From: a bacterium
GTDB taxonomy: Bacteria; Vulcanimicrobiota; Vulcanimicrobiia; Vulcanimicrobiales; Vulcanimicrobiaceae
DNA length: 64,000 nt
Assembly: GCA_021805775.1 (NCBI GenBank)
Contig: JAJZED010000003.1
Coordinates: forward strand, 62,001 to 126,000
Direction of reading: 5' to 3'
The notes under the pieces: model-generated
Told to the model about the DNA's origin: nothing
Database searches by the model: none
What the model saw: only the letters and a program-made list of their open reading frames with translations
Position numbers and translations under genes: made by a program
Shown: positions 1 through 64,000 of the stretch, in pieces
Layout of the letters: each line of letters begins with the position of its first letter
Position numbering within the stretch: position 1 is the stretch's first letter

Positions 1-1814
1 TGCGCTTGACGTAAGATACGTTCGAGCTCACCCGGCCAAACCGGCGCCTGCGCGTAGCGGCACTCCGCTGCGGCGCCGAGCCGCTGCAATTCTCCGGGCC
101 AGATCGACGGAACGCCCCAATAATAATCGAGGCCGACAAAATCGAGCGTGCCGATGCATTCGCGCGGACAGAGAAACTCAGGGAGTTGCCCGAGCATCGC
201 GAGGTTCCACCAATTCGTACCGACGAGCGTGCCGAACATCGCGAGCGTGCGACGCCACTTATCGAAAATTTGCAGCCAGGAACGCGTTGCCGTAAGGCGA
301 TCGCTCTGACCGAGCACGACGAACTCGATATTCGGGGAATCGCTTTGCAACACTTCACGTGCGATCGCTTTTGCGAGATCGATCTCGAGGCCGCTATATC
401 CCCCGCGGCCGTCGGCTTCGCAGAGCCCCGGCACGCCGGGATGAATACCGATGCGCATCCGCCCGCGTTTTCGGATCTGCACGACGGAGGCTCCGACTTC
501 GCGCTTCGGGTCGGGCGGCGCCACGGTAGCGTTCCGCCCGACATGGCTCAGGGTCGCGCGCCCATGCGCGTGCGGCAAATCCGGGTGCTGCGAACGCAGC
601 GTCGCCACGGCGCGGTCGACCGCGTCGAGGAGTGCGTGATGCCCGGGCGGCACGGCGACGGCGTAATGGCGTGCGTATCCCGGAAGCAGCGTCACCGTAA
701 GCTCACCGTTTGCATGCGGAGCGACCAAGGCTTGGTCGCTGTAAAGCAGCGCGATAGTCCCCGCTCGAAGCGCTGCGAGCGCCGCGTTCATATCGGCGAA
801 ATACAGCACGGTCGCGTCGGGGAAGCGCGCGCCGACGCTCTCCGAGGCCTCGGAGCTCTTCAACACACCGACCGTTACCTTCCAATTCGCAAGCGACGCG
901 GGAATCGTCGTGGTTTTCACGTGCAGCGCGGCAGCGTGCGTCGCGAAATACGGCTCCGAGAAAAGCACCCGCTCCATACGTGCGTGCGTGATCGCAATTT
1001 GCGCGACCGAACAATCGACGCGTCCGTTTTCGACGATTCCGGCCTGCACGATGCGCGATGCATGCTTGCGTATCTCTTCGGGTGATTTGGCGTGCGTCGC
1101 GCTGCGATCGACCAGTTTCTGTAACCAACGCGGAAGCCCGAGAACCAGCGGGTTCGCGCCGACTTTTGCGGTGGGGACGATCGCGCGAATCGCCGCGCGC
1201 GTGCGGGAATGCGCGAGCAACAGGTTGGGAATGAGGCGCAACACCGCGTCCATCTGCTCCTCGGGAATCGTATCGGGCGGCTGCCCCGGCGGCATTGGGT
1301 AAGCACGCATCCAAAAGCCCTTGATAAATCCATAGACGAGTTGATTCGGCTCGTTGACGCTTACGTAGTAATCGATGAGATCGCCAAGCCGTCGCGCCAC
1401 CTGCTCTGCGTAGCGCGCCATACGATCGGGGAAGCCTTTGTCGAGCAATCCCGCGCCGCCGCCGGCCGCCTGCACGTGCAGCGGCCAGGTGTTGTGATGG
1501 ATCGTAACGACCGCTTGCATGCCGGCTGCGCGCAGATACTCCAGCAACTCGCGATAGTGCGCGAATGCCTCCTCGCTCCACACTCCGGGTTCGGGCTCGA
1601 GGCGCGCCCAGGAGAGCGAGAGGCGGAAGATCGTGCAACCGAGCCCTTTGGCGAGATCGATATCTTCGCGATAGCGATTCCAGAAATCGGTCGCTTTTCC
1701 GCGCTCGGTGAGCCCGCGCGAGCGCTCCCAGAGATCGCGAATATCGTCGTTGCCGTCGTAGGCCTCACATTGATGGTCGGCCGTCGCAACGCCGAAGTGC
1801 ATGATCTCGCTCAT
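1..1814 (-). CDS. Family 1 glycoside hydrolase with inserted, permuted substrate-binding-protein domain (3' end off window)
   Basis: The reading frame opens at ATG 1814 and has no stop down to base 1, so the C-terminus lies outside the window. The first ~200 residues match GH1 beta-glycosidases: FGVATADHQCE near the start, a W-rich barrel segment (FRLSLSWARLEPEPG) and the acid/base motif NEPNQ. Near the window edge GH1 returns with DFVGLDYYWG. Between them, residues ~245-500, lies a family 3 solute-binding-protein domain: DCSVAQIAIT, FSEPYF and ALLDAVDRAV come first, and the usual N-terminal piece (RMRIGIHPGVPG, YSGLEIDLAKAIA) comes after, the reverse of normal order. The GH1 nucleophile motif is not seen and should lie beyond base 1. 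GH1 enzymes hydrolyse beta-glycosides; whether this one is catalytic, or uses the insert to sense a ligand, is unknown. No signal peptide, so probably cytoplasmic. Confidence 0.8.
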   Translation of the reverse strand, partial: MSEIMHFGVATADHQCEAYDGNDDIRDLWERSRGLTERGKATDFWNRYREDIDLAKGLGCTIFRLSLSWARLEPEPGVWSEEAFAHYRELLEYLRAAGMQAVVTIHHNTWPLHVQAAGGGAGLLDKGFPDRMARYAEQVARRLGDLIDYYVSVNEPNQLVYGFIKGFWMRAYPMPPGQPPDTIPEEQMDAVLRLIPNLLLAHSRTRAAIRAIVPTAKVGANPLVLGLPRWLQKLVDRSATHAKSPEEIRKHASRIVQAGIVENGRVDCSVAQIAITHARMERVLFSEPYFATHAAALHVKTTTIPASLANWKVTVGVLKSSEASESVGARFPDATVLYFADMNAALAALRAGTIALLYSDQALVAPHANGELTVTLLPGYARHYAVAVPPGHHALLDAVDRAVATLRSQHPDLPHAHGRATLSHVGRNATVAPPDPKREVGASVVQIRKRGRMRIGIHPGVPGLCEADGRGGYSGLEIDLAKAIAREVLQSDSPNIEFVVLGQSDRLTATRSWLQIFDKWRRTLAMFGTLVGTNWWNLAMLGQLPEFLCPRECIGTLDFVGLDYYWGVPSIWPGELQRLGAAAECRYAQAPVWPGELERILRQA

Positions 1815-1890
1815 GCGCGCACCTTCGCCGCAGGCGGGAGAGCTCCGCCGCCGTAGGCGCGAGGATGCGTCGAGCCGAAGCGAGCCCGGC

Positions 1891-2622
1891 ATGAGATTCA
1901 CCAATAAAACCTGCATCGTCACCGGTGGCGGCTCGGGAATCGGACTGGCCGCTTGCTTGCAATTCGCCCGCGAGGGCGCGCGCGTTGCGGTCGCCGATCT
2001 GCACGTCGAAGCGGCGCAGCAGACCGTCGCCACGATCGTCGCCGCGGGCGGAACGGCGCTCGCACTCGCCGTCGATGTCGGCAACTCCGCGCAAGTGCAA
2101 GATGTAATCGCGAAGACGGTTGCCGCCTATGGACCGATCGACGCCATCGTCAACGACGCCGCGATGATGACGTTCACGCCGATCGTCGATATCGCCGAAG
2201 CGGATTTCTTTCACGTCATTACGACGAATTTAGGATCGGTCTTTTACTTCTGTAAGTACGGCATACCGCACATGAACGACGGCGGCGCGATCGTCAATTT
2301 AAGTTCGGTGCACGCGCACGCGACTACCGCAAACGTCGTTCCGTATGCATCGTCGAAAGGTGCCATCGAGGCGTTTACGCGCGGGCTCAGCATCGAACTC
2401 ACCGCGCGCAAGATTCGCGTGAATGCAGTCGCTCCGGGAGCGGTCGATACGCCGATGCTCTGGAATAACCCGAACGTGAAGAGCGGCGCCGAGAAGGTCA
2501 CCGGCGCAATCGGCAAGCCCGAAGATCTCGCCGCCGCGATCTGTTTTCTCGCATCGAGCGATGCGGCATTCGTTAACGGCACGACGCTCGTCGTCGACGG
2601 CGGACGCCTCGCGAAGCTGTGA
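1891..2622 (+). CDS. Short-chain dehydrogenase/reductase (SDR)
   Basis: A 243-residue classical SDR. Visible are the Rossmann glycine motif TGGGSGIG at residues 11-18, an acidic residue after beta-2 (ADLHVE, D36) that suggests NAD preference, VNDAA in place of NNAG at ~88-92, and the Ser139-Tyr152-Lys156 catalytic set (NLSS, PYASSK). The C-terminal NGTTLVVDGG is typical of the glucose dehydrogenase / 3-oxoacyl reductase branch. The frame is open back to 1801, but the homologous protein begins at ATG 1891. It is transcribed divergently from the GH1 gene, with 76 bases between starts, so the two may share a control region and a carbohydrate-related role. The substrate cannot be told from sequence. 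Confidence 0.85.
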   Translation: MRFTNKTCIVTGGGSGIGLAACLQFAREGARVAVADLHVEAAQQTVATIVAAGGTALALAVDVGNSAQVQDVIAKTVAAYGPIDAIVNDAAMMTFTPIVDIAEADFFHVITTNLGSVFYFCKYGIPHMNDGGAIVNLSSVHAHATTANVVPYASSKGAIEAFTRGLSIELTARKIRVNAVAPGAVDTPMLWNNPNVKSGAEKVTGAIGKPEDLAAAICFLASSDAAFVNGTTLVVDGGRLAKL

Positions 2623-2646
2623 AGGCGAGGCGCTCCTCGGGGATGC

Positions 2647-5600
2647 CTACCCCTGGAGCGCCTCGGCGATAACGCGTTCCTGTTCGACGGCGTGCGCGCC
2701 GGGGTAACCCTCCGACGGGCTCGCGCGGTACGGGCGCCCGACGTAATCGATCTCCAGCGGACGTTCGAGCCGTTCGAGGAGACGCCGCCGCACGTACGCA
2801 CGCGCGCCCATGTTTTTCGGCTCTTCTTGCACCCAGACCAAGCGTTTGAGTTTGGGATAGGTCGCAAGCAGCGCGTTCATCTCCGCGCCCGGCATCGGCG
2901 AGAGCAACTCGATGCGCACGATCGCCGTCTTGCTGCGGTCGGCGTACTGCGGTGCCGCGACGAGATCGTGATAGATTTTACCGGTGCAGAGCACGATGCG
3001 CTCGATCTTCGATTTATCGGTGACGCTGGGATCGTCGATCACCGGTTGGAACGAGCTGGTCGCCATCTGGTCGATCTCGCCGTACGCGGCTTCGAGACGG
3101 AGCAACGATTTCGGCGTCATTACGACCAGCGGCACCGGATTCGGCGAACCCGCCTGCAAGCGCAGTAGATGGAAGTGATTTCCGGCCGTCGATGGATAGG
3201 CGACGCGGAGATTTCCTTCGGCGGCGAGTTGCAAGAAACGCTCCAAGCGCGCGCTGGAATGTTCGGGGCCCATGCCTTCGTAACCGTGCGGTAAGAGCAT
3301 CGTGAGGCGCGAGGTCTGCCCCCACTTCGCCTGGCCGGCGGCAATAAATTGATCGATGATGATCTCGGCACCGTTGACGAAATCGCCGAATTGCGCTTCC
3401 CACAACACGAGCGCTTTCGGCAACGTCACCGCGTAGCCGTATTCGAAACCGAGGCAGGCGTACTCCGAGAGCGGGCTATTGTGAATCTCGAATGAAGCCT
3501 TCGCATCGGCGAGGTGCGCGAGCGGAACGAACGTTGCATTCGTCGCAACATCGTGTAGCGCCGCATGACGGTGGCTGAACGTGCCGCGCCCGGTATCCTG
3601 CCCGGTAATGCGGATCGGCACGCCCGAGGTTACCAATGACGCGAACGCCAGCGCCTCGGCCATGCCCCAATCGACGAGGCCTTTCTCGGCAATGAGCGCG
3701 CGGCGGCGCTGGAATTGCGCGATGAGTTTTTTGTTGACCGTGAAGTCGGCGGGGACGCGGACGACCTCTTCGCTCCACGCGAGCAGCTTTTTGCGATCGA
3801 TCGGCTGCAAGGTAACCGTCTCGATCGGCGTCGCCTGGCCGATTTTTTCGATAAGGCTCTTGCCGCCGTCGGCCTTGACGCGCGCGTTCGCGCTTTGCAA
3901 CGCCGCCGTCGCCTGTTCGATCATTTCATTAGCGCGTTCGGCCGTAATGATTCCCTGCGCGACAAGTTTATTGGCGAAGAGTTCGCGCGCGGTGGGATGG
4001 CTCTTAATTTTGTCGTAGAGCAGCGGCTGCGTGTACGCCGGCTCGTCCTGTTCGTTGTGGCCGAAACGGCGGTAACCGATGAGATCGATAATGACGTCGC
4101 GTTTGAACTGGCGTCGGAAATCGACCGCTAAGCGCACCGCGTCGATGCAGGCATCGACGTCGTCGGCATTGACGTGAACGATCGGGACGTCGAAGCCCTT
4201 CGCGAGATCGGAGGCGTAACGCGTCGAACGATCGTCGTGCGGATCGGTGGTGAAACCGACCTGGTTGTTGGCGATGATATGAACCGTGCCGTCGGTGGTG
4301 TACCCGGCGAGCGACTGCAGATTGAAGACTTCGGAGATGATGCCTTGCCCGGTAAAGGCGGCGTCGCCGTGAATGAGAATCGGCACCGCGCGATTGCCGT
4401 CGCGACCCGGGGCACCGGCGGCGTGATCGCTCTGAAGCGCACGCGCCGAGCCTTCAACGACCGGATCGACCGCTTCGAGGTGGCTCGGGTTGTGAGCGAG
4501 GATGACGGTTATCTCGCGCCCATCGTGCGCGCGGTAGATGCCGGTCGCGCCTTGGTGGTACTTCACGTCGCCGGTGACATCGTCGTCGCCGACCTCACCG
4601 CGTAGGTGCGCCGCTTCGAACTCGCCGAGCAATTCGTCGTAAGGAAGATTGACGACGTGCGCGATCACGTTGAGGCGACCGCGATGCGCCATGCCGAGCA
4701 CGGCGTTGCCGACGCCTTCGGCTGCGAAGCGTTCGAGCATCTCTTCGAGCATCGGGACCATCGCGTCGAGCCCTTCGCCCGAGAAGGTCTTCTGTCCGAG
4801 GTACGTTTTGCGCAAGTAGCGTTCGAAGGTTTCACCGCGCGTCAAGCGCTCCAACAATTGCTGTTGATGCTCGCGCGAAAGCGGCGTGCGGTGCGAACCG
4901 GTCTCGATCGCGTCGCGCATCCAACGGCGCTGTTCGCGATTGGAGATGTGTTCGAACTCGTAGGCAAGCGAGGAGCTGTAGGTTTCGCGCAGGTGCGGCA
5001 GCACCTCGGCGAGCGTGTTCCCGGGCACCTTCACGCGCAACACGCTTGCCGGAATTGCGTTCTGCATCGCATGCGTGAGCCCGTAGGTCGCGGGATCGAG
5101 CGATTCGTCGCCGGGCGGAGTCGAGCCGAGCGGATCGAGATTCGCAGCGAGGTGGCCGTGCGTGCGGTATGCCGCGACGATCGCCGCAGCGGCGGCGACA
5201 CCGCGCATCATTTCGTCCGAGGGAGCTCCCGAAGAAGCACTTGCAATCGGCACCGGCGCCTTGGCACCGAGCTGCGGCGCCGGGCCCGCGACGAGCGCGA
5301 GCGTCGCAAACGCGCGTTCGTAGAACTCGCTCTCGCCTTGCAGCAAGCGATCGATGCGGCGCAAGAATTCACCGGACTGCGCGCCTTGAATGACGCGGTG
5401 ATCGTAGGTGTTCGTCATCTGCATGACTTTACCGATCCCGAGGCTGCGCAACGTCGTTTCGTCAACGTTGGTGAAGCCGGCCGGGTAGCCGATCGCTCCG
5501 GTAGCGAGAATCGAGCCTTGCCCCGCCATCAAACGCGGAATCGAGGCGACGGTGCCGATGCCGCCGGGGTTGGTAAGCGTAAGGCTCGCGCCGGTTAGAT

Positions 5601-6867
5601 CGTCGGCGACGAGTTTATTTTCGCGCGCTTTCGCGACGAGCGCATCGTACGCCGAGACGAAGCCGGCGAAATCGAGTTTATCAGCGTTCTTGATGACCGG
5701 CACGACGAGGAAACGCGTGCCGTCTTTGCGTTCGCTGTCGACGGCGAGCCCGAGGTGGACGCCCGGTTCGACGCGCGTCGGCTTCCCGTTCTCGCTGCGG
5801 AAACTGTAGGTAACGAAGGGCATCTCGCTTGCCGCCTGCACGATCGCAAACGCGATGAGATGCGTGAACGAGATTTTCTCGTTGCGTTTCGCGGCTTTGA
5901 TTGCGGCATTGAGTTCGCGACGGCGCGCGTCGAGCACGTCGACGCCGAGTGTGCGGAATGAAGTTGCGGTCGGAATGCTGAGGCTCTGCTCCATGTAACC
6001 GACGAGCGCGGCGGCCGGCCCTTGCAGCGGCGTGCGCTTGACATCGGCGGCGAGCGGCGGCTGCGGGGCGCCTTTGCTCGCGGCGGCGCTACGCGCGCTG
6101 CCGTTGCGAATCGCGGCGGCGATATCGTTGCGCAACACCATGCCGTCGGGGCCGGTGCCGGGAACGGAGTGGAGATCGAGTTCGAGTTTGCGCGCGATGC
6201 GTTGCGCTTGGTGCGAAGCGACGAGCGCGCCACTGCGCGCGGGCGCAGCAACGGGTACGGCGCTTGCCGCGGGTTTTGCAGCGGGCGCGGATTTCGCGGG
6301 AGCTGACGATACGGCGGCGTTCTCATCGAGTTGCATCAGCACCGCGCCGACGGCGAGCGTTTGCCCCTCGGCGACCAGAATCTCGGTGACGACTCCGGCG
6401 GCGGGTGCGGGCACTTCGACATCGACCTTGTCGGTCGTGACATCGACGAGTGGGTCGCCTGCGGCGACGGCATCGCCGACTTTTACGCGCACCTCGACAA
6501 CCGAGCCCTCGGTCACCGATTCGCCCATCTCCGGCAACGTGACGTCAACGATCTTTGGTGGGCCGACGGGGGCAGCGGGCGCAGCGGCCTTCGCAGCGCC
6601 ATTACCGGCGGCGGCCTTCGCGGAGGTATCGATCTCGGCGAGCAGGGCGCCGACGGCGATGCTCTCCCCCTCGTCCCCGTGGAGGCTCGTGATGACCCCG
6701 GAGGCGGGCGCCGGCACTTCGACGTCCACCTTATCGGTGGTGACGTCCACGAGCGGTTCGCCCTGAGCAATGAAATCGCCGACGCGCTTGCGCCACTCGA
6801 CGATGGAACCCTCGGCGACCGACTCGCCCATCTCCGGGAGGGTCACCTGCACCAAGGTGTCAGCCAC
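2647..6867 (-). CDS. kgd: 2-oxoglutarate dehydrogenase fusion: two lipoyl domains + E2 succinyltransferase + E1
   Basis: A 1406-residue multienzyme protein of the TCA cycle. Two lipoyl domains come first, each with the lipoylation motif TTDKVDV (Lys46 and about Lys153), joined by Ala/Pro-rich linkers. A peripheral-subunit-binding segment follows (~215-255), then an E2 acyltransferase core with the active-site stretch YDHRVIQGAQSG near 490, and from ~560 to the end a thiamine-diphosphate E1 with HRGRLNVIAHV near 725. E2-core plus E1 in one chain is known from mycobacterial Kgd/SucA. That protein lacks its own lipoyl domains, which this one has. GTG start at 6867. No E3 (dihydrolipoamide dehydrogenase) is next to it, so E3 must come from elsewhere. 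It would convert 2-oxoglutarate and CoA to succinyl-CoA; E1 alone could give succinic semialdehyde. Confidence 0.92.
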   Translation of the reverse strand: MADTLVQVTLPEMGESVAEGSIVEWRKRVGDFIAQGEPLVDVTTDKVDVEVPAPASGVITSLHGDEGESIAVGALLAEIDTSAKAAAGNGAAKAAAPAAPVGPPKIVDVTLPEMGESVTEGSVVEVRVKVGDAVAAGDPLVDVTTDKVDVEVPAPAAGVVTEILVAEGQTLAVGAVLMQLDENAAVSSAPAKSAPAAKPAASAVPVAAPARSGALVASHQAQRIARKLELDLHSVPGTGPDGMVLRNDIAAAIRNGSARSAAASKGAPQPPLAADVKRTPLQGPAAALVGYMEQSLSIPTATSFRTLGVDVLDARRRELNAAIKAAKRNEKISFTHLIAFAIVQAASEMPFVTYSFRSENGKPTRVEPGVHLGLAVDSERKDGTRFLVVPVIKNADKLDFAGFVSAYDALVAKARENKLVADDLTGASLTLTNPGGIGTVASIPRLMAGQGSILATGAIGYPAGFTNVDETTLRSLGIGKVMQMTNTYDHRVIQGAQSGEFLRRIDRLLQGESEFYERAFATLALVAGPAPQLGAKAPVPIASASSGAPSDEMMRGVAAAAAIVAAYRTHGHLAANLDPLGSTPPGDESLDPATYGLTHAMQNAIPASVLRVKVPGNTLAEVLPHLRETYSSSLAYEFEHISNREQRRWMRDAIETGSHRTPLSREHQQQLLERLTRGETFERYLRKTYLGQKTFSGEGLDAMVPMLEEMLERFAAEGVGNAVLGMAHRGRLNVIAHVVNLPYDELLGEFEAAHLRGEVGDDDVTGDVKYHQGATGIYRAHDGREITVILAHNPSHLEAVDPVVEGSARALQSDHAAGAPGRDGNRAVPILIHGDAAFTGQGIISEVFNLQSLAGYTTDGTVHIIANNQVGFTTDPHDDRSTRYASDLAKGFDVPIVHVNADDVDACIDAVRLAVDFRRQFKRDVIIDLIGYRRFGHNEQDEPAYTQPLLYDKIKSHPTARELFANKLVAQGIITAERANEMIEQATAALQSANARVKADGGKSLIEKIGQATPIETVTLQPIDRKKLLAWSEEVVRVPADFTVNKKLIAQFQRRRALIAEKGLVDWGMAEALAFASLVTSGVPIRITGQDTGRGTFSHRHAALHDVATNATFVPLAHLADAKASFEIHNSPLSEYACLGFEYGYAVTLPKALVLWEAQFGDFVNGAEIIIDQFIAAGQAKWGQTSRLTMLLPHGYEGMGPEHSSARLERFLQLAAEGNLRVAYPSTAGNHFHLLRLQAGSPNPVPLVVMTPKSLLRLEAAYGEIDQMATSSFQPVIDDPSVTDKSKIERIVLCTGKIYHDLVAAPQYADRSKTAIVRIELLSPMPGAEMNALLATYPKLKRLVWVQEEPKNMGARAYVRRRLLERLERPLEIDYVGRPYRASPSEGYPGAHAVEQERVIAEALQG

Positions 6868-7037
6868 GTTGTCGATTCTCCGTCTTTCCTGCGTATTAAA
6901 GCGATGAACCGTAGTTATACGGGCCCGCGTCGCGCGAACCCCTCGATTCTACCGCTCGGCGAGGCGGAAGCCTACGACCCAAGCCACGGGGAGCGCGGGA
7001 AGGAGCGCTCGCCCGTTCCCCCGCAACCGCGGGAACG

Positions 7038-8858
7038 ATGGAATTGCTGCGCTTCGAGGATCTCGAGTGTCGCTACGGGGCGCGCGACGTGTTCGCGGGG
7101 CTCGGCGGCGTGCTGCGCGACGGCGAGCGCATCGCCTTGGTCGGCCCGAACGGGGCCGGGAAATCCTCGCTGCTCCGCATGCTTGCCGGGGTCGACGCGC
7201 CCGACGGCGGCCGGATCGTGCGCGCCCGCAATGCGCGCATGGGCTATCTCGCGCAATCCGTCGCCGACGAAACCGAGGCGACGCTGCAAGAGCTCGTCGA
7301 TGCCGCACTCGCGCGCGTCGCCGACGACGAATACGATCGCAAGCGTAAGCTGCTGCGCACGATGCTCGCCGCGTTCGGCTTCGCACCCGAAGAATACGCG
7401 CGCCCGTTGCGCGAGTTTTCCGGCGGGCAACGCTCGAAAGGAGCGCTCGCGCATCTGCTCATCGACGAGCCCGATTACCTGATTCTCGACGAACCGACGA
7501 ACCATCTCGATATCGGAACGGTACGCTGGTTGGAGAATACCATCTCGGCCGATAAGCGGGCCTATATCATCGTTTCGCACGATCGCTATTTCATCGATCG
7601 CGTTGCAACGCAAATTTGGGAGCTCGACCGCGGCACCCTGTACGTTTATCCCCCGGCATCCCGCGCATATACGTCCTTTCTCGAGGCGCGCGAGGTGCGG
7701 CGCGAGAACGAACGCCGCGCCTACGAAACCTATATTGCCGAACGCGATAAGCGGCGCGCGACGATTGCCGGCCTACGCGCAACGCATACGTCGTCGGATT
7801 ACAAACAGGTGCGCAGCCGCGAACGCCAGCTCGCGCGGACCGAAGCCGAAATCGCAGCGCCGGAGCCGCCGCCCGAAGCCGCACGCATTAACGTAGCGCT
7901 CGCGGCGCACCGCCGCGTTACCGGAGGCTTCGCGTTCGAACTCAGCGGGCTCACGAAAGGTTATGCCGCGCCGCTTTTTAGCGAACTCGCGATCGACGTG
8001 CAACAAGGCGAACGTATCGCTATCGTCGGCCCCAACGGCGCCGGGAAATCGACCTTGCTCTCGATACTCGCCGGCGAACGTACTCCCGATGCCGGAACGC
8101 TGCGTTACAATCCCGCGGCGCGCATCGCCTATTTCGCGCAGAACGCACAGGAACAACTCGACCCCGATGCAAGCGCGATCGACGCGGTACTCTCGGTCGG
8201 CAGCGTTCCTCCCGAACGCGCGCGCGGATTGCTCGGCCGCATCGGCATCTCCGGCGAGATGCAAGAACGCCCGGTGCGCTCGTTCTCCGGCGGCGAACGC
8301 CGGCGTATCATGCTCGCGCGTTTGATGGCGCAAAATGCCGACGTGCTGCTCCTCGACGAACCGACGAACGATCTCGATATCGCCAGCCGCGAAGCGCTCG
8401 AATCGGTGCTCGACGAGTATCCCGGCACGTTGGTCGTCGTTTCGCACGACCGTTACTTACTCGCCCGCCTCGCCGAACGCGTGCTCTGGATCGAGAACGG
8501 GCGATGGGGCGTTCTCGAAAGCTACGACGCCTACGAACGCTTCGTCGGCGAGCGCGGAGATCGCCCGACGAATGCCGCGACCGAGCCGGAGCGCCCGAAG
8601 GCAACGCGCCTGACGCCGCTCAAAGTACGGTCGAAGCTCACGACGCAGATCGCCTCGGTCGAACGGGAAATCGAATCGCTCGAAGCGCGCAAGGCGCAGA
8701 TCGATGAGCTCTTCGCGCAACCCGATCTCTACGAAGATCGCGAACGCGTCAAGGCCTTACAGGCGGAGGTCGAAAGCATCGCCGTCCGTCACGATAGTGC
8801 GCTCGTGCGCTGGGAGGAGTTCCACGCACAACTCGAAGCGACCAACGCCGCCGAATAA
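7038..8858 (+). CDS. ABC-F family ATPase, Uup/EttA-like
   Basis: A 606-residue soluble protein with two ABC ATPase domains and no membrane segments. Domain 1 has Walker A GPNGAGKSS (36-44) and signature FSGGQRSK; domain 2 has VGPNGAGKST (~330) and FSGGERRR. Both have LDEPTN(H/D)LDI Walker B and SHDRY switch motifs. The charged linker between the domains (~230-270) and the C-terminal coiled coil (~525-600, rich in E/R/A) are the usual ABC-F layout. Members act on ribosomes as translation factors or antibiotic-protection proteins; Uup-type members with this C-terminal coiled coil also bind DNA or ribosomes. Divergent from the oxoglutarate dehydrogenase gene. The subfamily is not assigned. Confidence 0.9.
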   Translation: MELLRFEDLECRYGARDVFAGLGGVLRDGERIALVGPNGAGKSSLLRMLAGVDAPDGGRIVRARNARMGYLAQSVADETEATLQELVDAALARVADDEYDRKRKLLRTMLAAFGFAPEEYARPLREFSGGQRSKGALAHLLIDEPDYLILDEPTNHLDIGTVRWLENTISADKRAYIIVSHDRYFIDRVATQIWELDRGTLYVYPPASRAYTSFLEAREVRRENERRAYETYIAERDKRRATIAGLRATHTSSDYKQVRSRERQLARTEAEIAAPEPPPEAARINVALAAHRRVTGGFAFELSGLTKGYAAPLFSELAIDVQQGERIAIVGPNGAGKSTLLSILAGERTPDAGTLRYNPAARIAYFAQNAQEQLDPDASAIDAVLSVGSVPPERARGLLGRIGISGEMQERPVRSFSGGERRRIMLARLMAQNADVLLLDEPTNDLDIASREALESVLDEYPGTLVVVSHDRYLLARLAERVLWIENGRWGVLESYDAYERFVGERGDRPTNAATEPERPKATRLTPLKVRSKLTTQIASVEREIESLEARKAQIDELFAQPDLYEDRERVKALQAEVESIAVRHDSALVRWEEFHAQLEATNAAE

Positions 8859-8860
8859 AC

Positions 8861-9036
8861 GCGCTCTCACGCCGCGTCGATTGCGCTCTCACGCCGAGTC
8901 GATTGCGCTCTCACGCCGCGTCGATTGCGCTCTCACGCCGAGTCGATTGCGCTCTCACGCCGCGTCGATTGCGCTCTCACGCCGAGTCGATTGCGCTCTC
9001 ACGCCGAGTCGATTGCGCTCTCACGCCGAGTAGATT
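8861..9036 (+). repeat. Eight tandem copies of a 22-bp unit
   Basis: The unit GCGCTCTCACGCCGMGTCGATT starts at 8861, 8883, 8905, 8927, 8949, 8971, 8993 and 9015 with no spacer. M runs C,A,C,A,C,A,A,A along the array, so pairs of units were probably copied together; the last copy has TAGATT. It fills the gap between convergent genes (ABC-F end 8858, membrane protein end 9069) and is followed by GCGAAGCAATCGTATCGAGG, which recurs in the 11.0-kb block. ORF-like readings here are repeat translations. Confidence 0.95.
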
Positions 9037-9068
9037 GCGAAGCAATCGTATCGAGGCGCCGCCGTTGG

Positions 9069-9776
9069 TTACCGCTCGAACGGAATAACGTCGCCGACGC
9101 GACCCTCGGATTCCGCACCTGAACGAAAATGGCCGTAGAATCCGGCGAAAGCGAGCGCCCCAAATACCAACACGTCGAAAACGACGTTCGGACGGCTATC
9201 GGGTTTCGATCCATCGATGCATGCGGTTAACACGAGCCACCCGAGAGTCACATAGCCGCACCACAAGCGCGTGATAAAACCCGCCTGTTTTTCGAGTTTA
9301 AGCATGGCATCTATTGCGAAAATTACGAATACGATGAAAGAATACGCTGCGTACAAGTAACTGTGTACGCGAAACATGGAGTAGGTCTCGTAGGCAGATA
9401 CCACCGCATACCAATACACCATGAACGAGCCATCCCAAAAAGTGATGACGTACTGGTCGAGTCCGGTTAGGAGTTTTGAAAGTACACTAGGTTTGCAACG
9501 CAACCAAATTTCATCACCAACGCTTGGATTTGCAGCAGTGGGTGTATATCCGTTAATGGCGGATCGTATGCGCTTCGTCGTTAGTTTAATGACGACCGCT
9601 AGCATGCCGCCGATAACGGCAAGGACAAGTAACACACCGACGACCGTCACACTTTCGCGGAATACTATTTCCCAGCCCGACGGATGCGGCGCGTAGAACA
9701 ACGCCCCGAGATACACCAGGAACAAGATCCCGACAACACCCGGCAATCGCTTTGAAAGCTCTCGGTAAAAGATCAC
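9069..9776 (-). CDS. Integral membrane protein of unknown function
   Basis: A 235-residue protein with about six hydrophobic segments (roughly 13-30, 43-65, 115-130, 140-160, 170-187 and 200-215) and a GTG start at 9776. The segment between TM2 and TM3 is polar and starts with a basic patch (KLTTKRIR). No family is recognised. It converges on the ABC-F gene across the 22-bp repeat array and is divergent from the DUF5671-type gene at 9876, with 99 bases between starts. It reads more AT-rich than the surrounding core genes, which may indicate later acquisition. Confidence 0.7.
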   Translation of the reverse strand: MIFYRELSKRLPGVVGILFLVYLGALFYAPHPSGWEIVFRESVTVVGVLLVLAVIGGMLAVVIKLTTKRIRSAINGYTPTAANPSVGDEIWLRCKPSVLSKLLTGLDQYVITFWDGSFMVYWYAVVSAYETYSMFRVHSYLYAAYSFIVFVIFAIDAMLKLEKQAGFITRLWCGYVTLGWLVLTACIDGSKPDSRPNVVFDVLVFGALAFAGFYGHFRSGAESEGRVGDVIPFER

Positions 9777-9875
9777 GAGCGGCCCATTTTAATGGCCCCC
9801 TAACAAAGCCCTGGAAATTGCCCCGCTTTATCGCTCGAAAAGGAACCTCTTATCTCAGCGAATAAGGCGGCCGGC

Positions 9876-11009
9876 ATGGAGCGTACAGAGGACGATCTTC
9901 TCGCTGCATTTATTGAAAAAGCGCAGGCTTCCGGTATTTCCGATGCCACGATGGTTGAGGTTCTCAAGCAACGGGGCTGGTCGGAGCGACGTGTCTATCG
10001 TGCGCTCTCAGCCGCTGTCGAAACAGCGGTGGGTCTCGAAATTCCCGCTCGCGGCAGCGCTCAAGAATATGCGCGCGATGCATATTTGTATCTCGTTTCG
10101 TTCATAACCCTCGCCTTGTGGTCGTATTCGCTCGGAAATATCTTCTACACGATGATTCATTACTGGATACCCGACCCAACGGCTACCTGGACGATTTCGA
10201 CTCGAATGTTGCCGCACTTTCTCGCCTGGCCGATCGCCATGCTTATTGTTGCGTTTCCGATATTTATGTTTGTAAATGCAACGCTACAGCGAGATCTCGC
10301 GCAACGCCCTGAAGGTTTTTCAACCGGCGTTCGCAAGTGGCTAACCTATATTGCACTCGTCGGAGCGATGGGCACGCTCGTATTTGACGCAGTATCGTTC
10401 CTGGAGTCTTTTCTTCTGGGCACGCTAACCACGCGATTCATCCTCGACGCACTCGTGTTGCTGTTTATCGCCGGTGGAATATTTTCATACTATCTTGTTG
10501 CCGTTCGAAGTATGTCCGTCGCACCACGGCGGGAACGACTTTATGCTTTGATTTCGACGGTTGCCGTCATCGTAACACTAGCAGTCGGATTTATTGCGAT
10601 GGGATCGCCAAATAACCAGCGGGAACTTTCCGCAGATGGACGGCGTATTACGGATCTGCGGGAGATCGAGCACGCCATTCATGCAAAAGCGAAGAGCGAT
10701 AAGGCTCTTAAACGTGGCTTTGTTTTGCCTTCCCGATTGAACGAGGTAGAAGGCCTTGCTCCGGGTCAAATAGTCGACCCGATCTCGCGAGCGCCCTACG
10801 AGTACCAGCGGATCGGTGAGTCTCAATATCGTCTTTGTGCGACGTTTTATTCCAAGGATAACGAACCAACGATGTTGCCGGATATAACGGTAATGAAGGA
10901 CCGCGACGGGCGCATCATGCGCGTGTTCGCCGATGCATACTCCGACGGTACGCCGAACCGAAACTGGGCGCACGGAACGGGGCGCGTCTGCTTTTTGCTC
11001 TCCGTTTAA
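9876..11009 (+). CDS. DUF5671-type membrane protein
   Basis: A 377-residue protein. The first ~60 residues look soluble and helical (MERTEDDLLAAFIEKAQ, RGWSERRVYRAL). Four or more membrane helices follow, the first being YLVSFITLALWSYSLGNIFY, a sequence style typical of DUF5671 proteins. The C-terminal ~140 residues are soluble and hydrophilic and, by the positive-inside pattern, cannot be placed with confidence. Function is unknown. ATG start with AAGGCGG just upstream. Base composition is less GC-rich than neighbouring core genes. It ends in the repeat block at 11.0-11.2 kb. Confidence 0.75.
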   Translation: MERTEDDLLAAFIEKAQASGISDATMVEVLKQRGWSERRVYRALSAAVETAVGLEIPARGSAQEYARDAYLYLVSFITLALWSYSLGNIFYTMIHYWIPDPTATWTISTRMLPHFLAWPIAMLIVAFPIFMFVNATLQRDLAQRPEGFSTGVRKWLTYIALVGAMGTLVFDAVSFLESFLLGTLTTRFILDALVLLFIAGGIFSYYLVAVRSMSVAPRRERLYALISTVAVIVTLAVGFIAMGSPNNQRELSADGRRITDLREIEHAIHAKAKSDKALKRGFVLPSRLNEVEGLAPGQIVDPISRAPYEYQRIGESQYRLCATFYSKDNEPTMLPDITVMKDRDGRIMRVFADAYSDGTPNRNWAHGTGRVCFLLSV

Positions 11010-11033
11010 CCTGTCACGCCGAGTAGATTGCGT

Positions 11034-11120
11034 TGTCACGCCGAGTAGATTGCGAAGCAATCGTATCGAGGCGCGTTTGCGCGGTCCCTCGATACGCGCT
11101 TCGCGCTACTCGGGATGACA
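11034..11120. repeat. Long imperfect inverted repeat in a convergent intergenic region
   Basis: The left arm (11034-11071) begins TGTCACGCCGAGTAG and ends ATCGTATCGAGG; the right arm (11087-11120) begins CCTCGATACG and ends CTACTCGGGATGACA. Each arm also has its own small hairpin (TTGCGAAGCAA on the left, GCGCTTCGCGC on the right). A further TGTCACGCCGAGTAG copy lies at 11012-11026. The region separates two convergent genes and could act as a bidirectional terminator, though no T-run follows. Confidence 0.8.
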
Positions 11121-11211
11121 GGGATGCGCTACTCGGGATGACAGGGATGCGCTACTCGGGATGACAGGGATGCGCTACTCGGGATGACAGGGATGCGCTA
11201 CTCGGGATGAC
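11103..11211 (+). repeat. Five tandem copies of a 23-bp unit
   Basis: Unit GCGCTACTCGGGATGACAGGGAT starts at 11103, 11126, 11149, 11172 and 11195; the last copy is cut short after GGATGAC. The unit is the end of the inverted repeat's right arm, so the array looks like slippage of one arm of the palindromic element. It ends about 10 bases before the stop of the YeiH-like gene. Confidence 0.95.
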
Positions 11212-11220
11212 GGCGCTGCG

Positions 11221-12198
11221 CTAGTTGAGGTGCATTGCGTGCGCGATGCCGAGGCTCGTGAGCGATATTCCCACCCAAAGAATCGCACCGAGCACGAGCG
11301 GGCGAATCCCCGCCGAGCGGATTCGCGCGTAATCGGCGCTTAGGCCGACCGCCGCCAGCGCGATGGTAATCGCGAAGAGCGCGAGCTGATCGAGCGGAGC
11401 GTGCCACGCCGCAGGAATATACCCGAAGCTATTGATTCCTGCAGCGACGACGAACCAAAGAACGAACCACGGAATAATCGAGCGCCACGGGACCGCGTCG
11501 CCGCCACGCATCGCAAACGCGCGCTTCCCGGCGTAGAACGCAACCAACGGAATGATGAGCGTCGTTCGCGTCAGTTTGACGATGACCGCGTGCTGTCCGG
11601 CTGCATGGCCGAACACGAAGGCCGCGGCGACGACCGATGACGTATCGTTGATCGCCGTACCTGCCCACAGTCCGAACGCATGTTGCGAAAGGTGCATGAG
11701 ATGACCGATCGTCGGAAACGTCAGAACCGCCGCTACGTTAAAGAAAAAAATCGTCGATAAAGCGTACGCTACATCGGCGCGATCCGATTCGACCGCACTT
11801 GCCAACGCCGCAATCGCCGAGCCGCCGCAGATCGCCGTGCCGACGCCGAGAAGGCGGCGTAGGTCCCGATCGATTCCGAGTAATTTCCCGAAGATATACG
11901 CAAGCGCCAACACTACCACGAGCGTCCCCAACATCACCGGCAGCGATTTCAAACCGCCGGCAATGATATCGGTAAAACGCAATTGCGTTCCGAGTAAGAC
12001 GATCGACCACGCCAGTACTTGTTTGGTGCTAAAAACAATTCCCGGATGCAAGCGCGCACCCGGTGCGCGCACCGCCGTTATCAGCAGGCCGAGCGCAATG
12101 GCGACCACCGGCGAGCCGACGACGGGCAGCAAATGCCCGACGAGGGTCGCGACGGCCGCAATTGCGATCGCCAAAAGGAGCCCGGGAAGTACTTTCAC
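11221..12198 (-). CDS. YeiH-type putative sulfate/sulfite exporter (UPF0324)
   Basis: A 325-residue polytopic membrane protein with about ten hydrophobic segments. Family hallmarks are visible: LAWSIVLLGTQLRF, GVGTAICGGSAIAA, AVESDRADVAYALSTIFFFN and GTAINDTSSVVAA. YeiH-family proteins are predicted exporters of sulfonate-derived sulfite or other anions. It is the last gene of a tight reverse-strand run after the thiosulfate dehydrogenase gene (6 bases apart), and a LysR regulator lies at the other end, echoing the yeiE-yeiH pairing of enterobacteria. Its likely job here is to move sulfur oxyanions across the membrane; that role is inferred. Confidence 0.85.
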   Translation of the reverse strand: MKVLPGLLLAIAIAAVATLVGHLLPVVGSPVVAIALGLLITAVRAPGARLHPGIVFSTKQVLAWSIVLLGTQLRFTDIIAGGLKSLPVMLGTLVVVLALAYIFGKLLGIDRDLRRLLGVGTAICGGSAIAALASAVESDRADVAYALSTIFFFNVAAVLTFPTIGHLMHLSQHAFGLWAGTAINDTSSVVAAAFVFGHAAGQHAVIVKLTRTTLIIPLVAFYAGKRAFAMRGGDAVPWRSIIPWFVLWFVVAAGINSFGYIPAAWHAPLDQLALFAITIALAAVGLSADYARIRSAGIRPLVLGAILWVGISLTSLGIAHAMHLN

Positions 12199-12204
12199 GA
12201 TGCT

Positions 12205-13032
12205 CTAAAAGAAACTCGCCGGTTCCGGGGGAAACACGATGGAGGCCTTTTTATCGAACGCCGGTCGTTTATGGCTCTCCACGAACGCCGCAACATCGTA
12301 GGCCTGCTGGTTGCTCAAGGTACCAGCTTTCCCTAGCGGCATATTGTAGCGGACAAAACCTGCCATCATGGCGAGCTTCGCCATGCCCGCGCCCTTGTTA
12401 AAAGACGTTGCGCCCCAGAGCGCCGGGAACTGCCCCGGAATACCCGCACCGGTTGCCTGGTGACAGATCGAACATTGCGCGGCATATATTTTTGCGCCGC
12501 GTGAAATGCTCGGCGGAGCCGGCGGCTTGATGCGCGCGATGCGCACCGCCGGATCGATGGGAGAGAACGTCTTTTGCCCGCGCGATATCCAATTAATATA
12601 GGCAACGACCGCGATCATGGTGCGGCTATCGTAGGCCGGCGGCTTTCCATTCATGCTGTAAAGAAAGCACTCCGCCACGCGATCTTGCAGCGCGATCGCT
12701 CGGTGCGAACGTTTGTTCCATTGTGGAAAATGCCCGGCGATCCGCAGATATCCGCCGCGCGGAATGGTGCCGCCGGCGATGTGGCACGACGAACATTGCA
12801 TCTGCGCAACCACGTATGGTTTCGCGAACTTGTGCGTCTGCGTGATGATATTATATCCCTCGCGCACCAACGCGCCCATCTTCCCCGCCGGCAGGTGCGC
12901 GGGGTCGTAAAGCGCGGCGCCCGCGAGCGGGCGACCCGCGGCCGTACCGCCGGTTGCGTTTCCAGCGCCCCCGGCGCACCCGGCGAGCGCGAGTGCGACG
13001 ACCGCACTCGCTATCGCATAGAGAGCTCGCAC
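12205..13032 (-). CDS. tsdA: Diheme thiosulfate dehydrogenase, TsdA-like
   Basis: A 275-residue exported c-type cytochrome. The longest open frame extends to 13173, but the protein starts at GTG 13032, six bases after AAGGAG. A lipoprotein-type signal ending in LALAGC follows. Two heme-binding motifs are present, CSSCH near residue 80 and CSICH near 186. Between them RVAECFLYSMNGKPP and MIAVVAYINWIS match the TsdA family signature (R..C..RSMNG, then M.A...Y..WL). TsdA joins two thiosulfates to tetrathionate, or runs in reverse, in the periplasm. It follows the DsrE-like gene by ten bases and precedes the YeiH-like exporter, making a sulfur-compound operon. Confidence 0.85.
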   Translation of the reverse strand: MRALYAIASAVVALALAGCAGGAGNATGGTAAGRPLAGAALYDPAHLPAGKMGALVREGYNIITQTHKFAKPYVVAQMQCSSCHIAGGTIPRGGYLRIAGHFPQWNKRSHRAIALQDRVAECFLYSMNGKPPAYDSRTMIAVVAYINWISRGQKTFSPIDPAVRIARIKPPAPPSISRGAKIYAAQCSICHQATGAGIPGQFPALWGATSFNKGAGMAKLAMMAGFVRYNMPLGKAGTLSNQQAYDVAAFVESHKRPAFDKKASIVFPPEPASFF

Positions 13033-13042
13033 GCCGCGCTCC

Positions 13043-13753
13043 TTAGAACGCCAGCGCCGTGTAGGCGTAGCCGAAGCGCTTCTGCAACACCGCCACCGTC
13101 GCGACCATCGAGGGCACCACGATCGTTCCCGGTATGAGATGCGTGAGAATATCGGCTGCGACTTGCGAACCATCCATCCCCGCCGGGGCGAAGCCGCGTT
13201 TGACGATCGCCCGCGACTGCTCTTCGACCGCCGTGTGACAGGTTAGCATCACCAATCCTCGCCGTTGCAACGTTTGAATCGACCGATCTTGGTAGGTCGA
13301 TTTTTCGTTGTCGGGGTTTTCCGAAAGATTGAACGGGGTGTGCGACGGATAGTGATAGTTCTTTGTCGCGAAGGCACCGTCGGGACCTTTGATGTTGAAG
13401 AACTCCCCGATGCGATATTTCGCCCAAACGTAATCGCTGAAATTATAACTCGACGCCGGGCCGTGCGCGGCGAAGGCCATCGCGATTTTTTCGGCCGGAT
13501 ACCCGTACCCGAAATGCAAGCCGTTGAGCGCGTTTTTAATATTGTTCCAAACGACCGGATTGGGATTGAGAATCTCCCACATCTGGCGAATCTCCGCCGG
13601 TCGGCCCAGAACTTTATCGAAATGCGCTGCGTCGAAATTCGCCTTCCGTTCGACTAACGCCGTGCCGCCGGGAACCTTCGTCGCCGCCTCGGCGAGGGTC
13701 GGGGCGAGGGCGACTAACGAAGCTGAGGTTGCGAGAAAAGCTGTGCGTTTCAT
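13043..13753 (-). CDS. Exported DsrE/DsrF-like protein
   Basis: A 236-residue protein with an N-terminal signal sequence (MKRTAFLATSASLVALAPTLAEA). The body matches the periplasmic DsrE-like group: FGYGYPAEKIAMAFAAHG, VMLTCHTAVEEQ with a conserved-position Cys, and the closing VVPSMVATVAVLQKRFGYAY. DsrE-family proteins bind or relay sulfur, and some are c-cytochrome partners. Its ATG overlaps the stop of the upstream binding-protein gene (ATGA, 13750-13753), and it sits directly before the thiosulfate dehydrogenase, so the two probably act together in the periplasm. The exact activity is not known. Confidence 0.75.
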   Translation of the reverse strand: MKRTAFLATSASLVALAPTLAEAATKVPGGTALVERKANFDAAHFDKVLGRPAEIRQMWEILNPNPVVWNNIKNALNGLHFGYGYPAEKIAMAFAAHGPASSYNFSDYVWAKYRIGEFFNIKGPDGAFATKNYHYPSHTPFNLSENPDNEKSTYQDRSIQTLQRRGLVMLTCHTAVEEQSRAIVKRGFAPAGMDGSQVAADILTHLIPGTIVVPSMVATVAVLQKRFGYAYTALAF

Positions 13754-14643
13754 GGGTGGGTTCCTCCAGTTGTGAAGCCGTAAGAAGCATAGATCGCGCG
13801 CGCTCGCGCGCCGGTGAGAAACGTAACGAACGCTTTAGCCGCCGCCGGGTGCGGCGCCTTCGTTATTACTGCTGCTTGGTAAATTGCCGTCGCATTCTCC
13901 GAGGCTGGAATTTTAACCACGGCGAGACGCCCGGTGAGCTTCGCTTGATAGAGCGCTTCGGAGATCCAAACGACGCCGGCATCGGCGCGTCCGGAAAGAA
14001 TCCAGCGCGGGCTCTGCCGATGATGGATCTTCGTTAACAGCGTCGTTCCCGCTTTGCGCTTGGTCACCATGATCGTTGAAACCAACGCCGCGCCGCCGGC
14101 TTTTCGGTACGCCGCCTGAATCTGCCCCGAAACGCCTTCCCACGCAGGGTTCGGCATTGCCACGCGAACGTCGGCGCGGCCGAGATCGCGTAAACTCGTT
14201 ACGTGTTTCGGGTTTCCCTTTCGAACGAGTATCGCCAGCGTGTTGGTCGCATAGGTATGCGCCGGGCCGACGATGCCGCGCCTGCGCTCGATCGCCATTC
14301 GTTTCTTGCCCGAGAGAAAGACGTCGGGCTTGGGATCGATGACGAGATTGCCGACTTGCAGCGCACCGGCAGCGATCTGTTTGGCGAGAATTCCCGGCGG
14401 CAGCGTTTCGTAGAAGACGCGCTTGATATCGGGATGTTCCTTCTGGAATGCGGCCACGAGTGCGTGCATCGCCATGTATTGATTGCCGGCCGCAAAGACG
14501 ACCAACTGAGCGTTCGCTGGGTTGCCGTGAAGATCGGGAACGACATCGACGTTCGGAACGGTGAAGTTGTAGGGTGAGGCGCCGAGCAAAACAGCGGCGA
14601 GAGCCGCCGTTGCGATAGCGCGAAAACGGAATGAACGAATCAT
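13750..14643 (-). CDS. Periplasmic anion-binding protein (ModA / SBP type 11-like)
   Basis: A 297-residue exported protein. A signal peptide (1-21) is followed by a type II periplasmic-binding fold of the molybdate/sulfate-binding group: LVVFAAGNQYMAM, YETLPPGILAKQI, ATNTLAILVRKGNP, SGRADAGVVWISEAL. No permease or ATPase gene is near, so it may serve an unlinked transporter or act as a lone receptor. It is the first gene of the reverse-strand sulfur run (binding protein, DsrE-like, TsdA, YeiH-like) and is divergent from the LysR gene, which suggests induction by an oxyanion that the protein could bind. Ligand is inferred from neighbours. Confidence 0.8.
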   Translation of the reverse strand: MIRSFRFRAIATAALAAVLLGASPYNFTVPNVDVVPDLHGNPANAQLVVFAAGNQYMAMHALVAAFQKEHPDIKRVFYETLPPGILAKQIAAGALQVGNLVIDPKPDVFLSGKKRMAIERRRGIVGPAHTYATNTLAILVRKGNPKHVTSLRDLGRADVRVAMPNPAWEGVSGQIQAAYRKAGGAALVSTIMVTKRKAGTTLLTKIHHRQSPRWILSGRADAGVVWISEALYQAKLTGRLAVVKIPASENATAIYQAAVITKAPHPAAAKAFVTFLTGARARAIYASYGFTTGGTHP

Positions 14644-14713
14644 GCTCCAAGGATAGGAGCCGTTAAATCATAAGTCAAATAACATTTTTGATGCGTTCTC
14701 ATTGGTTTTACTT

Positions 14714-15667
14714 ATGAAAATATCGCTCTCGCAGCTTGAAACGCTCGCCGAAGTCGCCAAACGCGGCTCCTTCTCGAAGGCGGCCCGTGCCCTGGGCATC
14801 TCGCAGCCGGCGGTGAGCCAGCAGCTCGCCACGCTCGCCTCAGCGCTCGGCCTCACGCTTTTCTCACGCGAAGCGGGGCGCCCCGGGTTGACCGAAGCCG
14901 GTCGGATGGTCGCCGAGCGGGCTCGAACGCTCATCGCCGACGCCGAGGCGCTGCTCCGCGAGGCCGAGGGATACGTTGCCGGGCGGAGCGGTCGGCTCGA
15001 TTTCGCCGCAACGCGAACCATCGGGACCCATCTCGTTCCGATGATGCTCGCCGACTTTCTCCGCGACCGCCCCGAGGTCGAGCCGCGCGTTCGCATCGCG
15101 AATACCCTCGAGGTCGCGCGCCTCGTTCTCAGCGGCGACTTGCTCTTCGGGCTCATCGAAGGGGCGATCGACGACCTGCGGCTCGAGGCGCGCCCTTTCG
15201 CCCACGACCGCCTGCGCCTCATCGTCGCTCCACAACATCCTTTTGCGCTGCGAACCGGTATCTTCGCCGCCGACCTCGCACGCGAGCGCTTCGTGAGCCG
15301 CGAACCCGGCTCCGGCACGCGCGATCACGGTTACGACGCGTTGCGCGCGGCGGGGCTCGAACCACCGATCGCGCTCGAGCTTCCCAGCGGCGAAGGGATC
15401 GTGCGCGCCGTCGAGGCCGGGCTCGGCATCGCGATCCTCTCCGAGCTCGTCGTCGAGCGTGCGATATCTTTACATCGCGTCGTGCCGGTGCCGATCGATG
15501 ACCTCGTCCTCGAACGTGATTTTTTCGTACTCTCGCGCCGCGAGCGTCCGCTCGCACCGCTCGCACAGGCATTCATCTCCTCGCTTCTCGGCGAACCCGC
15601 GACCGAGCAGAGCAAAGGTTCGCGCAGCACGGCGCGGAAAGATCGCCGACGAAGGAGTGGGCGTTGA
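14714..15667 (+). CDS. LysR-family transcriptional regulator
   Basis: A 317-residue LysR regulator. The N-terminal winged helix spans residues 1-60 (LSQLETLAEVAKRGSFSKAA, SQPAVSQQLATL), followed by the substrate-binding co-inducer domain. The open frame runs back to TTG 14702, but ATG 14714 begins the conserved MKISLSQLETL. It is divergent from the sulfur operon, with a ~70-base AT-rich gap between starts, the classic arrangement for a LysR protein controlling its neighbour. By placement next to a YeiH-like exporter it resembles YeiE/CysB-type control of sulfur genes. The tail (last 30 residues) is Arg/Ser-rich and disordered. The stop overlaps the TTG start of the next gene. Confidence 0.88.
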   Translation: MKISLSQLETLAEVAKRGSFSKAARALGISQPAVSQQLATLASALGLTLFSREAGRPGLTEAGRMVAERARTLIADAEALLREAEGYVAGRSGRLDFAATRTIGTHLVPMMLADFLRDRPEVEPRVRIANTLEVARLVLSGDLLFGLIEGAIDDLRLEARPFAHDRLRLIVAPQHPFALRTGIFAADLARERFVSREPGSGTRDHGYDALRAAGLEPPIALELPSGEGIVRAVEAGLGIAILSELVVERAISLHRVVPVPIDDLVLERDFFVLSRRERPLAPLAQAFISSLLGEPATEQSKGSRSTARKDRRRRSGR

Positions 15668-16494
15668 AGAAGGATGATGATTTAGCCGCGCTTGCCAAAG
15701 CTATCGACGCCGTCGCACCTCGCCGTATGCCGAGCGCGAACGATAGCGATCTGCGCCTCGCACCGGCGCATCTTCCCTTCGTTGCAGAGAACGATCCTGG
15801 GATCGCCGTCGAAATCGTCGAACTCCGTCGCCTCGATACGTCGATGCGTGTCTATACGGCGGGTCCGCGCGCGGTGCGCGCAAATACGCCCGGAATCGTC
15901 GTCGTGCCGCACCTTTGGGGAATCGATGCGACGATTCGCGATATCGTTCGCCGCTTCGCGAAGGCCGGCTTCTCGACGGTCGCACCCGATCTTTACGCAC
16001 GCTTCGAGGCCCCGTCAGGCGATGATTCGTGCGACCGAAAACTTTTCGAACCGTTTGCCAAACGCATCGACCGCCGGCAAGCCGACGGCGATATTCGCGC
16101 TGCGGCACTTTGGTTGCAAGCGCGTTCTCCGCAGGGGCTCATCGGTATCACCGGGCTCTCCGTCGGCGGGCACTACGCGTTGCTTCAAGCCTCCGATAAC
16201 AACGATATCTTCAACTGCGTCGCGCCCTTCTACGGATCGGTCGACCGTATTACACCCGACCAAATTCACGTTCCAGTCTGCGGAAGCTACGGCGAGCACG
16301 ATTCCATCATCTCTGCCGAGGACGTGCGGCTTTTTCGCACGCTCCTAACGGTGCCGAACGATCTGCGCGTCTACCAAACCGCCGGACACGATTTCTTCGA
16401 CGACCGCCGGAGCGCGTTTGCGCCGGCCGCAGCGAGCGATGCGTGGAAACGGACGTTGGAGTTCTTCAAAAGCCACCTCATTCCGAATCGCTAA
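15664..16494 (+). CDS. Dienelactone-hydrolase-like alpha/beta hydrolase
   Basis: A 276-residue alpha/beta hydrolase of the dienelactone hydrolase group. Visible are the oxyanion region VVPHLWGIDATIRDIV, the nucleophile elbow GITGLSVGGHYAL, an acid in GSYGEHDSI and the catalytic His in TAGHDFFDD. The nucleophile position holds Ser where true dienelactone hydrolases have Cys, so an esterase-type activity is as likely. It starts at TTG 15664, overlapping the LysR stop (15665-15667), with GGAG upstream. RmuC follows four bases after its stop. The substrate is unknown. Confidence 0.8.
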   Translation: MKKDDDLAALAKAIDAVAPRRMPSANDSDLRLAPAHLPFVAENDPGIAVEIVELRRLDTSMRVYTAGPRAVRANTPGIVVVPHLWGIDATIRDIVRRFAKAGFSTVAPDLYARFEAPSGDDSCDRKLFEPFAKRIDRRQADGDIRAAALWLQARSPQGLIGITGLSVGGHYALLQASDNNDIFNCVAPFYGSVDRITPDQIHVPVCGSYGEHDSIISAEDVRLFRTLLTVPNDLRVYQTAGHDFFDDRRSAFAPAAASDAWKRTLEFFKSHLIPNR

Positions 16495-16497
16495 CCG

Positions 16498-17769
16498 ATG
16501 AGTGCGACGATCTTCCCTCTCGTTCTCATCGCGGCCGTCGTCCTGACGGCGGCCGCGACGGCCTTCTTCCTGCGCGGGACCGGTGGCGATAAAAACGACG
16601 CAACCGCGCGCTTCGAACTGCTGCTGGAGCGCGCGAAGAACGATTTAACCGCAACTCAGCGCGAACTGGTCGAGTCGTCGCGGACGGAATTCCTCGCTCT
16701 TGCCGGGCAACGCTTGGACACCACGCAGGCCGGCATCGCCGCGAAACTCACCGAGCTCGTCGCTCCGGTCGGCGAAAAACTCACCCAGGTCGATGCGTTC
16801 GTTCGCGAACTCGAACAGAAACGCACCGAAGCCTACACCGAATTGCGCGCTCAAGTTGCCACTCTTACTGCCAACGGAAGCGACCTCCGCAACGTCGCGA
16901 CTGCCCTCGCCGACAAAACCACGCAGCTGGCGACGGCATTACGGAACCCGCAAATGCGCGGCCGTTGGGGAGAGATTCAACTCAAGAAGGTCTGCGAGCT
17001 GGCCGGCATGCTCGAACACTGCGATTTCGACGAGCAAGAGTTCTTCCGAGATCTCGACCGTTCGATGCGCCCCGATATGACGATAAAAATTCCAAACGAT
17101 CGTTATATTTTCGTCGATGCAAAAGTACCGCTCGATGCCTACTTGAACGCCGTGGAAGAAAAGGATGAAACGCGCCGTTCGGCGTTTTTAGAAGATTACG
17201 GCAAAGCACTAAAATCACGCGTCAACGCTTTGGCTTCGGTCAAGTACCAAAACATCGACGGCAGCGCCGATTTCGTGGTGATGTTCGTTCCCGGCGAGAG
17301 TTTTTTAGCGGCGGCTTTCGCAAAGAGTCCCGATCTCGTCGAGTACGCAGCCGCTCGTTCCATCTTTATCGTCGGTCCGTTAACGTTGATGACGCTTCTG
17401 CGCTCCTACGGCATGGTATGGCAAAACGTCAAACAAGAAGAACGCGCGAAAGAAATCGCCGATACTGCGGCCGAGTTCTACAAGCGGTTTCTCGTCTTTG
17501 CCGGACACCTCAAAAAACTCGGCAACAATCTCGACGCCATCGTCAGAGTCTTCAACGATGCGATCGGTTCCTACGAACGAAATGTTATACCGAAGGGGCG
17601 AGAAATGGCCGATCTCGCCGCCCTCTCGAACGTCAACGACGGGGGTGAGGTGCCCCCAATCACCACTGCGGCGAGAAAAATCGCGTCGAAAACGGCAGTT
17701 GCTGCGATCGAATCGATCTCCGCAACTACCGACGACGACGAAGCCGAGACAGAAGAAGGTACGCTTTAG
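16498..17769 (+). CDS. rmuC: DNA recombination protein RmuC
   Basis: A 423-residue RmuC. Residues 1-23 form a membrane anchor (FPLVLIAAVVLTAAATAFFL), followed by a long coiled coil (~35-130). The conserved RmuC core carries GRWGEIQLKKVCELAGM, the nuclease-like core D..IKIPN..YIFVDAKVPLDAYL, and FVVMFVPGESFL. RmuC is linked to limiting inversions and to processing of DNA ends; the core resembles restriction-endonuclease folds. The last ~45 residues are acidic and low-complexity. It lies four bases after the hydrolase gene and converges on the peroxiredoxin gene with a four-base overlap of stops. Confidence 0.93.
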   Translation: MSATIFPLVLIAAVVLTAAATAFFLRGTGGDKNDATARFELLLERAKNDLTATQRELVESSRTEFLALAGQRLDTTQAGIAAKLTELVAPVGEKLTQVDAFVRELEQKRTEAYTELRAQVATLTANGSDLRNVATALADKTTQLATALRNPQMRGRWGEIQLKKVCELAGMLEHCDFDEQEFFRDLDRSMRPDMTIKIPNDRYIFVDAKVPLDAYLNAVEEKDETRRSAFLEDYGKALKSRVNALASVKYQNIDGSADFVVMFVPGESFLAAAFAKSPDLVEYAAARSIFIVGPLTLMTLLRSYGMVWQNVKQEERAKEIADTAAEFYKRFLVFAGHLKKLGNNLDAIVRVFNDAIGSYERNVIPKGREMADLAALSNVNDGGEVPPITTAARKIASKTAVAAIESISATTDDDEAETEEGTL

Positions 17770-18320
17770 ATCTTGTGGGTCGCTTCCCAGCGCTTGAGCG
17801 CGGCAAGCGTGTTCGCGACGTGTTTTCCAGGCTGCAAATTCGTATAAGTATAAATAATTCGCCCCTGCGGTGAGATCACGTACGACGTGCGGTTGGCGTA
17901 CTGCGGCGCGGCGGAAAGCACGGCATCGTACTCTTTCATAACTGTCTGATTGGTATCTGCGGCGACGGCGAACTTACGGCGACAGACGCTAACGGAAAAT
18001 TTTTGCAGTTTTGCAAGCGGATCGTGCGAGACGCCGATCACCGTCGCATGAAGCGCTTTGTATTTGCCGATCGCGTCGGCAAAATCGTGCGCTTCTATCG
18101 TGCAGCCCGGGGTAAATGCGGCGGGATAAAAATAGAGCACGACCGGCCCCTTCTTGAGGGCCGCAGCGAGCGAGAACGGAAACACCTTGCCGCCCTTGGT
18201 CGCCTGCAAAGTAAACATCGGCGCTTTCGCACCGACCGGCAATGCCGCTTGGGCCGCCGGCGTGAGCATCCCCAGGAGCCCCGCGCCGAGCGCGAGCGAA
18301 CGGAAAAACGTTGAACGCAT
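17766..18320 (-). CDS. Exported peroxiredoxin, Bcp/PrxQ-like
   Basis: A 184-residue protein. ATG 18320 follows GGAGG by eight bases and opens a signal peptide (SLALGAGLLGMLTPAAQAA); the frame runs further upstream but without homology. The AhpC/TSA thioredoxin fold is clear: YFYPAAFTPGCTIEAHDF carries the peroxidatic Cys in the P...T..C arrangement. The PrxQ resolving Cys five residues later is missing; a Cys near SVSVCRRKF might substitute. It reduces peroxides in the periplasm, from the signal sequence. An acyl-CoA dehydrogenase gene lies 80 bases upstream on the same strand. Confidence 0.88.
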   Translation of the reverse strand: MRSTFFRSLALGAGLLGMLTPAAQAALPVGAKAPMFTLQATKGGKVFPFSLAAALKKGPVVLYFYPAAFTPGCTIEAHDFADAIGKYKALHATVIGVSHDPLAKLQKFSVSVCRRKFAVAADTNQTVMKEYDAVLSAAPQYANRTSYVISPQGRIIYTYTNLQPGKHVANTLAALKRWEATHKI

Positions 18321-18400
18321 AGTCACTACCTCCGTGCCGTTCAACGGGGCGCGAGCCCACGAGGTTGCACGGCACGGAGTAGAAGCCGGAGGCAGCTTGC

Positions 18401-19549
18401 TTAGAGCCCCATTCGTCGCGCGATCACCACGCGTTGAACTTCGTTCGTCCCTTCGCCGATTTCGTTGATCTTCTGGTCGCGATACATTCGCGAAACCGGG
18501 TACTCGTCCATGAAGCCGTAGCCGCCGTGGATCTGCACGGCCTCGTTGACCACACGCCGCGAAACTTCGCCGGCGTAGAGTTTTGCCAAGCTCGCGGTTT
18601 GGAGGAAGTCGCGTTTGTTGTCTTTCTCCCATGCCGCCTTGAGCACCATGAGTTTGGAGTGCTCGATCTCGCAGAGCATATCGACGAGCTTAAATTGAAT
18701 CGCCTGGAATTTCGAAATCGTCTGCCCGAATGCGCGCCGTTCTTTTGCATAGGCGAGCGCTTCGTCGTAGGCACCCATCGCGAGGCCGACGCTTAGCGCG
18801 GCGACCGAGATGCGTCCGCCGTCGAGAATGGTCAAGAACTGCTTGAGCCCTTCACCGCGTTTGCCGAGCAAATTCTCCTCGGGAACGCTCGCGTCCACGA
18901 ACGAGAGCTCGCGAGTGTCCGACGCGCGCCAACCCATCTTGCGGTACTTCTTGCTACGCGTAAATCCCGGCGTCGTTTGCGGCACGATAATATTCGAAAT
19001 CTCCGAGCGGCCGTCGGCCCGCTTATCGGTGACGGCGGTAATCGTGGTGCCGCCGCTGAGATCGGTGCCGGAGTTGGTGATGAAGGCCTTCGTCCCGTTA
19101 ATCCGCCACTGCCCGTTTTCGAGTTGCGCGGTGGTGCGACAATTGCCCGCGTCGCTACCGGCCTCGGGCTCGGTGAGGCCGAAGCCCCAGAGCATCTTGC
19201 CCTGTGCGAGCGGCACGAGATAGCGCTGCTTCTGCTCCTCGGTGCCGAAGAGGTAGAACGGCGTCGCGCCGAGCGAGACGTGCGCGGCCATCGTGATCGC
19301 CGTCGAGGCGTCGGCGCGTGCGATCTCCATGATCGCCAGCGCATAGCTGACGGTATCGGCCCCGGCGCCGCCGTAAGCCTCGGGAAAGGGAAGCCCTAGG
19401 AAACCGAGCTCGGCCATCTTGGCGACAAGGTCGTAGGGGAAGGCCTCCTCGCGGTCCATCTCCTCGGCACGCGGGCGTACCTCGTCGGTGGCGAACTCGC
19501 GGGCAAGGCGCGAAATAGCAAGCTGCTCGTCGGTTAAATCGAAGTTCAT
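18401..19549 (-). CDS. Acyl-CoA dehydrogenase
   Basis: A 382-residue flavin-dependent acyl-CoA dehydrogenase. It shows the N-terminal helical domain, the FAD-binding middle domain (WGFGLTEPEAGSDAG, ITNSG) and the C-terminal four-helix domain with the catalytic-base region (QIHGGYGFMDEYPVSRMYRD), where Glu lies in the short-chain/branched-chain position. It oxidises acyl-CoA thioesters to enoyl-CoA in fatty or amino acid breakdown. Length is usual for the family. No beta-oxidation partners are adjacent. It is divergent from ftsE, with 45 bases between starts. Confidence 0.92.
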   Translation of the reverse strand: MNFDLTDEQLAISRLAREFATDEVRPRAEEMDREEAFPYDLVAKMAELGFLGLPFPEAYGGAGADTVSYALAIMEIARADASTAITMAAHVSLGATPFYLFGTEEQKQRYLVPLAQGKMLWGFGLTEPEAGSDAGNCRTTAQLENGQWRINGTKAFITNSGTDLSGGTTITAVTDKRADGRSEISNIIVPQTTPGFTRSKKYRKMGWRASDTRELSFVDASVPEENLLGKRGEGLKQFLTILDGGRISVAALSVGLAMGAYDEALAYAKERRAFGQTISKFQAIQFKLVDMLCEIEHSKLMVLKAAWEKDNKRDFLQTASLAKLYAGEVSRRVVNEAVQIHGGYGFMDEYPVSRMYRDQKINEIGEGTNEVQRVVIARRMGL

Positions 19550-19594
19550 GCCGGAGGTATAGGCTGCCGACGCCGGAAAACCCCTCTACCAGCA

Positions 19595-20305
19595 ATGATC
19601 TCGATTCGCAACGTCTCCCTCACCTATCCCAACGGGGTACGAGCGCTCGACAACGTGACGCTCGAAATCGCGAAAGGGGACTTCCTCTTTCTCGTCGGCA
19701 GCTCGGGAACGGGAAAATCGAGTCTGTTGAAGTTGCTCTATCACGACGCTATTCCCAGCCACGGCGAGATCGTCGTCGACGGCATCCGCGTCGACAAGCT
19801 CCGCGGCGCGCGCGTCGCATCGTTACGGCGCCATCTCGGCGTCATCTTTCAAGATTTCAAGCTTCTTAACGACAAAACGGTCTGGGAAAACGTTGCTTTT
19901 GCGATGCACGTCACCGGGGCGCACACGCGCGAGATCGAACGGCAAGTCCCACGCACCCTCGATTTAGTCGGGCTCGCGCACAAGAGCCGCATGTTTCCAA
20001 GCGAGCTCTCCGGGGGCGAACAGCAACGCACCGCCATCGCGCGGGCGATCGTCAACAACCCGAAGCTCCTCCTCTGCGACGAACCGACCGGCAACCTCGA
20101 CCCTGAAAACACGGCCGAGATTATGGATCTGTTGATGCGTATCAACACCAAGGGCACCACCGTCGTGGTAGCGACGCACAATCAGTCCGTCGTCGATCGG
20201 ATGCGTAAGCGCGTCGTCCGCCTCGAAGACGGGCGTATTTTCACCGACGAAGAGCGGGGATTTTATTATCTTGGACTGGGGCAAGGTCAAGTTCTTTCTG
20301 GGTGA
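19595..20305 (+). CDS. ftsE: Cell division ATP-binding protein FtsE
   Basis: A 236-residue ABC ATPase with Walker A GSSGTGKSS (36-44), signature LSGGEQQR and Walker B LLLCDEPTGNLD, followed by a switch His in VATHN. The start ISIRNVSLTYPNGVRAL is typical of FtsE. FtsE powers FtsX, which turns on a cell-wall hydrolase during division. Its end overlaps ftsX by 35 bases, and downstream are a REC-GGDEF gene and an M23 hydrolase with a coiled coil, the expected extracellular partner. Confidence 0.95.
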   Translation: MISIRNVSLTYPNGVRALDNVTLEIAKGDFLFLVGSSGTGKSSLLKLLYHDAIPSHGEIVVDGIRVDKLRGARVASLRRHLGVIFQDFKLLNDKTVWENVAFAMHVTGAHTREIERQVPRTLDLVGLAHKSRMFPSELSGGEQQRTAIARAIVNNPKLLLCDEPTGNLDPENTAEIMDLLMRINTKGTTVVVATHNQSVVDRMRKRVVRLEDGRIFTDEERGFYYLGLGQGQVLSG

Positions 20306-21152
20306 GGTGGGGCGCAATTTCACGCGCAACGCCGGCATGCAAGCCACCGCGATCGGAACCGTCGCGGTGACCGTTGTTTTATTGGGTCTCTTTCTCTTCG
20401 TGCGTTTGACGCTCACCGGAGTAGGGGATCGGCTGCTCAAGCAAATCGAGATATCGGTGTATTTCCACACCGACGCAACGCCCGCGCAGGAAAACCACCT
20501 TCGCGACGTGTTGCGGGCCGACCAACGCGTTACTTCGTTCACCTTCGTGCCGAAGGCGGAGGGGCTCAAGCAACTTCGCCGTCAGACGCAGGGTTCGATC
20601 GACGTTTCGATGCTCACGCAAAACCCGCTCCCGGATAAATTTCGCGTGCGCGTCGGCGACCCGTCGGAGGTTTCGGCGGTTGCCGATGCGCTGCGCGGTG
20701 AGCCCGGCGTCGCCAACGTAGTTTACGGAAAAACCATCGTCGGGCGATTGCTTCAACTCGGAGTGGTGCTGCGAAGGGTGAGCATCGCGCTTATCGTTGC
20801 GTTGCTCTGCGTTGCGGCGATCATCATCTCAAATACGATCCGGTTAACGGTGTACGCGCGCCGCCGCGAGATCGCCATCATGCAACTCGTCGGTGCGACC
20901 GCGACTTACGTGCGCATGCCCTTCGTTTGCGAGGGCGTGCTGCACGGTCTACTCGGCTCGCTCGTTGCGCTGCTAATCCTCGGTATCGGAAAAGCAGCGC
21001 TTTGGTCGAAACTGGCACTCGCGCTCCCGTGGTTGGAGCTCAACGGCACCCACGTCGCGCTCCTGCCGATCGCCCTGCAGTTACTGCTCGTCGGCGTCGC
21101 CATCGGCGCGCTCTCTTCCTGGTTTTCGATCGGGCGCTACCTGCGTACATGA
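20271..21152 (+). CDS. ftsX: Cell division protein FtsX
   Basis: A 293-residue permease-like protein. TM1 lies at ~22-45, a periplasmic loop of ~110 residues carries the FtsX extracellular-domain pattern (ISVYFHTDATPAQ, VTSFTFVPKAEGLKQL), and three C-terminal TM helices follow. The cytoplasmic YARRREIAIMQLVGATATYVRMPF motif is the FtsX hallmark. TTG start at 20271 inside ftsE, preceded by GGGGA. It forms a complex with FtsE and passes ATP-driven motion to a periplasmic hydrolase activator, most likely the product of 22102-23295. Confidence 0.95.
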   Translation: MDWGKVKFFLGEVGRNFTRNAGMQATAIGTVAVTVVLLGLFLFVRLTLTGVGDRLLKQIEISVYFHTDATPAQENHLRDVLRADQRVTSFTFVPKAEGLKQLRRQTQGSIDVSMLTQNPLPDKFRVRVGDPSEVSAVADALRGEPGVANVVYGKTIVGRLLQLGVVLRRVSIALIVALLCVAAIIISNTIRLTVYARRREIAIMQLVGATATYVRMPFVCEGVLHGLLGSLVALLILGIGKAALWSKLALALPWLELNGTHVALLPIALQLLLVGVAIGALSSWFSIGRYLRT

Positions 21153-22105
21153 GCCGATCGACGGGAGTAACCGGACATACCATTCTCGTCGTCGACGACG
21201 ACGAGCAGCTTCGTCGCGTGATTTCTACGAATCTCGAGCTCGCGGGCTATAACGTCGAGATTTCGACCGACGGCGAGGACGCACTCGCACGCGTTGAGGA
21301 TGCGCTGCCCGACCTCATCTTGCTCGACGTGCGTATGCCGCTGCTCGACGGTTTTGCGACCGCGCGTCGGTTGCGCGCTCACCCGAACCCGACGGTCGCT
21401 TCGGTGCCGATCGTTATGCTCACCGCTCGCGGAGAACCCGAGGATAAAATTCTCGGGTTCGAAGCCGGTGCGGACGACTATATCACCAAGCCCTTCGGGC
21501 CGGCGGAGTTGCTCGCCCGCGTACGCGCACGCATCGTTCGACACGAGTCCGATTCCTCGCTCTCGCCGTTGACGCGACTGCCGGGAAACATCTCGATCGA
21601 AGCGGAGCTCCGGCGTCGCATCGCCGACGAACGACCCTTTGCGGTGCTCTATCTCGATCTCGATAACTTCAAGGCGTTCAATGACGTCTACGGTTTCGGC
21701 CGCGGAGACGATGCGATCGTTATGCTCGCCTCGATCTCGCTCGACGCCGTGCGGCGGCGGGGAAACCCGGGCGATCTTCTCGGCCATATCGGCGGCGACG
21801 ATTTCGTTATTCTCACCACCGCCGAGCGTTGCGACGAGATCGCCCAGGTTATTCTCGAAGAGTTCGACGAGCGCGTCGGCTCGCTCTACTCCGAGATCGA
21901 TCGCCGTTCGGGCTTCGTCGAAACGCACGACCGACGCGGCGCGCCCGTGCGCGTCCCATTGATGTCGGTCTCGATCGCGGCGCTCTCCAACGAACTCCGC
22001 AAGCTCACCGATTACGGACAGATCGGTCTTATCGCAGCAGAATTGAAGTCGTACGCGAAATCGATTGAAGGCTCGGCATACGTGAAAGATAAGCGACGCA
22101 CGTGA
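21149..22105 (+). CDS. Response regulator with REC and GGDEF-type (GGDDF) diguanylate cyclase domains
   Basis: A 318-residue two-domain protein. The receiver domain (~10-130) has the acidic pair DDDE, the phospho-acceptor Asp in ILLDVRMP and the conserved Lys in ITKPFG. The second domain (~140-310) is a cyclase fold with YLDLDNFKAFND and the signature GGDDF, where the usual Glu is Asp. No RxxD inhibitory site lies in the normal position before it. It probably makes or senses c-di-GMP; the Glu-to-Asp change leaves activity open. ATG 21149 overlaps the ftsX stop (ATGA), and its own stop overlaps the GTG of the next gene, so it is translated within the ftsEX operon. The longer frame from 20927 is not the gene start. 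Confidence 0.9.
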   Translation: MSRSTGVTGHTILVVDDDEQLRRVISTNLELAGYNVEISTDGEDALARVEDALPDLILLDVRMPLLDGFATARRLRAHPNPTVASVPIVMLTARGEPEDKILGFEAGADDYITKPFGPAELLARVRARIVRHESDSSLSPLTRLPGNISIEAELRRRIADERPFAVLYLDLDNFKAFNDVYGFGRGDDAIVMLASISLDAVRRRGNPGDLLGHIGGDDFVILTTAERCDEIAQVILEEFDERVGSLYSEIDRRSGFVETHDRRGAPVRVPLMSVSIAALSNELRKLTDYGQIGLIAAELKSYAKSIEGSAYVKDKRRT

Positions 22106-23295
22106 GACGGTTCTCCACTCTTGCGTTGGCGGCGGCGATGTTGTTCTCGTTTGTCGGTGCGGGCCACACGCAAATTCAGAAACGTATCCAACAGGAACGC
22201 ACCAAAGCCGGCGGCTTAGCGAAACAATTGCGAGAAAAGCGCGCGCGCCTTAATGCGGTTTCGGCACGCGTGCAGAGCCTCAAATCGCAGCTCGCACAGA
22301 CGAACGCCGCGATGTCGGTTGTGCGCTCGCAACTCGGTGCGCTCTCGCAGCAAGAACGCTCCCTACAGGCGCGCATATCCTGGAACTCGATTCAGCTTGC
22401 GGCCGCGCAGAGATCGCTCGCCTTCCAAGACGGGCTCTTGCGCAAGCGCCTCGTCGGCATCTACGAATACGGCGAACCCGACTACTTGAGCGTCCTTCTC
22501 TCCGCAACGTCGTTTAGCGATTTCGTCGAACGCTGGCAAGATTTACAACTGCTCATCAAAGCGAACGAAAAGGCCGTAATCGCCCGCCAAAAGGCCGAGC
22601 GCAAGGTTGCTATCGTGCAGCGCAGCTTGCAGCAGATGCAAATCTCTTTGCAAGCCCAACAGCAAGCGCAGCAGCAAGCGCAGAATCGCCTTGCTGCGCT
22701 CGCCGCCGAGCGCAGCAATCTCGTTGCCTTCGCCGACCGGCAGCGGCGCAGCGCTGCGGTCGAAGTGGCGACCTACGAAGAATTAACCGCCGCCGAAGAG
22801 GCACGGCTCGAAGCGCTGATTCGCCGCCGCCAAGCGGAGATCGCCGCCGAAGAGGCGGCACGGCGTCGCGCCGAGGGGATCGCGGGAAATGCCGTCGCGC
22901 CCCACGGCCCGATCCATTTTACCTGGCCGGTTACGGGCATCATTACCTCGCCGTTCGGCTGGCGCAAGAACCCGTTTGGGAGCGCGCCCGAGTTTCACAC
23001 CGGGCTCGATATCGCCGCCCCGATGGGCACGACGATCACCGCCGCCGCGTCCGGGACGGTGATGATGGCGCAATGGTACGGCGGATATGGTAAATTTATT
23101 CTGATCGATAACGGCGACGGCTACTCCACGGCGTACGGACACCTCTCGGCCTTTTACGTCACGGCGGGCCAACACGTGAAGCAAGGGCAAGCGATCGGCG
23201 CGGTCGGAACGACCGGCTATTCGACCGGACCGCACCTTCACTTCGAGATCCGTATCAACGGCAAACCCGTCGATCCCGCCCCCCGCCTTCCGTAA
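22102..23295 (+). CDS. EnvC/PcsB-like M23 peptidase with coiled coil
   Basis: A 397-residue exported protein: signal peptide (1-24), long coiled coil (~25-245, rich in Q/A/L/R) and a LytM/M23 endopeptidase domain (~275-395). The zinc ligands look complete: H and D in FHTGLDIA (~298-304) and HLHFE near 378, with GHLSAF between. In E. coli EnvC the LytM site is degenerate and only activates amidases; here it seems intact, so the protein may cut peptidoglycan itself, as in other FtsEX-linked hydrolases. GTG start overlaps the preceding stop (GTGA). Confidence 0.9.
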   Translation: MRRFSTLALAAAMLFSFVGAGHTQIQKRIQQERTKAGGLAKQLREKRARLNAVSARVQSLKSQLAQTNAAMSVVRSQLGALSQQERSLQARISWNSIQLAAAQRSLAFQDGLLRKRLVGIYEYGEPDYLSVLLSATSFSDFVERWQDLQLLIKANEKAVIARQKAERKVAIVQRSLQQMQISLQAQQQAQQQAQNRLAALAAERSNLVAFADRQRRSAAVEVATYEELTAAEEARLEALIRRRQAEIAAEEAARRRAEGIAGNAVAPHGPIHFTWPVTGIITSPFGWRKNPFGSAPEFHTGLDIAAPMGTTITAAASGTVMMAQWYGGYGKFILIDNGDGYSTAYGHLSAFYVTAGQHVKQGQAIGAVGTTGYSTGPHLHFEIRINGKPVDPAPRLP

Positions 23296-23336
23296 GGCTT
23301 TTCTTCCCCCTCACTTGTAGAAACCGAGATCTCCGC

Positions 23337-24725
23337 TTGAACGACGCGCCAAAACCTCGCTCCAATTCCTTTCTCGTCATCGCTATTGCCGTCATCGCCG
23401 TTATCGCCGTAGCTTGGGTTGGGCTCGCGCGCCTGAAGGCCGCGAAAGAAGCGCAGCGGCTCGCCGCGCTGCCCGGCGCGCAGACGCTTGCAACCGGCTT
23501 CGGTGATGTCGAAAAATTTTATTACGAACCGATAACGGCGGCGACGCTCCTCGTCGGCGGAGAGAAAGCGGCGACGCTCTACCTGCACGAGCACGGCATC
23601 GCGAAACCCAAACCGATCGCCATCGTGCCGAGTGGGCACGCCGTGCTCGACGGCGAGCATCTCGCCGACGCGCTCGATGCGGCATACCGTCTCGATGCGC
23701 CGCACCTCAAGAAAGCGACGCAACGCGGCTTGGTCGATGCCGCTTTAGGCGGTATCCTCGCCGCTCCGCACGATCCCTACACCGTGTATTTACCGCCGCG
23801 TCAATGGAAGCAACTCGATGAAAGCCTCTCCGGCGGGGATTTCGGCGGCATCGGCGTCTACATCTTTCAGTTGCGCGACGGCCGCATTTTGTTGCAGCCG
23901 CTTCCCGGGCTCGCCGCATCGAAAGCGGGGCTCACCTATCCGGCAATCCTTAATTCGGTCGATGGGAAATCCGTCGCCCACGTGGCAACCGATATCGTGC
24001 AACGTTGGATTCGCGGCCCGAAAGGCAGTACGGTGCGCCTGCAAGTCGCGCCGTTTAATAAACCGACGCAGAAGCGCAACCTCTCGATCGTCCGCAATAT
24101 CGTGATCGTGCCGACGGTCTACTCCCAAACGATCGACGGATTCGGCTACATTCACTTGAGCGAATTCGGTGCCAACTCGGCGCACGAAATGCGCAAGGCG
24201 TTGCTTGCGCTCAAAGCCAAACACGTCAAAGGTTACATTCTCGATCTTCGCGATAACGGCGGCGGACTCGTCGAACAGGCCGTAAAAATCGTGAGCAATT
24301 TCGTTCCGCGCGGGCCGATCGTCTCGACGATCGATCGCAACGGCACGAAAGTGGAGAGCGAAGCGACCGGAGATGCCATCGGCGGCCTGACGCCGTTAGT
24401 CGTGCTCGTGAACAAGTTCACCGCCAGCGCCGCCGAGATTACCACCGGCGCCCTCCAAGATTACCACCTTGCCACGGCGATCGGCACGCGAACCTACGGT
24501 AAAGGCGTCGTTCAACAACTCTATCTGCTGCCCCAAGGAGGAGCCTTGAAAATCACGGTGGCCCGTTACGTCACGCCCCTCGACAGGGATATCAACCATA
24601 AGGGGCTCCAACCCGATATCACGGTCGATCAGCCGCTAGATATCCCCTTCGGCAGCCCGCAGGACAAGCAATTAGCGGTTGCACTGGCACGTTTGAAGGC
24701 GCTAACGCGTTCTACAAAGCGATGA
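23337..24725 (+). CDS. S41 family C-terminal processing peptidase (copy 1)
   Basis: A 462-residue carboxyl-terminal protease with an N-terminal membrane anchor (VIAIAVIAVIAVAWVGL, ~14-31), a PDZ domain (~160-250) and the S41 catalytic domain. The nucleophile Ser is in VNKFTASAAEITTGAL (~364) and the general-base Lys in GTRTYGKGVVQQLY (~388). LDLRDNGGG is the strand before the active site. TTG start at 23337. The stop overlaps the ATG of a second S41 gene (24722-24725). CTPs trim or regulate periplasmic proteins, often cell-wall hydrolases, which fits the M23 hydrolase just upstream. Confidence 0.92.
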   Translation: MNDAPKPRSNSFLVIAIAVIAVIAVAWVGLARLKAAKEAQRLAALPGAQTLATGFGDVEKFYYEPITAATLLVGGEKAATLYLHEHGIAKPKPIAIVPSGHAVLDGEHLADALDAAYRLDAPHLKKATQRGLVDAALGGILAAPHDPYTVYLPPRQWKQLDESLSGGDFGGIGVYIFQLRDGRILLQPLPGLAASKAGLTYPAILNSVDGKSVAHVATDIVQRWIRGPKGSTVRLQVAPFNKPTQKRNLSIVRNIVIVPTVYSQTIDGFGYIHLSEFGANSAHEMRKALLALKAKHVKGYILDLRDNGGGLVEQAVKIVSNFVPRGPIVSTIDRNGTKVESEATGDAIGGLTPLVVLVNKFTASAAEITTGALQDYHLATAIGTRTYGKGVVQQLYLLPQGGALKITVARYVTPLDRDINHKGLQPDITVDQPLDIPFGSPQDKQLAVALARLKALTRSTKR

Positions 24726-26092
24726 AACGACGGATCCTTACCGCGCTCGCCGCCCTGACGATCGCCGCGCTGACCTCACCGCTGCTCCGCGTCGCCGGCG
24801 CCGCCACGGCGGCTCTCCCCGCCGGAGATCGTGCCGACCTCTCGACGGCGTACACGCGCCTCACGACGACGTTCTATAAAAAACTTCCCATCGAGCGCGT
24901 ACTCAACGGCGTTCGCTATGGGCTCGTACTCGAACTCGCGCACGAACACGTTGCGAAGCGCGCGTTGCCGCCGCTGCTGGCCACCGGGAGTACTGCGGGT
25001 AACCTTCACGCGATCGAATATGAAATCGAACGGGCGCGAATGCTCGGCGGAAAAAATCGCCCGCTCAAACCCTACGTCTTCGCCGCACTCTGGGGAATGA
25101 TGTACTCGGCGCACGATCGTTGGACCGTCTTTCTCGACCCCAAAGACTACAAGGCGCTCAATAACGGCCTCGACGGCACCAATTTCGGCGGTACGGGAAT
25201 CGTCATTCAACCCGATAATAAAACGAAGTTCATCTCCGTCTACCAGGTCGTTCCCGGGGGACCCGCCGATAAAGCCGGTATCCAACAAGACGATCTCATC
25301 ACCGCCGTCAATGGAAAATCGACCTACGGCATCACCACCGTCCAAGCGAGTAAGGAATTACGCGGGAAGATCGGCACGCAAGTAACGCTCACCGTCGAAC
25401 GCAACGGCGCGGTATTACCAAAACCGATCTTACTGACCCGCGCGAAGATCCACCAGATTACCGTTTTCGATAAAATGCTTCCCGGCAAGATCGGGTACGT
25501 CGCATTGACGGTCTTCGGCGAGACCACCGGAGCCGAATTAGCGACGGCACTCTCGCGCCTTCATAAAGAGGGAGCGCGCGCGTTCGTCCTCGACTTGCGT
25601 AATAACGGCGGCGGGTATTTGCAAGCTGCGGTTTCGGTAAGTTCGAAGTTTATCGCCGAAGGCCCGATCGTTTCGATTGAAACCAGCGGCAAGCATATCG
25701 ACACGCTCGAAGCAGACGGCTCGGCGATCGCGCCGGTGCCGCTGGTCGTGCTAGTCAACGGCTATACGGCCTCGGCATCGGAGATTACGACCGCTGCGCT
25801 CAAGGAGAGCGGAGCTGCGGTGGTGATCGGCACGAAAACGTTCGGGAAAGGCGTCGTGCAGACGCTCTATCCGTTGCGCGACGGCGGCGCCGTGAAGATT
25901 ACGACCGCGCGCTATCTCACGCCGGAGTACCACTATATCAACCACAAGGGAATCATTCCGAACATCGTCGTCGCGGAAAATAAGGACGCACAATTTGGGC
26001 GCCCCAAGCACGACACCCAACTCAAACGCGCAATCGAAGTTTTGAACGGTGAAATCACCGCCCAAAACTCCGGTGTGACCACGAAACTCTAG
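24722..26092 (+). CDS. S41 family C-terminal processing peptidase (copy 2)
   Basis: A 456-residue paralogue of the preceding gene: signal/anchor (~5-30), PDZ domain with VYQVVPGGPADKAGI, catalytic Ser in VNGYTASASEITTAAL (~353) and Lys in GTKTFGKGVVQTLY (~377). The shared DNGGG/NNGGG strand and the common closing pattern (RYLTPEYHYINHKGI) show a tandem duplication. The last residues GEITAQNSGVTTKL recur almost unchanged in a fragment 574 bases downstream. Starts inside the stop of copy 1 (ATGA). Confidence 0.92.
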   Translation: MKRRILTALAALTIAALTSPLLRVAGAATAALPAGDRADLSTAYTRLTTTFYKKLPIERVLNGVRYGLVLELAHEHVAKRALPPLLATGSTAGNLHAIEYEIERARMLGGKNRPLKPYVFAALWGMMYSAHDRWTVFLDPKDYKALNNGLDGTNFGGTGIVIQPDNKTKFISVYQVVPGGPADKAGIQQDDLITAVNGKSTYGITTVQASKELRGKIGTQVTLTVERNGAVLPKPILLTRAKIHQITVFDKMLPGKIGYVALTVFGETTGAELATALSRLHKEGARAFVLDLRNNGGGYLQAAVSVSSKFIAEGPIVSIETSGKHIDTLEADGSAIAPVPLVVLVNGYTASASEITTAALKESGAAVVIGTKTFGKGVVQTLYPLRDGGAVKITTARYLTPEYHYINHKGIIPNIVVAENKDAQFGRPKHDTQLKRAIEVLNGEITAQNSGVTTKL

Positions 26093-26100
26093 CGCTCCGG
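26036..26100 (+). repeat. 65-bp direct repeat, copy 1 (3' end of S41 gene)
   Basis: This segment covers the last ~19 codons of the S41 gene, its stop and GCGCTCCGG. It matches 26610-26674 at 59 of 65 positions. Three of the differences are at third codon positions and silent (GGT/GGG, GTG/GTA, ACC/ACG), as expected of two paralogous gene ends. Confidence 0.9.
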
Positions 26101-26580
26101 GTGAAGGTGAGTGCGCTCGCGCTGCTCGTCGCACTCGCCGCTTGTATTCGACGCATTGCCGGCACGACCGGCGTCCTCAATGGCTACGTCCGTGATGCCG
26201 ACGGCAAGCCCGCCGCAAACGCGCTTGTCAGGGTTGTCTCGCCCAGCGAGAGGGAGAAGACCTATACCGATCAGCATGGTTTTTTCGTCTTCTTGTCACT
26301 GCCACCCGACGCATACTCGATCTCGGTTGAAAAGCGCGGCACTTCCAATGCGTATGCGCTCGGCGCCAGAGTCGATAGCGACCAGACGACCTCTCTGAAT
26401 TTCCGCTTCCGTAGTTTTCGGCGATGCCCCGCGTTCGCGCGAGTCACCTTGGCCGCCAACCGAGGAGGAGACGATTATTGGGCGCTCGATATGCGGCGAA
26501 TGGGCGGATACCCGCCGAACATTGCACCGCTTCTACCACTTCCGATGCTGCCTGCAGTTCGGCGACTGAGTTGCATGTAG
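26101..26580 (+). CDS. Small lipoprotein with carboxypeptidase-regulatory (CarboxypepD_reg) fold
   Basis: A 159-residue protein. A short N-terminal hydrophobic stretch ends in the lipobox LAAC (~11-14). Residues ~25-100 form a prealbumin-like beta sandwich: LNGYVRDADGKPAANALVRV, TDQHGFFVFLSLPPDAYSI and a VDSDQTTSLNF strand. The C-terminal half (WALDMRRMGGYPPNIAPL) matches nothing I recognise. GTG start at 26101, exactly after the first 65-bp repeat. Such domains occur in exported binding or adhesion proteins. It lies between the second S41 gene and a remnant of a third. Confidence 0.6.
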   Translation: MKVSALALLVALAACIRRIAGTTGVLNGYVRDADGKPAANALVRVVSPSEREKTYTDQHGFFVFLSLPPDAYSISVEKRGTSNAYALGARVDSDQTTSLNFRFRSFRRCPAFARVTLAANRGGDDYWALDMRRMGGYPPNIAPLLPLPMLPAVRRLSCM

Positions 26581-26609
26581 ATGCTCGGCAACGCGCAGCG
26601 ATCCGTGCA

Positions 26610-26674
26610 GAAATTTTGGACGGTGAAATCACCGCCCAAAACTCCGGGGTAACGACGAACCTCTAGCGCTCCGG
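26610..26674 (+). pseudogene. Remnant 3' end of a third S41 peptidase gene (65-bp repeat, copy 2)
   Basis: It encodes EILDGEITAQNSGVTTNL and a stop in the same layout as the real S41 end at 26092. No other part of an S41 gene precedes it. Likely explanation: a third tandem S41 copy was deleted except for its last codons, or the lipoprotein gene replaced it. Confidence 0.6.
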
Positions 26675-26682
26675 CCGGAGCG

Positions 26683-29451
26683 CTACGAGCTCTTCTTGCG
26701 CCCTGCCGTCGCGCTCGTCTTCTTCTTGGCCCCGCTCGCTGCGGGGCTTTTCTTCGCTCCGGCCTTTTTCGCCGGAGTTTTTTTGGCGGTGCTGGTCGCC
26801 TTTTTGGCCGGGGCTTTCTTCGCCGCGGTCGTCGTGGTTTTTGCGGCGGCGGCTTTCGGCGCGGTCGCCTTCTTTGCCGGGCTGCGTTTCGCCGCCGGTT
26901 TCGCGGCGGGCTTCTCCGCTGCCGGAGCCGGAAGTGCCGCTCGCTGAACCGCCGGAATCTCCGCGGTCACCTTGGTTGCCCGCGGACGGCGAGCGCGCGC
27001 AGGTTTGGTCGGTTGCGGTTCCTCGTGCGGAGCGCGCAGGTGCGGCGGCGGCGGCTCGACCGCCGGTGGGGTCGGTGCGGAGTAGCGCGCGATCGCTCGT
27101 GAGGGCTCGGGCGGAACGATGCGCCCCGTCGGATGGGCAGCGCCGTCGCTTCCAACGCTGAAGAGCGAACGGTCGGGAACCGGAGCTCCCACACCGGGAG
27201 CACCCGCGCCGACGCCCCCGCGTCCGCGACGCCCACGGCGGCGGCGGCGGCGGCGGCCGCCGCCCTCCGCGCTCGGAGCACCGGCGACATGCCCCACCCC
27301 GCCGATCGGCGGAATGCTCTCGGACTGAATCTCTTCGTCCTCGTCTTCGTCCTCGTCGACGAGGTTCTGCGCGGCGGCCGCGACCGGCCGCGCCTGCGGC
27401 ACGATGCTCTCGACGCCGCCCTGCGCGCGCCCGCGGCCGCGGCGCCCGCGGCGACGACGGCGGCGTTTCTCGTGCGATTCCGGCGCTCCGGCGGCGATCG
27501 CGCCGTCTTCGGCGATCACGATCGCCGCTGCACTGTGTTCGCCCTTGACCTCGGCGGCGAGCGCCGTATCGGCGGCCTCTTCCTCCTCGGTGATCGTCGT
27601 AATGCCGATCGGTGGGCGCGCTTGCGCGCTCGATGCCGCCTCGGCGGCGAGCTCTTTGAGTTGCGCGGTCTGTTCGGCTGCGGTGAGCGGACCGCGGCGC
27701 TTCTTGGCACGCCCGGCCCCACCGGCGCGGCGGCGCTTTCCGCTCTCGTCGGCGACCGCCGCTCCGGCGGAGATCAGATCGGCGACCACATAATCGTCGG
27801 CGTCGTCGATATCGAGAATGCGAATCTTTGCGGCGTTTCCGGAATGGTTGGCGGCATTTTCAACTTCGACGATCCGGTCGCCGACGAGTGCTGCCGCCGA
27901 GGTTGCGTTGGGCAAACGCCCGGGCAGCAACTGCACTTCGACTTCATCGCCGACGCGAACGCGGCCGTCGCCGGCAGGCGCCGCCGCGCGGAATTCCGTG
28001 CGCGTCCGTTCGGGGTGAATCGCCGCGCTCGCGCGCACGTGCACCGTAATGCCGAGATCCTTCGCAAGCTGCGCGCACTCTTCTTCGTACCAAAACTCGA
28101 GTTGCGCGGCGACGCTCGGCGCCGCTTCGATGACGGCGTGGCGATGTCGGTCGTCGACGGCGTGCGCGCGCAAGTGACGTAACGCCTCGATGGCGACCGA
28201 CTGCGACGACATGACCGTTCCCAGCCCCGCACAGGTCGGGCAGGTTCCGCGTAATTGGCCGGCGAGATCTTTTCCGACGCGCTTGCGCGTGAATTCGAGC
28301 AAGCCGAGATTGGAGAACGATTGAATGGTCGCGCGCGTGCGATCGCGGCGCAAACCATCTTCGAGCGTCTTCAACACTTTGTTGCGCGCGGACTCGGAGC
28401 CCATATCGATGAAATCGACGACGATGATGCCGCCGATATCGCGCAGGCGAACCTGTCGCGCGATCTCCGCGGCGGCTTCGATGTTGGTTTTACCGATGGT
28501 GTCTTCGAGGTTTTTACCGCCGGTGAATTTCCCGGAGTTGACGTCGATAACCGTGAGCGCTTCGGTGGTTTCGATGACGATCGAGCCGCCCGAAGGCAGA
28601 TTGATCTTCGGGTTCATCAGGCGTTCGATTTCGAGATCGATGCCGTAATCGTGAAACAACGAGCGGCCGCCGTTATAATGTTCGATGCGATCGAGATATT
28701 GCGGGCCGAGCAGTTGTAAGAACTCGCGTACTTTACGGTGCTCTTCTTCGTTGTCGATATACACTTTGTCGACGTCGGCGGTGACGAAATCGCGCGCCGC
28801 TTTGAACACGAGATTCATATCTTTATGCAACAACGAAGGCGCTTGCGCGCGCTTGAAGACTTCGAGAATGCCGTGCCACATGCGAATGAGCACGCCGAGA
28901 TCGGCCATTAACTCCGCGTCGCTCACGCCCGCGGCAGCGGTGCGCACGACGGTCGCCATGCCTTCGGGGCGAATGCGTTGCATGACTTTTTTCAGGCGTT
29001 CGCGTTCGGTCGCCGATTCGATTTTGCGAGATACGCCGGAATATTTTCCGGTCGGCATGAGAATGAGATAACGCCCGGGCAACGAGATATTCGTGCTGAT
29101 GCGCGCGCCTTTAAGGCCGCGCGGTTCCTTGACGATCTGCACGAGAATTTCGTCGTTGCGTTTGACTTTTTCACCGATGGTGAAGCCGCTATGCCCTTGG
29201 GTGATTTCGACGTCACCGATGTTGAGCGGCTGTTTATTGATATCGTCGACGTAAAGGAAGGCATTGCGGCCGAGGCCGATATCGACGAACGCCGCGCCCA
29301 TACCCGGGAGCACGTTGTGAACTTTGCCTTTGTAGATCGAGCCGATAACTTTCTCTTCACGCTCGATGTAGAGTTCGGCGAGCTCGCCGTCCTCCATAAT
29401 AGCAACCCGGTTTTCCCACGGGTCGCTCGAGATCAGAATCTCGTTGCGCAC
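26683..29451 (-). CDS. rng: Rne/Rng-family endoribonuclease with long basic tail
   Basis: A 922-residue RNase E/G. The N-terminal half has the S1 domain (~35-125: GSIYKGKVHNVLPGMGAAFV, NAFLYVDDI), the DNase I-like catalytic part with metal-binding Asp in VIDVNSGKFTG and VVDFIDM, and the zinc-link CPTCAG (~404). From ~520 the sequence is low-complexity: basic RRRRRRGRRGRG patches, acidic runs (DEDEDEDEE), proline-rich stretches and a C-terminal Lys/Ala/Pro tail (KKAPAKKA, KKTPAKKA). The basic patches resemble RNA-binding tails of RNase E. GTG start 29451 with AAGGA upstream. It processes rRNA/tRNA and decays mRNA; the tail may scaffold partners. Confidence 0.9.
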   Translation of the reverse strand: MRNEILISSDPWENRVAIMEDGELAELYIEREEKVIGSIYKGKVHNVLPGMGAAFVDIGLGRNAFLYVDDINKQPLNIGDVEITQGHSGFTIGEKVKRNDEILVQIVKEPRGLKGARISTNISLPGRYLILMPTGKYSGVSRKIESATERERLKKVMQRIRPEGMATVVRTAAAGVSDAELMADLGVLIRMWHGILEVFKRAQAPSLLHKDMNLVFKAARDFVTADVDKVYIDNEEEHRKVREFLQLLGPQYLDRIEHYNGGRSLFHDYGIDLEIERLMNPKINLPSGGSIVIETTEALTVIDVNSGKFTGGKNLEDTIGKTNIEAAAEIARQVRLRDIGGIIVVDFIDMGSESARNKVLKTLEDGLRRDRTRATIQSFSNLGLLEFTRKRVGKDLAGQLRGTCPTCAGLGTVMSSQSVAIEALRHLRAHAVDDRHRHAVIEAAPSVAAQLEFWYEEECAQLAKDLGITVHVRASAAIHPERTRTEFRAAAPAGDGRVRVGDEVEVQLLPGRLPNATSAAALVGDRIVEVENAANHSGNAAKIRILDIDDADDYVVADLISAGAAVADESGKRRRAGGAGRAKKRRGPLTAAEQTAQLKELAAEAASSAQARPPIGITTITEEEEAADTALAAEVKGEHSAAAIVIAEDGAIAAGAPESHEKRRRRRRGRRGRGRAQGGVESIVPQARPVAAAAQNLVDEDEDEDEEIQSESIPPIGGVGHVAGAPSAEGGGRRRRRRRGRRGRGGVGAGAPGVGAPVPDRSLFSVGSDGAAHPTGRIVPPEPSRAIARYSAPTPPAVEPPPPHLRAPHEEPQPTKPARARRPRATKVTAEIPAVQRAALPAPAAEKPAAKPAAKRSPAKKATAPKAAAAKTTTTAAKKAPAKKATSTAKKTPAKKAGAKKSPAASGAKKKTSATAGRKKSS

Positions 29452-29752
29452 GTATAAATTGTCCTTCTGGCGGGCGCACCGGCCGCCCGGCTACCGCTCA
29501 AACGCGCGACCCTGCGGGTGCTACCCGGGATCGCGACTTCGGCGAGCTCGCCTGTGACGGGCCATGCGCGCGACGCGCGTAAAATACTTTTCGCTCGGCG
29601 GCGGATCGCAAAGATACGACTCGCTTCGTCGGCTTGTGCCGGGTCTTCACGCTGCGGCGATGCTTTACCTCTCGTTCGAGAAGGATTCGTTAGAGGACTC
29701 CTGCAGCGCAGAGGAATCCTGCACAATCCAGGGGTATCGTTGGGCCCTCATC

Positions 29753-30478
29753 ATGAAAGCATACAAAAACTTTGCCGTGAACGCGGCGTTCGGCGCGGCG
29801 ATCGCTACACTCTTCGCGACAGCCCCCGTCCGGGCTCTTGCCGCCTCTTATGGGGCGGCAACGGAGCGAGCAGCGATCGTGAACACGATCCTCCACCATT
29901 GGTATTTTAAAGGGGACCCGCGGATACCGCCTCCGAGGATCTCGCGCGTCGGCATCGCCGGCCACTTTGCCGTCGCGATGGTGCGGATCGAGATCGAGGG
30001 CGCTCCTTATCATGGGGAGTTCCTTTTAGAACGCTTTCCCTTCGGCTGGCAGACGCTGGAGATTGCGGCGTACCATTTCTTGACGCTAAATGTTTGCGAT
30101 CTCACCGCGCACGATATCTCGCCCCCGACCGTGCGTCTTCTGAGCGAACGCATAGGGATCGCTTTTGCAGGGAACGCGCATCATTGCCCGTCGCCGGGGA
30201 CGTATGCCGATCGCGGTGCTCCGACGAGCGTTCTTGCAATTCGTAAGATCACTTATCAAGGCGCGGTTCAATCCGTTCGCGCGGTCGGCAACTGGGGACT
30301 TGCATCGTGGTATGGCGCCGGAGGCGGGGACGCGATCTACGAACGCAAGCACGCGCGCTGGGTCGAGATATCGGGCGGCGGCGGAAGCGCCTGTCCGCGC
30401 GACCTCGTCGATCTTTACCACATGCCGCTGCAAACGGCGAAAATCTTACTACGCGGGCTCGTCTCCGGTTGTAAGTAA
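29753..30478 (+). CDS. Exported protein of unknown function
   Basis: A 241-residue protein. ATG 29753 opens a signal peptide (AVNAAFGAAIATLFATAPVRALA); the frame continues upstream to 29564, but that part is intergenic in character. The mature part has no family I recognise: aromatic and Gly-rich, with VGIAGHFAVAMVRIEIEGAPYHGEFLLERF and GLASWYGAGGGDAIY, and a few Cys residues (CDL, CPSPG, ACPRD, GCK) that could form disulfides in the periplasm. It overlaps the end of the reverse-strand LRR gene tail-to-tail by 30 bases. The ~300 bases before it (29452-29752) hold only leaders for this gene and rng. Confidence 0.6.
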   Translation: MKAYKNFAVNAAFGAAIATLFATAPVRALAASYGAATERAAIVNTILHHWYFKGDPRIPPPRISRVGIAGHFAVAMVRIEIEGAPYHGEFLLERFPFGWQTLEIAAYHFLTLNVCDLTAHDISPPTVRLLSERIGIAFAGNAHHCPSPGTYADRGAPTSVLAIRKITYQGAVQSVRAVGNWGLASWYGAGGGDAIYERKHARWVEISGGGGSACPRDLVDLYHMPLQTAKILLRGLVSGCK

Positions 30479-31255
30479 CATGCGTTGCGCCTCCGGCGTG
30501 GGGAAGGGCGCGAGGCGCGCGAGCTGGAGACGCTTATCGACCTCGACGTTTTTCCGGCGCCCGCCGATATCGATACGCAACGCCTGCAGCGGGAGCTGCT
30601 GCAGAAAGGCGATCGTCGCCTGAAGATCGAGGCGCCAGCAGCCTTCGAGTGCGAGTTCGCGCAGCATCGGCAACGCCGCCAACGCGTCGATCGATTCGAG
30701 CGCATCGCAGCGCGAGCATTCGACGCGTTCCAACGCGCTGCCGGAGCGCAAGCTTTCAAGCGTACGCAGCGGAACGCCGCTCGTGCGGATCGCTCGAAGA
30801 CGCGCCCCGACGGCGAGTGCCGCGGCGGGAAGGTTCGCGACGGAAAGCACGGCGAGCGTTGGGTGCGCGACGAGCGGCGCGGTATCGAAGGCGCCGCGGT
30901 CGATCGCGAGGATCTCCAGCGGCAGCGAAAGCAGCGCATCGAGCGAACCGCCGCCGCCGCTCAAGCGAAGCGCGCGCAGGCGCGGCGGCAACGCGATGCT
31001 GTCGAGCTCGGCGCCGCCGAGCGCGAGCGATTCCACCCGCGCGGCGATGCGCTCGTCGCGTAACAGAGCCAAGCCACCGAAGGAGAGTTGGAGCGCGAAG
31101 CTCCGCCGCTCGGCGAAATCGGCGAGCGCGGCGCGCACCTCCGCAGCGGGGTAACAGGCGGCGGCAAAACGCGTTCCCTCCGCGGCATCCCGAATCGATT
31201 GCGGCGGCGTTGCATCGTGGAGTTCGACGCAACGAACCGGCCCCGCGCCGCTCAC
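30449..31255 (-). CDS. Leucine-rich-repeat-like protein downstream of rodA
   Basis: A 268-residue protein read from GTG 31255, whose TGA overlap with the rodA stop (GTGA) implies coupled translation. From ~60 onward it shows irregular repeats of Leu/Ala-rich strands (VESLALGGAELDSIALP, LRALRLSGGGGSLDALLSLP, LEILAIDRGAFDTAPLV, LRELALEGCWRLDLQA) spaced ~22-25 residues, as in leucine-rich-repeat solenoids. No signal peptide or membrane segment. Function unknown; position suggests a link to cell shape genes. The longer frame to 32332 lies over rodA in another frame and is not coding. Confidence 0.6.
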   Translation of the reverse strand: MSGAGPVRCVELHDATPPQSIRDAAEGTRFAAACYPAAEVRAALADFAERRSFALQLSFGGLALLRDERIAARVESLALGGAELDSIALPPRLRALRLSGGGGSLDALLSLPLEILAIDRGAFDTAPLVAHPTLAVLSVANLPAAALAVGARLRAIRTSGVPLRTLESLRSGSALERVECSRCDALESIDALAALPMLRELALEGCWRLDLQATIAFLQQLPLQALRIDIGGRRKNVEVDKRLQLARLAPFPTPEAQRMLLTTGDEPA

Positions 31256-32382
31256 GCGTTTCCGAGAACGCCACGATCCTTCTGGGCGTAGATATTCATC
31301 AGCACGCCGACGGCGGCGAAGTTCGTCAACATCGCCGAACCGCCGTAGGAAAGAAAGGGCAGCGGGATGCCGGTGATCGGCATGATGCCCACCGTCATGC
31401 CGATATTTACCAGCATGTGAAAGAGCAGCATCGCGGTTATTCCGGCGGCGAGCAAGAGCCCGAAGCGATCTTGCGCGCCGTACATCGCGCGTATGCCGCC
31501 GTAAATGATCGCACCGTAGAGCGCGAAGAGACCGAGCACGCCGAGTAACCCGAGCTCTTCGGCGAGAACGGTGAAGATAAAGTCGCGCGAATGTTCGGGG
31601 ACGAACGAGAGCTGCGTCTGCGTTCCGTGGAAGAGCCCGCGCCCGAAAAATTCTCCGTTCCCGACGGCAATTTTCGCCTGATTCAAGTTGTATCCGGCGC
31701 CCTGCGGATCGGCTTTGGGATTGAGAAAGACCAACAGCCGCGCTTTCTGAAAGGGCTTGAGCACCAAATTGGTCCCCGCGGTGATCGCTCCCGCGATGAA
31801 AAGCCCCGCGCAATAGAGCGCGAAACCGCCCAGGCGCGGCAAGCCGAAAAAGAGTTGCGTCGTCAGAATCGCCAAGAGCACGAGCGAGGTGCCGAAATCC
31901 GGCTGCTTGAGCACGAGCAGCGCCGGCACCGCAAAGGTGAGTAACGGTTTCCACATGTCGCGGAGGCGCGTGTAATCGCCGCGTGCGAGCACCGCGGCGC
32001 CCGAGATCGCGAGAAAGAGTTTCGCGAATTCCGAGGGCTGAAAGGTGCCGAGCGGCCCGAGCGAGATCCAGCGCTGCGCGCCGAGCGCGCGGTGGCCGAT
32101 CGCGACGATCGCCAGCAGTAAGAGTAGATTGAGGATGTAGATCGCCGGTGCGAAACGCCGCCAGACGCGATAATCGATGCGCGCGCAGAGCAGCATCACG
32201 GGAACGCCGACCGCGATGTAGAGTAGTTGTTTGAGATACTCCGGCCCCGCCTGCGGATTGTGCAGGTCGGCCGAACGAATCAACACCACCCCAAGCAGGC
32301 TCGCCCCGATCGCGCCCACGATGAGCGGCCATGCAATGCGATACGACGAATCGCGGCCGAGGCGCGTGACGATCGCGCTCAT
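31252..32382 (-). CDS. rodA: Rod-shape peptidoglycan glycosyltransferase RodA
   Basis: A 376-residue SEDS-family protein with about ten TM helices. Family marks: GAQRWISLGPLGTFQPSEFAKL (the W.....FQPSE.AK pattern), KQPDFGTSLVL with the Asp needed for polymerase activity, and at the end NIGMTVGIMPITGIPLPFLSYGGS. ATG 32382 overlaps the alkB-like stop (ATGA); the open frame upstream of it is not RodA. RodA polymerises glycan strands with a class B PBP, which is not in this window. It shares a transcription unit with minCDDE. Confidence 0.95.
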   Translation of the reverse strand: MSAIVTRLGRDSSYRIAWPLIVGAIGASLLGVVLIRSADLHNPQAGPEYLKQLLYIAVGVPVMLLCARIDYRVWRRFAPAIYILNLLLLLAIVAIGHRALGAQRWISLGPLGTFQPSEFAKLFLAISGAAVLARGDYTRLRDMWKPLLTFAVPALLVLKQPDFGTSLVLLAILTTQLFFGLPRLGGFALYCAGLFIAGAITAGTNLVLKPFQKARLLVFLNPKADPQGAGYNLNQAKIAVGNGEFFGRGLFHGTQTQLSFVPEHSRDFIFTVLAEELGLLGVLGLFALYGAIIYGGIRAMYGAQDRFGLLLAAGITAMLLFHMLVNIGMTVGIMPITGIPLPFLSYGGSAMLTNFAAVGVLMNIYAQKDRGVLGNA

Positions 32383-32963
32383 GCTGCGAGAATGGTACGA
32401 AAGGTGAGATTGATGCGCGCGTGCTGCACGTGGGGCTCTTTCGGAACGGTATGCCGCCATAACTGCTGGCTCGCCCCGCTCATCAGCAGCAAACTCCCGT
32501 TGCTTAGATCGAAGGCGTGCCGCTCGCCGCTCTCCTTGCCCTTGATGTAAAAGCGGCGCGTCGCGCCGAGGGAGAGTGAGGCGATCGTCGGCGTCGGCCC
32601 TAGTTCGCGCTCGTCGTCGCTGTGCCAGCCGTTGGAATCGCGCCCGTCGCGATAGAGATTCGCCAACACGCTGTTAAAGGGCGCGCCTGCACGGGCGCGG
32701 AGCCGATCCCGAAGCGCTGCGAGCTCCGGCGTCCACGGCAGCGGCTCGTGTGCGATTCCCGAGTAGCTATAGCGTGCGTCGAGATCGCCGTACCACGCTT
32801 CGAGGCGCGGAATCGGGCGACGCACGCCAAAGAGCGAGATCGTCGGCTGCGTCCAAGCCAAATCGTGAAGGAGACGCGCGAAAAGATCGCGCGCCTCGCT
32901 CTCGCTGAGAAAATGAGGCTCGAATGCGAAGCCGTCGATCTTCGCTGCGAGCGCGGAGCTCAC
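32379..32963 (-). CDS. AlkB-like 2-oxoglutarate/Fe(II) dioxygenase
   Basis: A 194-residue AlkB family protein. The iron ligands are visible as H and D in NGWHSDDERELG and the distal His in LWRHTVPKEP; RINLTFR holds the 2-oxoglutarate-binding arginines. FNSVLANLYRDGRD is the usual lid segment. AlkB proteins remove methyl groups from DNA or RNA bases by oxidation. GTG 32963 overlaps the minE stop, and the gene's own stop overlaps rodA, so it is embedded in the division/shape operon. Whether it acts on DNA repair or RNA cannot be seen. Confidence 0.88.
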   Translation of the reverse strand: MSSALAAKIDGFAFEPHFLSESEARDLFARLLHDLAWTQPTISLFGVRRPIPRLEAWYGDLDARYSYSGIAHEPLPWTPELAALRDRLRARAGAPFNSVLANLYRDGRDSNGWHSDDERELGPTPTIASLSLGATRRFYIKGKESGERHAFDLSNGSLLLMSGASQQLWRHTVPKEPHVQHARINLTFRTILAA

Positions 32964-33343
32964 GCCGGTGCGCGTTGCGCTTTCTTGCGTCGCTTCCGTT
33001 GCTGCAGCGGCTGCGGCCCGGCGGCGACCGGCTCGGCGGCAAGCACCGGTGCGGGTGCCTCGGGCGCTCGCTCCGGGGCGCGTTCGCTCGGGCGCGCGAC
33101 GCCGAGAATCGGCACGTTCGCCATCATCGCAAGCGCATGGTCGTGACGTTCGAAATCGACCTCCACTTTCTCGCGATCGACTTCGACGTAGCGCGAAATT
33201 ACTTCGACGAGCTCGCGCTTCATCGCTTCGATCATCTCGGGTGCAAGCGCGAGGTGATCGGTCATCAGCACCAGTTGCAGGCGCTGTTTCGCGGTCGCTC
33301 CGGAATCGGATGGCCCGAAGAGCCGTTTGAGAAACTCGATCAT
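32960..33343 (-). CDS. minE: Cell division topological specificity factor MinE
   Basis: A 127-residue protein; residues 1-85 match MinE. It starts MIEFLKRLFG (membrane-binding amphipathic helix), then AKQRLQLVLMTDHLAL, the MinD-contact helix/strand, and a dimer domain with VEVISRYVEVDREKVEVDFE. The last ~40 residues are Pro/Ala/basic (PLQQRKRRKKAQRAPA), longer than usual. It overlaps the second minD by four bases. MinE drives MinD off the membrane. Confidence 0.92.
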   Translation of the reverse strand: MIEFLKRLFGPSDSGATAKQRLQLVLMTDHLALAPEMIEAMKRELVEVISRYVEVDREKVEVDFERHDHALAMMANVPILGVARPSERAPERAPEAPAPVLAAEPVAAGPQPLQQRKRRKKAQRAPA

Positions 33344-34179
33344 GCTTTGCCTCCGAAAAACGCGCCGACGCGTCCGAAAAACGATTCGCGCGCTTCGACG
33401 GTCGGCGCGGCGACATCTTCGCCGGCGATCTTCGCGGCCATCGCGTGATATGCAGCGCCGGTCGCTCCGTCGCGCCGCAACGCGAGCGGCTCGCCTTTAT
33501 TGGTGGTGATGATGATCTCGGGTTCGTCGGCGATCACGCCGAGCAACGGCAGCCGCAGGATCGCGTTGACGTCTTCGACCGAGAGCATTTTGCCGCGCTT
33601 CACCAGTTGCGGGCGCAGTCGATTGACGATGAGTTGCGGTTTGAAACGGTTGCCCAACAAGCCGATCACGCGGTCGACATCGCGCACCGCCGAAACCTCC
33701 GGCGTGCAGACGACGATCGCTTCTTGCGCGCCGGCGACGGCGTTGCGGAAACCGTGTTCGATGCCGGCCGGACAATCGACGAGCACGTAATCGAAGCGCT
33801 CGCGCAGACGTTCGATCAACGCGGTCATCGCTTCGGTCGGCACTTCATCTTTCTCGCGATGTTGCGCGGCGGCAAGCAGCATTAACGATTCGGTATATTT
33901 CGAGGGCACCAGCGCTTCGTCGAGCGTCGCTCCGCCTTCGATGACATCGAGCAGGTGATGCTTCACGCGGCTTTCGAGGCCGAGAACGATATCGAGGTTG
34001 CGCAGGCCGATATCGGCATCGACCAACGCAACGCGCGCGCCGCGCATCGCAAGCGCCGTGCCGAGATTGGCGGTGGTCGTCGTCTTGCCGACGCCGCCTT
34101 TACCGGAGGTGATAACGATCGCTCGGCCGCGCACCGCAGGAACTGCGGCCTCTTCGATCTCAGGTTGCCGTTCGTGCAT
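33340..34179 (-). CDS. minD: Septum site-determining ATPase MinD (second copy)
   Basis: A 279-residue ParA/MinD ATPase. Deviant Walker A SGKGGVGKTTTTANLG starts at residue ~25, after an N-terminal extension of ~20 acidic/proline residues (ERQPEIEEAAVPAVRG). VDADIGLRNLDIVLGLE, DCPAGIEHGF and NRLRPQLV are MinD marks. The C-terminal amphipathic segment RESFFGRVGAFFGGKA could hold it at the membrane. It lies four bases after the other minD and overlaps minE. Two minD genes in one min cluster is unusual. Confidence 0.92.
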   Translation of the reverse strand: MHERQPEIEEAAVPAVRGRAIVITSGKGGVGKTTTTANLGTALAMRGARVALVDADIGLRNLDIVLGLESRVKHHLLDVIEGGATLDEALVPSKYTESLMLLAAAQHREKDEVPTEAMTALIERLRERFDYVLVDCPAGIEHGFRNAVAGAQEAIVVCTPEVSAVRDVDRVIGLLGNRFKPQLIVNRLRPQLVKRGKMLSVEDVNAILRLPLLGVIADEPEIIITTNKGEPLALRRDGATGAAYHAMAAKIAGEDVAAPTVEARESFFGRVGAFFGGKA

Positions 34180-34182
34180 GGT

Positions 34183-34974
34183 TTACCCCGTCGTAATCGC
34201 GCCGATGAGGCGCTTGAAGAAGGTTGGCTTCTCGAAACTGGTGATCGGAATATCCTCGCCTTCGAGGCGACGAGCGATCTTATCGTAGATCGTCCGCAGA
34301 CGATTGCTTTCATCGAGCACGATCGGCTCGCCGCGATTGGTGGTATCGATGATTTCCTCATCGTCGGGGATGACGCCGATGAGCGTTGCGTTGAGAACTT
34401 CGCAGACGTCCTCGACACCGAGCATATCGCCGGTGCGCACCATCTCGGGGCGCAAGCGATTGATGACAAGCGAGATCGGCATCGGTACTTCGAGCAGCTT
34501 GCCGATGACGCGGTCGGCGTCGCGAATCGCGCTCACCTCGGGCGTCGTTACGACGAGCGCTTCTTTCGCCCCGGCGACGGCGTTGCGAAAACCCGTCTCG
34601 ATGCCGGCGGGGCAATCGATAAGCACGAAGTCGGCGAATTCGTCGAGCCCGGCGATGACTTTGGCAAACTGTTCGGCGGTGATCGCTTCTTTTTCGCGCG
34701 TCTGCGCGGCGGGAAGAATCGCGAGCGATTCGAAGCGCTTATCTTTGATGAGCGCTTGGCGCAGTTGGCAACGCCCCTCCGCAACCTCGACGATATCGAA
34801 AACGATGCGCTTTTCAAGGCCGAGGACCAGATCGAGATTGCGCAAGCCGATATCCGCGTCGACGAGCACGACGCGGTGCCCCCGTTTTGCTAACGCGGCA
34901 CCGAGGTTGGCGGTCGTCGTCGTTTTTCCGACTCCGCCTTTACCGGAGGTTACGACGATTCGTCGCGTGCTCAC
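34183..34974 (-). CDS. minD: Septum site-determining ATPase MinD (first copy)
   Basis: A 263-residue MinD starting at GTG 34974 (VSTRRIVVTSGKGGVGKTTT), which lies on the minC stop; the long frame to 35418 overlaps minC in another frame and is not the start. VDADIGLRNLDLVLGLE, DCPAGIETGF and NRLRPEMVRTGDML are standard MinD motifs. The C-terminal membrane helix PTFFKRLIGAI is the better match of the two copies to known MinD targeting sequences. MinD recruits MinC to membrane sites away from midcell. Confidence 0.93.
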   Translation of the reverse strand: MSTRRIVVTSGKGGVGKTTTTANLGAALAKRGHRVVLVDADIGLRNLDLVLGLEKRIVFDIVEVAEGRCQLRQALIKDKRFESLAILPAAQTREKEAITAEQFAKVIAGLDEFADFVLIDCPAGIETGFRNAVAGAKEALVVTTPEVSAIRDADRVIGKLLEVPMPISLVINRLRPEMVRTGDMLGVEDVCEVLNATLIGVIPDDEEIIDTTNRGEPIVLDESNRLRTIYDKIARRLEGEDIPITSFEKPTFFKRLIGAITTG

Positions 34975-34975
34975 A

Positions 34976-35818
34976 TTACCAACTTTCTTCTTTACTGAAA
35001 GGAACGACGACGATCTTTCCATCGCGCACGCACGCCGTTTCCGGCTCGGCATTCTTTCCGCGTCGCGCCGAACTCTCCGCTGCGATGGCGGTCGCGATGC
35101 GTAACTGCGTCGGCACCAATTCAAGCGCGCGCACGCGCGCCGAGACGTCGCCCTGCGCGCCCGCGTGCGCGACCCCGGCAAGCCGACCGAAGACGAGAAT
35201 ATCGCCGCTGGCGATGAGTTCGGCGCCGGGGTTGACGTCGCCGACGACGACGATATTGCCGATCTGCTGCAACGATTGCCCGCCGCGCAAGGTGCCGACG
35301 TGATAGAGCGTGCCCGGCGCGGCCTCGACCAGGCGCAGCGCGGGCGGCTCGTCGCCGGCGGCGCGCTTGAGATCGAGCCGACGGACGCTCGTTTCACCGG
35401 CGCGACGGCGCGACGCAATATCGGCGCGCGCGCCGTCGAAATCGGCTTTTAGCGAACGCGCCGACTCGGAGAGTTCGACGACCCGGCTGCGCCGCGGCTC
35501 GCGCCGCGGGTTCGGCGCCGCGCTCGCCGCTACGCTCTCTTCGAAGGGCGCGGCGAGCGCCGCAGCGGTCGCCGCGATCGCTGCGGCCCCGAGCACGCGC
35601 CGGATCGAGATATTGCGACCGGAGAGGAGCGCCTGCAGACGCGCGAGTTCGGTCTCGCTCGGCGCAGTCTCGCCGAAGCGGAGCGTCGCCTCGCAATCGC
35701 GGTAGAAGGCCTCGGCGGCGCCGAGCTTGCCCTCCAGTTCGCCGAGCGCCTCGGCGAGATTCCCGCCCTCCAGCGCGATCTCGATCCCCCAACTCCGCCC
35801 GCGCAGCAACGCGCTCAC
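34976..35818 (-). CDS. minC: Septum site-determining protein MinC
   Basis: A 280-residue MinC. The C-terminal half has the triangular beta helix that inhibits FtsZ bundling: LYHVGTLRGGQSLQQIGN, VVGDVNPGAELIASGDI, FGRLAGVAHAGAQGD. The N-terminal domain starts at ALLRGRSWGIEIAL. A long linker (~105-170, Ala/Arg/Ser-rich) joins the two. GTG 35818 is preferred because MinC homology begins there; the open frame to ATG 35935 would add ~39 residues of unlikely sequence. First gene of the run minC-minD-minD-minE-alkB-rodA-LRR. Confidence 0.88.
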   Translation of the reverse strand: MSALLRGRSWGIEIALEGGNLAEALGELEGKLGAAEAFYRDCEATLRFGETAPSETELARLQALLSGRNISIRRVLGAAAIAATAAALAAPFEESVAASAAPNPRREPRRSRVVELSESARSLKADFDGARADIASRRRAGETSVRRLDLKRAAGDEPPALRLVEAAPGTLYHVGTLRGGQSLQQIGNIVVVGDVNPGAELIASGDILVFGRLAGVAHAGAQGDVSARVRALELVPTQLRIATAIAAESSARRGKNAEPETACVRDGKIVVVPFSKEESW

Positions 35819-36036
35819 GCCCTCGTTTGTCCCGTCATCGACGGCGGGTTCCCGTCGGCCTCCCGCGAACCCCTTCCCCATCCACAGCTCGCTCGCAAGA
35901 AGCTCGCGGTTCTCCCGCCTCCATCCCCATCTCACTCACAGAATTCCAGCGTAACGTCAAGCCACTCTTCCCGCGTTTTAAGCGTTAGAATATCCGTACC
36001 GCCAAGCAAGCCCTTAGCCCGATAGAGGTCCGCGCC

Positions 36037-38058
36037 ATGTTTCTTCGCCGCCTGCTCCCCATCGTCACGATGTTCTCGCTCCTGCTGACCTGCATGCCGG
36101 CACCCGCGCAAGCGATGACCGCGCAGCAAGAGGTACAGATGGGGCGCCAAGAAGACGAACAGATCGTTCGCAGCAGCATCATCGAAACCGATCCGCTGCT
36201 CAACCGCTGGGTGAACCACGTCGCGCAGAAACTCTGGCAGCAAGTCGCGCGCAAGGAACTGCCCTACAACGTCAAGATCATCAATGCTCCCGATATCAAC
36301 GCCTTTTCGACGATGGGCGGCTACGTCTACGTCGACGAAGGGCTGCTCGATTTCGTGCAATCGAGCGACGAGCTCGCGGGCGTGCTCGGCCACGAAACCG
36401 GGCATATCGAACGCAACCACGTCATTTCGATGCAGTCGAAGCAGACGGTCCTCAACGCGCTCTTTACGATCGCTTCGCTCTTCTCGCCGCTGGTCTATCA
36501 ATTCGGCAATCTCGCCGAGGCCGGAATCGTCGCGAAACTTTCGCGCGATGACGAATTGCAGGCCGACCGCTACGGTTTACAGTTGATGGCGCGCGCCGGA
36601 TACGATCCGCAAGCGATGCTTTCGATGATGCGCCACCTCGGAACGCTCGAAGCGCAGCACAGCGATCTTATTACCAAGTATCTCGCCGACCATCCGCCGG
36701 CAAACGTGCGCGTGGAGCACCTCGTCGGGTATCCCGAACTCGACCCCACGAAAGTGACGCCGCAGCAACGCCTGGTGCAGGCGCTCAGCGATGCCGACCG
36801 CGCGCGCTACAACATCGCCGCGAGCGAACTCTCCGCGCTGCTGCCGCTGCTGCCCAACAATCAGGAAGCGTTACTCAAACTCGGACAGATGCAACTCGCG
36901 CTCGGCCTCACCTCGAAGAGCGAGCAGACGCTTGAGGAGGCCGCCTCGGTCGGCGACCCGCAGGCGAAGCAACTCGCGCTCGCTCGGCTCGCCACCGTGC
37001 AACAGATCCAAGTGCAGAGCGTCGATCTTTTACATCCGCATTTAACGCCGCTGCGCGAGGCGCTCGCCACGGCAAAATCGCAACTTGAATCCTCGGCGAC
37101 GAATATCTCGACGCGTGCCGCAGAAGGGCGCAGCCAGCTCAAGGCGTTGCAATCGCGCATGTCCGCGCTCAATTACGACGTCCCAAATATCGGCAACGTT
37201 AACGTGCAGCCGGGCTCGCGGCTCGCGGCAATCAGTAATAATATCGAGGCGATGGGCGCGGCGCTGAACTTGGCGCTCGCGAACATTCAGGCCGTCGTCG
37301 GCAACCAAGGCGTCGGCTCGCTCGAGCCGACGAAAACCTTCGGCGTGCTCGAAGACCAACAGCTGATTCTGCGCGATCTCGCCGCTCCGTTGAAGGAGTC
37401 GCCGATTCCCAGCACCTCGGCGGCGATCTTCTCCGATTACCCGACGATGCTCGGCGAACTTTCGCGCGCGCAATCCGATATGCTCGGAGCGGTCGACGCC
37501 TCGCGCGCCTCGGCGTTGCTTCTCGATGGCGCGATCGGCAAACTCGATGAGTTCTTCCGGCAATTCGTCGGCATCCGGCTCAATTTCAACGGCGATCTCA
37601 ACAAGCAAGATTACGAAGCGCTGCTTCCCTACCTCAAGACATCGCTCGCCGCCGTCAACGCCGCGGCGATCGCCAGTTCGAAGGCCGACCAGCTCTTTAA
37701 CATGGCGCGCTCGCGGCAGCTCTCGGCGCGGATCACGATGCTGGGCCTGGGCACCTCGCCGCAGCGGTACGCATCGTTGCGCTATGCGTTGAAACAACGC
37801 TTCGGCAACACGGGTATCTCCTATAGCAAAATGATCGCAGAGCACCTCACCCCCGGCCAAGTGACGACCGCCTCGATTCTTGCCGCCGATAAGGGCGAAG
37901 CGATTCGCGACGTCATCGCCGATGCGAAGGCGAAGGGGCTGACGCTCGTCGACGAAGCGAACGCACAGGATATGCACGCATGGCCGCTGGAGATTTTTAT
38001 GGGGCTGACCTATCTCGATTACACCGATAACCCGCAGCGAGAGATCAGTGGCGGCTAA
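36037..38058 (+). CDS. M48 family metalloprotease, BepA-like
   Basis: A 673-residue exported protease: signal peptide (LLPIVTMFSLLLTCMPAPAQA), then an M48 zinc-protease domain with HETGHIERNH (His119, Glu120, His123) and the third ligand Glu173 in DDELQADRYG. A TPR-like helical part follows (~250-320: SELSALLPLLPNNQEALLKLG) and a long helical C-terminal half not matched to a family. BepA-type proteins degrade or help assemble outer-membrane proteins. The C-terminal half is longer than in BepA. Overlaps the next gene by eleven bases. Confidence 0.88.
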   Translation: MFLRRLLPIVTMFSLLLTCMPAPAQAMTAQQEVQMGRQEDEQIVRSSIIETDPLLNRWVNHVAQKLWQQVARKELPYNVKIINAPDINAFSTMGGYVYVDEGLLDFVQSSDELAGVLGHETGHIERNHVISMQSKQTVLNALFTIASLFSPLVYQFGNLAEAGIVAKLSRDDELQADRYGLQLMARAGYDPQAMLSMMRHLGTLEAQHSDLITKYLADHPPANVRVEHLVGYPELDPTKVTPQQRLVQALSDADRARYNIAASELSALLPLLPNNQEALLKLGQMQLALGLTSKSEQTLEEAASVGDPQAKQLALARLATVQQIQVQSVDLLHPHLTPLREALATAKSQLESSATNISTRAAEGRSQLKALQSRMSALNYDVPNIGNVNVQPGSRLAAISNNIEAMGAALNLALANIQAVVGNQGVGSLEPTKTFGVLEDQQLILRDLAAPLKESPIPSTSAAIFSDYPTMLGELSRAQSDMLGAVDASRASALLLDGAIGKLDEFFRQFVGIRLNFNGDLNKQDYEALLPYLKTSLAAVNAAAIASSKADQLFNMARSRQLSARITMLGLGTSPQRYASLRYALKQRFGNTGISYSKMIAEHLTPGQVTTASILAADKGEAIRDVIADAKAKGLTLVDEANAQDMHAWPLEIFMGLTYLDYTDNPQREISGG

Positions 38059-39040
38059 TTTCGGCTCGGCGCTCGGCGCCGACGTGGTGAAAATGGTGCG
38101 TAAGGGTGTCGATATGCACGGCGTTCGCGCGCACGCGCAACTGCCGTTTCGCATCGTGTTGGCGGGCGACCCGGCGGCGATCTCGCGGTTGCGCGCGATA
38201 TTGCTCGCGGGCAACGAAGGCGAGCGGCTCACCGATGCGGCGCGTTGCCTGGAGACCTACAGCGCAACCTGCGCCCCGACGCGCGAACTCAAGGCGGTGC
38301 TCTTCATCGGCGCGGTCGACCAAGTCGACGGCGCGAACTCACTGGAACTGCGCGCGCTGCGCGTGCCGATTTTCTCGATCGGCATCGGTGCGGTGACCGA
38401 GCGCGCCCCCGAACGGATTCCCGCTGCGGGCGAGGTCGGGAATTACGGGATTACCGAACTCAGCGAAGAGTCGCTACGCGTGCACGTCTTCCCGCAGTTG
38501 GTTCGCGCGGCGAAGGGTGTCGAGGTCGCGCTCGGGCGGCGCTTCCCCGCGCTGCGCGACATCGTTGCCACGAAGATCACGCAAGATACAGCGAAAAATG
38601 CGGTGAAGATCGCGGTTGCAAGCGGGCTCGTCGACCACGTGCCGATTCTCGGTATCGCGCTGGGCGCGGTTGCATCGGCGGGCGACACGGTCGCGATTAC
38701 CGGGCTGCAGATCGCGCTGATGATGCAGATCGAAGCGACCTACGGCCGCGACCCGGATTTTCGACGGCTCTGGGAGCTGCTGCCGATTATCGGCGGCGGC
38801 TTGGGCTGGCGCACGCTCGCGCGCGAACTCTCGGGCTTCATGCCGGTCGCTGGCGTGCCGATTAAAGGCGCGATCGCCTATGCCGGCACGATCGTCGTCG
38901 GCGAGGGCATTAGTTTTCTCATCGCGCACGGGCGCCCGATGAGCAAGGAGCAGGCCGCGCAACTCTACGCGCGCACGAAGAACGATGCCCTGCAAGCGGG
39001 GCGGAATCTGCTCGGGCGCTTTCGTTCGCGCGAGTCGTAA
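38048..39040 (+). CDS. DUF697/YcjF-like protein of unknown function
   Basis: A 330-residue protein starting at GTG 38048. The first ~150 residues look like a degenerate GTPase-associated or response domain (FRIVLAGDPAAISRLRAILL, AVLFIGAVDQVDG, RVPIFSIGIG). Residues ~185-260 match the DUF697 style (ITQDTAKNAVKIAVAS, AGDTVAITGLQIALMMQIEATYG), hydrophobic enough to be membrane-associated. DUF697 often sits with small GTPases of the YcjX/EngA type. The gene overlaps the M48 protease and abuts a MOSC gene. Function not known. Confidence 0.7.
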   Translation: MAANFGSALGADVVKMVRKGVDMHGVRAHAQLPFRIVLAGDPAAISRLRAILLAGNEGERLTDAARCLETYSATCAPTRELKAVLFIGAVDQVDGANSLELRALRVPIFSIGIGAVTERAPERIPAAGEVGNYGITELSEESLRVHVFPQLVRAAKGVEVALGRRFPALRDIVATKITQDTAKNAVKIAVASGLVDHVPILGIALGAVASAGDTVAITGLQIALMMQIEATYGRDPDFRRLWELLPIIGGGLGWRTLARELSGFMPVAGVPIKGAIAYAGTIVVGEGISFLIAHGRPMSKEQAAQLYARTKNDALQAGRNLLGRFRSRES

Positions 39041-39069
39041 CGCTGCTTCGCGCGATCTATCGCTACCCG

Positions 39070-39660
39070 GTGAAGAGCCTGCGCGGGGAATCGCTCGCGC
39101 GGGTCGAGATCGATTCCGGCGGCATCGTCGGCGATCGCGCTGCCGCGCTCGTCATCGCCGACGGACACGCGCGCACCGGTAAAACCTATCGCGGTAAAGA
39201 GGACGAGCGGCTCCATCGGCTCGCCGACGATGCGACGGCCGCTGCTATCGCCGCGCAGCGCGGGGTTACCGTGCGGTGCGAGAGCGCGGCGCCGCATTAC
39301 TTCGACGATTCGCCGATCTCGCTGGTGCTCGCGCCCTGGTTGGCCGACGCGCAACGGCTCTGCGGGCGCTCGCTCGACGTGCGACGCTTTCGCCCGAATC
39401 TCGTCGCCGATGCGATTCCTGGAGCGGAGTGCGAGCGCGATCTGCTTGGCGCGGAGTTGCAGATCGGTGCGCGGGTGCGCTTGCGGGTTACGAAAGCGAT
39501 CCGCCGCTGCGTTGCGGTAACGTACGATCCCGAGAGCGATGCGGTCGATCCGGGAATACTGCGCGCGCTCGCGCAGGAGCGTGAGGCGACGTTTGGTGTC
39601 TACTGCGAAGTGCTGCAGCCGGGAACGGTCGTGCTGGGAGACGCGCTGCTTCGCGTCTAA
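39070..39660 (+). CDS. MOSC-domain protein, YcbX-like
   Basis: At least 196 residues of a MOSC family protein: beta-barrel N-domain start (VKSLRGESLARVEID), GDRAAALVIADG, and the MOSC core with RFRPNLV and KAIRRCVAVTYDPES, the Cys being at the position of the sulfur- or cofactor-binding residue of mARC-type MOSC domains. The usual first strand LLRAIYRYP is encoded just upstream (from 39043) in the same frame but has no ATG/GTG/TTG; translation may start at CTG 39043 or at GTG 39070. MOSC proteins bind molybdenum cofactor or carry sulfur. Ends immediately before the repeated prepilin start. Confidence 0.8.
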   Translation: MKSLRGESLARVEIDSGGIVGDRAAALVIADGHARTGKTYRGKEDERLHRLADDATAAAIAAQRGVTVRCESAAPHYFDDSPISLVLAPWLADAQRLCGRSLDVRRFRPNLVADAIPGAECERDLLGAELQIGARVRLRVTKAIRRCVAVTYDPESDAVDPGILRALAQEREATFGVYCEVLQPGTVVLGDALLRV

Positions 39661-39662
39661 CG

Positions 39663-39758
39663 CGCGCCGGAACGGGGAACCAGCGCGATCGTGGAGAGCG
39701 AACGCGGTTTCTCGCTGCTCGAGGTGCTCGTTGCGTTGGGGATCGGGACGCTGGTGCT
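39663..39758 (+). repeat. 96-bp direct repeat, left copy
   Basis: Identical to 40653-40748 except one base (39708 T versus C). It holds the upstream region, the start and the first ~23 codons of a prepilin gene. The two copies bracket a toxin-antitoxin cassette of 894 bases (39759-40652). Confidence 0.95.
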
Positions 39759-39813
39759 TGGAGACTCGCGCTGCGCCACCTTGACGAACATAAACACTGG
39801 TGTTAATATCTAA
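39691..39813 (+). pseudogene. Truncated 5' end of the prepilin gene
   Basis: GTG 39691 opens VESERGFSLLEVLVALGIGT, the same N-terminus as the intact gene at 40681. After LVLG the frame enters unrelated sequence and stops at 39813, giving 40 residues. Left behind by insertion of the toxin-antitoxin cassette. Confidence 0.85.
39781..39809 (+). promoter_or_regulatory. Sigma70-type promoter with operator-like palindrome for the toxin-antitoxin genes
   Basis: A -35 TTGACG (39781-39786) and -10 TAATAT (39804-39809) are spaced by 17 bases. The palindrome AACAC-TG-GTGTT (39793-39804) fills the spacer and would let the antitoxin block RNA polymerase. The expected start point falls on or beside the toxin GTG at 39816, so the mRNA may be leaderless. 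Confidence 0.65.
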
Positions 39814-39815
39814 TC

Positions 39816-40241
39816 GTGCGGCGCAACAGGACTAGCGCCGACCTCGACATCGTATTGGGCGCCGTTCGATCCTTTGAGTGGTTCTGGGCGAGCAATAGCG
39901 AGATGCCTGGGCTCGATGCTTTTGAAGCGCTCAGTAGCAAAGACCAAGCGACGGTTATCGCCACGTTCGAACACTGGGGCGAGCTAAATCTTGGTAAGCA
40001 TGTCTCGGAGACGCGGATAAGCGAGGAGCACGTAGAGCCGAAGATTCTTGCAGCAAAGGCCGGCAAACACCGATTCACGATGTTTCACGCTGGTGAAAAT
40101 CTCTGGATCGTTTGCCGCTATTATCAAAAACGAAAACAAAAACTTGACCGGAACGGGAAGATAACAATAAAGCTCACCATCGAGGACCGAAAGGACTATT
40201 TAGGGCGCGTGAGCGCTGGGGAATATTATGGACGCAGCTGA
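39816..40241 (+). CDS. HigB / Gp49-like toxin of a type II toxin-antitoxin pair
   Basis: A 141-residue protein of RelE/HigB style. The C-terminal half has KILAAKAGKHRFTMFHAGEN followed by LWIVCRYYQKRKQKL, resembling the basic RNase face of HigB (phage Gp49-like) toxins; it ends with acidic-basic IEDRKDYLGRV. The order toxin then antitoxin is that of higBA. GTG start at 39816 with no room for a ribosome binding site after the predicted transcription start. It overlaps the antitoxin gene by 14 bases. AT content is higher than in surrounding genes, fitting a mobile origin. Expected to cut mRNA on ribosomes, from family only. Confidence 0.65.
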   Translation: MRRNRTSADLDIVLGAVRSFEWFWASNSEMPGLDAFEALSSKDQATVIATFEHWGELNLGKHVSETRISEEHVEPKILAAKAGKHRFTMFHAGENLWIVCRYYQKRKQKLDRNGKITIKLTIEDRKDYLGRVSAGEYYGRS

Positions 40242-40602
40242 AGCGCGAAAACAAAGACAGGCCGCCAAGCAACGATCGCTCTCGCAACGTCTCCGCGCCG
40301 ACGCGGCGATGGCACGCGAAATCGATGCTCGGCGTGAAGAGCTTCGCCTAGAACAGCAATTTCTCGATGCCATGCATGCCCAGCACATTACCGGTGCCGA
40401 GCTCGCGCGACGCACGAAAGCGAAGCCGGCCTCCATTTCGCGCGATCTCGCCGGCGGGTTGAGTGCTGCAAAACTCGGTCGCGTTCGAAGGTTGGCCGAT
40501 GCCATCGGCTGCGACGTCATTACCCTTTTGGTCCCGCGCGACCCAAACGCACGGAAGAGAGCGATCTCGACGCTTTCGCACAGACTCATCGACCGCGATT
40601 GA
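40228..40602 (+). CDS. HTH antitoxin of the HigB-like pair
   Basis: A 124-residue protein. A basic helical N-terminus (KQRQAAKQRSLSQRLRADAA) is followed by an XRE-type helix-turn-helix at ~50-105 (HITGAELARRTKAKPASISR, GLSAAKLGRVRRLADAIG). It likely neutralises the toxin and binds the palindrome at 39793-39804. Overlaps the toxin gene by 14 bases. Confidence 0.7.
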   Translation: MDAAEARKQRQAAKQRSLSQRLRADAAMAREIDARREELRLEQQFLDAMHAQHITGAELARRTKAKPASISRDLAGGLSAAKLGRVRRLADAIGCDVITLLVPRDPNARKRAISTLSHRLIDRD

Positions 40603-40652
40603 CGCGGCTTCGTCGCTTTTCGCAGCCGAACGCGGAGCGCTTCGGTCGTAAA

Positions 40653-40748
40653 CGCGCCGGAACGGGGAACCAGCGCGATCGTGGAGAGCGAACGCGGCTT
40701 CTCGCTGCTCGAGGTGCTCGTTGCGTTGGGGATCGGGACGCTGGTGCT
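40653..40748 (+). repeat. 96-bp direct repeat, right copy
   Basis: Right-hand copy of 39663-39758, containing the upstream region and first codons of the intact prepilin gene at 40681. 95 of 96 bases match. Confidence 0.95.
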
Positions 40749-41334
40749 GCTCGGTGCCGCCGACGCGACCATCGGGCTGCTGCACGCCCGCACGATTGCA
40801 GCCGCGCGTTTGAACGACCGTGCGGCGATCGCGGCGCTGATCGCTGCGATTCGCAGCGATAACGAAACGGCGACCGGCTTTGCGATTCCGGCGACCGATA
40901 GCGCGGGCGCTCCGAATCTCGACGCGCACGCGTTCGATCTGCGCACGCGCGATGCCGGATTCGGCGAACGCATCGTGGAGTATCGCTGGGTCGCTGCCGG
41001 GGCATCGCTGCCCGCGAGCGTCCTGCGCAGCGAGCTCGACCCGAGCGGCGTAGCCGCGCCGGTGCTCGCGCAACGCTATGCGGGAATTACCGCGCTAACC
41101 GCGCGGAGCGTTGCGCTCTCCGCGCTCGCCGGCGGCGGAAGCGAGGGCGACGCGCTCTTCGCCGGTGCGACGCTGTACGATGTCACGGTCGATCTCGGCG
41201 ACGGCGCAAGCGCGGGCAACGCGTTGCTCGCCGTCACGATTGCAACCGCGCACGCATTGCGCACGGTGCGGTTAGCGAACCTCGCCGCACCTACGCACTT
41301 CACGTACGTGTTGCCGTACACGCCCGCGCCGTAG
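40681..41334 (+). CDS. Type IV prepilin-like / PulG-type minor pseudopilin
   Basis: A 217-residue protein with a class III signal: short basic leader VESERG, cleavage before Phe, then GFSLLEVLVALGIGTLVLLG (Glu at +5), the type IV pilin hallmark. The rest is a globular domain with few motifs (AAIRSDNETATGFAIPATDS). It would be cleaved by a prepilin peptidase and join a pilus or secretion pseudopilus; no other pilus genes are in this window. GTG start. Its promoter region and first codons are exactly duplicated 990 bases upstream, so the inserted cassette regenerated this gene. Confidence 0.8.
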   Translation: MESERGFSLLEVLVALGIGTLVLLGAADATIGLLHARTIAAARLNDRAAIAALIAAIRSDNETATGFAIPATDSAGAPNLDAHAFDLRTRDAGFGERIVEYRWVAAGASLPASVLRSELDPSGVAAPVLAQRYAGITALTARSVALSALAGGGSEGDALFAGATLYDVTVDLGDGASAGNALLAVTIATAHALRTVRLANLAAPTHFTYVLPYTPAP

Positions 41335-41335
41335 G

Positions 41336-42703
41336 CTACGTTAATTCCTCGTGCTCCTTTCCGGAGTCAGAGGGCTCCGTTCTCGGCTCGGGCTTTCCGC
41401 TGAAGAAGGGAACACTCCCGAGCAGTTTATCGATCCGATCGGCCACCGACGGTAACCGCTCCCGGACGGCCGGACGCTTCTTCGGCCACGTCTCGCAAAT
41501 CCGATCGCGCATTTCGCGAGCAGCCGCCAGCACGATCCTTCGGGCAACGCCGGCACGCTGCGCGAATACCTCGAACGTTCCGGCGTCAATCGCGGCGAAC
41601 GCTTTAGCGCCACCAATTTTGAGGGCGAGAGCATGACGTCCGGAAATACGATACGCGCTCGTGCAGAGAAAGTCGTAAACCGGAGCCAGCTCCGCAGTGC
41701 GGCCATCCCGATAAATCAACGACCAGTTCTTTAGATGCATATCGGTGTTGCCGATAGCTATCGTAAAAACGAGACGATGGACGAAGTCGCGAAGTCCGTT
41801 CACCCCCGTCAAGCGGTAGATATCGCGCGCCATCTCGTTGTAGTCGTGGTTATCGTATTTGAGCCGCGGGTACTGGCGGTAGATCTGATTAAAATCTTCC
41901 ATGTGAATCCGCTTCCCGTCCGCGCGATCGAAACGGCGAATCACAAACGCCGAGCGCTCCGGCATGTCGTCGATATCGTTCGGCAATCCTTCCAACCGAT
42001 CCAGATCGACGAGCCGGCACTCCGGCACATCGAGGCCGAGTTCGGCCGCAAACTCCATCATCATGTACTCGTTTATGGGAACGTCTTTGAACCGTGTCGA
42101 CGGCAGTTTCACAATAAAGCCGCCGTCCCGCCCGCTTACCGGAATCGTTAATCCGCCGGCAGCGTTGTTGACAGCGCTGAATTTGAGCTGAACGCCCGCC
42201 AAAGAAAAACGCAACAATCGGCCGCCATCTGCGATGACGTGCGAAGCGCCGTTTGCGACCGGTGGAACCTCTCGACCATCGGCCGAACGAACGATAACCG
42301 CTCCCGGCAAATCCCTACCGGTCACCCATAACAACGCCACATCATCGCGTGCGTCGATCCCCGCGTGCTCTGCGATGTACTCGCGCAGCTCGCCCTCCGG
42401 CAACAGGTTTGCAAAGAATGGAACGACGCGCCCAAGTGCGCCGGGCCGAACGCGCAGTCGGTCGAATGCGTCGATGAACCCACGCGAGAGAAGCGGTCGC
42501 TCGTCGTTGGCGATATACGACTCATCGAAGGTAAACACCGAGTTCCGTCCATGCAACTCGACGATCGTACCCACAAACACATCGCCAAGAAATACCTCCA
42601 GCACCTCACCGACATATCCCGTCGCCTTCGCCCGTTTCGGCGCTTCGATTACCGCACCGATGCCTTTTATTGCGGGGACCGTCTCGGGCGACTCGTCTGC
42701 CAT
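41336..42703 (-). CDS. hipA: HipA-family serine/threonine kinase toxin
   Basis: A 455-residue HipA. The N-subdomain (~15-120) has LEVFLGDVFVGTIVELHGRN and FFANLLPEG; the kinase core has RFSLAGVQLKFSA (the phosphate-loop Ser region) and the catalytic IGNTDMHLKNWSLI (D and N of the GNxDxHxxN motif), then YDFLCTSAYR. HipA phosphorylates glutamyl-tRNA synthetase in E. coli and halts growth. ATG 42703 lies two bases after the hipB stop; an in-frame GTG at 42712 is possible. Its C-terminus is acidic. It converges on the prepilin gene with almost no gap. Confidence 0.88.
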   Translation of the reverse strand: MADESPETVPAIKGIGAVIEAPKRAKATGYVGEVLEVFLGDVFVGTIVELHGRNSVFTFDESYIANDERPLLSRGFIDAFDRLRVRPGALGRVVPFFANLLPEGELREYIAEHAGIDARDDVALLWVTGRDLPGAVIVRSADGREVPPVANGASHVIADGGRLLRFSLAGVQLKFSAVNNAAGGLTIPVSGRDGGFIVKLPSTRFKDVPINEYMMMEFAAELGLDVPECRLVDLDRLEGLPNDIDDMPERSAFVIRRFDRADGKRIHMEDFNQIYRQYPRLKYDNHDYNEMARDIYRLTGVNGLRDFVHRLVFTIAIGNTDMHLKNWSLIYRDGRTAELAPVYDFLCTSAYRISGRHALALKIGGAKAFAAIDAGTFEVFAQRAGVARRIVLAAAREMRDRICETWPKKRPAVRERLPSVADRIDKLLGSVPFFSGKPEPRTEPSDSGKEHEELT

Positions 42704-42705
42704 CG

Positions 42706-42996
42706 CTACCACTCATCCCCGGTCGAGGGTGGCGCTTCGGAGGATTCGGTCATTCGCACCACCGCCTCAACGGCCCGAACGCGCTGGCGAGGCACGAGAA
42801 CCGGCTGCAGATCGAGCGCCTGTCCCAACGCCAAAACCGTCTCCCAGGATGGGCTCGTCTTGCCGGCCTCGATTCGCGCGAGTGTCGAGCGCTCGATCCC
42901 GGCGAGCGCGGCGAGCCCCGCCGCACTCTTTCCAAGCTCGCGTCGCCGCTCTCTGAGCACGGGGCCGATCTCAGAAATGCTGCTTTTATGCTCCAT
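42706..42996 (-). CDS. hipB: HipB-family HTH antitoxin
   Basis: A 96-residue XRE repressor: SISEIGPVLRERRRELGKSA, then the recognition part GLAALAGIERSTLARIEAGK and ALGQALDLQPVLVP. ATG 42996 is preferred; a GTG at 43026 in frame lies upstream of a -10-like TACAAT (43006-43011 on the reverse strand). It sits immediately before hipA, the usual order, and would both neutralise HipA and repress the pair. Confidence 0.85.
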   Translation of the reverse strand: MEHKSSISEIGPVLRERRRELGKSAAGLAALAGIERSTLARIEAGKTSPSWETVLALGQALDLQPVLVPRQRVRAVEAVVRMTESSEAPPSTGDEW

Positions 42997-43121
42997 AACA
43001 GCGCCATTGTAGCATATAAACCTCACTTTCTGCAGGAATGCCGGGGTCGGGGCGTCTACCGGCCTTGGCGACGATTCGCTAGACTGGGGCCATCGCAGGC
43101 TTCGAAATAGATGGAGGTGCC

Positions 43122-43240
43122 ATGCACGTTTCGATACCGTTCGTCCGCGTCGCCGGCGCTATCGCCGTTACCGGCGCACGCATTGTCGCTTTAGGGCCGC
43201 TCGTGGCTCGCGCCGATCTCTGGATCAACATCAAATCGCC
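43122..43240 (+). pseudogene. 5' fragment of an exported-protein gene
   Basis: ATG 43122 follows GGAGG by four bases and encodes a signal-like start (VRVAGAIAVTGARIVALG, then VARADLWINIKSPT). The frame runs on to 43376, but from ~43240 it lies over the reverse-strand pseudogene and loses coding character. It appears to be a gene start joined to foreign sequence by a deletion. The end point is approximate. Confidence 0.4.
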
Positions 43241-43707
43241 GACGTGCGTCTCCGGCGTCAACACCGCTTGCCGTCTCGCGCGAAACATTACGAGCCACAC
43301 GCAGATGATGCCGAGCGCAGAAGCAAACAGAAACAGGAGCGTTCCCGCGGTTTTTTCGGTCGCGTTGATTTCGTAGGTGGTCGTGGGCCGAACGCGGGCG
43401 AGCACCGTGCCTCCACCCCGCTCGACCGGTAGGTCGTAGGTACGGCCGGCAATGGCAACGCGGCGTGCGCACTCATATCCAGCTTTCGAAGATCGATGGT
43501 GTCGCCGTCATGCAAGCTGCCGAGGGCGGAGGCTCCGCCTGGTACCACCCCCGACGAGCGAAGCGTGTACGGGGCGGGGCCTGGAGTGAAGACGCAGTCC
43601 CAGAAGCCGAGCAGCGTCTTCGATCCAAGCCCGAAATTCCCAACAATCGCAACGAGCAGCGCGATCGAAAGCGCTGCGCATAAGGCGACCAGGGGCGCTC
43701 TTCGCAT
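43240..43707 (-). pseudogene. Frameshifted fragment of a membrane sensor protein
   Basis: The start reads MRRAPLVALCAALSIALLVA (TM), then a PDZ-like extracytoplasmic part (VPGGASALGSLHDGDTIDL). Near 43455 the frame breaks, and the continuation is found in the next frame: RVAIAGRTYDLPVERGGGTV, TTTYEINATEKTAG, then a second TM (LLFLFASALGIICVWLVMF). The rest, probably a kinase or output domain, is missing. The layout matches the N-terminal part of membrane sensor kinases. It is broken by at least one frameshift and by loss of its 3' end. Confidence 0.5.
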
Positions 43708-43740
43708 GCGCTTCCGTGCGGACAGCCGAGCTTCGGCTTC

Positions 43741-45084
43741 CCTCCCGGGGGCTTACCGCCTGGGAATGAGCGAGAGCCGGCGGGTTTGCGGATGCCAGAT
43801 GCGGCTCCGCGTCGTGCTATTGGGTGCATTCGCACGAATAGCTCGTGCGCGCTCTTTCAATCGCGCCACGGCGATCGATCTTTTCGCGCGTATTTGTTGC
43901 GATCGAATGCATCGCCGCGTCTCTCCAGGAATCCGCCGCCCGCCTACGATCCGCCGTTCAGGCCCGTCGATGAATGATGGGCACGAAAGTTACGGGCTTT
44001 AGGTGGTAATGCCAATGGGAATCGAACTCTCTAAGTGGGGTCCCGGCAGGTCCCGGCCGTTAGCAAAAACCTCGGTTCGGGGGACTCCGCCCGTCTTGCT
44101 CCCGGTCGAGTTCGAGCGATTCCGGCTATTTCCGGGCGGTCTGTTAGACAATTGTTAGACGAATCTCCGGGTCAATATCGGCCAGAGTCAACGTCGGCGC
44201 GATGCCTTGCTCGTTGCAAGTTAGAGCTTGTTCATCAATTTATTTTATTCGGCAGTTTACTCACTCGTCGCAGCCGAAACGGGCATCCGTTCCCAGGAGC
44301 CGATTCGAGGCGATCCTCGTTTTGATATCGGCCGCCGCGCAGGTTCTCATCTTCATGGCGACCGACACCGCCGTCGCAACCATATTATTCAGCGTGAGCT
44401 GCTCGCACGGGCCGTAGGCCTCGGCCACTCCACACGGATCGCCACCGCGCGGATAAGTGGATCCACCGCCCACTATGCCACCCATACGGCAGATACGAAT
44501 CATATCGTAGTGGTGCCGATGAAGTATGATCCTCAAGATTCAAAGATCTTCGCGTTCTATTAGACTTCCCTTGATGAAGACGAAACGCCGTCACCTCGGA
44601 GAGGTCCCGGCTGCCTTCCCGCCGTCATCTTGCTCATGATTGTCATCGTTATACTCGCCGCTCTAGCCCGGTGACCGCATTCATGAGAGTCAAGGAACGC
44701 GCTTGATGCGAAATCTGTCGTCGCACGAAGGGCAATCCTCCTGCTATCGCGCGCTATCTTGTGCGCGAACGTGCGCTCTCCACAGTAGGCAGGGGGTGGT
44801 GCGACCTGTGTCGTATCTGGGGAATCCCCGCAGACCCGGCGAGCGCGCCGTGGATCCGTCAAGCAGATCGAAGGCCGCACAGCCGTTTGATCTCCGAGCG
44901 ATCCTCCCCGCACCCCCGATGCCTCGGAAAATGGATGAGGCGAAGCCGTTCCAGCGGCATCGCCTCAAGGACCTGGTGGCCCGGCAAGTACTTTCCCCAA
45001 ATTCGCATTTGGAAGATACCCTCCCGACCACCGGGCTCCGGTTGACATCGCGCGTCGAGCCGCCGCGGGCGGCGAAGGAGTCTC
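43741..45084. other. Gene-poor interval at the left side of the defence cassette
   Basis: No open frame here has recognisable homology, coding-type composition or a good ribosome binding site; the longer frames are Arg/Ser-rich shadows. It contains a tRNA-3'-end-like stretch (reverse strand of 44009-44030, TTCGATTCCCATTGG), a TTAGACAATTGTTAGAC direct repeat/palindrome at 44144-44160, and an inverted repeat at 44997-45012. It may be a decayed junction of the island. Confidence 0.4.
44997..45012. promoter_or_regulatory. Inverted repeat CCAAAT-4-ATTTGG before the MBL/E2-E1-JAB cassette
   Basis: Perfect 6-base arms separated by TCGC, ending 72 bases before the first gene's ATG (45085). It is a plausible operator for the cassette. 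No partner regulator gene was identified. Confidence 0.4.
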
Positions 45085-46080
45085 ATGTCGAAAATTCATT
45101 TCCTCAACGTTGGCCACGGCGACTGCACGGTCATCGAGCACAACAGCGGCCGAATCACCGTCATCGATTGCAACAACGGGGACGACCTGGACGCGGACTC
45201 CGAAGCGGAGATCCTCGGCGAGTTACCACCAGGTAGCGCGGCATCGTTCGCACTCTGGCGCGCGACCGGAATTTCTGAAACCGCGGCATTGGAAAAGGTC
45301 GGCTACAATGTGCCGCTCACAAATCCGGTGCGATTTCTGACCGACCGCTATCGCGGTCGTGCGATTCACCGTTACATCCAAACGCATCCCGACATGGATC
45401 ACATGCGCGGCATCTGCGCACTCGACAACGCCTTTGAGATTGTCAATTTGTGGGACGCGAAGCACGTGAAACAAATCGACCGATTCAGGAGCGATGATGA
45501 GAAGGCCGACTGGCTCCGCTACCAGTCCATGCGCAGTGTCCCTCGCGAAGGGCTTACCGTATTGAGCCTCCACGCCGGCGCCGCGTCGCAGTACTATAAT
45601 CGCGGCGGCAACGCCGACCTCGGCGACGGTTTGCACGTGCTATCACCTACTCCTGAGTTGGTGCAGTGGGTAAACGAGCGCGACGGCAAGTGGAACGAAC
45701 TTTCCTACGTCCTGATGCTGAAGGAACATGGGCGTTCGCTGATCTTTGGCGGTGACGCCGAGTCTGAAGCTTGGGCGCGCATCCTCGCAACTTATGCTGC
45801 GAACCTGAAATGCGACATCCTTAAAGCGAGCCACCATGGCCGGAAGTCCGGCTATCACGGCGCCGCGCTGAGGGCGATGAATCCCGGATTGACCGTCGTT
45901 TCAGTTGGCAAGAAAAATCCGGATCACGACGCAAGCGCTTCGTATCGTGCCGCATCGCAATACGTTTGGTCAACGCGCTGGAAATCCGACATCACGATCG
46001 ACATCGATGCCTCGGGGCGCATGACCGCCAGTAACGGCCGCGATGATGAAACGCTAACCTGGAAACAGCAAGCGGCCTAA
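45085..46080 (+). CDS. MBL-fold hydrolase 1 (ComEC/Rec2-like metallo-beta-lactamase domain)
   Basis: A 331-residue soluble protein with the metallo-beta-lactamase fold of the ComEC C-terminal type. The first strand is IHFLNVGHGDCTVIE, the metal site THPDMDHM (His101, Asp103, Asp105, His106), and later LIFGGDAESEAW and the His ligand in KASHHGRKSGYHGAAL. This branch often acts on nucleic acids or phosphodiesters. An AAGGAG lies four bases before ATG 45085. It opens a four-gene forward cassette with a second MBL protein, an E2-E1-JAB fusion and a membrane protein. Substrate not known. Confidence 0.88.
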   Translation: MSKIHFLNVGHGDCTVIEHNSGRITVIDCNNGDDLDADSEAEILGELPPGSAASFALWRATGISETAALEKVGYNVPLTNPVRFLTDRYRGRAIHRYIQTHPDMDHMRGICALDNAFEIVNLWDAKHVKQIDRFRSDDEKADWLRYQSMRSVPREGLTVLSLHAGAASQYYNRGGNADLGDGLHVLSPTPELVQWVNERDGKWNELSYVLMLKEHGRSLIFGGDAESEAWARILATYAANLKCDILKASHHGRKSGYHGAALRAMNPGLTVVSVGKKNPDHDASASYRAASQYVWSTRWKSDITIDIDASGRMTASNGRDDETLTWKQQAA

Positions 46081-46180
46081 CGAGCATGGCTTAGCGAGGT
46101 TGACTCGCGACGCGGAACGATACCAACTTCAACTTTACGCGCGGCCAGAACGTCGGCGCGACTTCTTAGGAGGATGTGTA

Positions 46181-47305
46181 ATGGCACGGTTGACCTGCTT
46201 CCCCATCGGAAACGCAGACTGCACGCTGATCGATCAGTTACCCTCGGGAAAGACGATCATTTTCGATTATGGGAACATGAGGACCGGGGAGGACGGCGAC
46301 ACGCGGATCGATCTGGCAGCCGCGCTCGATCATCTGCTCAAGGAACAAAAGCGAAGCCGCGTCGACGTACTCGCATTCACGCATATCGACAGCGATCATG
46401 TCAAAGGGTCTCATGAATTCTTTCACTTCGAGCACGCCGAAAAGTATAGCGGTGGATACGAAGTAAAAGAGCTGTGGGTGCCTGCTGCTGCAATCGTCGA
46501 GATCGGCGCGACAGATGACTCACGCATCATCCGTGAAGAGGCACGCCACCGCCTCAGAGAGGGAAAGGGGATCAAGGTCTTCTCGAAACCGGAGGCATTG
46601 AAGGATTGGCTTGAAGAAAATAACTTGACGACTGATGAACGCCGCAGCTGCTTTGTTGATGCCGGTACGTACGTTCCCACGTTTAATTTACAAGAAGATG
46701 GCCTTGAGGTATTCGTGCACTCGCCTTTCGCCGACCTCGAAAACGGTAAGGTAATAGAGCGCAATGCGGAAGCCATCGTTGTGCAGATGATGTTCGTCGT
46801 GGACGGCACGGATACGAAGGTTCTCTTCGGCGCCGATTCCAAGCACGCGATGCTCTCGGATATCGTTCACGTCACGCGTGCGCATGGAAACGACGAGCGC
46901 TTGGAATGGGACGTCTTCCACCTGCCGCATCATTGCTCGTATACGGCACTCGGTCCCGAAAAGGGGGACCTCGAAACAGCGCCCGTCCCGAACGTCGCCT
47001 GGCTTCTTGAAGAACAGTGTCGCGAAAAGCCCATCTTGGTTTCGCCAAGCAATCCGATCTCGTTCGAAGATACGGTCCAACCACCGCACTATCAAGCAGC
47101 CCGTTACTACAAGAGCGTCGCGTCATCAAGGAGTGGTAAGTTCGTAGTTACCATGGAACACCCTGACCAGAACCTTCCAAAGCCCCTCGTCATTCTTATC
47201 GACGGCACGCGGGCCCGCATCACCGGGACCACGGTAAGCGCCGTCACGGGCACCGTCTCCCAGAGCGCGCCGCGCGCAGGGCAAAACCAGGGAGGCGCCC
47301 GATAG
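46181..47305 (+). CDS. MBL-fold hydrolase 2
   Basis: A 374-residue relative of the preceding protein: LTCFPIGNADCTLID, metal site THIDSDHVKG (His68, Asp70, Asp72, His73), VLFGADSKHAML, and a later His pair in VFHLPHHCSYTAL. ATG 46181 is chosen because AGGAGG lies seven bases upstream; the frame extends to 46100 without support. The end is odd: a ~30-residue polar tail closes with AGQNQGGAR, so a Gly-Gly pair sits two residues from the C-terminus. Such an end could be trimmed by a JAB peptidase to expose Gly-Gly, as in ubiquitin-like proteins, but the body is not a beta-grasp fold. The stop is overlapped by the next gene's possible ATA start. Confidence 0.88.
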   Translation: MARLTCFPIGNADCTLIDQLPSGKTIIFDYGNMRTGEDGDTRIDLAAALDHLLKEQKRSRVDVLAFTHIDSDHVKGSHEFFHFEHAEKYSGGYEVKELWVPAAAIVEIGATDDSRIIREEARHRLREGKGIKVFSKPEALKDWLEENNLTTDERRSCFVDAGTYVPTFNLQEDGLEVFVHSPFADLENGKVIERNAEAIVVQMMFVVDGTDTKVLFGADSKHAMLSDIVHVTRAHGNDERLEWDVFHLPHHCSYTALGPEKGDLETAPVPNVAWLLEEQCREKPILVSPSNPISFEDTVQPPHYQAARYYKSVASSRSGKFVVTMEHPDQNLPKPLVILIDGTRARITGTTVSAVTGTVSQSAPRAGQNQGGAR

Positions 47306-47340
47306 CAATCGAGAATCTGCTGACTCCACGCGCGAGAGAA

Positions 47341-49464
47341 TTGGTTTTCTATCTCTCGAATGGTGGTCCCATCGGCGCCACGCTCGTCGACGCGCGACGC
47401 AAAGTCCACGACCTCGTCGAGCTGGTCATCCATTCGGAGGTGGGTCAAGTTCCGCGCGCCGACATTCGAGAGGAAGAGCGGGTCATCGTCGAATTCGACG
47501 ATGACGAGGCGCGCTGGCCTCGCGTGTCCGCGTTACGGCAAGATTTTCCGCAAGGCCTTCCGCATACGAACATCGTCGAGCCAGGCGCGCCTCCTTGCCT
47601 CTGCATCGCGATCGAACCGTTTCGCGAACTTCGCAGGACCCTCACCGCCGAGGAACTCGTCGCGCGAATCCGCCGTTGGCTCGAGCGAACGGCAACGGGC
47701 ACATTGCATCAGACTGACCAGCAAGTCGAGCCATTCTTCAATGGCGCTGGCGGCGCGGTTATCGTTCCGGTTGCGCTTCACAACATGGACGACGGCATAG
47801 TCTCGAACTACTCCATGCACGTCTGCGGCGACAATTTTCGCGTCGTCGCTGGCGACGGAGCGCAACAAGGGAAGCGCATTCACGTCGTGGCGCTGAGAAC
47901 ACCTGTGCACGTACATGGTCGTATTTGTCATCTGCCCCAGACGCTTGAGCAGCTCGACGAGCTCGTATCGGACGAGCAGTTCCATCTCATCGAATCTCTT
48001 CGTCACGCACTGATGCGACTTCCGGCGGCGCAGTGTGGCCCTGAGTACGGCGTGTCGCTACTTCTGCGCGTCCCTGTCGCCCGCGGGCCAGGGAGCCCTG
48101 CGGAAGCGGAGGATGTTCGTGTGTTCTGGCTAGGCAACCTAGGCGATCTTGCTCGAAACCTCGCGCTTTGGGAGGCCTTATCGAACGGCTCGCGCGGAGT
48201 TCTCCTCGGTGCGAATCCTCAGCCGGGGGCAGTAGCCATCGACGCGCTCAACGTCGAGCGCGAACTCGAAGCGAAGGAGGCCGCGGCGTTTAACGGCGAC
48301 GTGAAGTACGACGACCGTTTCATCGCCATCGGAGCGGGGGCGCTCGGTTCACAGGTACTTATGAACCTCGCCCGCCGCGCGGTTCGCCCCGTCGCGATCG
48401 TGGATGAAGACTACCTTGCCCCGCATAATCTCGCTCGGCATGCGTTGGCCGGCGAGCGGCTCGGTTATCACAAGGCTAGCGCGCTCGCAGATGTTATCAA
48501 CGGCTTGATTGACGACGACATCGCCATCCAGGCGATCCCACGAGACGTCACCATACCTGAATGCCGTGAGCAGATCGACGCCACCGAGGCAGAATTCGAC
48601 TTCGCGCTCGATATGAGCGCGTCGGTCGCTGTCGCGCGGTCAATCGCGACGGACGCGCGCTTTCCTAGGACGCTTTCGCTCTTCTTGAACCCTTTGGGCA
48701 CGGACCTCGTTCTTCTCGCTGAGGACAGGCACCGAAGCATAACGCTCGATCAGCTAGAAGCCCAGTACCTTTGGGAGATCGTGCAACGGGAGGAACTAGC
48801 AGAGCACTTTGGCGCGCCAGAGTACCGGCGCTATTCGACTGGGTGCCGTGATCGCTCGTCGATCATTTCGCAAAACACGGTCGCTACGCTCGCAGGGATC
48901 GGAGCGGAGGCGTCACTACGCACAAGCCGGCAAGAAGAAGCCGTTGCCACGGTTTGGCGACTGACGAACGATCTGCAAATCCAACGCATCGATATCCGGG
49001 TTTCGGCGATGATTCTCAAACAATGCGGAGAGTGGTCGTGTTTCGTCTCGTGCTCATCTCTTGCGTACGCCCGTGAATTGCGACGCGCATCGATGCCTAA
49101 CGAGACGGGCGGGATACTAATTGGGAGCTTCGATCTCGTCGCGAAGAGGATATATATCGCTGGCTTTCTTCCCGAACCGCCGGACAGCGAATCTTCGCCG
49201 ACTTCGTTCGTTCGCGGCTCGGCGGGCGTGGAGCAGAAGCTTGAGAAGCTCGCTGCGCGCGTAGACGGCCAGCTTCGCTACGTCGGCGAGTGGCATACGC
49301 ACCCTGACGGTCATTCGTCGGCGGCCAGCAACACCGACCGCAGTGCGTTCGCTGAATTGACCGAACGAATGAAGCGCGCGGGATATCCGGAAACGTACCT
49401 GGTCGTGGCCGAGAACGAACTGTCCGCTATCATTTCCGACATCAGTTCTACGGTTAAGGAGTAG
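47341..49464 (+). CDS. E2-E1-JAB triple-fusion protein (ubiquitin-like conjugation/deconjugation)
   Basis: A protein of at least 707 residues with three enzyme modules. Residues ~45-135 resemble prokaryotic E2 domains: VIVEF, then GLPHTNIVEPGAPPCLC with candidate catalytic Cys86/Cys88 and the trailing helix LTAEELVARIRRWLERTATG. Residues ~320-545 are a ThiF/E1 adenylating domain: FIAIGAGALGSQVLMNLARR, DEDYLAPHNLARHAL, HKASAL, and a possible thioester Cys in STGCRDRSSIIS (~502). Residues ~575-700 are a JAB/MPN+ isopeptidase: Glu588 in NETGGILIG and WHTHP...SNTD (His652, His654, Asp666), all metal ligands present. The first legal start is TTG 47341, but the frame stays open upstream and GGAGG sits six bases before an ATA (47302) that overlaps the previous stop. 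Functionally analogous to Cap2 plus Cap3 of CBASS in one chain. Confidence 0.85.
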   Translation: MVFYLSNGGPIGATLVDARRKVHDLVELVIHSEVGQVPRADIREEERVIVEFDDDEARWPRVSALRQDFPQGLPHTNIVEPGAPPCLCIAIEPFRELRRTLTAEELVARIRRWLERTATGTLHQTDQQVEPFFNGAGGAVIVPVALHNMDDGIVSNYSMHVCGDNFRVVAGDGAQQGKRIHVVALRTPVHVHGRICHLPQTLEQLDELVSDEQFHLIESLRHALMRLPAAQCGPEYGVSLLLRVPVARGPGSPAEAEDVRVFWLGNLGDLARNLALWEALSNGSRGVLLGANPQPGAVAIDALNVERELEAKEAAAFNGDVKYDDRFIAIGAGALGSQVLMNLARRAVRPVAIVDEDYLAPHNLARHALAGERLGYHKASALADVINGLIDDDIAIQAIPRDVTIPECREQIDATEAEFDFALDMSASVAVARSIATDARFPRTLSLFLNPLGTDLVLLAEDRHRSITLDQLEAQYLWEIVQREELAEHFGAPEYRRYSTGCRDRSSIISQNTVATLAGIGAEASLRTSRQEEAVATVWRLTNDLQIQRIDIRVSAMILKQCGEWSCFVSCSSLAYARELRRASMPNETGGILIGSFDLVAKRIYIAGFLPEPPDSESSPTSFVRGSAGVEQKLEKLAARVDGQLRYVGEWHTHPDGHSSAASNTDRSAFAELTERMKRAGYPETYLVVAENELSAIISDISSTVKE

Positions 49465-49467
49465 CGC

Positions 49468-50193
49468 ATGAAGAACTTCGACGCGTACGAATACGTCGGC
49501 CTGATCGCTCCCGGTGCCATCGTGACGATAGGCATTTTTCTCGAATTCCCGGCTGCCCGCGCCGAGTTACTCTCGAAAGACTTCTCCCTGGGATCCCTCG
49601 GCATCTTCCTCATCATTTCATTCGCGATCGGTCATCTGGTGGCAGCAATCGGAAATGCCATCGAGGGACCTGTTTTAAAAATAAGCGGAGGTTTGCCGAG
49701 CGACAAAGTCCGCTCCGAAAACCAAACGCTGATTTCTAGCAGCCAACGCTTACGCTTGAACGAGAAAGCGCGAAATGCGCAAGGCGATGCGTTCGACCTC
49801 TCAACAGTCTCGAAGGGCGACTGGTACGCGATCACCAGGGAAATCTACGCTGAAGTTGCGGCTGCGAAGACGTCGTCGCGCGTTGATTCTTTCAATCGGC
49901 AATATGGGCTGCTGCGTGGAGTTGGTTCCGCCTTTTCTCTGCTGACAATCTGGTTCCTCGTGAATCTGAAGGCCGCGCCGTGGTCGAACTGGAGCGGACT
50001 GATTCCCGCCGCATTTACTGCGGTCGCGTGCCTCTTGTCTTTCGTTCGCATGACTCGATTCGCGAACAACTATGCCAGGGAGCTGTTTGTCCAGTACGTC
50101 AGGCTTCCCGATCGCAAGGACGCGCCTCCCGACGACGCACCTGCAACGCTCGATGATGCGTCACAATCAAAAGCGGGTGACGACGCGGGCTGA
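49468..50193 (+). CDS. Four-TM membrane protein of the E2-E1-JAB cassette
   Basis: A 241-residue protein with two TM hairpins: YVGLIAPGAIVTIGIFLEF and LGIFLIISFAIGHLVAAIG near the N-terminus, then a ~90-residue soluble middle (SSSQRLRLNEKARNAQGDAF, EIYAEVAAAKTSSRVDSF), then FSLLTIWFLVNL and LIPAAFTAVACLLSFVR. The tail is acidic (DAPPDDAPATLDDASQ). No family recognised. ATG 49468 lies four bases after the E2-E1-JAB stop with AAGGAG upstream, so it belongs to the same transcript. In defence systems a TM protein in this place is often the effector that breaks the membrane; here that is inference. Converges on the GIY-YIG gene. Confidence 0.75.
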   Translation: MKNFDAYEYVGLIAPGAIVTIGIFLEFPAARAELLSKDFSLGSLGIFLIISFAIGHLVAAIGNAIEGPVLKISGGLPSDKVRSENQTLISSSQRLRLNEKARNAQGDAFDLSTVSKGDWYAITREIYAEVAAAKTSSRVDSFNRQYGLLRGVGSAFSLLTIWFLVNLKAAPWSNWSGLIPAAFTAVACLLSFVRMTRFANNYARELFVQYVRLPDRKDAPPDDAPATLDDASQSKAGDDAG

Positions 50194-50256
50194 ACGCCCC
50201 GCGCGCGCGCCATCCGCTGAGCGACGGGCCAAGGCCAATGTCGTGCGGCGTTCTCA

Positions 50257-51438
50257 TCATCTTTGCACAAGGCGGGCTGCTTGTGGATCATAGGTGTATT
50301 GCGTAATCGTTCCGTCCTTGATCCGATCCACGGCTTCATTGACGATAAACAAGGGGACAAGGAACCATTCGCGTGGGGTCACGGGCTTCCCAAAGCGACC
50401 TTTAATTTCCACGTTTAACTGCGCCAACTCGAATACTCGATGGATTAGGTTTTCTAGCTTAATGCGGTTGATGTTGTAGAGTTCGTAAGTGGCCACTATC
50501 TCGACGTCCGCTAGCAGAAAGGTTGGGTCGTTCTTGGCATCGGCGATACGGCGATTCACATCGTTGCCTGTCACACCAATTTTGTGCAAAACTTCGCGAT
50601 TTTCCGCAACGAAAGGGAGGTTAGACTTGCTTCGCAGCACGTAAATCGTGCCACTTGCCAAATCACCCTCTTCGGTCTCACCCGCAAACAGCGGACCGGC
50701 GCTTGGGTTAGTGATGCGCCGCCCCGCAGCATCGCGATGTAGTGCGCGCTGAAGAGAACGAGAGAGTACATTGCTCTCGGTGCGGTTGTCATAAATCACG
50801 CGGAGTCGGCTATCGCGCCGGTCGTACTCTGTAACGAATTCCTCGCCAGCATCCGTGACATACGCGATCTGCCCGCCGACGACGAACCACTCGCCTTTTT
50901 TGATTTCGGCTTGCTTTTTCTGAAAAGGCTTCGCCTGACGTATTCCAGCATCAAGCTCACGCTTCACCTGTTCGAATAGCGGTTTGAACCTATCGAAATC
51001 CACGCACGGAGCCCGGTTTGCAATCTCCTCTGCCGTACGTTTCTCCGCAACACTTCGAACGTGGCGCAACTCTCCGATCTCGCCCGCGCCGCCCGTCCCC
51101 TCAAGTTCGGCGAGGAGCGCGTCGTCGTCGATCTCGTCGACACTCTCAAGCAACAGACTTACAGCTCCCGCCAATAAGCCTTGGCGATCGAGCGGCTCAA
51201 GCAAGGCGCGGCAGTCGGGAAGCCGTCTCAAACGATCGAGGCGCACCGCATAGAGACGCTCGAAAATATCGTTCCCTTCGCCATGTAGCGGTGCATGGCC
51301 GTGCTGGTCGAAAAAACCCTGGATTTCTTCGAAGCCGGCGATTACGCGCTCTTCACGTGGAGATCGTCCGGTCTTTTTCTCGGGCGGAGCGAACTCACTG
51401 AGTGCTTCCGCGAGCTCCTCAAGGTCGACGTCACTCAT
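50257..51438 (-). CDS. GIY-YIG nuclease-domain protein of the methyltransferase/helicase operon
   Basis: A 393-residue protein. The N-terminal ~250 residues are helical and charged (LEELAEALSEFAPPEKKT, FDRFKPLFEQVKRELD) with a central segment EWFVVGGQIAYVTDAG. The C-terminal part is GIY-YIG of the T5orf172 kind: GTIYVLRSKSNL, VLHKIGVTGNDVNRRIADA (the YIG-like strand and Arg), then the Glu in IKLENLIHRVFELAQL and VTPREWFLV. ATG 51438 overlaps the helicase stop by eight bases. As third gene after a methyltransferase and a helicase it could be the cutting subunit of a restriction-type system. Confidence 0.82.
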   Translation of the reverse strand: MSDVDLEELAEALSEFAPPEKKTGRSPREERVIAGFEEIQGFFDQHGHAPLHGEGNDIFERLYAVRLDRLRRLPDCRALLEPLDRQGLLAGAVSLLLESVDEIDDDALLAELEGTGGAGEIGELRHVRSVAEKRTAEEIANRAPCVDFDRFKPLFEQVKRELDAGIRQAKPFQKKQAEIKKGEWFVVGGQIAYVTDAGEEFVTEYDRRDSRLRVIYDNRTESNVLSRSLQRALHRDAAGRRITNPSAGPLFAGETEEGDLASGTIYVLRSKSNLPFVAENREVLHKIGVTGNDVNRRIADAKNDPTFLLADVEIVATYELYNINRIKLENLIHRVFELAQLNVEIKGRFGKPVTPREWFLVPLFIVNEAVDRIKDGTITQYTYDPQAARLVQR

Positions 51439-53488
51439 AGCGACCTTCTCGCTTGAAGAGCATGAACGCGGCGGCGCCTTCAGCCATGCGTTTCTCCCAA
51501 GCATCGGCCGAGGTGATGGCTGGAACCCGACCGCGCTCTTGCTTAAAGCGAACGGCGCGCACAGCGAGTTCTTTTGCTTCCTCCGGTGTTAACGCGGTTC
51601 GCTTCGCTGAAATCGCCGCTGCAACGTGCTTCAGGCTCTCCTCGCTCATTGCTTTAGCCAGGATCGCGTAAGCCTCGCCGAAAGGATTGATACGATCGAT
51701 GAGGTCGATGTCGAGTTCCCGTACATCCATGGCAAACTTACGCACGCCGTCTATCAAAGCCGTGTTCGCACTAGGTTCGTTTTCGTCGAGATCGCCCAGG
51801 GCGAGTTTTTTTGCCTGCTGCGTTATTACGAGCGCGGCGATGGCATGTTGGCGCACGGCTTCCTGATCGGCCTCGTCTAGTTCAGGATATTTGGCCTTGA
51901 TAATCTTGCCGAGGCGCATCTCTGTCAGTTCTTCCGGCACCAGTTCCTCATCGAACAATCCTCGCTCGATGGATGGTTTGTCTTGCACGAAGGCAGCAAT
52001 CACTTCGTTTAAGTCCTCACGGCAGATACGCGCTGCTTCCGCTGATTTTGGTTCTGTGAGCCCCTTGATTTCTATCTGGAACTGCCCAGTCTCAGGGTTG
52101 AACCCCACGTTCGGCTTTGCCGGATCGTAGCCGCCCTCGCAATAGTCGAACCCCGGCGTAGGGCCGTTTTGCGGATTCTTCGGCTTGAATTCGAAACGCG
52201 GAGCAAGCACTTGTTCCATCAATAGGCTCGCCGCGATCGCCTTCAGCGTGTCGTTTACAGCCTCCGTAACCGCCTCTGCGGAAGCATCCGGCTCAGCGAT
52301 TAGATTGGTAAAGCGCGCACTGGTTTTACCTGGAGCATCGCGCGTGGCACGACCAATGATTTGCACGATCTCCGTGAGGCTCGCCCGATAACCGATCGTG
52401 AGTGCATGCTCGCACCAAATCCAATCAAAGCCCTCTTTAGCCATCCCGAGGGCTATGATAATGTCGACGTGATCTCGGTTATTCTTCTGACTAGGATCCT
52501 TCAACGCTGAGGAAACACGATCGCGCTTCGCCTGGTCGTCTTCCACAAGATCAGCTATACGTAGAACCCGCCCTTCGGGCGTTTTTATCAGGTGGAAGCC
52601 GGTCGGAGGATCGGTCCCCTCCCACGTTCCCAATGCGCCGATGATGTGTTCAACCTCTTTGATCTTATCTTTCGTGCTCTCACGCGAATTAACGCTAGGA
52701 ATGTGAACGATCGTTTTCTCAGAGGCATTGAGGACGCTTAGAATTTCGTCGGCGTACGACCCCGAATAGAAATAGTAGCCAATATCGAGTCTCTTTAGAT
52801 ATTGGTATCCATTAAGCTGCTCGTAATAGGTGTATGTGACTGTCTCGAACTTCGCCTCATCACGCGGCGCGAGCACTGCCTCCGCGTCGCCGCGGAAGTA
52901 CGAGCCCGTCATAGCGACGATGTGGACCTTATCCCGGGCGATAAACTGCCCGAGCTGGGCACCGAGACGATTGTCAGGATTGGATGAAGCGTGATGAAAC
53001 TCGTCAACGGCGATCAGACGATTATCAAAGGCCTCTATCCCGAACTTATCCACGGCAAAGCGAAACGTCTGGTGAGTGCAGACAAGTACCTTGTCATCGC
53101 TTGCAAGGAACGCACCGAGCAAGTTCACCGTCCCGCCGTTCTCGCCTGGTGCATTACAGAGATTCCATTTCGGGCTAACCGTCCAATCGGTCCAGAAACC
53201 GTACTTACTCAGCGGCTCATCAGAAAAACTTGAACCGATCGTTTTTTCCGGCACGACGACAATGGCTTGCTTTACGCCTTGGTTTACAAGTTTATCGAGT
53301 GCAATGTACATAAGCGCGCGGCTCTTGCCGGATGCCGGAGGCGACTTAATTAGCAGATACCGCTCGCCGCGCCGCTCGTAGACACGTTCTTGCATCGGTC
53401 TCATGCCAAGTGCATTAGATTTGGTTGAACTCCCGTTCCGTCCATACGTCACCGAAACGGAAGGGATCGAGTTTTGTTCTTCAGTCAC
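51431..53488 (-). CDS. DEAD/DEAH-box (superfamily 2) helicase
   Basis: A 685-residue SF2 ATPase. Motif I is SPPASGKSRAL (~50-58), motif Ia VVVPEKTIGSSF, motif II DEFHH, motif III MTGSYFRG, and the second RecA domain has IIIALGMAKEGFDW and motif VI QIIGRATRDAPGK. The layout resembles restriction helicases (type III Res or ISP type). The C-terminal ~250 residues are helical without recognised domains. GTG 53488 overlaps the methyltransferase stop (GTGA). It probably moves along or remodels DNA for the adjacent modification and nuclease genes. Confidence 0.88.
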   Translation of the reverse strand: MTEEQNSIPSVSVTYGRNGSSTKSNALGMRPMQERVYERRGERYLLIKSPPASGKSRALMYIALDKLVNQGVKQAIVVVPEKTIGSSFSDEPLSKYGFWTDWTVSPKWNLCNAPGENGGTVNLLGAFLASDDKVLVCTHQTFRFAVDKFGIEAFDNRLIAVDEFHHASSNPDNRLGAQLGQFIARDKVHIVAMTGSYFRGDAEAVLAPRDEAKFETVTYTYYEQLNGYQYLKRLDIGYYFYSGSYADEILSVLNASEKTIVHIPSVNSRESTKDKIKEVEHIIGALGTWEGTDPPTGFHLIKTPEGRVLRIADLVEDDQAKRDRVSSALKDPSQKNNRDHVDIIIALGMAKEGFDWIWCEHALTIGYRASLTEIVQIIGRATRDAPGKTSARFTNLIAEPDASAEAVTEAVNDTLKAIAASLLMEQVLAPRFEFKPKNPQNGPTPGFDYCEGGYDPAKPNVGFNPETGQFQIEIKGLTEPKSAEAARICREDLNEVIAAFVQDKPSIERGLFDEELVPEELTEMRLGKIIKAKYPELDEADQEAVRQHAIAALVITQQAKKLALGDLDENEPSANTALIDGVRKFAMDVRELDIDLIDRINPFGEAYAILAKAMSEESLKHVAAAISAKRTALTPEEAKELAVRAVRFKQERGRVPAITSADAWEKRMAEGAAAFMLFKREGRYE

Positions 53489-56265
53489 GCGCTCTCCCTC
53501 GTTGTGCGTCGCTTGGCTTCACTTGGTTCCGAAATCATCGTTGTGTAAAAATCGAAGAGCTTCTCTAAGCGTTCTGTATCGTTGCGGAATCTACGCCCAA
53601 TGTAAATGCGCTCCAGCACTTCATCATTATGCTCGTGTGCCTCGCGCAAGTCTGCAGGCATCGCATCGGGATCGTATAAGTCAGAAATGGTTGCCGGGAA
53701 ATGCGCTTCGCGCGCCAGTAATATTACCTCAGCGCAGTGAGCTAGGTCGGCCTTGTTCTTCTTGGTGAGAGTAGGAACGGGGAACGTATTCCAGCCGAGT
53801 GTATTCGAATAGGAAAACCGCATTTCCAGCCTGACGCATACGGTGCCAATCCAAACCCAATGAAGCCGGGAGGCCACCAGCGCCATGTACCAGAGCGGGG
53901 TATCGAGCAGCGCGTAGCATTTATTGGAGATGATACAGCCCGGAGCGAGAAGTCCGCATGGGAGATATTCGCGATTCTCAGAACTGATTGCTGCAACGGC
54001 GATAACTGTCTCCTTTCCTGACTGCCGTACTTCGCCGAATCGATAAGGAATAGACGCGAGCGCTTTGGTTGTTGCGCGGCCCGATGCTAGGCGCTGCGCG
54101 CGAACGCCGGCGAAGCGATCCGCCAACCAGGCGTTTTCACTAGCCTCCTCGTACTCTTCGTCCCGAACCCAAATACATCTGCGCTCGATCCCGCGAATGA
54201 ACTCCTGCGAGCCAACGAATGGGCGAATAAAGGGCGGCGGGACACCGTGCTCTCTCAAGGCGACCGAAGCCTCACCTGCGCCAAGCAATAAGTGCCCGCC
54301 GTCGTTGGGCATGTTACCAAAGCTCATTTCATGCAAGTCACTGAGTGGACGTGACAGGGGACCGACGATGATATTCGGACCCGGCACTAAGTAGGCGTTG
54401 ATGTTTTCGACAACCTTGACCGTCGCACCGTTGTCGCCTGTATCAGAGAAAAGGAATCGTGTTCGGCCTGAATGATTCGACATTCCGACGATCACCACGG
54501 TTACGCCTGCGTTGTAGCTCGCCAGGTTTGCCCACTTAAATGAAGAGTGCGCGAATGCAATTTCGTGCCCTGTGGCGAAAATTAGCGACCAGAGAGTTTC
54601 GACCTGTCGGCCTTGGCAGACCGAATTGGTCGCCACAAAGGCAGATACCGCGGTCGTTTTTGTTCCGTAGTCTGCGGCCTTCATAAACCAGCCAGTTACA
54701 TAGTCGAGAGATTTCCAGTTGCCCGTACGTCCATCGAAAATCGCCTTAAGGTCGAATTTTTGTTCGGCGGTTTGCCACTGGCTACCACGATATGGCGGAT
54801 TTCCACAAATGTAAGTATCCCCGCCTTCATTCTCGAAGTCGATTTCTGCTTGATTTAATGGTGTGCTAAAAAGGTCATCGCCATGTAACTCTACGCCTAT
54901 ACCTGTCGGTGGGCAGATGCTAAGCCAATCCAATCGCAGAGCGTTACCGCAGGTAATCCAGTTATCTGCCTTGAGCGGCAAGAATTCAGTCAAAGCAAGT
55001 TGCTTACCTCGGTACAAGACATCGCATTGGAATTCCGCGATTATCAGCGCTAGGCGCGCGACTTCAGCAGCAAAGTCTCGAATCTCAATACCACGGAAGT
55101 TAGTAAGTGGAATGTCGGTCGGGCGTTCCGGTTCACCTCGGCGACGATTGATCCCCGCCTCGATCTCGCGCATCTCTTTGTAAGCGATAACGAGAAAGTT
55201 ACCGCTGCCGCACGCCGGATCAAAGACGCGGATGCGCGCCATACGATTGCGCAGATTTAATAGCTTTCGAGAGCTCTCGCCCGCGTCTTCCAACTGCGCT
55301 CGAATCGCATCTAGGAACAGTGGATTGAGGACTTTTAGGATATTCGGTCGACTAGTGTAGTGCATCCCCAATGCGCCGCGCTCCTCATCGTCTGCGACCG
55401 CCTGAATCATCGACCCAAAGATGTCGGGGTTGATCTTGGTCCAATCAAGGTTTCCGATGTGCAAAAAATACGATCGCGCGATTTTACTGAAGTGCGGCAC
55501 GCCAGGATCGCCGGCGAAGAGCCCTCCGTTCACGTAGGGAAACACGTCGGCCCAGCGTGGCGTTTTCTCTTTTGCGCGCTCCTCGATCTTGACATTCATC
55601 GCGCGAAACACTTCGCCAATCACCTCGTGGGTGTTAGACGAATCCTTGGCGCTCATCAGTTCGACCGTGCTAGTAAACAGCCCAGACCCACTGAAGATAT
55701 CGGTATCCTCTGCAAAGAAGCAAAAAATTAGTCGCGCCATGAAATGATTCATGTCGTGACGACGCTCTGCCGTACCCCACTCGGAGTTATCTTTCAGTAG
55801 TTCGACGTAGAGCCGATTGAGGCGCCCCGTCGCGCGGATGTCGATTGAACTGTCGCGAATTTGTTTGACGGTCGAGATGCCTGCAAGCTGCAGAAAAAAC
55901 CCGAAATGGTTCGGGAAATCCGCGTAGGCGCAAGCTACAGTCTCGCCAGAATCAAGGTCCTCTGACTCAAAGGCCTCGCCATCGGTCGCCAGCACAAACT
56001 GCGCCTTTGCCCTAGCGGTAGCCGGACTGGCCTTAAGTGCGGCAAGCGTCTTCGTAACATCACCGCTGGTCGCGACTGCAATATGTATGTTGTTGTGTTG
56101 AAGAACGCCACCGAGATCGGATTTGTTTGTCGTGCCCGCACGAAGGCGTTTGATCGTTGTCTCTTTGTTTCCGAATGCTTCAAGGAATTGGTACGGAAAT
56201 TCGAGTGGATCGAACGGCCGTTCAGCTAAAGCTGTTATCGCCTCTTCAATCTCAACCGCGTTCAC
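53485..56265 (-). CDS. MmeI-like class I DNA methyltransferase
   Basis: A 926-residue N6-adenine-type DNA methyltransferase. The N-terminal ~250 residues resemble the MmeI-like N region and helical spacer, but no clear D-(E/Q)-x-K nuclease site was seen, so it may only modify. The catalytic core has motif I VFDPACGSGNFLVIAYKEMR, GIEIRDFAAEVARLAL (motif II) and motif IV CGNPPYRGSQW. The C-terminal ~350 residues fit a target-recognition domain (FIRPFVGSQEFIRG). GTG start with GAGGAGG upstream. It heads an operon with a helicase and a GIY-YIG protein, all with overlapping ends. It would protect host DNA; the recognition sequence is unknown. Confidence 0.87.
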   Translation of the reverse strand: MNAVEIEEAITALAERPFDPLEFPYQFLEAFGNKETTIKRLRAGTTNKSDLGGVLQHNNIHIAVATSGDVTKTLAALKASPATARAKAQFVLATDGEAFESEDLDSGETVACAYADFPNHFGFFLQLAGISTVKQIRDSSIDIRATGRLNRLYVELLKDNSEWGTAERRHDMNHFMARLIFCFFAEDTDIFSGSGLFTSTVELMSAKDSSNTHEVIGEVFRAMNVKIEERAKEKTPRWADVFPYVNGGLFAGDPGVPHFSKIARSYFLHIGNLDWTKINPDIFGSMIQAVADDEERGALGMHYTSRPNILKVLNPLFLDAIRAQLEDAGESSRKLLNLRNRMARIRVFDPACGSGNFLVIAYKEMREIEAGINRRRGEPERPTDIPLTNFRGIEIRDFAAEVARLALIIAEFQCDVLYRGKQLALTEFLPLKADNWITCGNALRLDWLSICPPTGIGVELHGDDLFSTPLNQAEIDFENEGGDTYICGNPPYRGSQWQTAEQKFDLKAIFDGRTGNWKSLDYVTGWFMKAADYGTKTTAVSAFVATNSVCQGRQVETLWSLIFATGHEIAFAHSSFKWANLASYNAGVTVVIVGMSNHSGRTRFLFSDTGDNGATVKVVENINAYLVPGPNIIVGPLSRPLSDLHEMSFGNMPNDGGHLLLGAGEASVALREHGVPPPFIRPFVGSQEFIRGIERRCIWVRDEEYEEASENAWLADRFAGVRAQRLASGRATTKALASIPYRFGEVRQSGKETVIAVAAISSENREYLPCGLLAPGCIISNKCYALLDTPLWYMALVASRLHWVWIGTVCVRLEMRFSYSNTLGWNTFPVPTLTKKNKADLAHCAEVILLAREAHFPATISDLYDPDAMPADLREAHEHNDEVLERIYIGRRFRNDTERLEKLFDFYTTMISEPSEAKRRTTRESA

Positions 56266-56304
56266 ACGGCCTCCTCATGGTGGGACTTGTGACGAATTCC
56301 CATA

Positions 56305-57308
56305 CTAAGCACTCACGGCGCTTTCGAAAACTCGGAGCTGCTCGATCACTCGATCGAAAAAGGGCGGATCGCTTAGAAACATCTGCCTCATATTACGATA
56401 ATCGTTCGCCAGGTCACGAAGCACCCCGAACCAGGAACAACAGTCAGCGTTCCCGGCTTCGCGAGGTCGTACCGCGCCCATGCCGCAGGGTCGTACACGT
56501 CCTTGAAGGCGCGTACATCGTCGAGCATTGCAAGATCGCGAGCTGCGAACTTTCCCACTTGCGTTTGCAACATCGCAGTAACATCGGAATAGTGCCTCGA
56601 AAGGAATCGCCGCGGATTTTCACGGAAGCTCTCCGCGTGAAGCGCCGTGACCTTCTCCCAGAACGTCCTGTCCGGCGCGAGAACATTGCATGAGATCTGC
56701 GGTTCCTGCAGTATCATCGGGGTTTCAGCAAAATACGGCACTACCGCCTTCAACTCTGAAGGCGCAGTTTTGGCACGCCAGCCTAACTCGATTGTTACGA
56801 CGCCCCTGATATAGGGTTGGACTCGATCAGGGTCGCTTTTGGGGTACTCGAAGAGCAGCGCATCCCGATCACTTGAATCGATCCCTATTTTCCAGCCGTC
56901 GAAAATGCCAAGTAGTGCCGCGGTCCGCGAACGGAGTGTTGAGAGATGCTGATCGCCAACGTAGGCTGCACAAGCATCATAGAGCAGGCGCATGCGTTCT
57001 TCGCGCTTCGCCTTGTTGATGCCAGGCTCTTCAGGGTCGGGCAAGCCTTGCGTAATGAAAAATACGGAATTAGTGACAACGTCAATATCTCCGGAGAACC
57101 GTTGGATTAGGCCGTAAGCTTTGGAGAGTGACGTTCCGCCTCTAAACGTCATCGTTGCATTTCCGGGCGGAAGAGCGAAAAGAAACTTCAAGGTCCGGCA
57201 AACCCAGAAGTCCTTTTCCACGATCGTGAAATCGACATTTATTTGCGCCGCGCGCTCTTGGATGACTTGTCGCCGGTCAAGAGCGGGGCGGCGCGTGAAG
57301 CTATCCAC
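56305..57308 (-). pseudogene. abiEii: AbiEii-type nucleotidyltransferase toxin, frameshifted near its C-terminus
   Basis: GTG 57308 overlaps the antitoxin stop. The nucleotidyltransferase core is present: IVEKDFWVCRTLKFL, FRGGTSLSKAYGLIQRFSGD with the GGTSL...D catalytic pattern, and FWEKVTALHAESF. Near 56430 the frame changes: the read frame ends VVPGSG...WRTIIVI at 56388, while the expected AbiEii ending VLRDLANDYRNMRQMF, SDPPFFDRVIEQL continues in another frame to a stop at 56305. So the toxin is truncated and altered over its last ~40-50 residues, by a real frameshift or a sequencing error at GGTTCGGGG. AbiEii transfers nucleotides to tRNA or other targets in AbiE phage-abortive systems. 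Confidence 0.7.
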
Positions 57309-57933
57309 GCGTCGCCTGCTTCTCGTCCAGGATCGCATCGATAACTGGGAGCATCCACGACGGAACACGACGCCCGCGCTGCCGGAGTTTCTTCTCCAGC
57401 CGGTGCTCGCGCACGAACTCGCGCACCTTCGCGATGTCCTTATCGGTGATGTGCGACTTGCCAACTGCCCGAAGCGCGTCGATGACCAACTCGGCGGGGT
57501 TGCCATCGCGTGCGAGCGACCGTGGGCCGGCCGTTTTCAGGCGGATCGTCTGCCCGCCAATCTTTAGGTCTCGTGGGAACAGGTCAGTGCGGTACACGGG
57601 TTGCTCCATGACCTGCGTGGTGAGACCGAGCTTGTTGGCGGCATCGAGTTCGGGGCGTTCGATCGTGGCGCCGGTCTTCCGAGCGTGGGCGGCGATAATC
57701 GCTTCCGGTGCGGGACCGAGAACACCGATGCGCGGGCTGGTTGCGGGGATGTCATAGTAGCCCTTAGACAACCGCCGAACCGCCCCAACCTTCACCATAC
57801 GGTGTAGAGTCTGCCGAACGGTATCCTCGGAACCTAGCCGCGCCCGAACAAGTTCGGCAGGCGTGAAGACTGTGCCCAGCTCTAGTCTGTGCACGTATCT
57901 CCGGATCGCATCTGCCGTTGTCAGAGTAGCCAC
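57301..57933 (-). CDS. abiEi: AbiEi-type antitoxin (DUF6088)
   Basis: A 210-residue antitoxin. The N-terminal winged helix (~1-65: VFTPAELVRARLGSEDTVRQ, GAVRRLSKGYYDIP) is followed by the C-terminal toxin-neutralising domain (GQTIRLKTAGPRSLA, ELVIDALRAVGKSHI). GTG start at 57933. It precedes the AbiEii toxin with an eight-base overlap, the standard AbiE order, and would repress the pair by binding upstream repeats. Confidence 0.87.
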   Translation of the reverse strand: MATLTTADAIRRYVHRLELGTVFTPAELVRARLGSEDTVRQTLHRMVKVGAVRRLSKGYYDIPATSPRIGVLGPAPEAIIAAHARKTGATIERPELDAANKLGLTTQVMEQPVYRTDLFPRDLKIGGQTIRLKTAGPRSLARDGNPAELVIDALRAVGKSHITDKDIAKVREFVREHRLEKKLRQRGRRVPSWMLPVIDAILDEKQATRG

Positions 57934-57938
57934 GATAT

Positions 57939-57966
57939 GTCACATTTTACTATAGAATAACGTGAC
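57939..57966 (-). promoter_or_regulatory. AbiE promoter/operator candidate
   Basis: On the reverse strand GTCAC (57966-57962) and GTGAC (57943-57939) flank an AT-rich stretch with TATAGT as a -10. AbiEi proteins bind inverted repeats before their own gene, so this is a plausible operator. Confidence 0.4.
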
Positions 57967-58620
57967 CATCAACGCCTTCATTCTCGACGGCCTTATATCT
58001 TGATTTGCACCCCACTCAATCTTCGGAACGAGGGCGCGAGCCGAGGCACGGCTTTGCTATTTTGAGCCGCCGTCATCGCTTGCGGTTTACCCCCTTGCCC
58101 TGCGGACATCTCTTCAGGCCGCCGGAGCTCGCCGCCCATAGCCGGCTCGCATTCACGTTCTCCTCCCGTCGATCAGCCGCGGCCGTGCCCCGTTCCCCCG
58201 CCACTCTTCACGCTCTTGAGGTCACTCACCGAAGGCCTGGGGGCTTTTATCGTTAGCGGCCACTACGACCCACATATCGTTAGCAAGATGGCGTTGTTTC
58301 GCCCTCGCCCCATTTGTCAAACCACTACCGCCCCAACTCGGAGTGACGCCAAGCCTTCCTCGGCGCGCCCCTCGGTACGCCCCTTCGGGGCTACTCGGGG
58401 TGACATTGTGGCCCGCGCTACTCGGGGTGACAACGATTTACTCGCCGTCGCTGCGGCCCCTCGATACGGTTGCTTCGCAACCTACTCGGGGTGACACTCG
58501 CTCTCGCCGCCGTTGACATCGTCGTCGGCGGCGGCTTCGTTTGAGTCCGTTGATTCCGCTCTACAGAGCGGGCAGGTGACGAGTCAATAATCCGGCGGGC
58601 AGCCGCACTCGCGTTCGGTG
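57967..58620. other. Intergenic region with dispersed repeat copies
   Basis: No gene was found. The interval separates the island from recR. It holds copies of the same palindromic element as at 9.0 and 11.1 kb in its right half (58337-58496). The left half shows nothing recognisable. Confidence 0.7.
58337..58496 (+). repeat. Cluster of the CTACTCGGGGTGACA repeat
   Basis: Full copies at 58391-58405, 58418-58432 and 58482-58496, with a weaker one (AACTCGGAGTGAC) at 58336-58348. The last is preceded by CCTCGATACGGTTGCTTCGCAAC, whose TTGC-TTCG-GCAA hairpin matches the sequence in the 11.1-kb block. Variant G here against A in the 11-kb copies. Confidence 0.9.
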
Positions 58621-58621
58621 C

Positions 58622-59230
58622 TCACATCAATCGTCGGCCTTCGAGCGCGCGCGCGAGCGTCGCTTCGTCGGCGTAATCGAGGTCGCTGCCGATCGGCAGC
58701 CCGTACGCGAGCCGCGATACCGTCGCAACTAACGGCGCGAGCAAGCGCGAGAGATAGAGCGCGGTCGCTTCGCCTTCGGCGTTGGGATTCGTCGCGATAA
58801 TCACTTCGTGCGTCGCTTCGCTGCCGACGCGTTCGACGAGTTCGCGCACGCGCAGTTGCCCGGGCCCGATGCCGTCCATCGGCGAAATCACGCCGCCGAG
58901 CACGTGGTAGCGCCCGTGAAACGCCCCCGAACGTTCGATCGCGTAAAGATCTTTTGCGTCGGCGACGACGCAGAGCAACGTCGCGTCGCGCCGTTCGTCG
59001 CGGCAGAACGCGCAGGGATCGCTCTCGGTAATCGAAGCGCAGACCGAACAGAACCCCACCCGATCCTTCACCGCGAGAATCGCTTCGGAGAGCGATTGCG
59101 CTTCGTTGCGCGGGCGATTGAGAATATGAAAGACCAGTCGTGCTGCGGTCTTCGGGCCGATCGTCGGGAGTTTCGTAAACTCGTTGATGAGCGCGACGAC
59201 CGGCTCGGCCGGCGGCTCGGAGCGCGTCAC
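58622..59230 (-). CDS. recR: Recombination protein RecR
   Basis: A 202-residue RecR: helix-hairpin-helix (LPTIGPKTAARLVFHIL), a four-Cys zinc finger (CSVCASITESDPCAFC), and the Toprim domain (LCVVADAKDLYAIERSG, VIIATNPNAEGEATALYLSR). RecR works with RecO/RecF in loading RecA at gaps. It overlaps ebfC by four bases; the run recR-ebfC-dnaX is the common bacterial arrangement, here read dnaX, ebfC, recR. Confidence 0.95.
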   Translation of the reverse strand: MTRSEPPAEPVVALINEFTKLPTIGPKTAARLVFHILNRPRNEAQSLSEAILAVKDRVGFCSVCASITESDPCAFCRDERRDATLLCVVADAKDLYAIERSGAFHGRYHVLGGVISPMDGIGPGQLRVRELVERVGSEATHEVIIATNPNAEGEATALYLSRLLAPLVATVSRLAYGLPIGSDLDYADEATLARALEGRRLM

Positions 59231-59535
59231 ATCAGGCCCGGAATGCGCATGCCTCCGGTAAACGCGGACATACGCTTCTGCGAGGTCTCATTCGCTTTCC
59301 CCAATGCATCGTTCACCGCGACCGTTACCAGATCTTCAAGCGTCTCGATATCCTCGGGATCGACCGCTTCTTTCCCGATATGCACGCGCGTGACGCGCTG
59401 ATCGCAGGTCATCTCCACGCTCACCGCACCGCCGGCGGCAACGCCGGTGACGCTCGTCGTCGCAAGCTCCTCTTGCGCCTTGAGCATCTCGCTCTGCATC
59501 TTCTTGACTTGGGCCATCAATTGCGCTTGGTTCAC
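59227..59535 (-). CDS. YbaB/EbfC nucleoid-associated protein
   Basis: A 102-residue YbaB/EbfC protein: helical start MNQAQLMAQVKKMQSEMLKA, then the beta-hairpin VSVEMTCDQRVTRVHIG and the dimer helix LEDLVTVAVNDAL. It binds DNA as a tweezers-like dimer. Lies between dnaX and recR with overlaps at both ends (GTG 59535 overlaps the dnaX stop). Confidence 0.93.
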   Translation of the reverse strand: MNQAQLMAQVKKMQSEMLKAQEELATTSVTGVAAGGAVSVEMTCDQRVTRVHIGKEAVDPEDIETLEDLVTVAVNDALGKANETSQKRMSAFTGGMRIPGLM

Positions 59536-61127
59536 GGTTCTCTCGTTCTCTCTATCGCGTAGTCGAGTAGGGAATCGGCGTCGTCATTCGTCATCGGTTC
59601 GGGTTCGTCCGGTAGCGCGGCGATCTCGGCGCGAACGTTGAGATCGGCCTCCAGAAACTCCGCGACCGCGGCCTTCACTTTCGCCGAGGCACGCTCGTTG
59701 AAGCGGGCGAGCGCGGTCTGCCCCGGCACCGCGATCACCACCGTCTTGCCGTCGAACGCAAGCACGCGCGTATCCTCGAGCGCCGCCTGCAGCGGGCGCT
59801 CCGCGGCGACGAGCCGTTGGCGGATCGCGGGCCAGGCCGCCTCGACCGCCTTCTGCGTCAGCGGCCCGCTGCGCTTGGGCGGCGGCTCCGGCGGCGCTGC
59901 CGGGCTCGGCGGCTCCTCGGGGCGCGCTGCGGCAGCGCGCGGCGGTGCGGCTGCGCGCGGCGGTGCAGTGGCGCGCGGCGGTGCGGCGGCGCGCGGCGGT
60001 GCGGCGGCCGGGCGCTGCGGTGCAGCGGCCGGGCGTGTCGCCGTGCCGACGCTCTCGCCGGCGAGAACGAAGCGCAGCAGCGCCGCCTCCAGCTCCAAGC
60101 GCGCGTCGCCTCCGCGCGCCAGCGTTGCGGCGTCGGTGAGCACGCGCAGCAGCGGCAGCACCGTCGTGCTCTCGATATCCGCGGCGCGCGCGGTCGCCTC
60201 GGCGGCATCCTCCGGCGCGCTATCGCGTGCGAGCAGCGCCGGGTCGATCCGCGCGACCAGCAAATTCCGCATCGCGCCCAACAACGCGCGCAGCAAGGTC
60301 GCCGGCTCTATCCCCGAATCGCTCGCTTCTTCGATCGTCCGCAGCATCGCGCCGGCATCGCGGCGCAGCACGTCATCGCGCAGGCGCAGCGCCATCTCGC
60401 GGCCGTTCGAGCCGAACGCCGATTCAATCGCCGCGCCGTCAACGCGTCCGTCTCCGTACGCCGCCGCCTGTTCGAGCATCGTCAGCGCGTCGCGCAGGCC
60501 GCCATCGGCGCGATAGGCGATCGCGGCGAGCGCACTCTCTTCGACGGCGATATTCTCCGCCGCGGCGATCTCGCGCATCCGTTCGATCATCACCGGAATT
60601 GCGATGCGTCGAAACGCATAGCGTTGGCAGCGCGAAAGAATCGTTACCGGCAAGCGCTCCGGTTCGGTCGTCGCGAGAATAAAGAGCGCGTGTTCGGGCG
60701 GCTCTTCGAGCGTTTTCAAAAACGCGTTCGCGCCCTCTTTCGTGAGCATGTGCGCTTCATCGATGATATAGATTTTTTTGCGCATCACCGAGGGCGGAAA
60801 CTTCACCGCATCGCGCAGCGAACGAATCTCGTCGATGCCGCGATTGCTCGCCGCATCGATCTCCAGCACGTCAAGCGCGGTGCCTTCAAGCATCGCAACG
60901 CACGCCGCGCAGGTATTATCGGGCTCGGCGGTCGGGCCGCGCTCGCAATTCATGCAGCGGGCGAAGATTTTTGCCGCCGAAGTTTTGCCGCTGCCGCGCG
61001 GCCCCGAGAACAGGTAGGCGTGGGCTACCTTCCCACCCTCGATCGCGCTGCGAAGGGTTCGAATAACGGAATCTTGACCGACGAGCTCGGAGAAGCTCTT
61101 CGGCCGCCACCTGCGATAGAGAGACAT
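59532..61127 (-). CDS. dnaX: DNA polymerase III subunit gamma/tau
   Basis: A 531-residue clamp-loader subunit. ATG 61127 begins MSLYRRWRPKSFSELVGQDS, the standard DnaX start; the open frame up to 61430 is not part. Walker A GPRGSGKTS (42-50), zinc Cys at 58, 61, 73 and 76, Walker B IIDEAHML and SRCQRYAFRRI follow. From ~370 a low-complexity Ala/Pro/Arg linker (repeats of RAAAPP and RATAPP type) leads to a C-terminal part resembling domain V. No programmed-frameshift site was sought in detail. First gene of dnaX-ebfC-recR. Confidence 0.93.
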   Translation of the reverse strand: MSLYRRWRPKSFSELVGQDSVIRTLRSAIEGGKVAHAYLFSGPRGSGKTSAAKIFARCMNCERGPTAEPDNTCAACVAMLEGTALDVLEIDAASNRGIDEIRSLRDAVKFPPSVMRKKIYIIDEAHMLTKEGANAFLKTLEEPPEHALFILATTEPERLPVTILSRCQRYAFRRIAIPVMIERMREIAAAENIAVEESALAAIAYRADGGLRDALTMLEQAAAYGDGRVDGAAIESAFGSNGREMALRLRDDVLRRDAGAMLRTIEEASDSGIEPATLLRALLGAMRNLLVARIDPALLARDSAPEDAAEATARAADIESTTVLPLLRVLTDAATLARGGDARLELEAALLRFVLAGESVGTATRPAAAPQRPAAAPPRAAAPPRATAPPRAAAPPRAAAARPEEPPSPAAPPEPPPKRSGPLTQKAVEAAWPAIRQRLVAAERPLQAALEDTRVLAFDGKTVVIAVPGQTALARFNERASAKVKAAVAEFLEADLNVRAEIAALPDEPEPMTNDDADSLLDYAIERTREP

Positions 61128-61170
61128 TAAACTTGGCTTTGCGGCCCTGTATCTTCTCGCCTGCATGGGG

Positions 61171-61293
61171 TATACTACGAGTGAAGCGTGCCACGCTCGC
61201 CAGGTTGAGAAGGGAGCGTAAAGAGGCAGCTTTGGGCCCACGTCGCTAAGCGACGAGGGCTGCATCCCTGTTCGAGGAGAGGAACCCCACCGC
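61171..61293 (+). promoter_or_regulatory. recQ promoter and structured 5' leader candidate
   Basis: TATACT at 61171-61176 is a good -10. The following ~115 bases could fold into hairpins: AGCGT-ACGCT, ACGCTC-GAGCGT, GCAGC-GCTGC enclosing GTCGC-TAA-GCGAC, and AGGGA-TCCCT, with GAGGAGAGG before GTG 61294. No known riboswitch or SRP RNA pattern was recognised; a small RNA is possible. Confidence 0.35.
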
Positions 61294-62931
61294 GTGAATC
61301 TGCAGGTCGCCCTGCACAAATGGTTTGGCTTTGAAAACTTCTTCCAAGGCCAGGAAGCGGTCGTTGAGCGCGTACTCGCCGGAAACGACACGCTCGCGAT
61401 TCTCGCGACCGGCGGTGGCAAAAGTCTCACCTATCAGCTCCCCGCGTTGATGCTCGAAGGCACTACCGTCGTCGTCAGCCCGCTCATCGCGCTGATGAAA
61501 GATCAGCTCGACATGCTCAAGGTGCGCGGCATCACCGCCGTCGTCGCCATCAACTCGACGCTCTCGGAAGAACAAGAAGCGCGCGCGATGCACCGCATCG
61601 GCGCCGGCGAGATTAAAATCGTCTACACGACACCTGAGAAGCTCGAAGACGATCGTTTCATCAAAGTTTTACAATCGGTCCACGTGCCGCTCTTCGTCGT
61701 CGATGAAGCGCATTGCATCAGCCAATGGGGGCACGATTTCCGCCCCGCCTACCTTGCGCTCGGTTCGGTCGTGCGCAAACTGGGGCGCCCGCCGATTCTC
61801 GCACTGACCGCCACCGCAACCCCCGCCGTCCGCGAAGATATCCTGCACCAACTCGGTATCGAGAACGTGCAGCCGATCGTGCGCGGCTTCGACCGGCCGA
61901 ATTTAATTTACGAAGCACGAAAGGCTGAAAAAGAGCCCGATAAACTCAAAACCATCGAACGGCTCTTCACCGGCGACGATGCGATCGAAGGCACCGGCAT
62001 CATCTATACCGCGACGATTAAAAACGCGCTCGCCGTCTGCGAATTTCTCACCGAGCGCCTCGGTATGCCGGCAGAAGTCTATCATTCGAAACTGCACAAA
62101 GAAGATCGCACCCGCGTGCACGAACTCTTCATGGGCGAGAAAATTCGCGCGGTCGTCGCCACCAACGCCTTCGGGCTCGGCATCGATAAGCCGAATATTC
62201 GCTTCGTCATTCACTACGATCTCCCCGGATCGATCGAAGCCTACACGCAAGAAGCGGGGCGCGCCGGGCGCGACGGCCTCCCCTCGCGTTGCATCCTCAT
62301 CTATCGCATGAGCGATACCCGCGTGCAAACCTATTTCCTCACCGGGAAGTATCCCGATATCGAAGACGTGCAGCGCGTCTTCGGCACGATCGAAGTCTTC
62401 GGCACGCAAGAGAGCGGCGTCGCGATGGTCGATCTGCGCAAGATTCTGCAGCTGCCGCTGACGAAACTGAAAGTCATTCTCGCGCTGCTGCGCAAAGCGG
62501 GCTACATCGACACCGTCGGGCGCAGCACTTACACCGTCTCCGAGGCGGCGCGGAAGAATCGCGAATTGGTGCTCAATCTCGCCAATTACGAAACCAAGCG
62601 TTCCTACGACCAGAGCAAACTCGCGATGATGCTGCAGTATGCCGAAGCGACCTCGTGCCGGCGACGCTTCATCCTCAATTATTTCGGCGAGATCTTCACC
62701 ACCGAAAACTGCGGCGCGTGCGATAACTGCTTGCGCGCGGCGACGCTGCCGAAGGTCGCGAACATTCAGGGCGACGGCTACGGCATCTCCGAGGTCGTCG
62801 AGCATCCGAAGTTCGGCATCGGCACCATCGAACGCGCGGAGCGCGATTACGTAACCGTGCTCTTCCCCAGCGTCGGTTATAAGACGCTGCTGGCAAGCGC
62901 GGTTCGGCGAACGCCCGCCGCGGTCTCCTAA
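61294..62931 (+). CDS. recQ: RecQ-type ATP-dependent DNA helicase
   Basis: A 545-residue RecQ: motif 0 FGFENFFQGQEAVV, Walker A ATGGGKS (39-44), DEAHCISQWGHDFRP (motif II plus the RecQ aromatic loop), motif VI EAGRAGRDG, and the zinc-binding region with CRRRFIL and CGACDNC. A winged-helix part follows. There is no HRDC domain; the C-terminus (YGISEVVEHPKFGIGTIERA) is a short SH3-like extension. It unwinds 3'-5' in recombination and repair. GTG 61294 with GAGGAGAGG about ten bases upstream. Divergent from dnaX. Confidence 0.93.
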   Translation: MNLQVALHKWFGFENFFQGQEAVVERVLAGNDTLAILATGGGKSLTYQLPALMLEGTTVVVSPLIALMKDQLDMLKVRGITAVVAINSTLSEEQEARAMHRIGAGEIKIVYTTPEKLEDDRFIKVLQSVHVPLFVVDEAHCISQWGHDFRPAYLALGSVVRKLGRPPILALTATATPAVREDILHQLGIENVQPIVRGFDRPNLIYEARKAEKEPDKLKTIERLFTGDDAIEGTGIIYTATIKNALAVCEFLTERLGMPAEVYHSKLHKEDRTRVHELFMGEKIRAVVATNAFGLGIDKPNIRFVIHYDLPGSIEAYTQEAGRAGRDGLPSRCILIYRMSDTRVQTYFLTGKYPDIEDVQRVFGTIEVFGTQESGVAMVDLRKILQLPLTKLKVILALLRKAGYIDTVGRSTYTVSEAARKNRELVLNLANYETKRSYDQSKLAMMLQYAEATSCRRRFILNYFGEIFTTENCGACDNCLRAATLPKVANIQGDGYGISEVVEHPKFGIGTIERAERDYVTVLFPSVGYKTLLASAVRRTPAAVS

Positions 62932-62941
62932 CACCCACTCG

Positions 62942-64000
62942 ATGCGTCGCCCCTCACTGCTCGCGCTCGTCCTGCTGCCGGTTACGCTCGGTCTCGCCGC
63001 GCTGCAGCCGCAGGTCGCGCCGAGCGCGCCCCCCACGCCGACGCCGCAGATCTCGCCCGCGCCGACGCTCTCGCCGAGCCCGCTTCCCTCCGGGGCGCCG
63101 CTCGCCTCGCCGAGCCCGCTTCCCTCGGGCGCTCCGCTCGCGACGCCGCTCGCCTCGCCGACGCCGGTGCCGACGCCGACCCCAACCCCGACCCCGGTGC
63201 CGATCCTCTTCTCGCCCGCCTCGGCGCTCGTCGCGGTCGGCTCCTCGGTGCAGGTCGCGGTCGGCAACACGCTCGGCGCCGTTACGCTCGCCGGCGGAGA
63301 TCCGCAGGTCGCCGCGCTCAGCTACAACACGAGCACCGAGATGCTCAGCATCGCCGGGCTCGCGCCGGGTTCGACGAGCGTCACGCTCACCGATAGCCGC
63401 GGCATCTCCGCGACCCTGCCGATCCTCGTCGCCTATCCCGCCGGCAGCGTGCCGCAGCACACGCTGTTGGTGCGCGTTACCGGCGAACCCGCGAGCGCAT
63501 CGTTCGTGCTCGAACGCATCGCCGACGCCATCGCCGCGAGCGTCGCGCTGCGCCCCGGCGCGCAACTCGTCTTTAGCCGCTCGCAGATCGGCATCGATGC
63601 GCCGCTCGGCGTCGACGACGTGCTCCGCCTCAGCGTTCCGGTAACGCTGCAGGGCAACAACTACATCGAGGTCGATTCCACCGTCAATCTTACCGTCGAA
63701 AATATCGCCGCCCCGCGTATCTCGCCGTCATCGTTGATGGTGAGCGATTTCCCCGAACGTCTCACCACCGACGGCGTCCTCTTCACCGCCGATCTCCACC
63801 GACAAGCGCCTTCGCGCTTTCTCTACTTCCACTACAATCCGCCGCATTCGATCGCACGCCGCATCGTTCTACGCGCGACGAACACCTCGCCCGAACCCGC
63901 GCTGCTGCAATTCATCGACGGGCACGGCGGGCCGAGCCCCAACGAAATGGAGGCCGGGCACCTCTCGACGAAACGCTTCCTCGTCCATCTCGTCACCAAC
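62942..64000 (+). CDS. Secreted proline-rich protein with Ig-like repeats (3' end off window)
   Basis: An open frame from ATG 62942 to the window end (353 codons, no stop). Signal peptide (LLALVLLPVTLGLAALQ) is followed by a Pro/Ser/Ala/Thr linker (~25-85, repeated PLPSGAPLA and PTPTP), then a bacterial Ig-like strand pattern (SPASALVAVGSSVQVAVG, AGGDPQVAALSYNTS, GLAPGSTSVTLTDS). Later parts have beta-rich segments (QGNNYIEVDSTVNLTV). The linker suggests a cell-surface or periplasmic protein. No enzyme motif is seen. It follows recQ by eleven bases, so it may be co-transcribed. Confidence 0.75.
   Translation, partial: MRRPSLLALVLLPVTLGLAALQPQVAPSAPPTPTPQISPAPTLSPSPLPSGAPLASPSPLPSGAPLATPLASPTPVPTPTPTPTPVPILFSPASALVAVGSSVQVAVGNTLGAVTLAGGDPQVAALSYNTSTEMLSIAGLAPGSTSVTLTDSRGISATLPILVAYPAGSVPQHTLLVRVTGEPASASFVLERIADAIAASVALRPGAQLVFSRSQIGIDAPLGVDDVLRLSVPVTLQGNNYIEVDSTVNLTVENIAAPRISPSSLMVSDFPERLTTDGVLFTADLHRQAPSRFLYFHYNPPHSIARRIVLRATNTSPEPALLQFIDGHGGPSPNEMEAGHLSTKRFLVHLVTN

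Follow-up and report, generated by a model that had tools for sequence, protein, structure and literature searches.

The window, i.e. the whole 64,000-nucleotide stretch of DNA analysed here, opens with a gene that combines a glycosidase family 1 (GH1) barrel with a solute-binding protein (SBP) domain. Positions 1..1814 of the minus strand were found to constitute a single open frame without a break, belonging to a 709-codon minus-strand gene, the 3' last ~315 bases of which lie to the left of the window. According to a Pfam profile search, this is the sole GH1 gene found in the 2.6-Mb genome. The order of Pfam matches along the encoded protein (P0001), GH1–SBP_bac_3–GH1, bears out the initial annotation, which had described one unbroken frame with GH1 at both ends and a binding domain in between. 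The features of the locus are as follows, in window coordinates (equal to L003 coordinates minus 6000) except for the first entry:

G000:C12:61685-63814 (= L003:5685-7814), minus strand: whole GH1-SBP fusion gene, 709 aa, P0001
1..1814, minus strand: in-window portion of the GH1-SBP fusion gene, with 315 more bases left of the window
1..257, minus strand: C-terminal part of the GH1 barrel, residues 520-604 in the window (Pfam, model, conservation)
273..1049, minus strand: inserted circularly permuted solute-binding domain, residues 256-514 (Pfam and PDB matches, AlphaFold2, Foldseek; block missing from the homologues L096 and L097)
273..491, minus strand: natural N-terminal half of SBP lobe 1, residues 442-514, placed last and including R506 (Pfam, alignments)
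492..587, minus strand: low-confidence linker joining the natural SBP C and N termini, residues 410-441 (pLDDT)
588..671, minus strand: SBP return strand and C-terminal helix, residues 382-409 (model, Pfam)
672..917, minus strand: SBP lobe 2, residues 300-381, with putative ligand residue Asp360 (codon 735-737) (block missing from lobe-2-deleted homologues)
918..1049, minus strand: rear half of SBP lobe 1, residues 256-299, with putative ligand residue Arg279 (codon 978-980) (alignment to 5eyf and GlnH, invariance 45/45)
1095..1814, minus strand: N-terminal part of the GH1 barrel, residues 1-240, β1 to β5 and the next helix (Pfam, model, conservation)
1350-1352, minus strand: codon of E155, in the acid/base motif N154-E155-P156 of the N-terminal barrel part, which also carries Q15 and H107
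1815..1890, no strand: short intergenic spacer separating the divergent GH1-SBP and SDR genes
1891..2622, plus strand: SDR-family dehydrogenase, 243 aa, divergent partner conserved beside the fusion gene

Just left of the window, a LOG-type (TIGR00730) gene on the plus strand (L003:5141-5713) was observed in convergent overlap with the 3' end of the fusion gene, while L003:3-1349 and 1353-3494 (minus strand) encode adjacent paralogous long proteins, which are apparently secreted and look tandem-duplicated.

The Glyco_hydro_1 profile (PF00232) was matched in two stretches (E 2.3e-42, 145.4 bits versus a cut-off of 22.6), the first covering residues 7-221 (profile 11-219) and the second corresponding to profile positions 337-451. 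The acid/base was identified as E155 (NEP) and the nucleophile as E617 (ENG). All nine GH1 positions checked, i.e. Q15, H107, N154, E155, Y565, E617, W656, E663 and W664, were identical in 45 of 45 full-length homologues, with E617 and W656/E663/W664 being encoded outside the window. The (β/α)8 fold was supported by an AlphaFold2 model of the full protein, built on 45 homologues (pLDDT 88, pTM 0.89), for which the best Foldseek matches were GH1 enzymes (E 1.9e-18, prob 1.00). The neutral-glycone residues of GH1 are intact, and the NCBI GH1 β-glucosidase model TIGR03356 scored 160.7, under its equivalog cut-off of 478.5. P0001 comprises an intact GH1 barrel with predicted retaining β-glycosidase activity on a neutral sugar, the sugar substrate itself being presumptive. 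Its barrel fold, NEP and ENG motifs and neutral-glycone residues are shared with the GH1 family (PF00232; e.g. BGL167, 4r27, and Thermotoga BglA, 1od0). In contrast to the solved GH1 members matched, in which no such insert was seen, P0001 has about 260 residues between β5 and α5.

Between the two GH1 stretches, SBP_bac_3 (PF00497) was matched with an E-value of 1.1e-12 (48.2 bits versus a cut-off of 26.4), in an order that is permuted relative to the profile: residues 261-408 correspond to profile positions 54-118, and residues from about 455 to 511 to positions 2-54. When the insert was rearranged in silico to the normal order, a single SBP_bac_3 match spanning profile positions 2-118 was obtained (54.1 bits), in agreement with the permuted binding domain proposed by the initial annotation. 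Similarly, the insert of the Fischerella homologue L069 matched the same PDB chains in separate stretches in its native order; upon rearrangement, it gave one unbroken match to the glutamate-bound SBP 5eyf (144 bits, E 4e-41), with AncQR, GlnH and Peb1A as the next closest solved SBPs by sequence. The domain order was thus established as lobe 1b, lobe 2, C-terminal helix, linker and lobe 1a, and the insert was confirmed, as judged from its sequence, to be complete and truly circularly permuted. The new SBP termini fall inside lobe 1, not between the lobes. Two motif assignments had to be revised, as FSEPYF, previously taken for a second-lobe motif, represents the end of lobe 1, and ALLDAVDRAV, previously taken for a hinge motif, represents the C-terminal helix. 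The model, in which both junctions lie in lobe 1, is in line with the notion that permutation lets the two insert ends meet on one loop.

In the full-length model, barrel strand 5 (217-221) precedes the insert, and a helix at 513-528 and strand 6 (560-567) follow it, which places the insert in the β5-α5 loop. This loop lies on the catalytic face of the (β/α)8 barrel, where the GH1 β5 loop adjoins the aglycone side of the pocket. As only GH1 proteins were present among the best 50 Foldseek matches listed for the full model, the insert was modelled separately (pLDDT 83), and its best match was 5eyf (E 6.5e-11). Several amino-acid SBPs superposed on this model with an rmsd of about 1.9-2.4 A over about 150 columns, in keeping with an alignment to which the colinear part of a permuted insert alone can contribute. 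The linker was modelled with low confidence, with pLDDT below 50 at residues 435-437 of the full model and at insert residues 173-188 of the insert model. A two-lobed clamp was thus found in the structure prediction suggested by the initial annotation, disposing of the possibility that the insert has no binding-protein fold.

Arg279 was invariant in the 45 full-length homologues and Asp360 was retained in 44 of them; they align with Arg169 and Asp250 of Mycobacterium tuberculosis GlnH, which hold the α-carboxyl and amino groups of the ligand (PMC6069109). R506, which is invariant in full forms except L117 and L118, aligns with GlnH Arg147, which binds the side-chain carboxylate of the ligand (PMC6069109). 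Among the closest solved SBPs, 5eyf holds glutamate, GlnH binds Asp/Glu/Asn and Peb1A binds Asp/Glu. The insert is therefore likely to bind a free amino acid, probably glutamate- or aspartate-like in Cyanobacteria; specificity may differ in Eremiobacterota. The assignment is less certain for the window protein because the lobe-2 side-chain contact, GlnH Trp232, is unconserved (mostly Tyr/His in Cyanobacteria, variable in Eremiobacterota) and because Gln occupies the GlnH Thr162 position in Eremiobacterota, this position being mostly Thr/Asn in Cyanobacteria. The value of R506 as proof of an acidic ligand is weakened by its retention in all lobe-2-deleted forms (see below). Within the genus, the insert had a dN/dS of about 0.13 and the GH1 part one of 0.03-0.07, indicative of purifying selection on the insert that is weaker than that on GH1; the insert also diverges faster than GH1 (40% versus about 60% identity). 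The two-lobed clamp, the ligand Arg and Asp and the Arg147 equivalent are common to the P0001 insert and the family-3 amino-acid SBPs (PF00497; 5eyf, M. tuberculosis GlnH 6h1u and Peb1A 2v25). Whereas the latter are exported, separate proteins in normal N-to-C order, the P0001 insert is permuted and internal to an enzyme, lacks an export signal and is not itself a subunit of a transporter or receptor.

The full architecture, uninterrupted by stops, was observed in many genomes from within the family, the order and the class (Eremiobacterota), as well as in Nostocales and other Cyanobacteria, Chloroflexota and one Proteobacteria-labelled metagenome-assembled genome (MAG), although MAG taxon labels of homologues may be wrong. 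Dozens of unbroken homologues (43-98% identical) share the same permuted order, including those of the isolates Nostoc, Fischerella and Chlorogloeopsis. The distribution in Cyanobacteria is patchy (4 genomes among 245 sampled from the order), and no plasmid copy of the cyanobacterial homologue was found. Chimeric assembly, a reservation attached to the initial annotation, did not survive the homologue search that it had called for: the same junctions recur across phyla in dozens of independently assembled genomes, so that an assembly chimera or annotation artefact is ruled out with virtual certainty. Copies in Westiellopsis (L093:7953-10174) and an Eremiobacterota MAG (L090:8001-9956) are split over two frames, reflecting either a frameshift or a sequencing error.

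Reduced forms were also identified. The insert is cleanly missing from three Chloroflexi-type sequences (L096-L098), with a gap corresponding to query residues 255-515 that is less sharp in L098, and nine Eremiobacterota sequences lack lobe 2 only, cut at the two hinge strands (FSEPY...YAVA). Several lineages without lobe 2 still keep the GH1 active site; in one lobe-2-deleted homologue (L046:3732-5483), the acid/base Glu is replaced by Ala (NAP for NEP), and this GH1 is possibly inactive or altered. Lobe-2 deletion requires four changes on the GH1-core tree, and a single origin was rejected by the AU test (p = 0.0036, for a group defined by the trait itself); lobe 2 has been deleted independently at least three separate times. 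The insert-free forms nest among insert-bearing ones in the best GH1-core tree, and their placement outside, as the ancestral state, is compatible with the AU test (p = 0.19). Because insert-free and lobe-2-free relatives exist, the binding clamp is modular and dispensable; dispensability of the sensor part in some lineages fits a regulatory module and also a decaying one.

This loss pattern bears on a first alternative, namely that the insert derives from a binding domain but now serves a structural purpose, shaping the aglycone pocket as a lid or dimer interface, with sensing lost or irrelevant in many members. Such a role, which we regard as possible though clearly the less probable reading, would accommodate the repeated deletion of lobe 2 with an intact GH1 site and the faster evolution of the insert. 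It would likewise accommodate the fact that Arg279 (8 of 9) and R506 (9 of 9) are kept in lobe-2-deleted forms, because of which their conservation may be partly structural, and that L117 and L118 (Chloroflexota-class) keep the insert but lack the ITxxR motif and R506. However, a mere lid needs no two-lobe clamp with both ligand residues, and Asp360 of lobe 2 is still conserved in 44 of 45 lobe-2-bearing forms, across phyla on long branches. L117 (115-2343) and L118 (115-2301) represent distant full-length homologues, the insert of which is no longer recognised by Pfam SBP_bac_3.

A divergent SDR gene (70-100% identical over its length) adjoins the fusion gene in 30 Eremiobacterota loci, typically with a spacing of 20-100 bases, and is present at most lobe-2-deleted loci too. 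Its product resembles glucose 1-dehydrogenase/FabG-type SDRs and falls under every curated cut-off among the matches listed. In Nostocales, the neighbours encode a GMC oxidoreductase, α/β-hydrolases and ADC-like, patatin-like, metallo-β-lactamase-fold and other SDR proteins. The fusion gene has GMC-like oxidoreductase and ADC-like genes nearby in an Eremiobacterota (L048:3247-4971) as well as a Nostoc (L070:1157-3496) sequence, possibly as a cross-phylum set. A family-31-like glycosidase gene (L114:3809-5170), recognised by eye, lies directly downstream of one cyanobacterial homologue, with a similar gene upstream of another homologue (L087). In the window, the SDR gene is followed by a 1406-aa ORF (2647-6867, minus strand) in which two lipoyl domains are joined to an acyltransferase and to the E1 part of a 2-oxoglutarate dehydrogenase; by eye it resembles actinobacterial Kgd, and it adjoins the SDR gene in this genus only. 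In actinobacteria, the same enzyme activity is under the control of GlnH, an Asp/Glu sensor related to the insert; the connection is probably a coincidence.

Despite the close sequence kinship of the insert with SBPs of ABC transporters, a transport role, in which the SBP, with a glycosidase attached, would pass its solute on to an ABC permease, is very improbable and was rejected. P0001 has no signal peptide and begins at the first barrel strand, its conserved neighbours are the SDR and metabolic enzymes, and no ABC permease or ATPase was seen among the recurring neighbours of the fusion gene. The missing signal peptide points to a cytoplasmic location of P0001.

The explanation that we prefer, at about even confidence, is that P0001 acts in the cytoplasm as a GH1 enzyme under the control of a free amino acid, which gates it through the permuted SBP in the β5-α5 loop; ligand identity, coupling and the sign of the coupling are presumptive. 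The SBP domain would act as an allosteric sensor on the catalytic face, adjoining the pocket on its aglycone side. Binding of a free α-amino acid, probably Glu/Asp-like, would close lobes 1 and 2, and closure would change access to, or the geometry of, the aglycone subsite and so set glycosidase activity; an effect on this subsite is proposed because both junctions lie in lobe 1, at a predicted position beside the active site. Gating would be favoured by the conserved ligand residues, purifying selection and the confident two-domain model, and further supported by the cross-phylum layout and by the insert-free and lobe-2-free forms, which suggest a module on an otherwise complete enzyme. It would be weakened by the lineages that have lost lobe 2 or the Arg yet keep the GH1 active site. 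The same loop position, predicted by the model and lying beside the aglycone side in GH1 barrels, together with the retained amino-acid ligand residues and the intact neutral-glycone residues, could also suit a substrate-capture subsite that grips the amino-acid part of a substrate or product (a glycosyl-amino acid or an amino-acid-bearing aglycone) and offers it to the GH1 pocket. This is rather unlikely, as the catalytic residues persist in relatives without the insert or without lobe 2, so that such a subsite is not required there, and as the ligand of GlnH-type SBPs is buried between the closed lobes (PMC6069109), leaving little room for a linked sugar.

Amino-acid gating by P0001 would have engineered counterparts, such as RG13, a circularly permuted β-lactamase inserted in MBP (PMC3375305), and chimeras of a xylanase and xylose-binding protein (PMC4896006, PMC4536891). 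In published switches of this type, ligand modulates enzyme activity (PMC3375305, PMC4896006). Like P0001, they join a periplasmic-type binding protein and a hydrolase by domain insertion, in RG13 with circular permutation, but they are man-made with the enzyme as the insert, whereas P0001 is evolved, with the permuted binding protein inserted in the enzyme. Chorismate mutase-cyclohexadienyl dehydratase fusions are likewise natural fusions with an SBP-like fold (cyclohexadienyl dehydratase); they are reported to be exported and bifunctional, and the SBP fold carries an enzyme, whereas the P0001 insert is a putative sensor (PMC10520331). GH1 and SBP_bac_3 are old families. No description of a natural GH1-SBP fusion, with a permuted SBP or otherwise, or of a naturally permuted periplasmic binding protein was found in the open-access literature searched; one may exist elsewhere.

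On balance, we see a roughly equal chance for and against a widespread natural family in which a permuted Venus-flytrap sensor in a GH1 barrel would directly gate intracellular glycoside hydrolysis, coupling amino-acid (nitrogen) status to sugar or aglycone release, and from which the clamp lobe has been removed repeatedly, presumably with control lost. The insert-bearing, clamp-deleted and insert-free forms allow a direct comparison of how allostery may be gained or lost by domain insertion. The fusion family suggests that evolution has arrived where the engineers of ligand-switched hydrolases did, and it may tie glycoside turnover to the amino-acid level inside the cells of Eremiobacterota and Nostocales.
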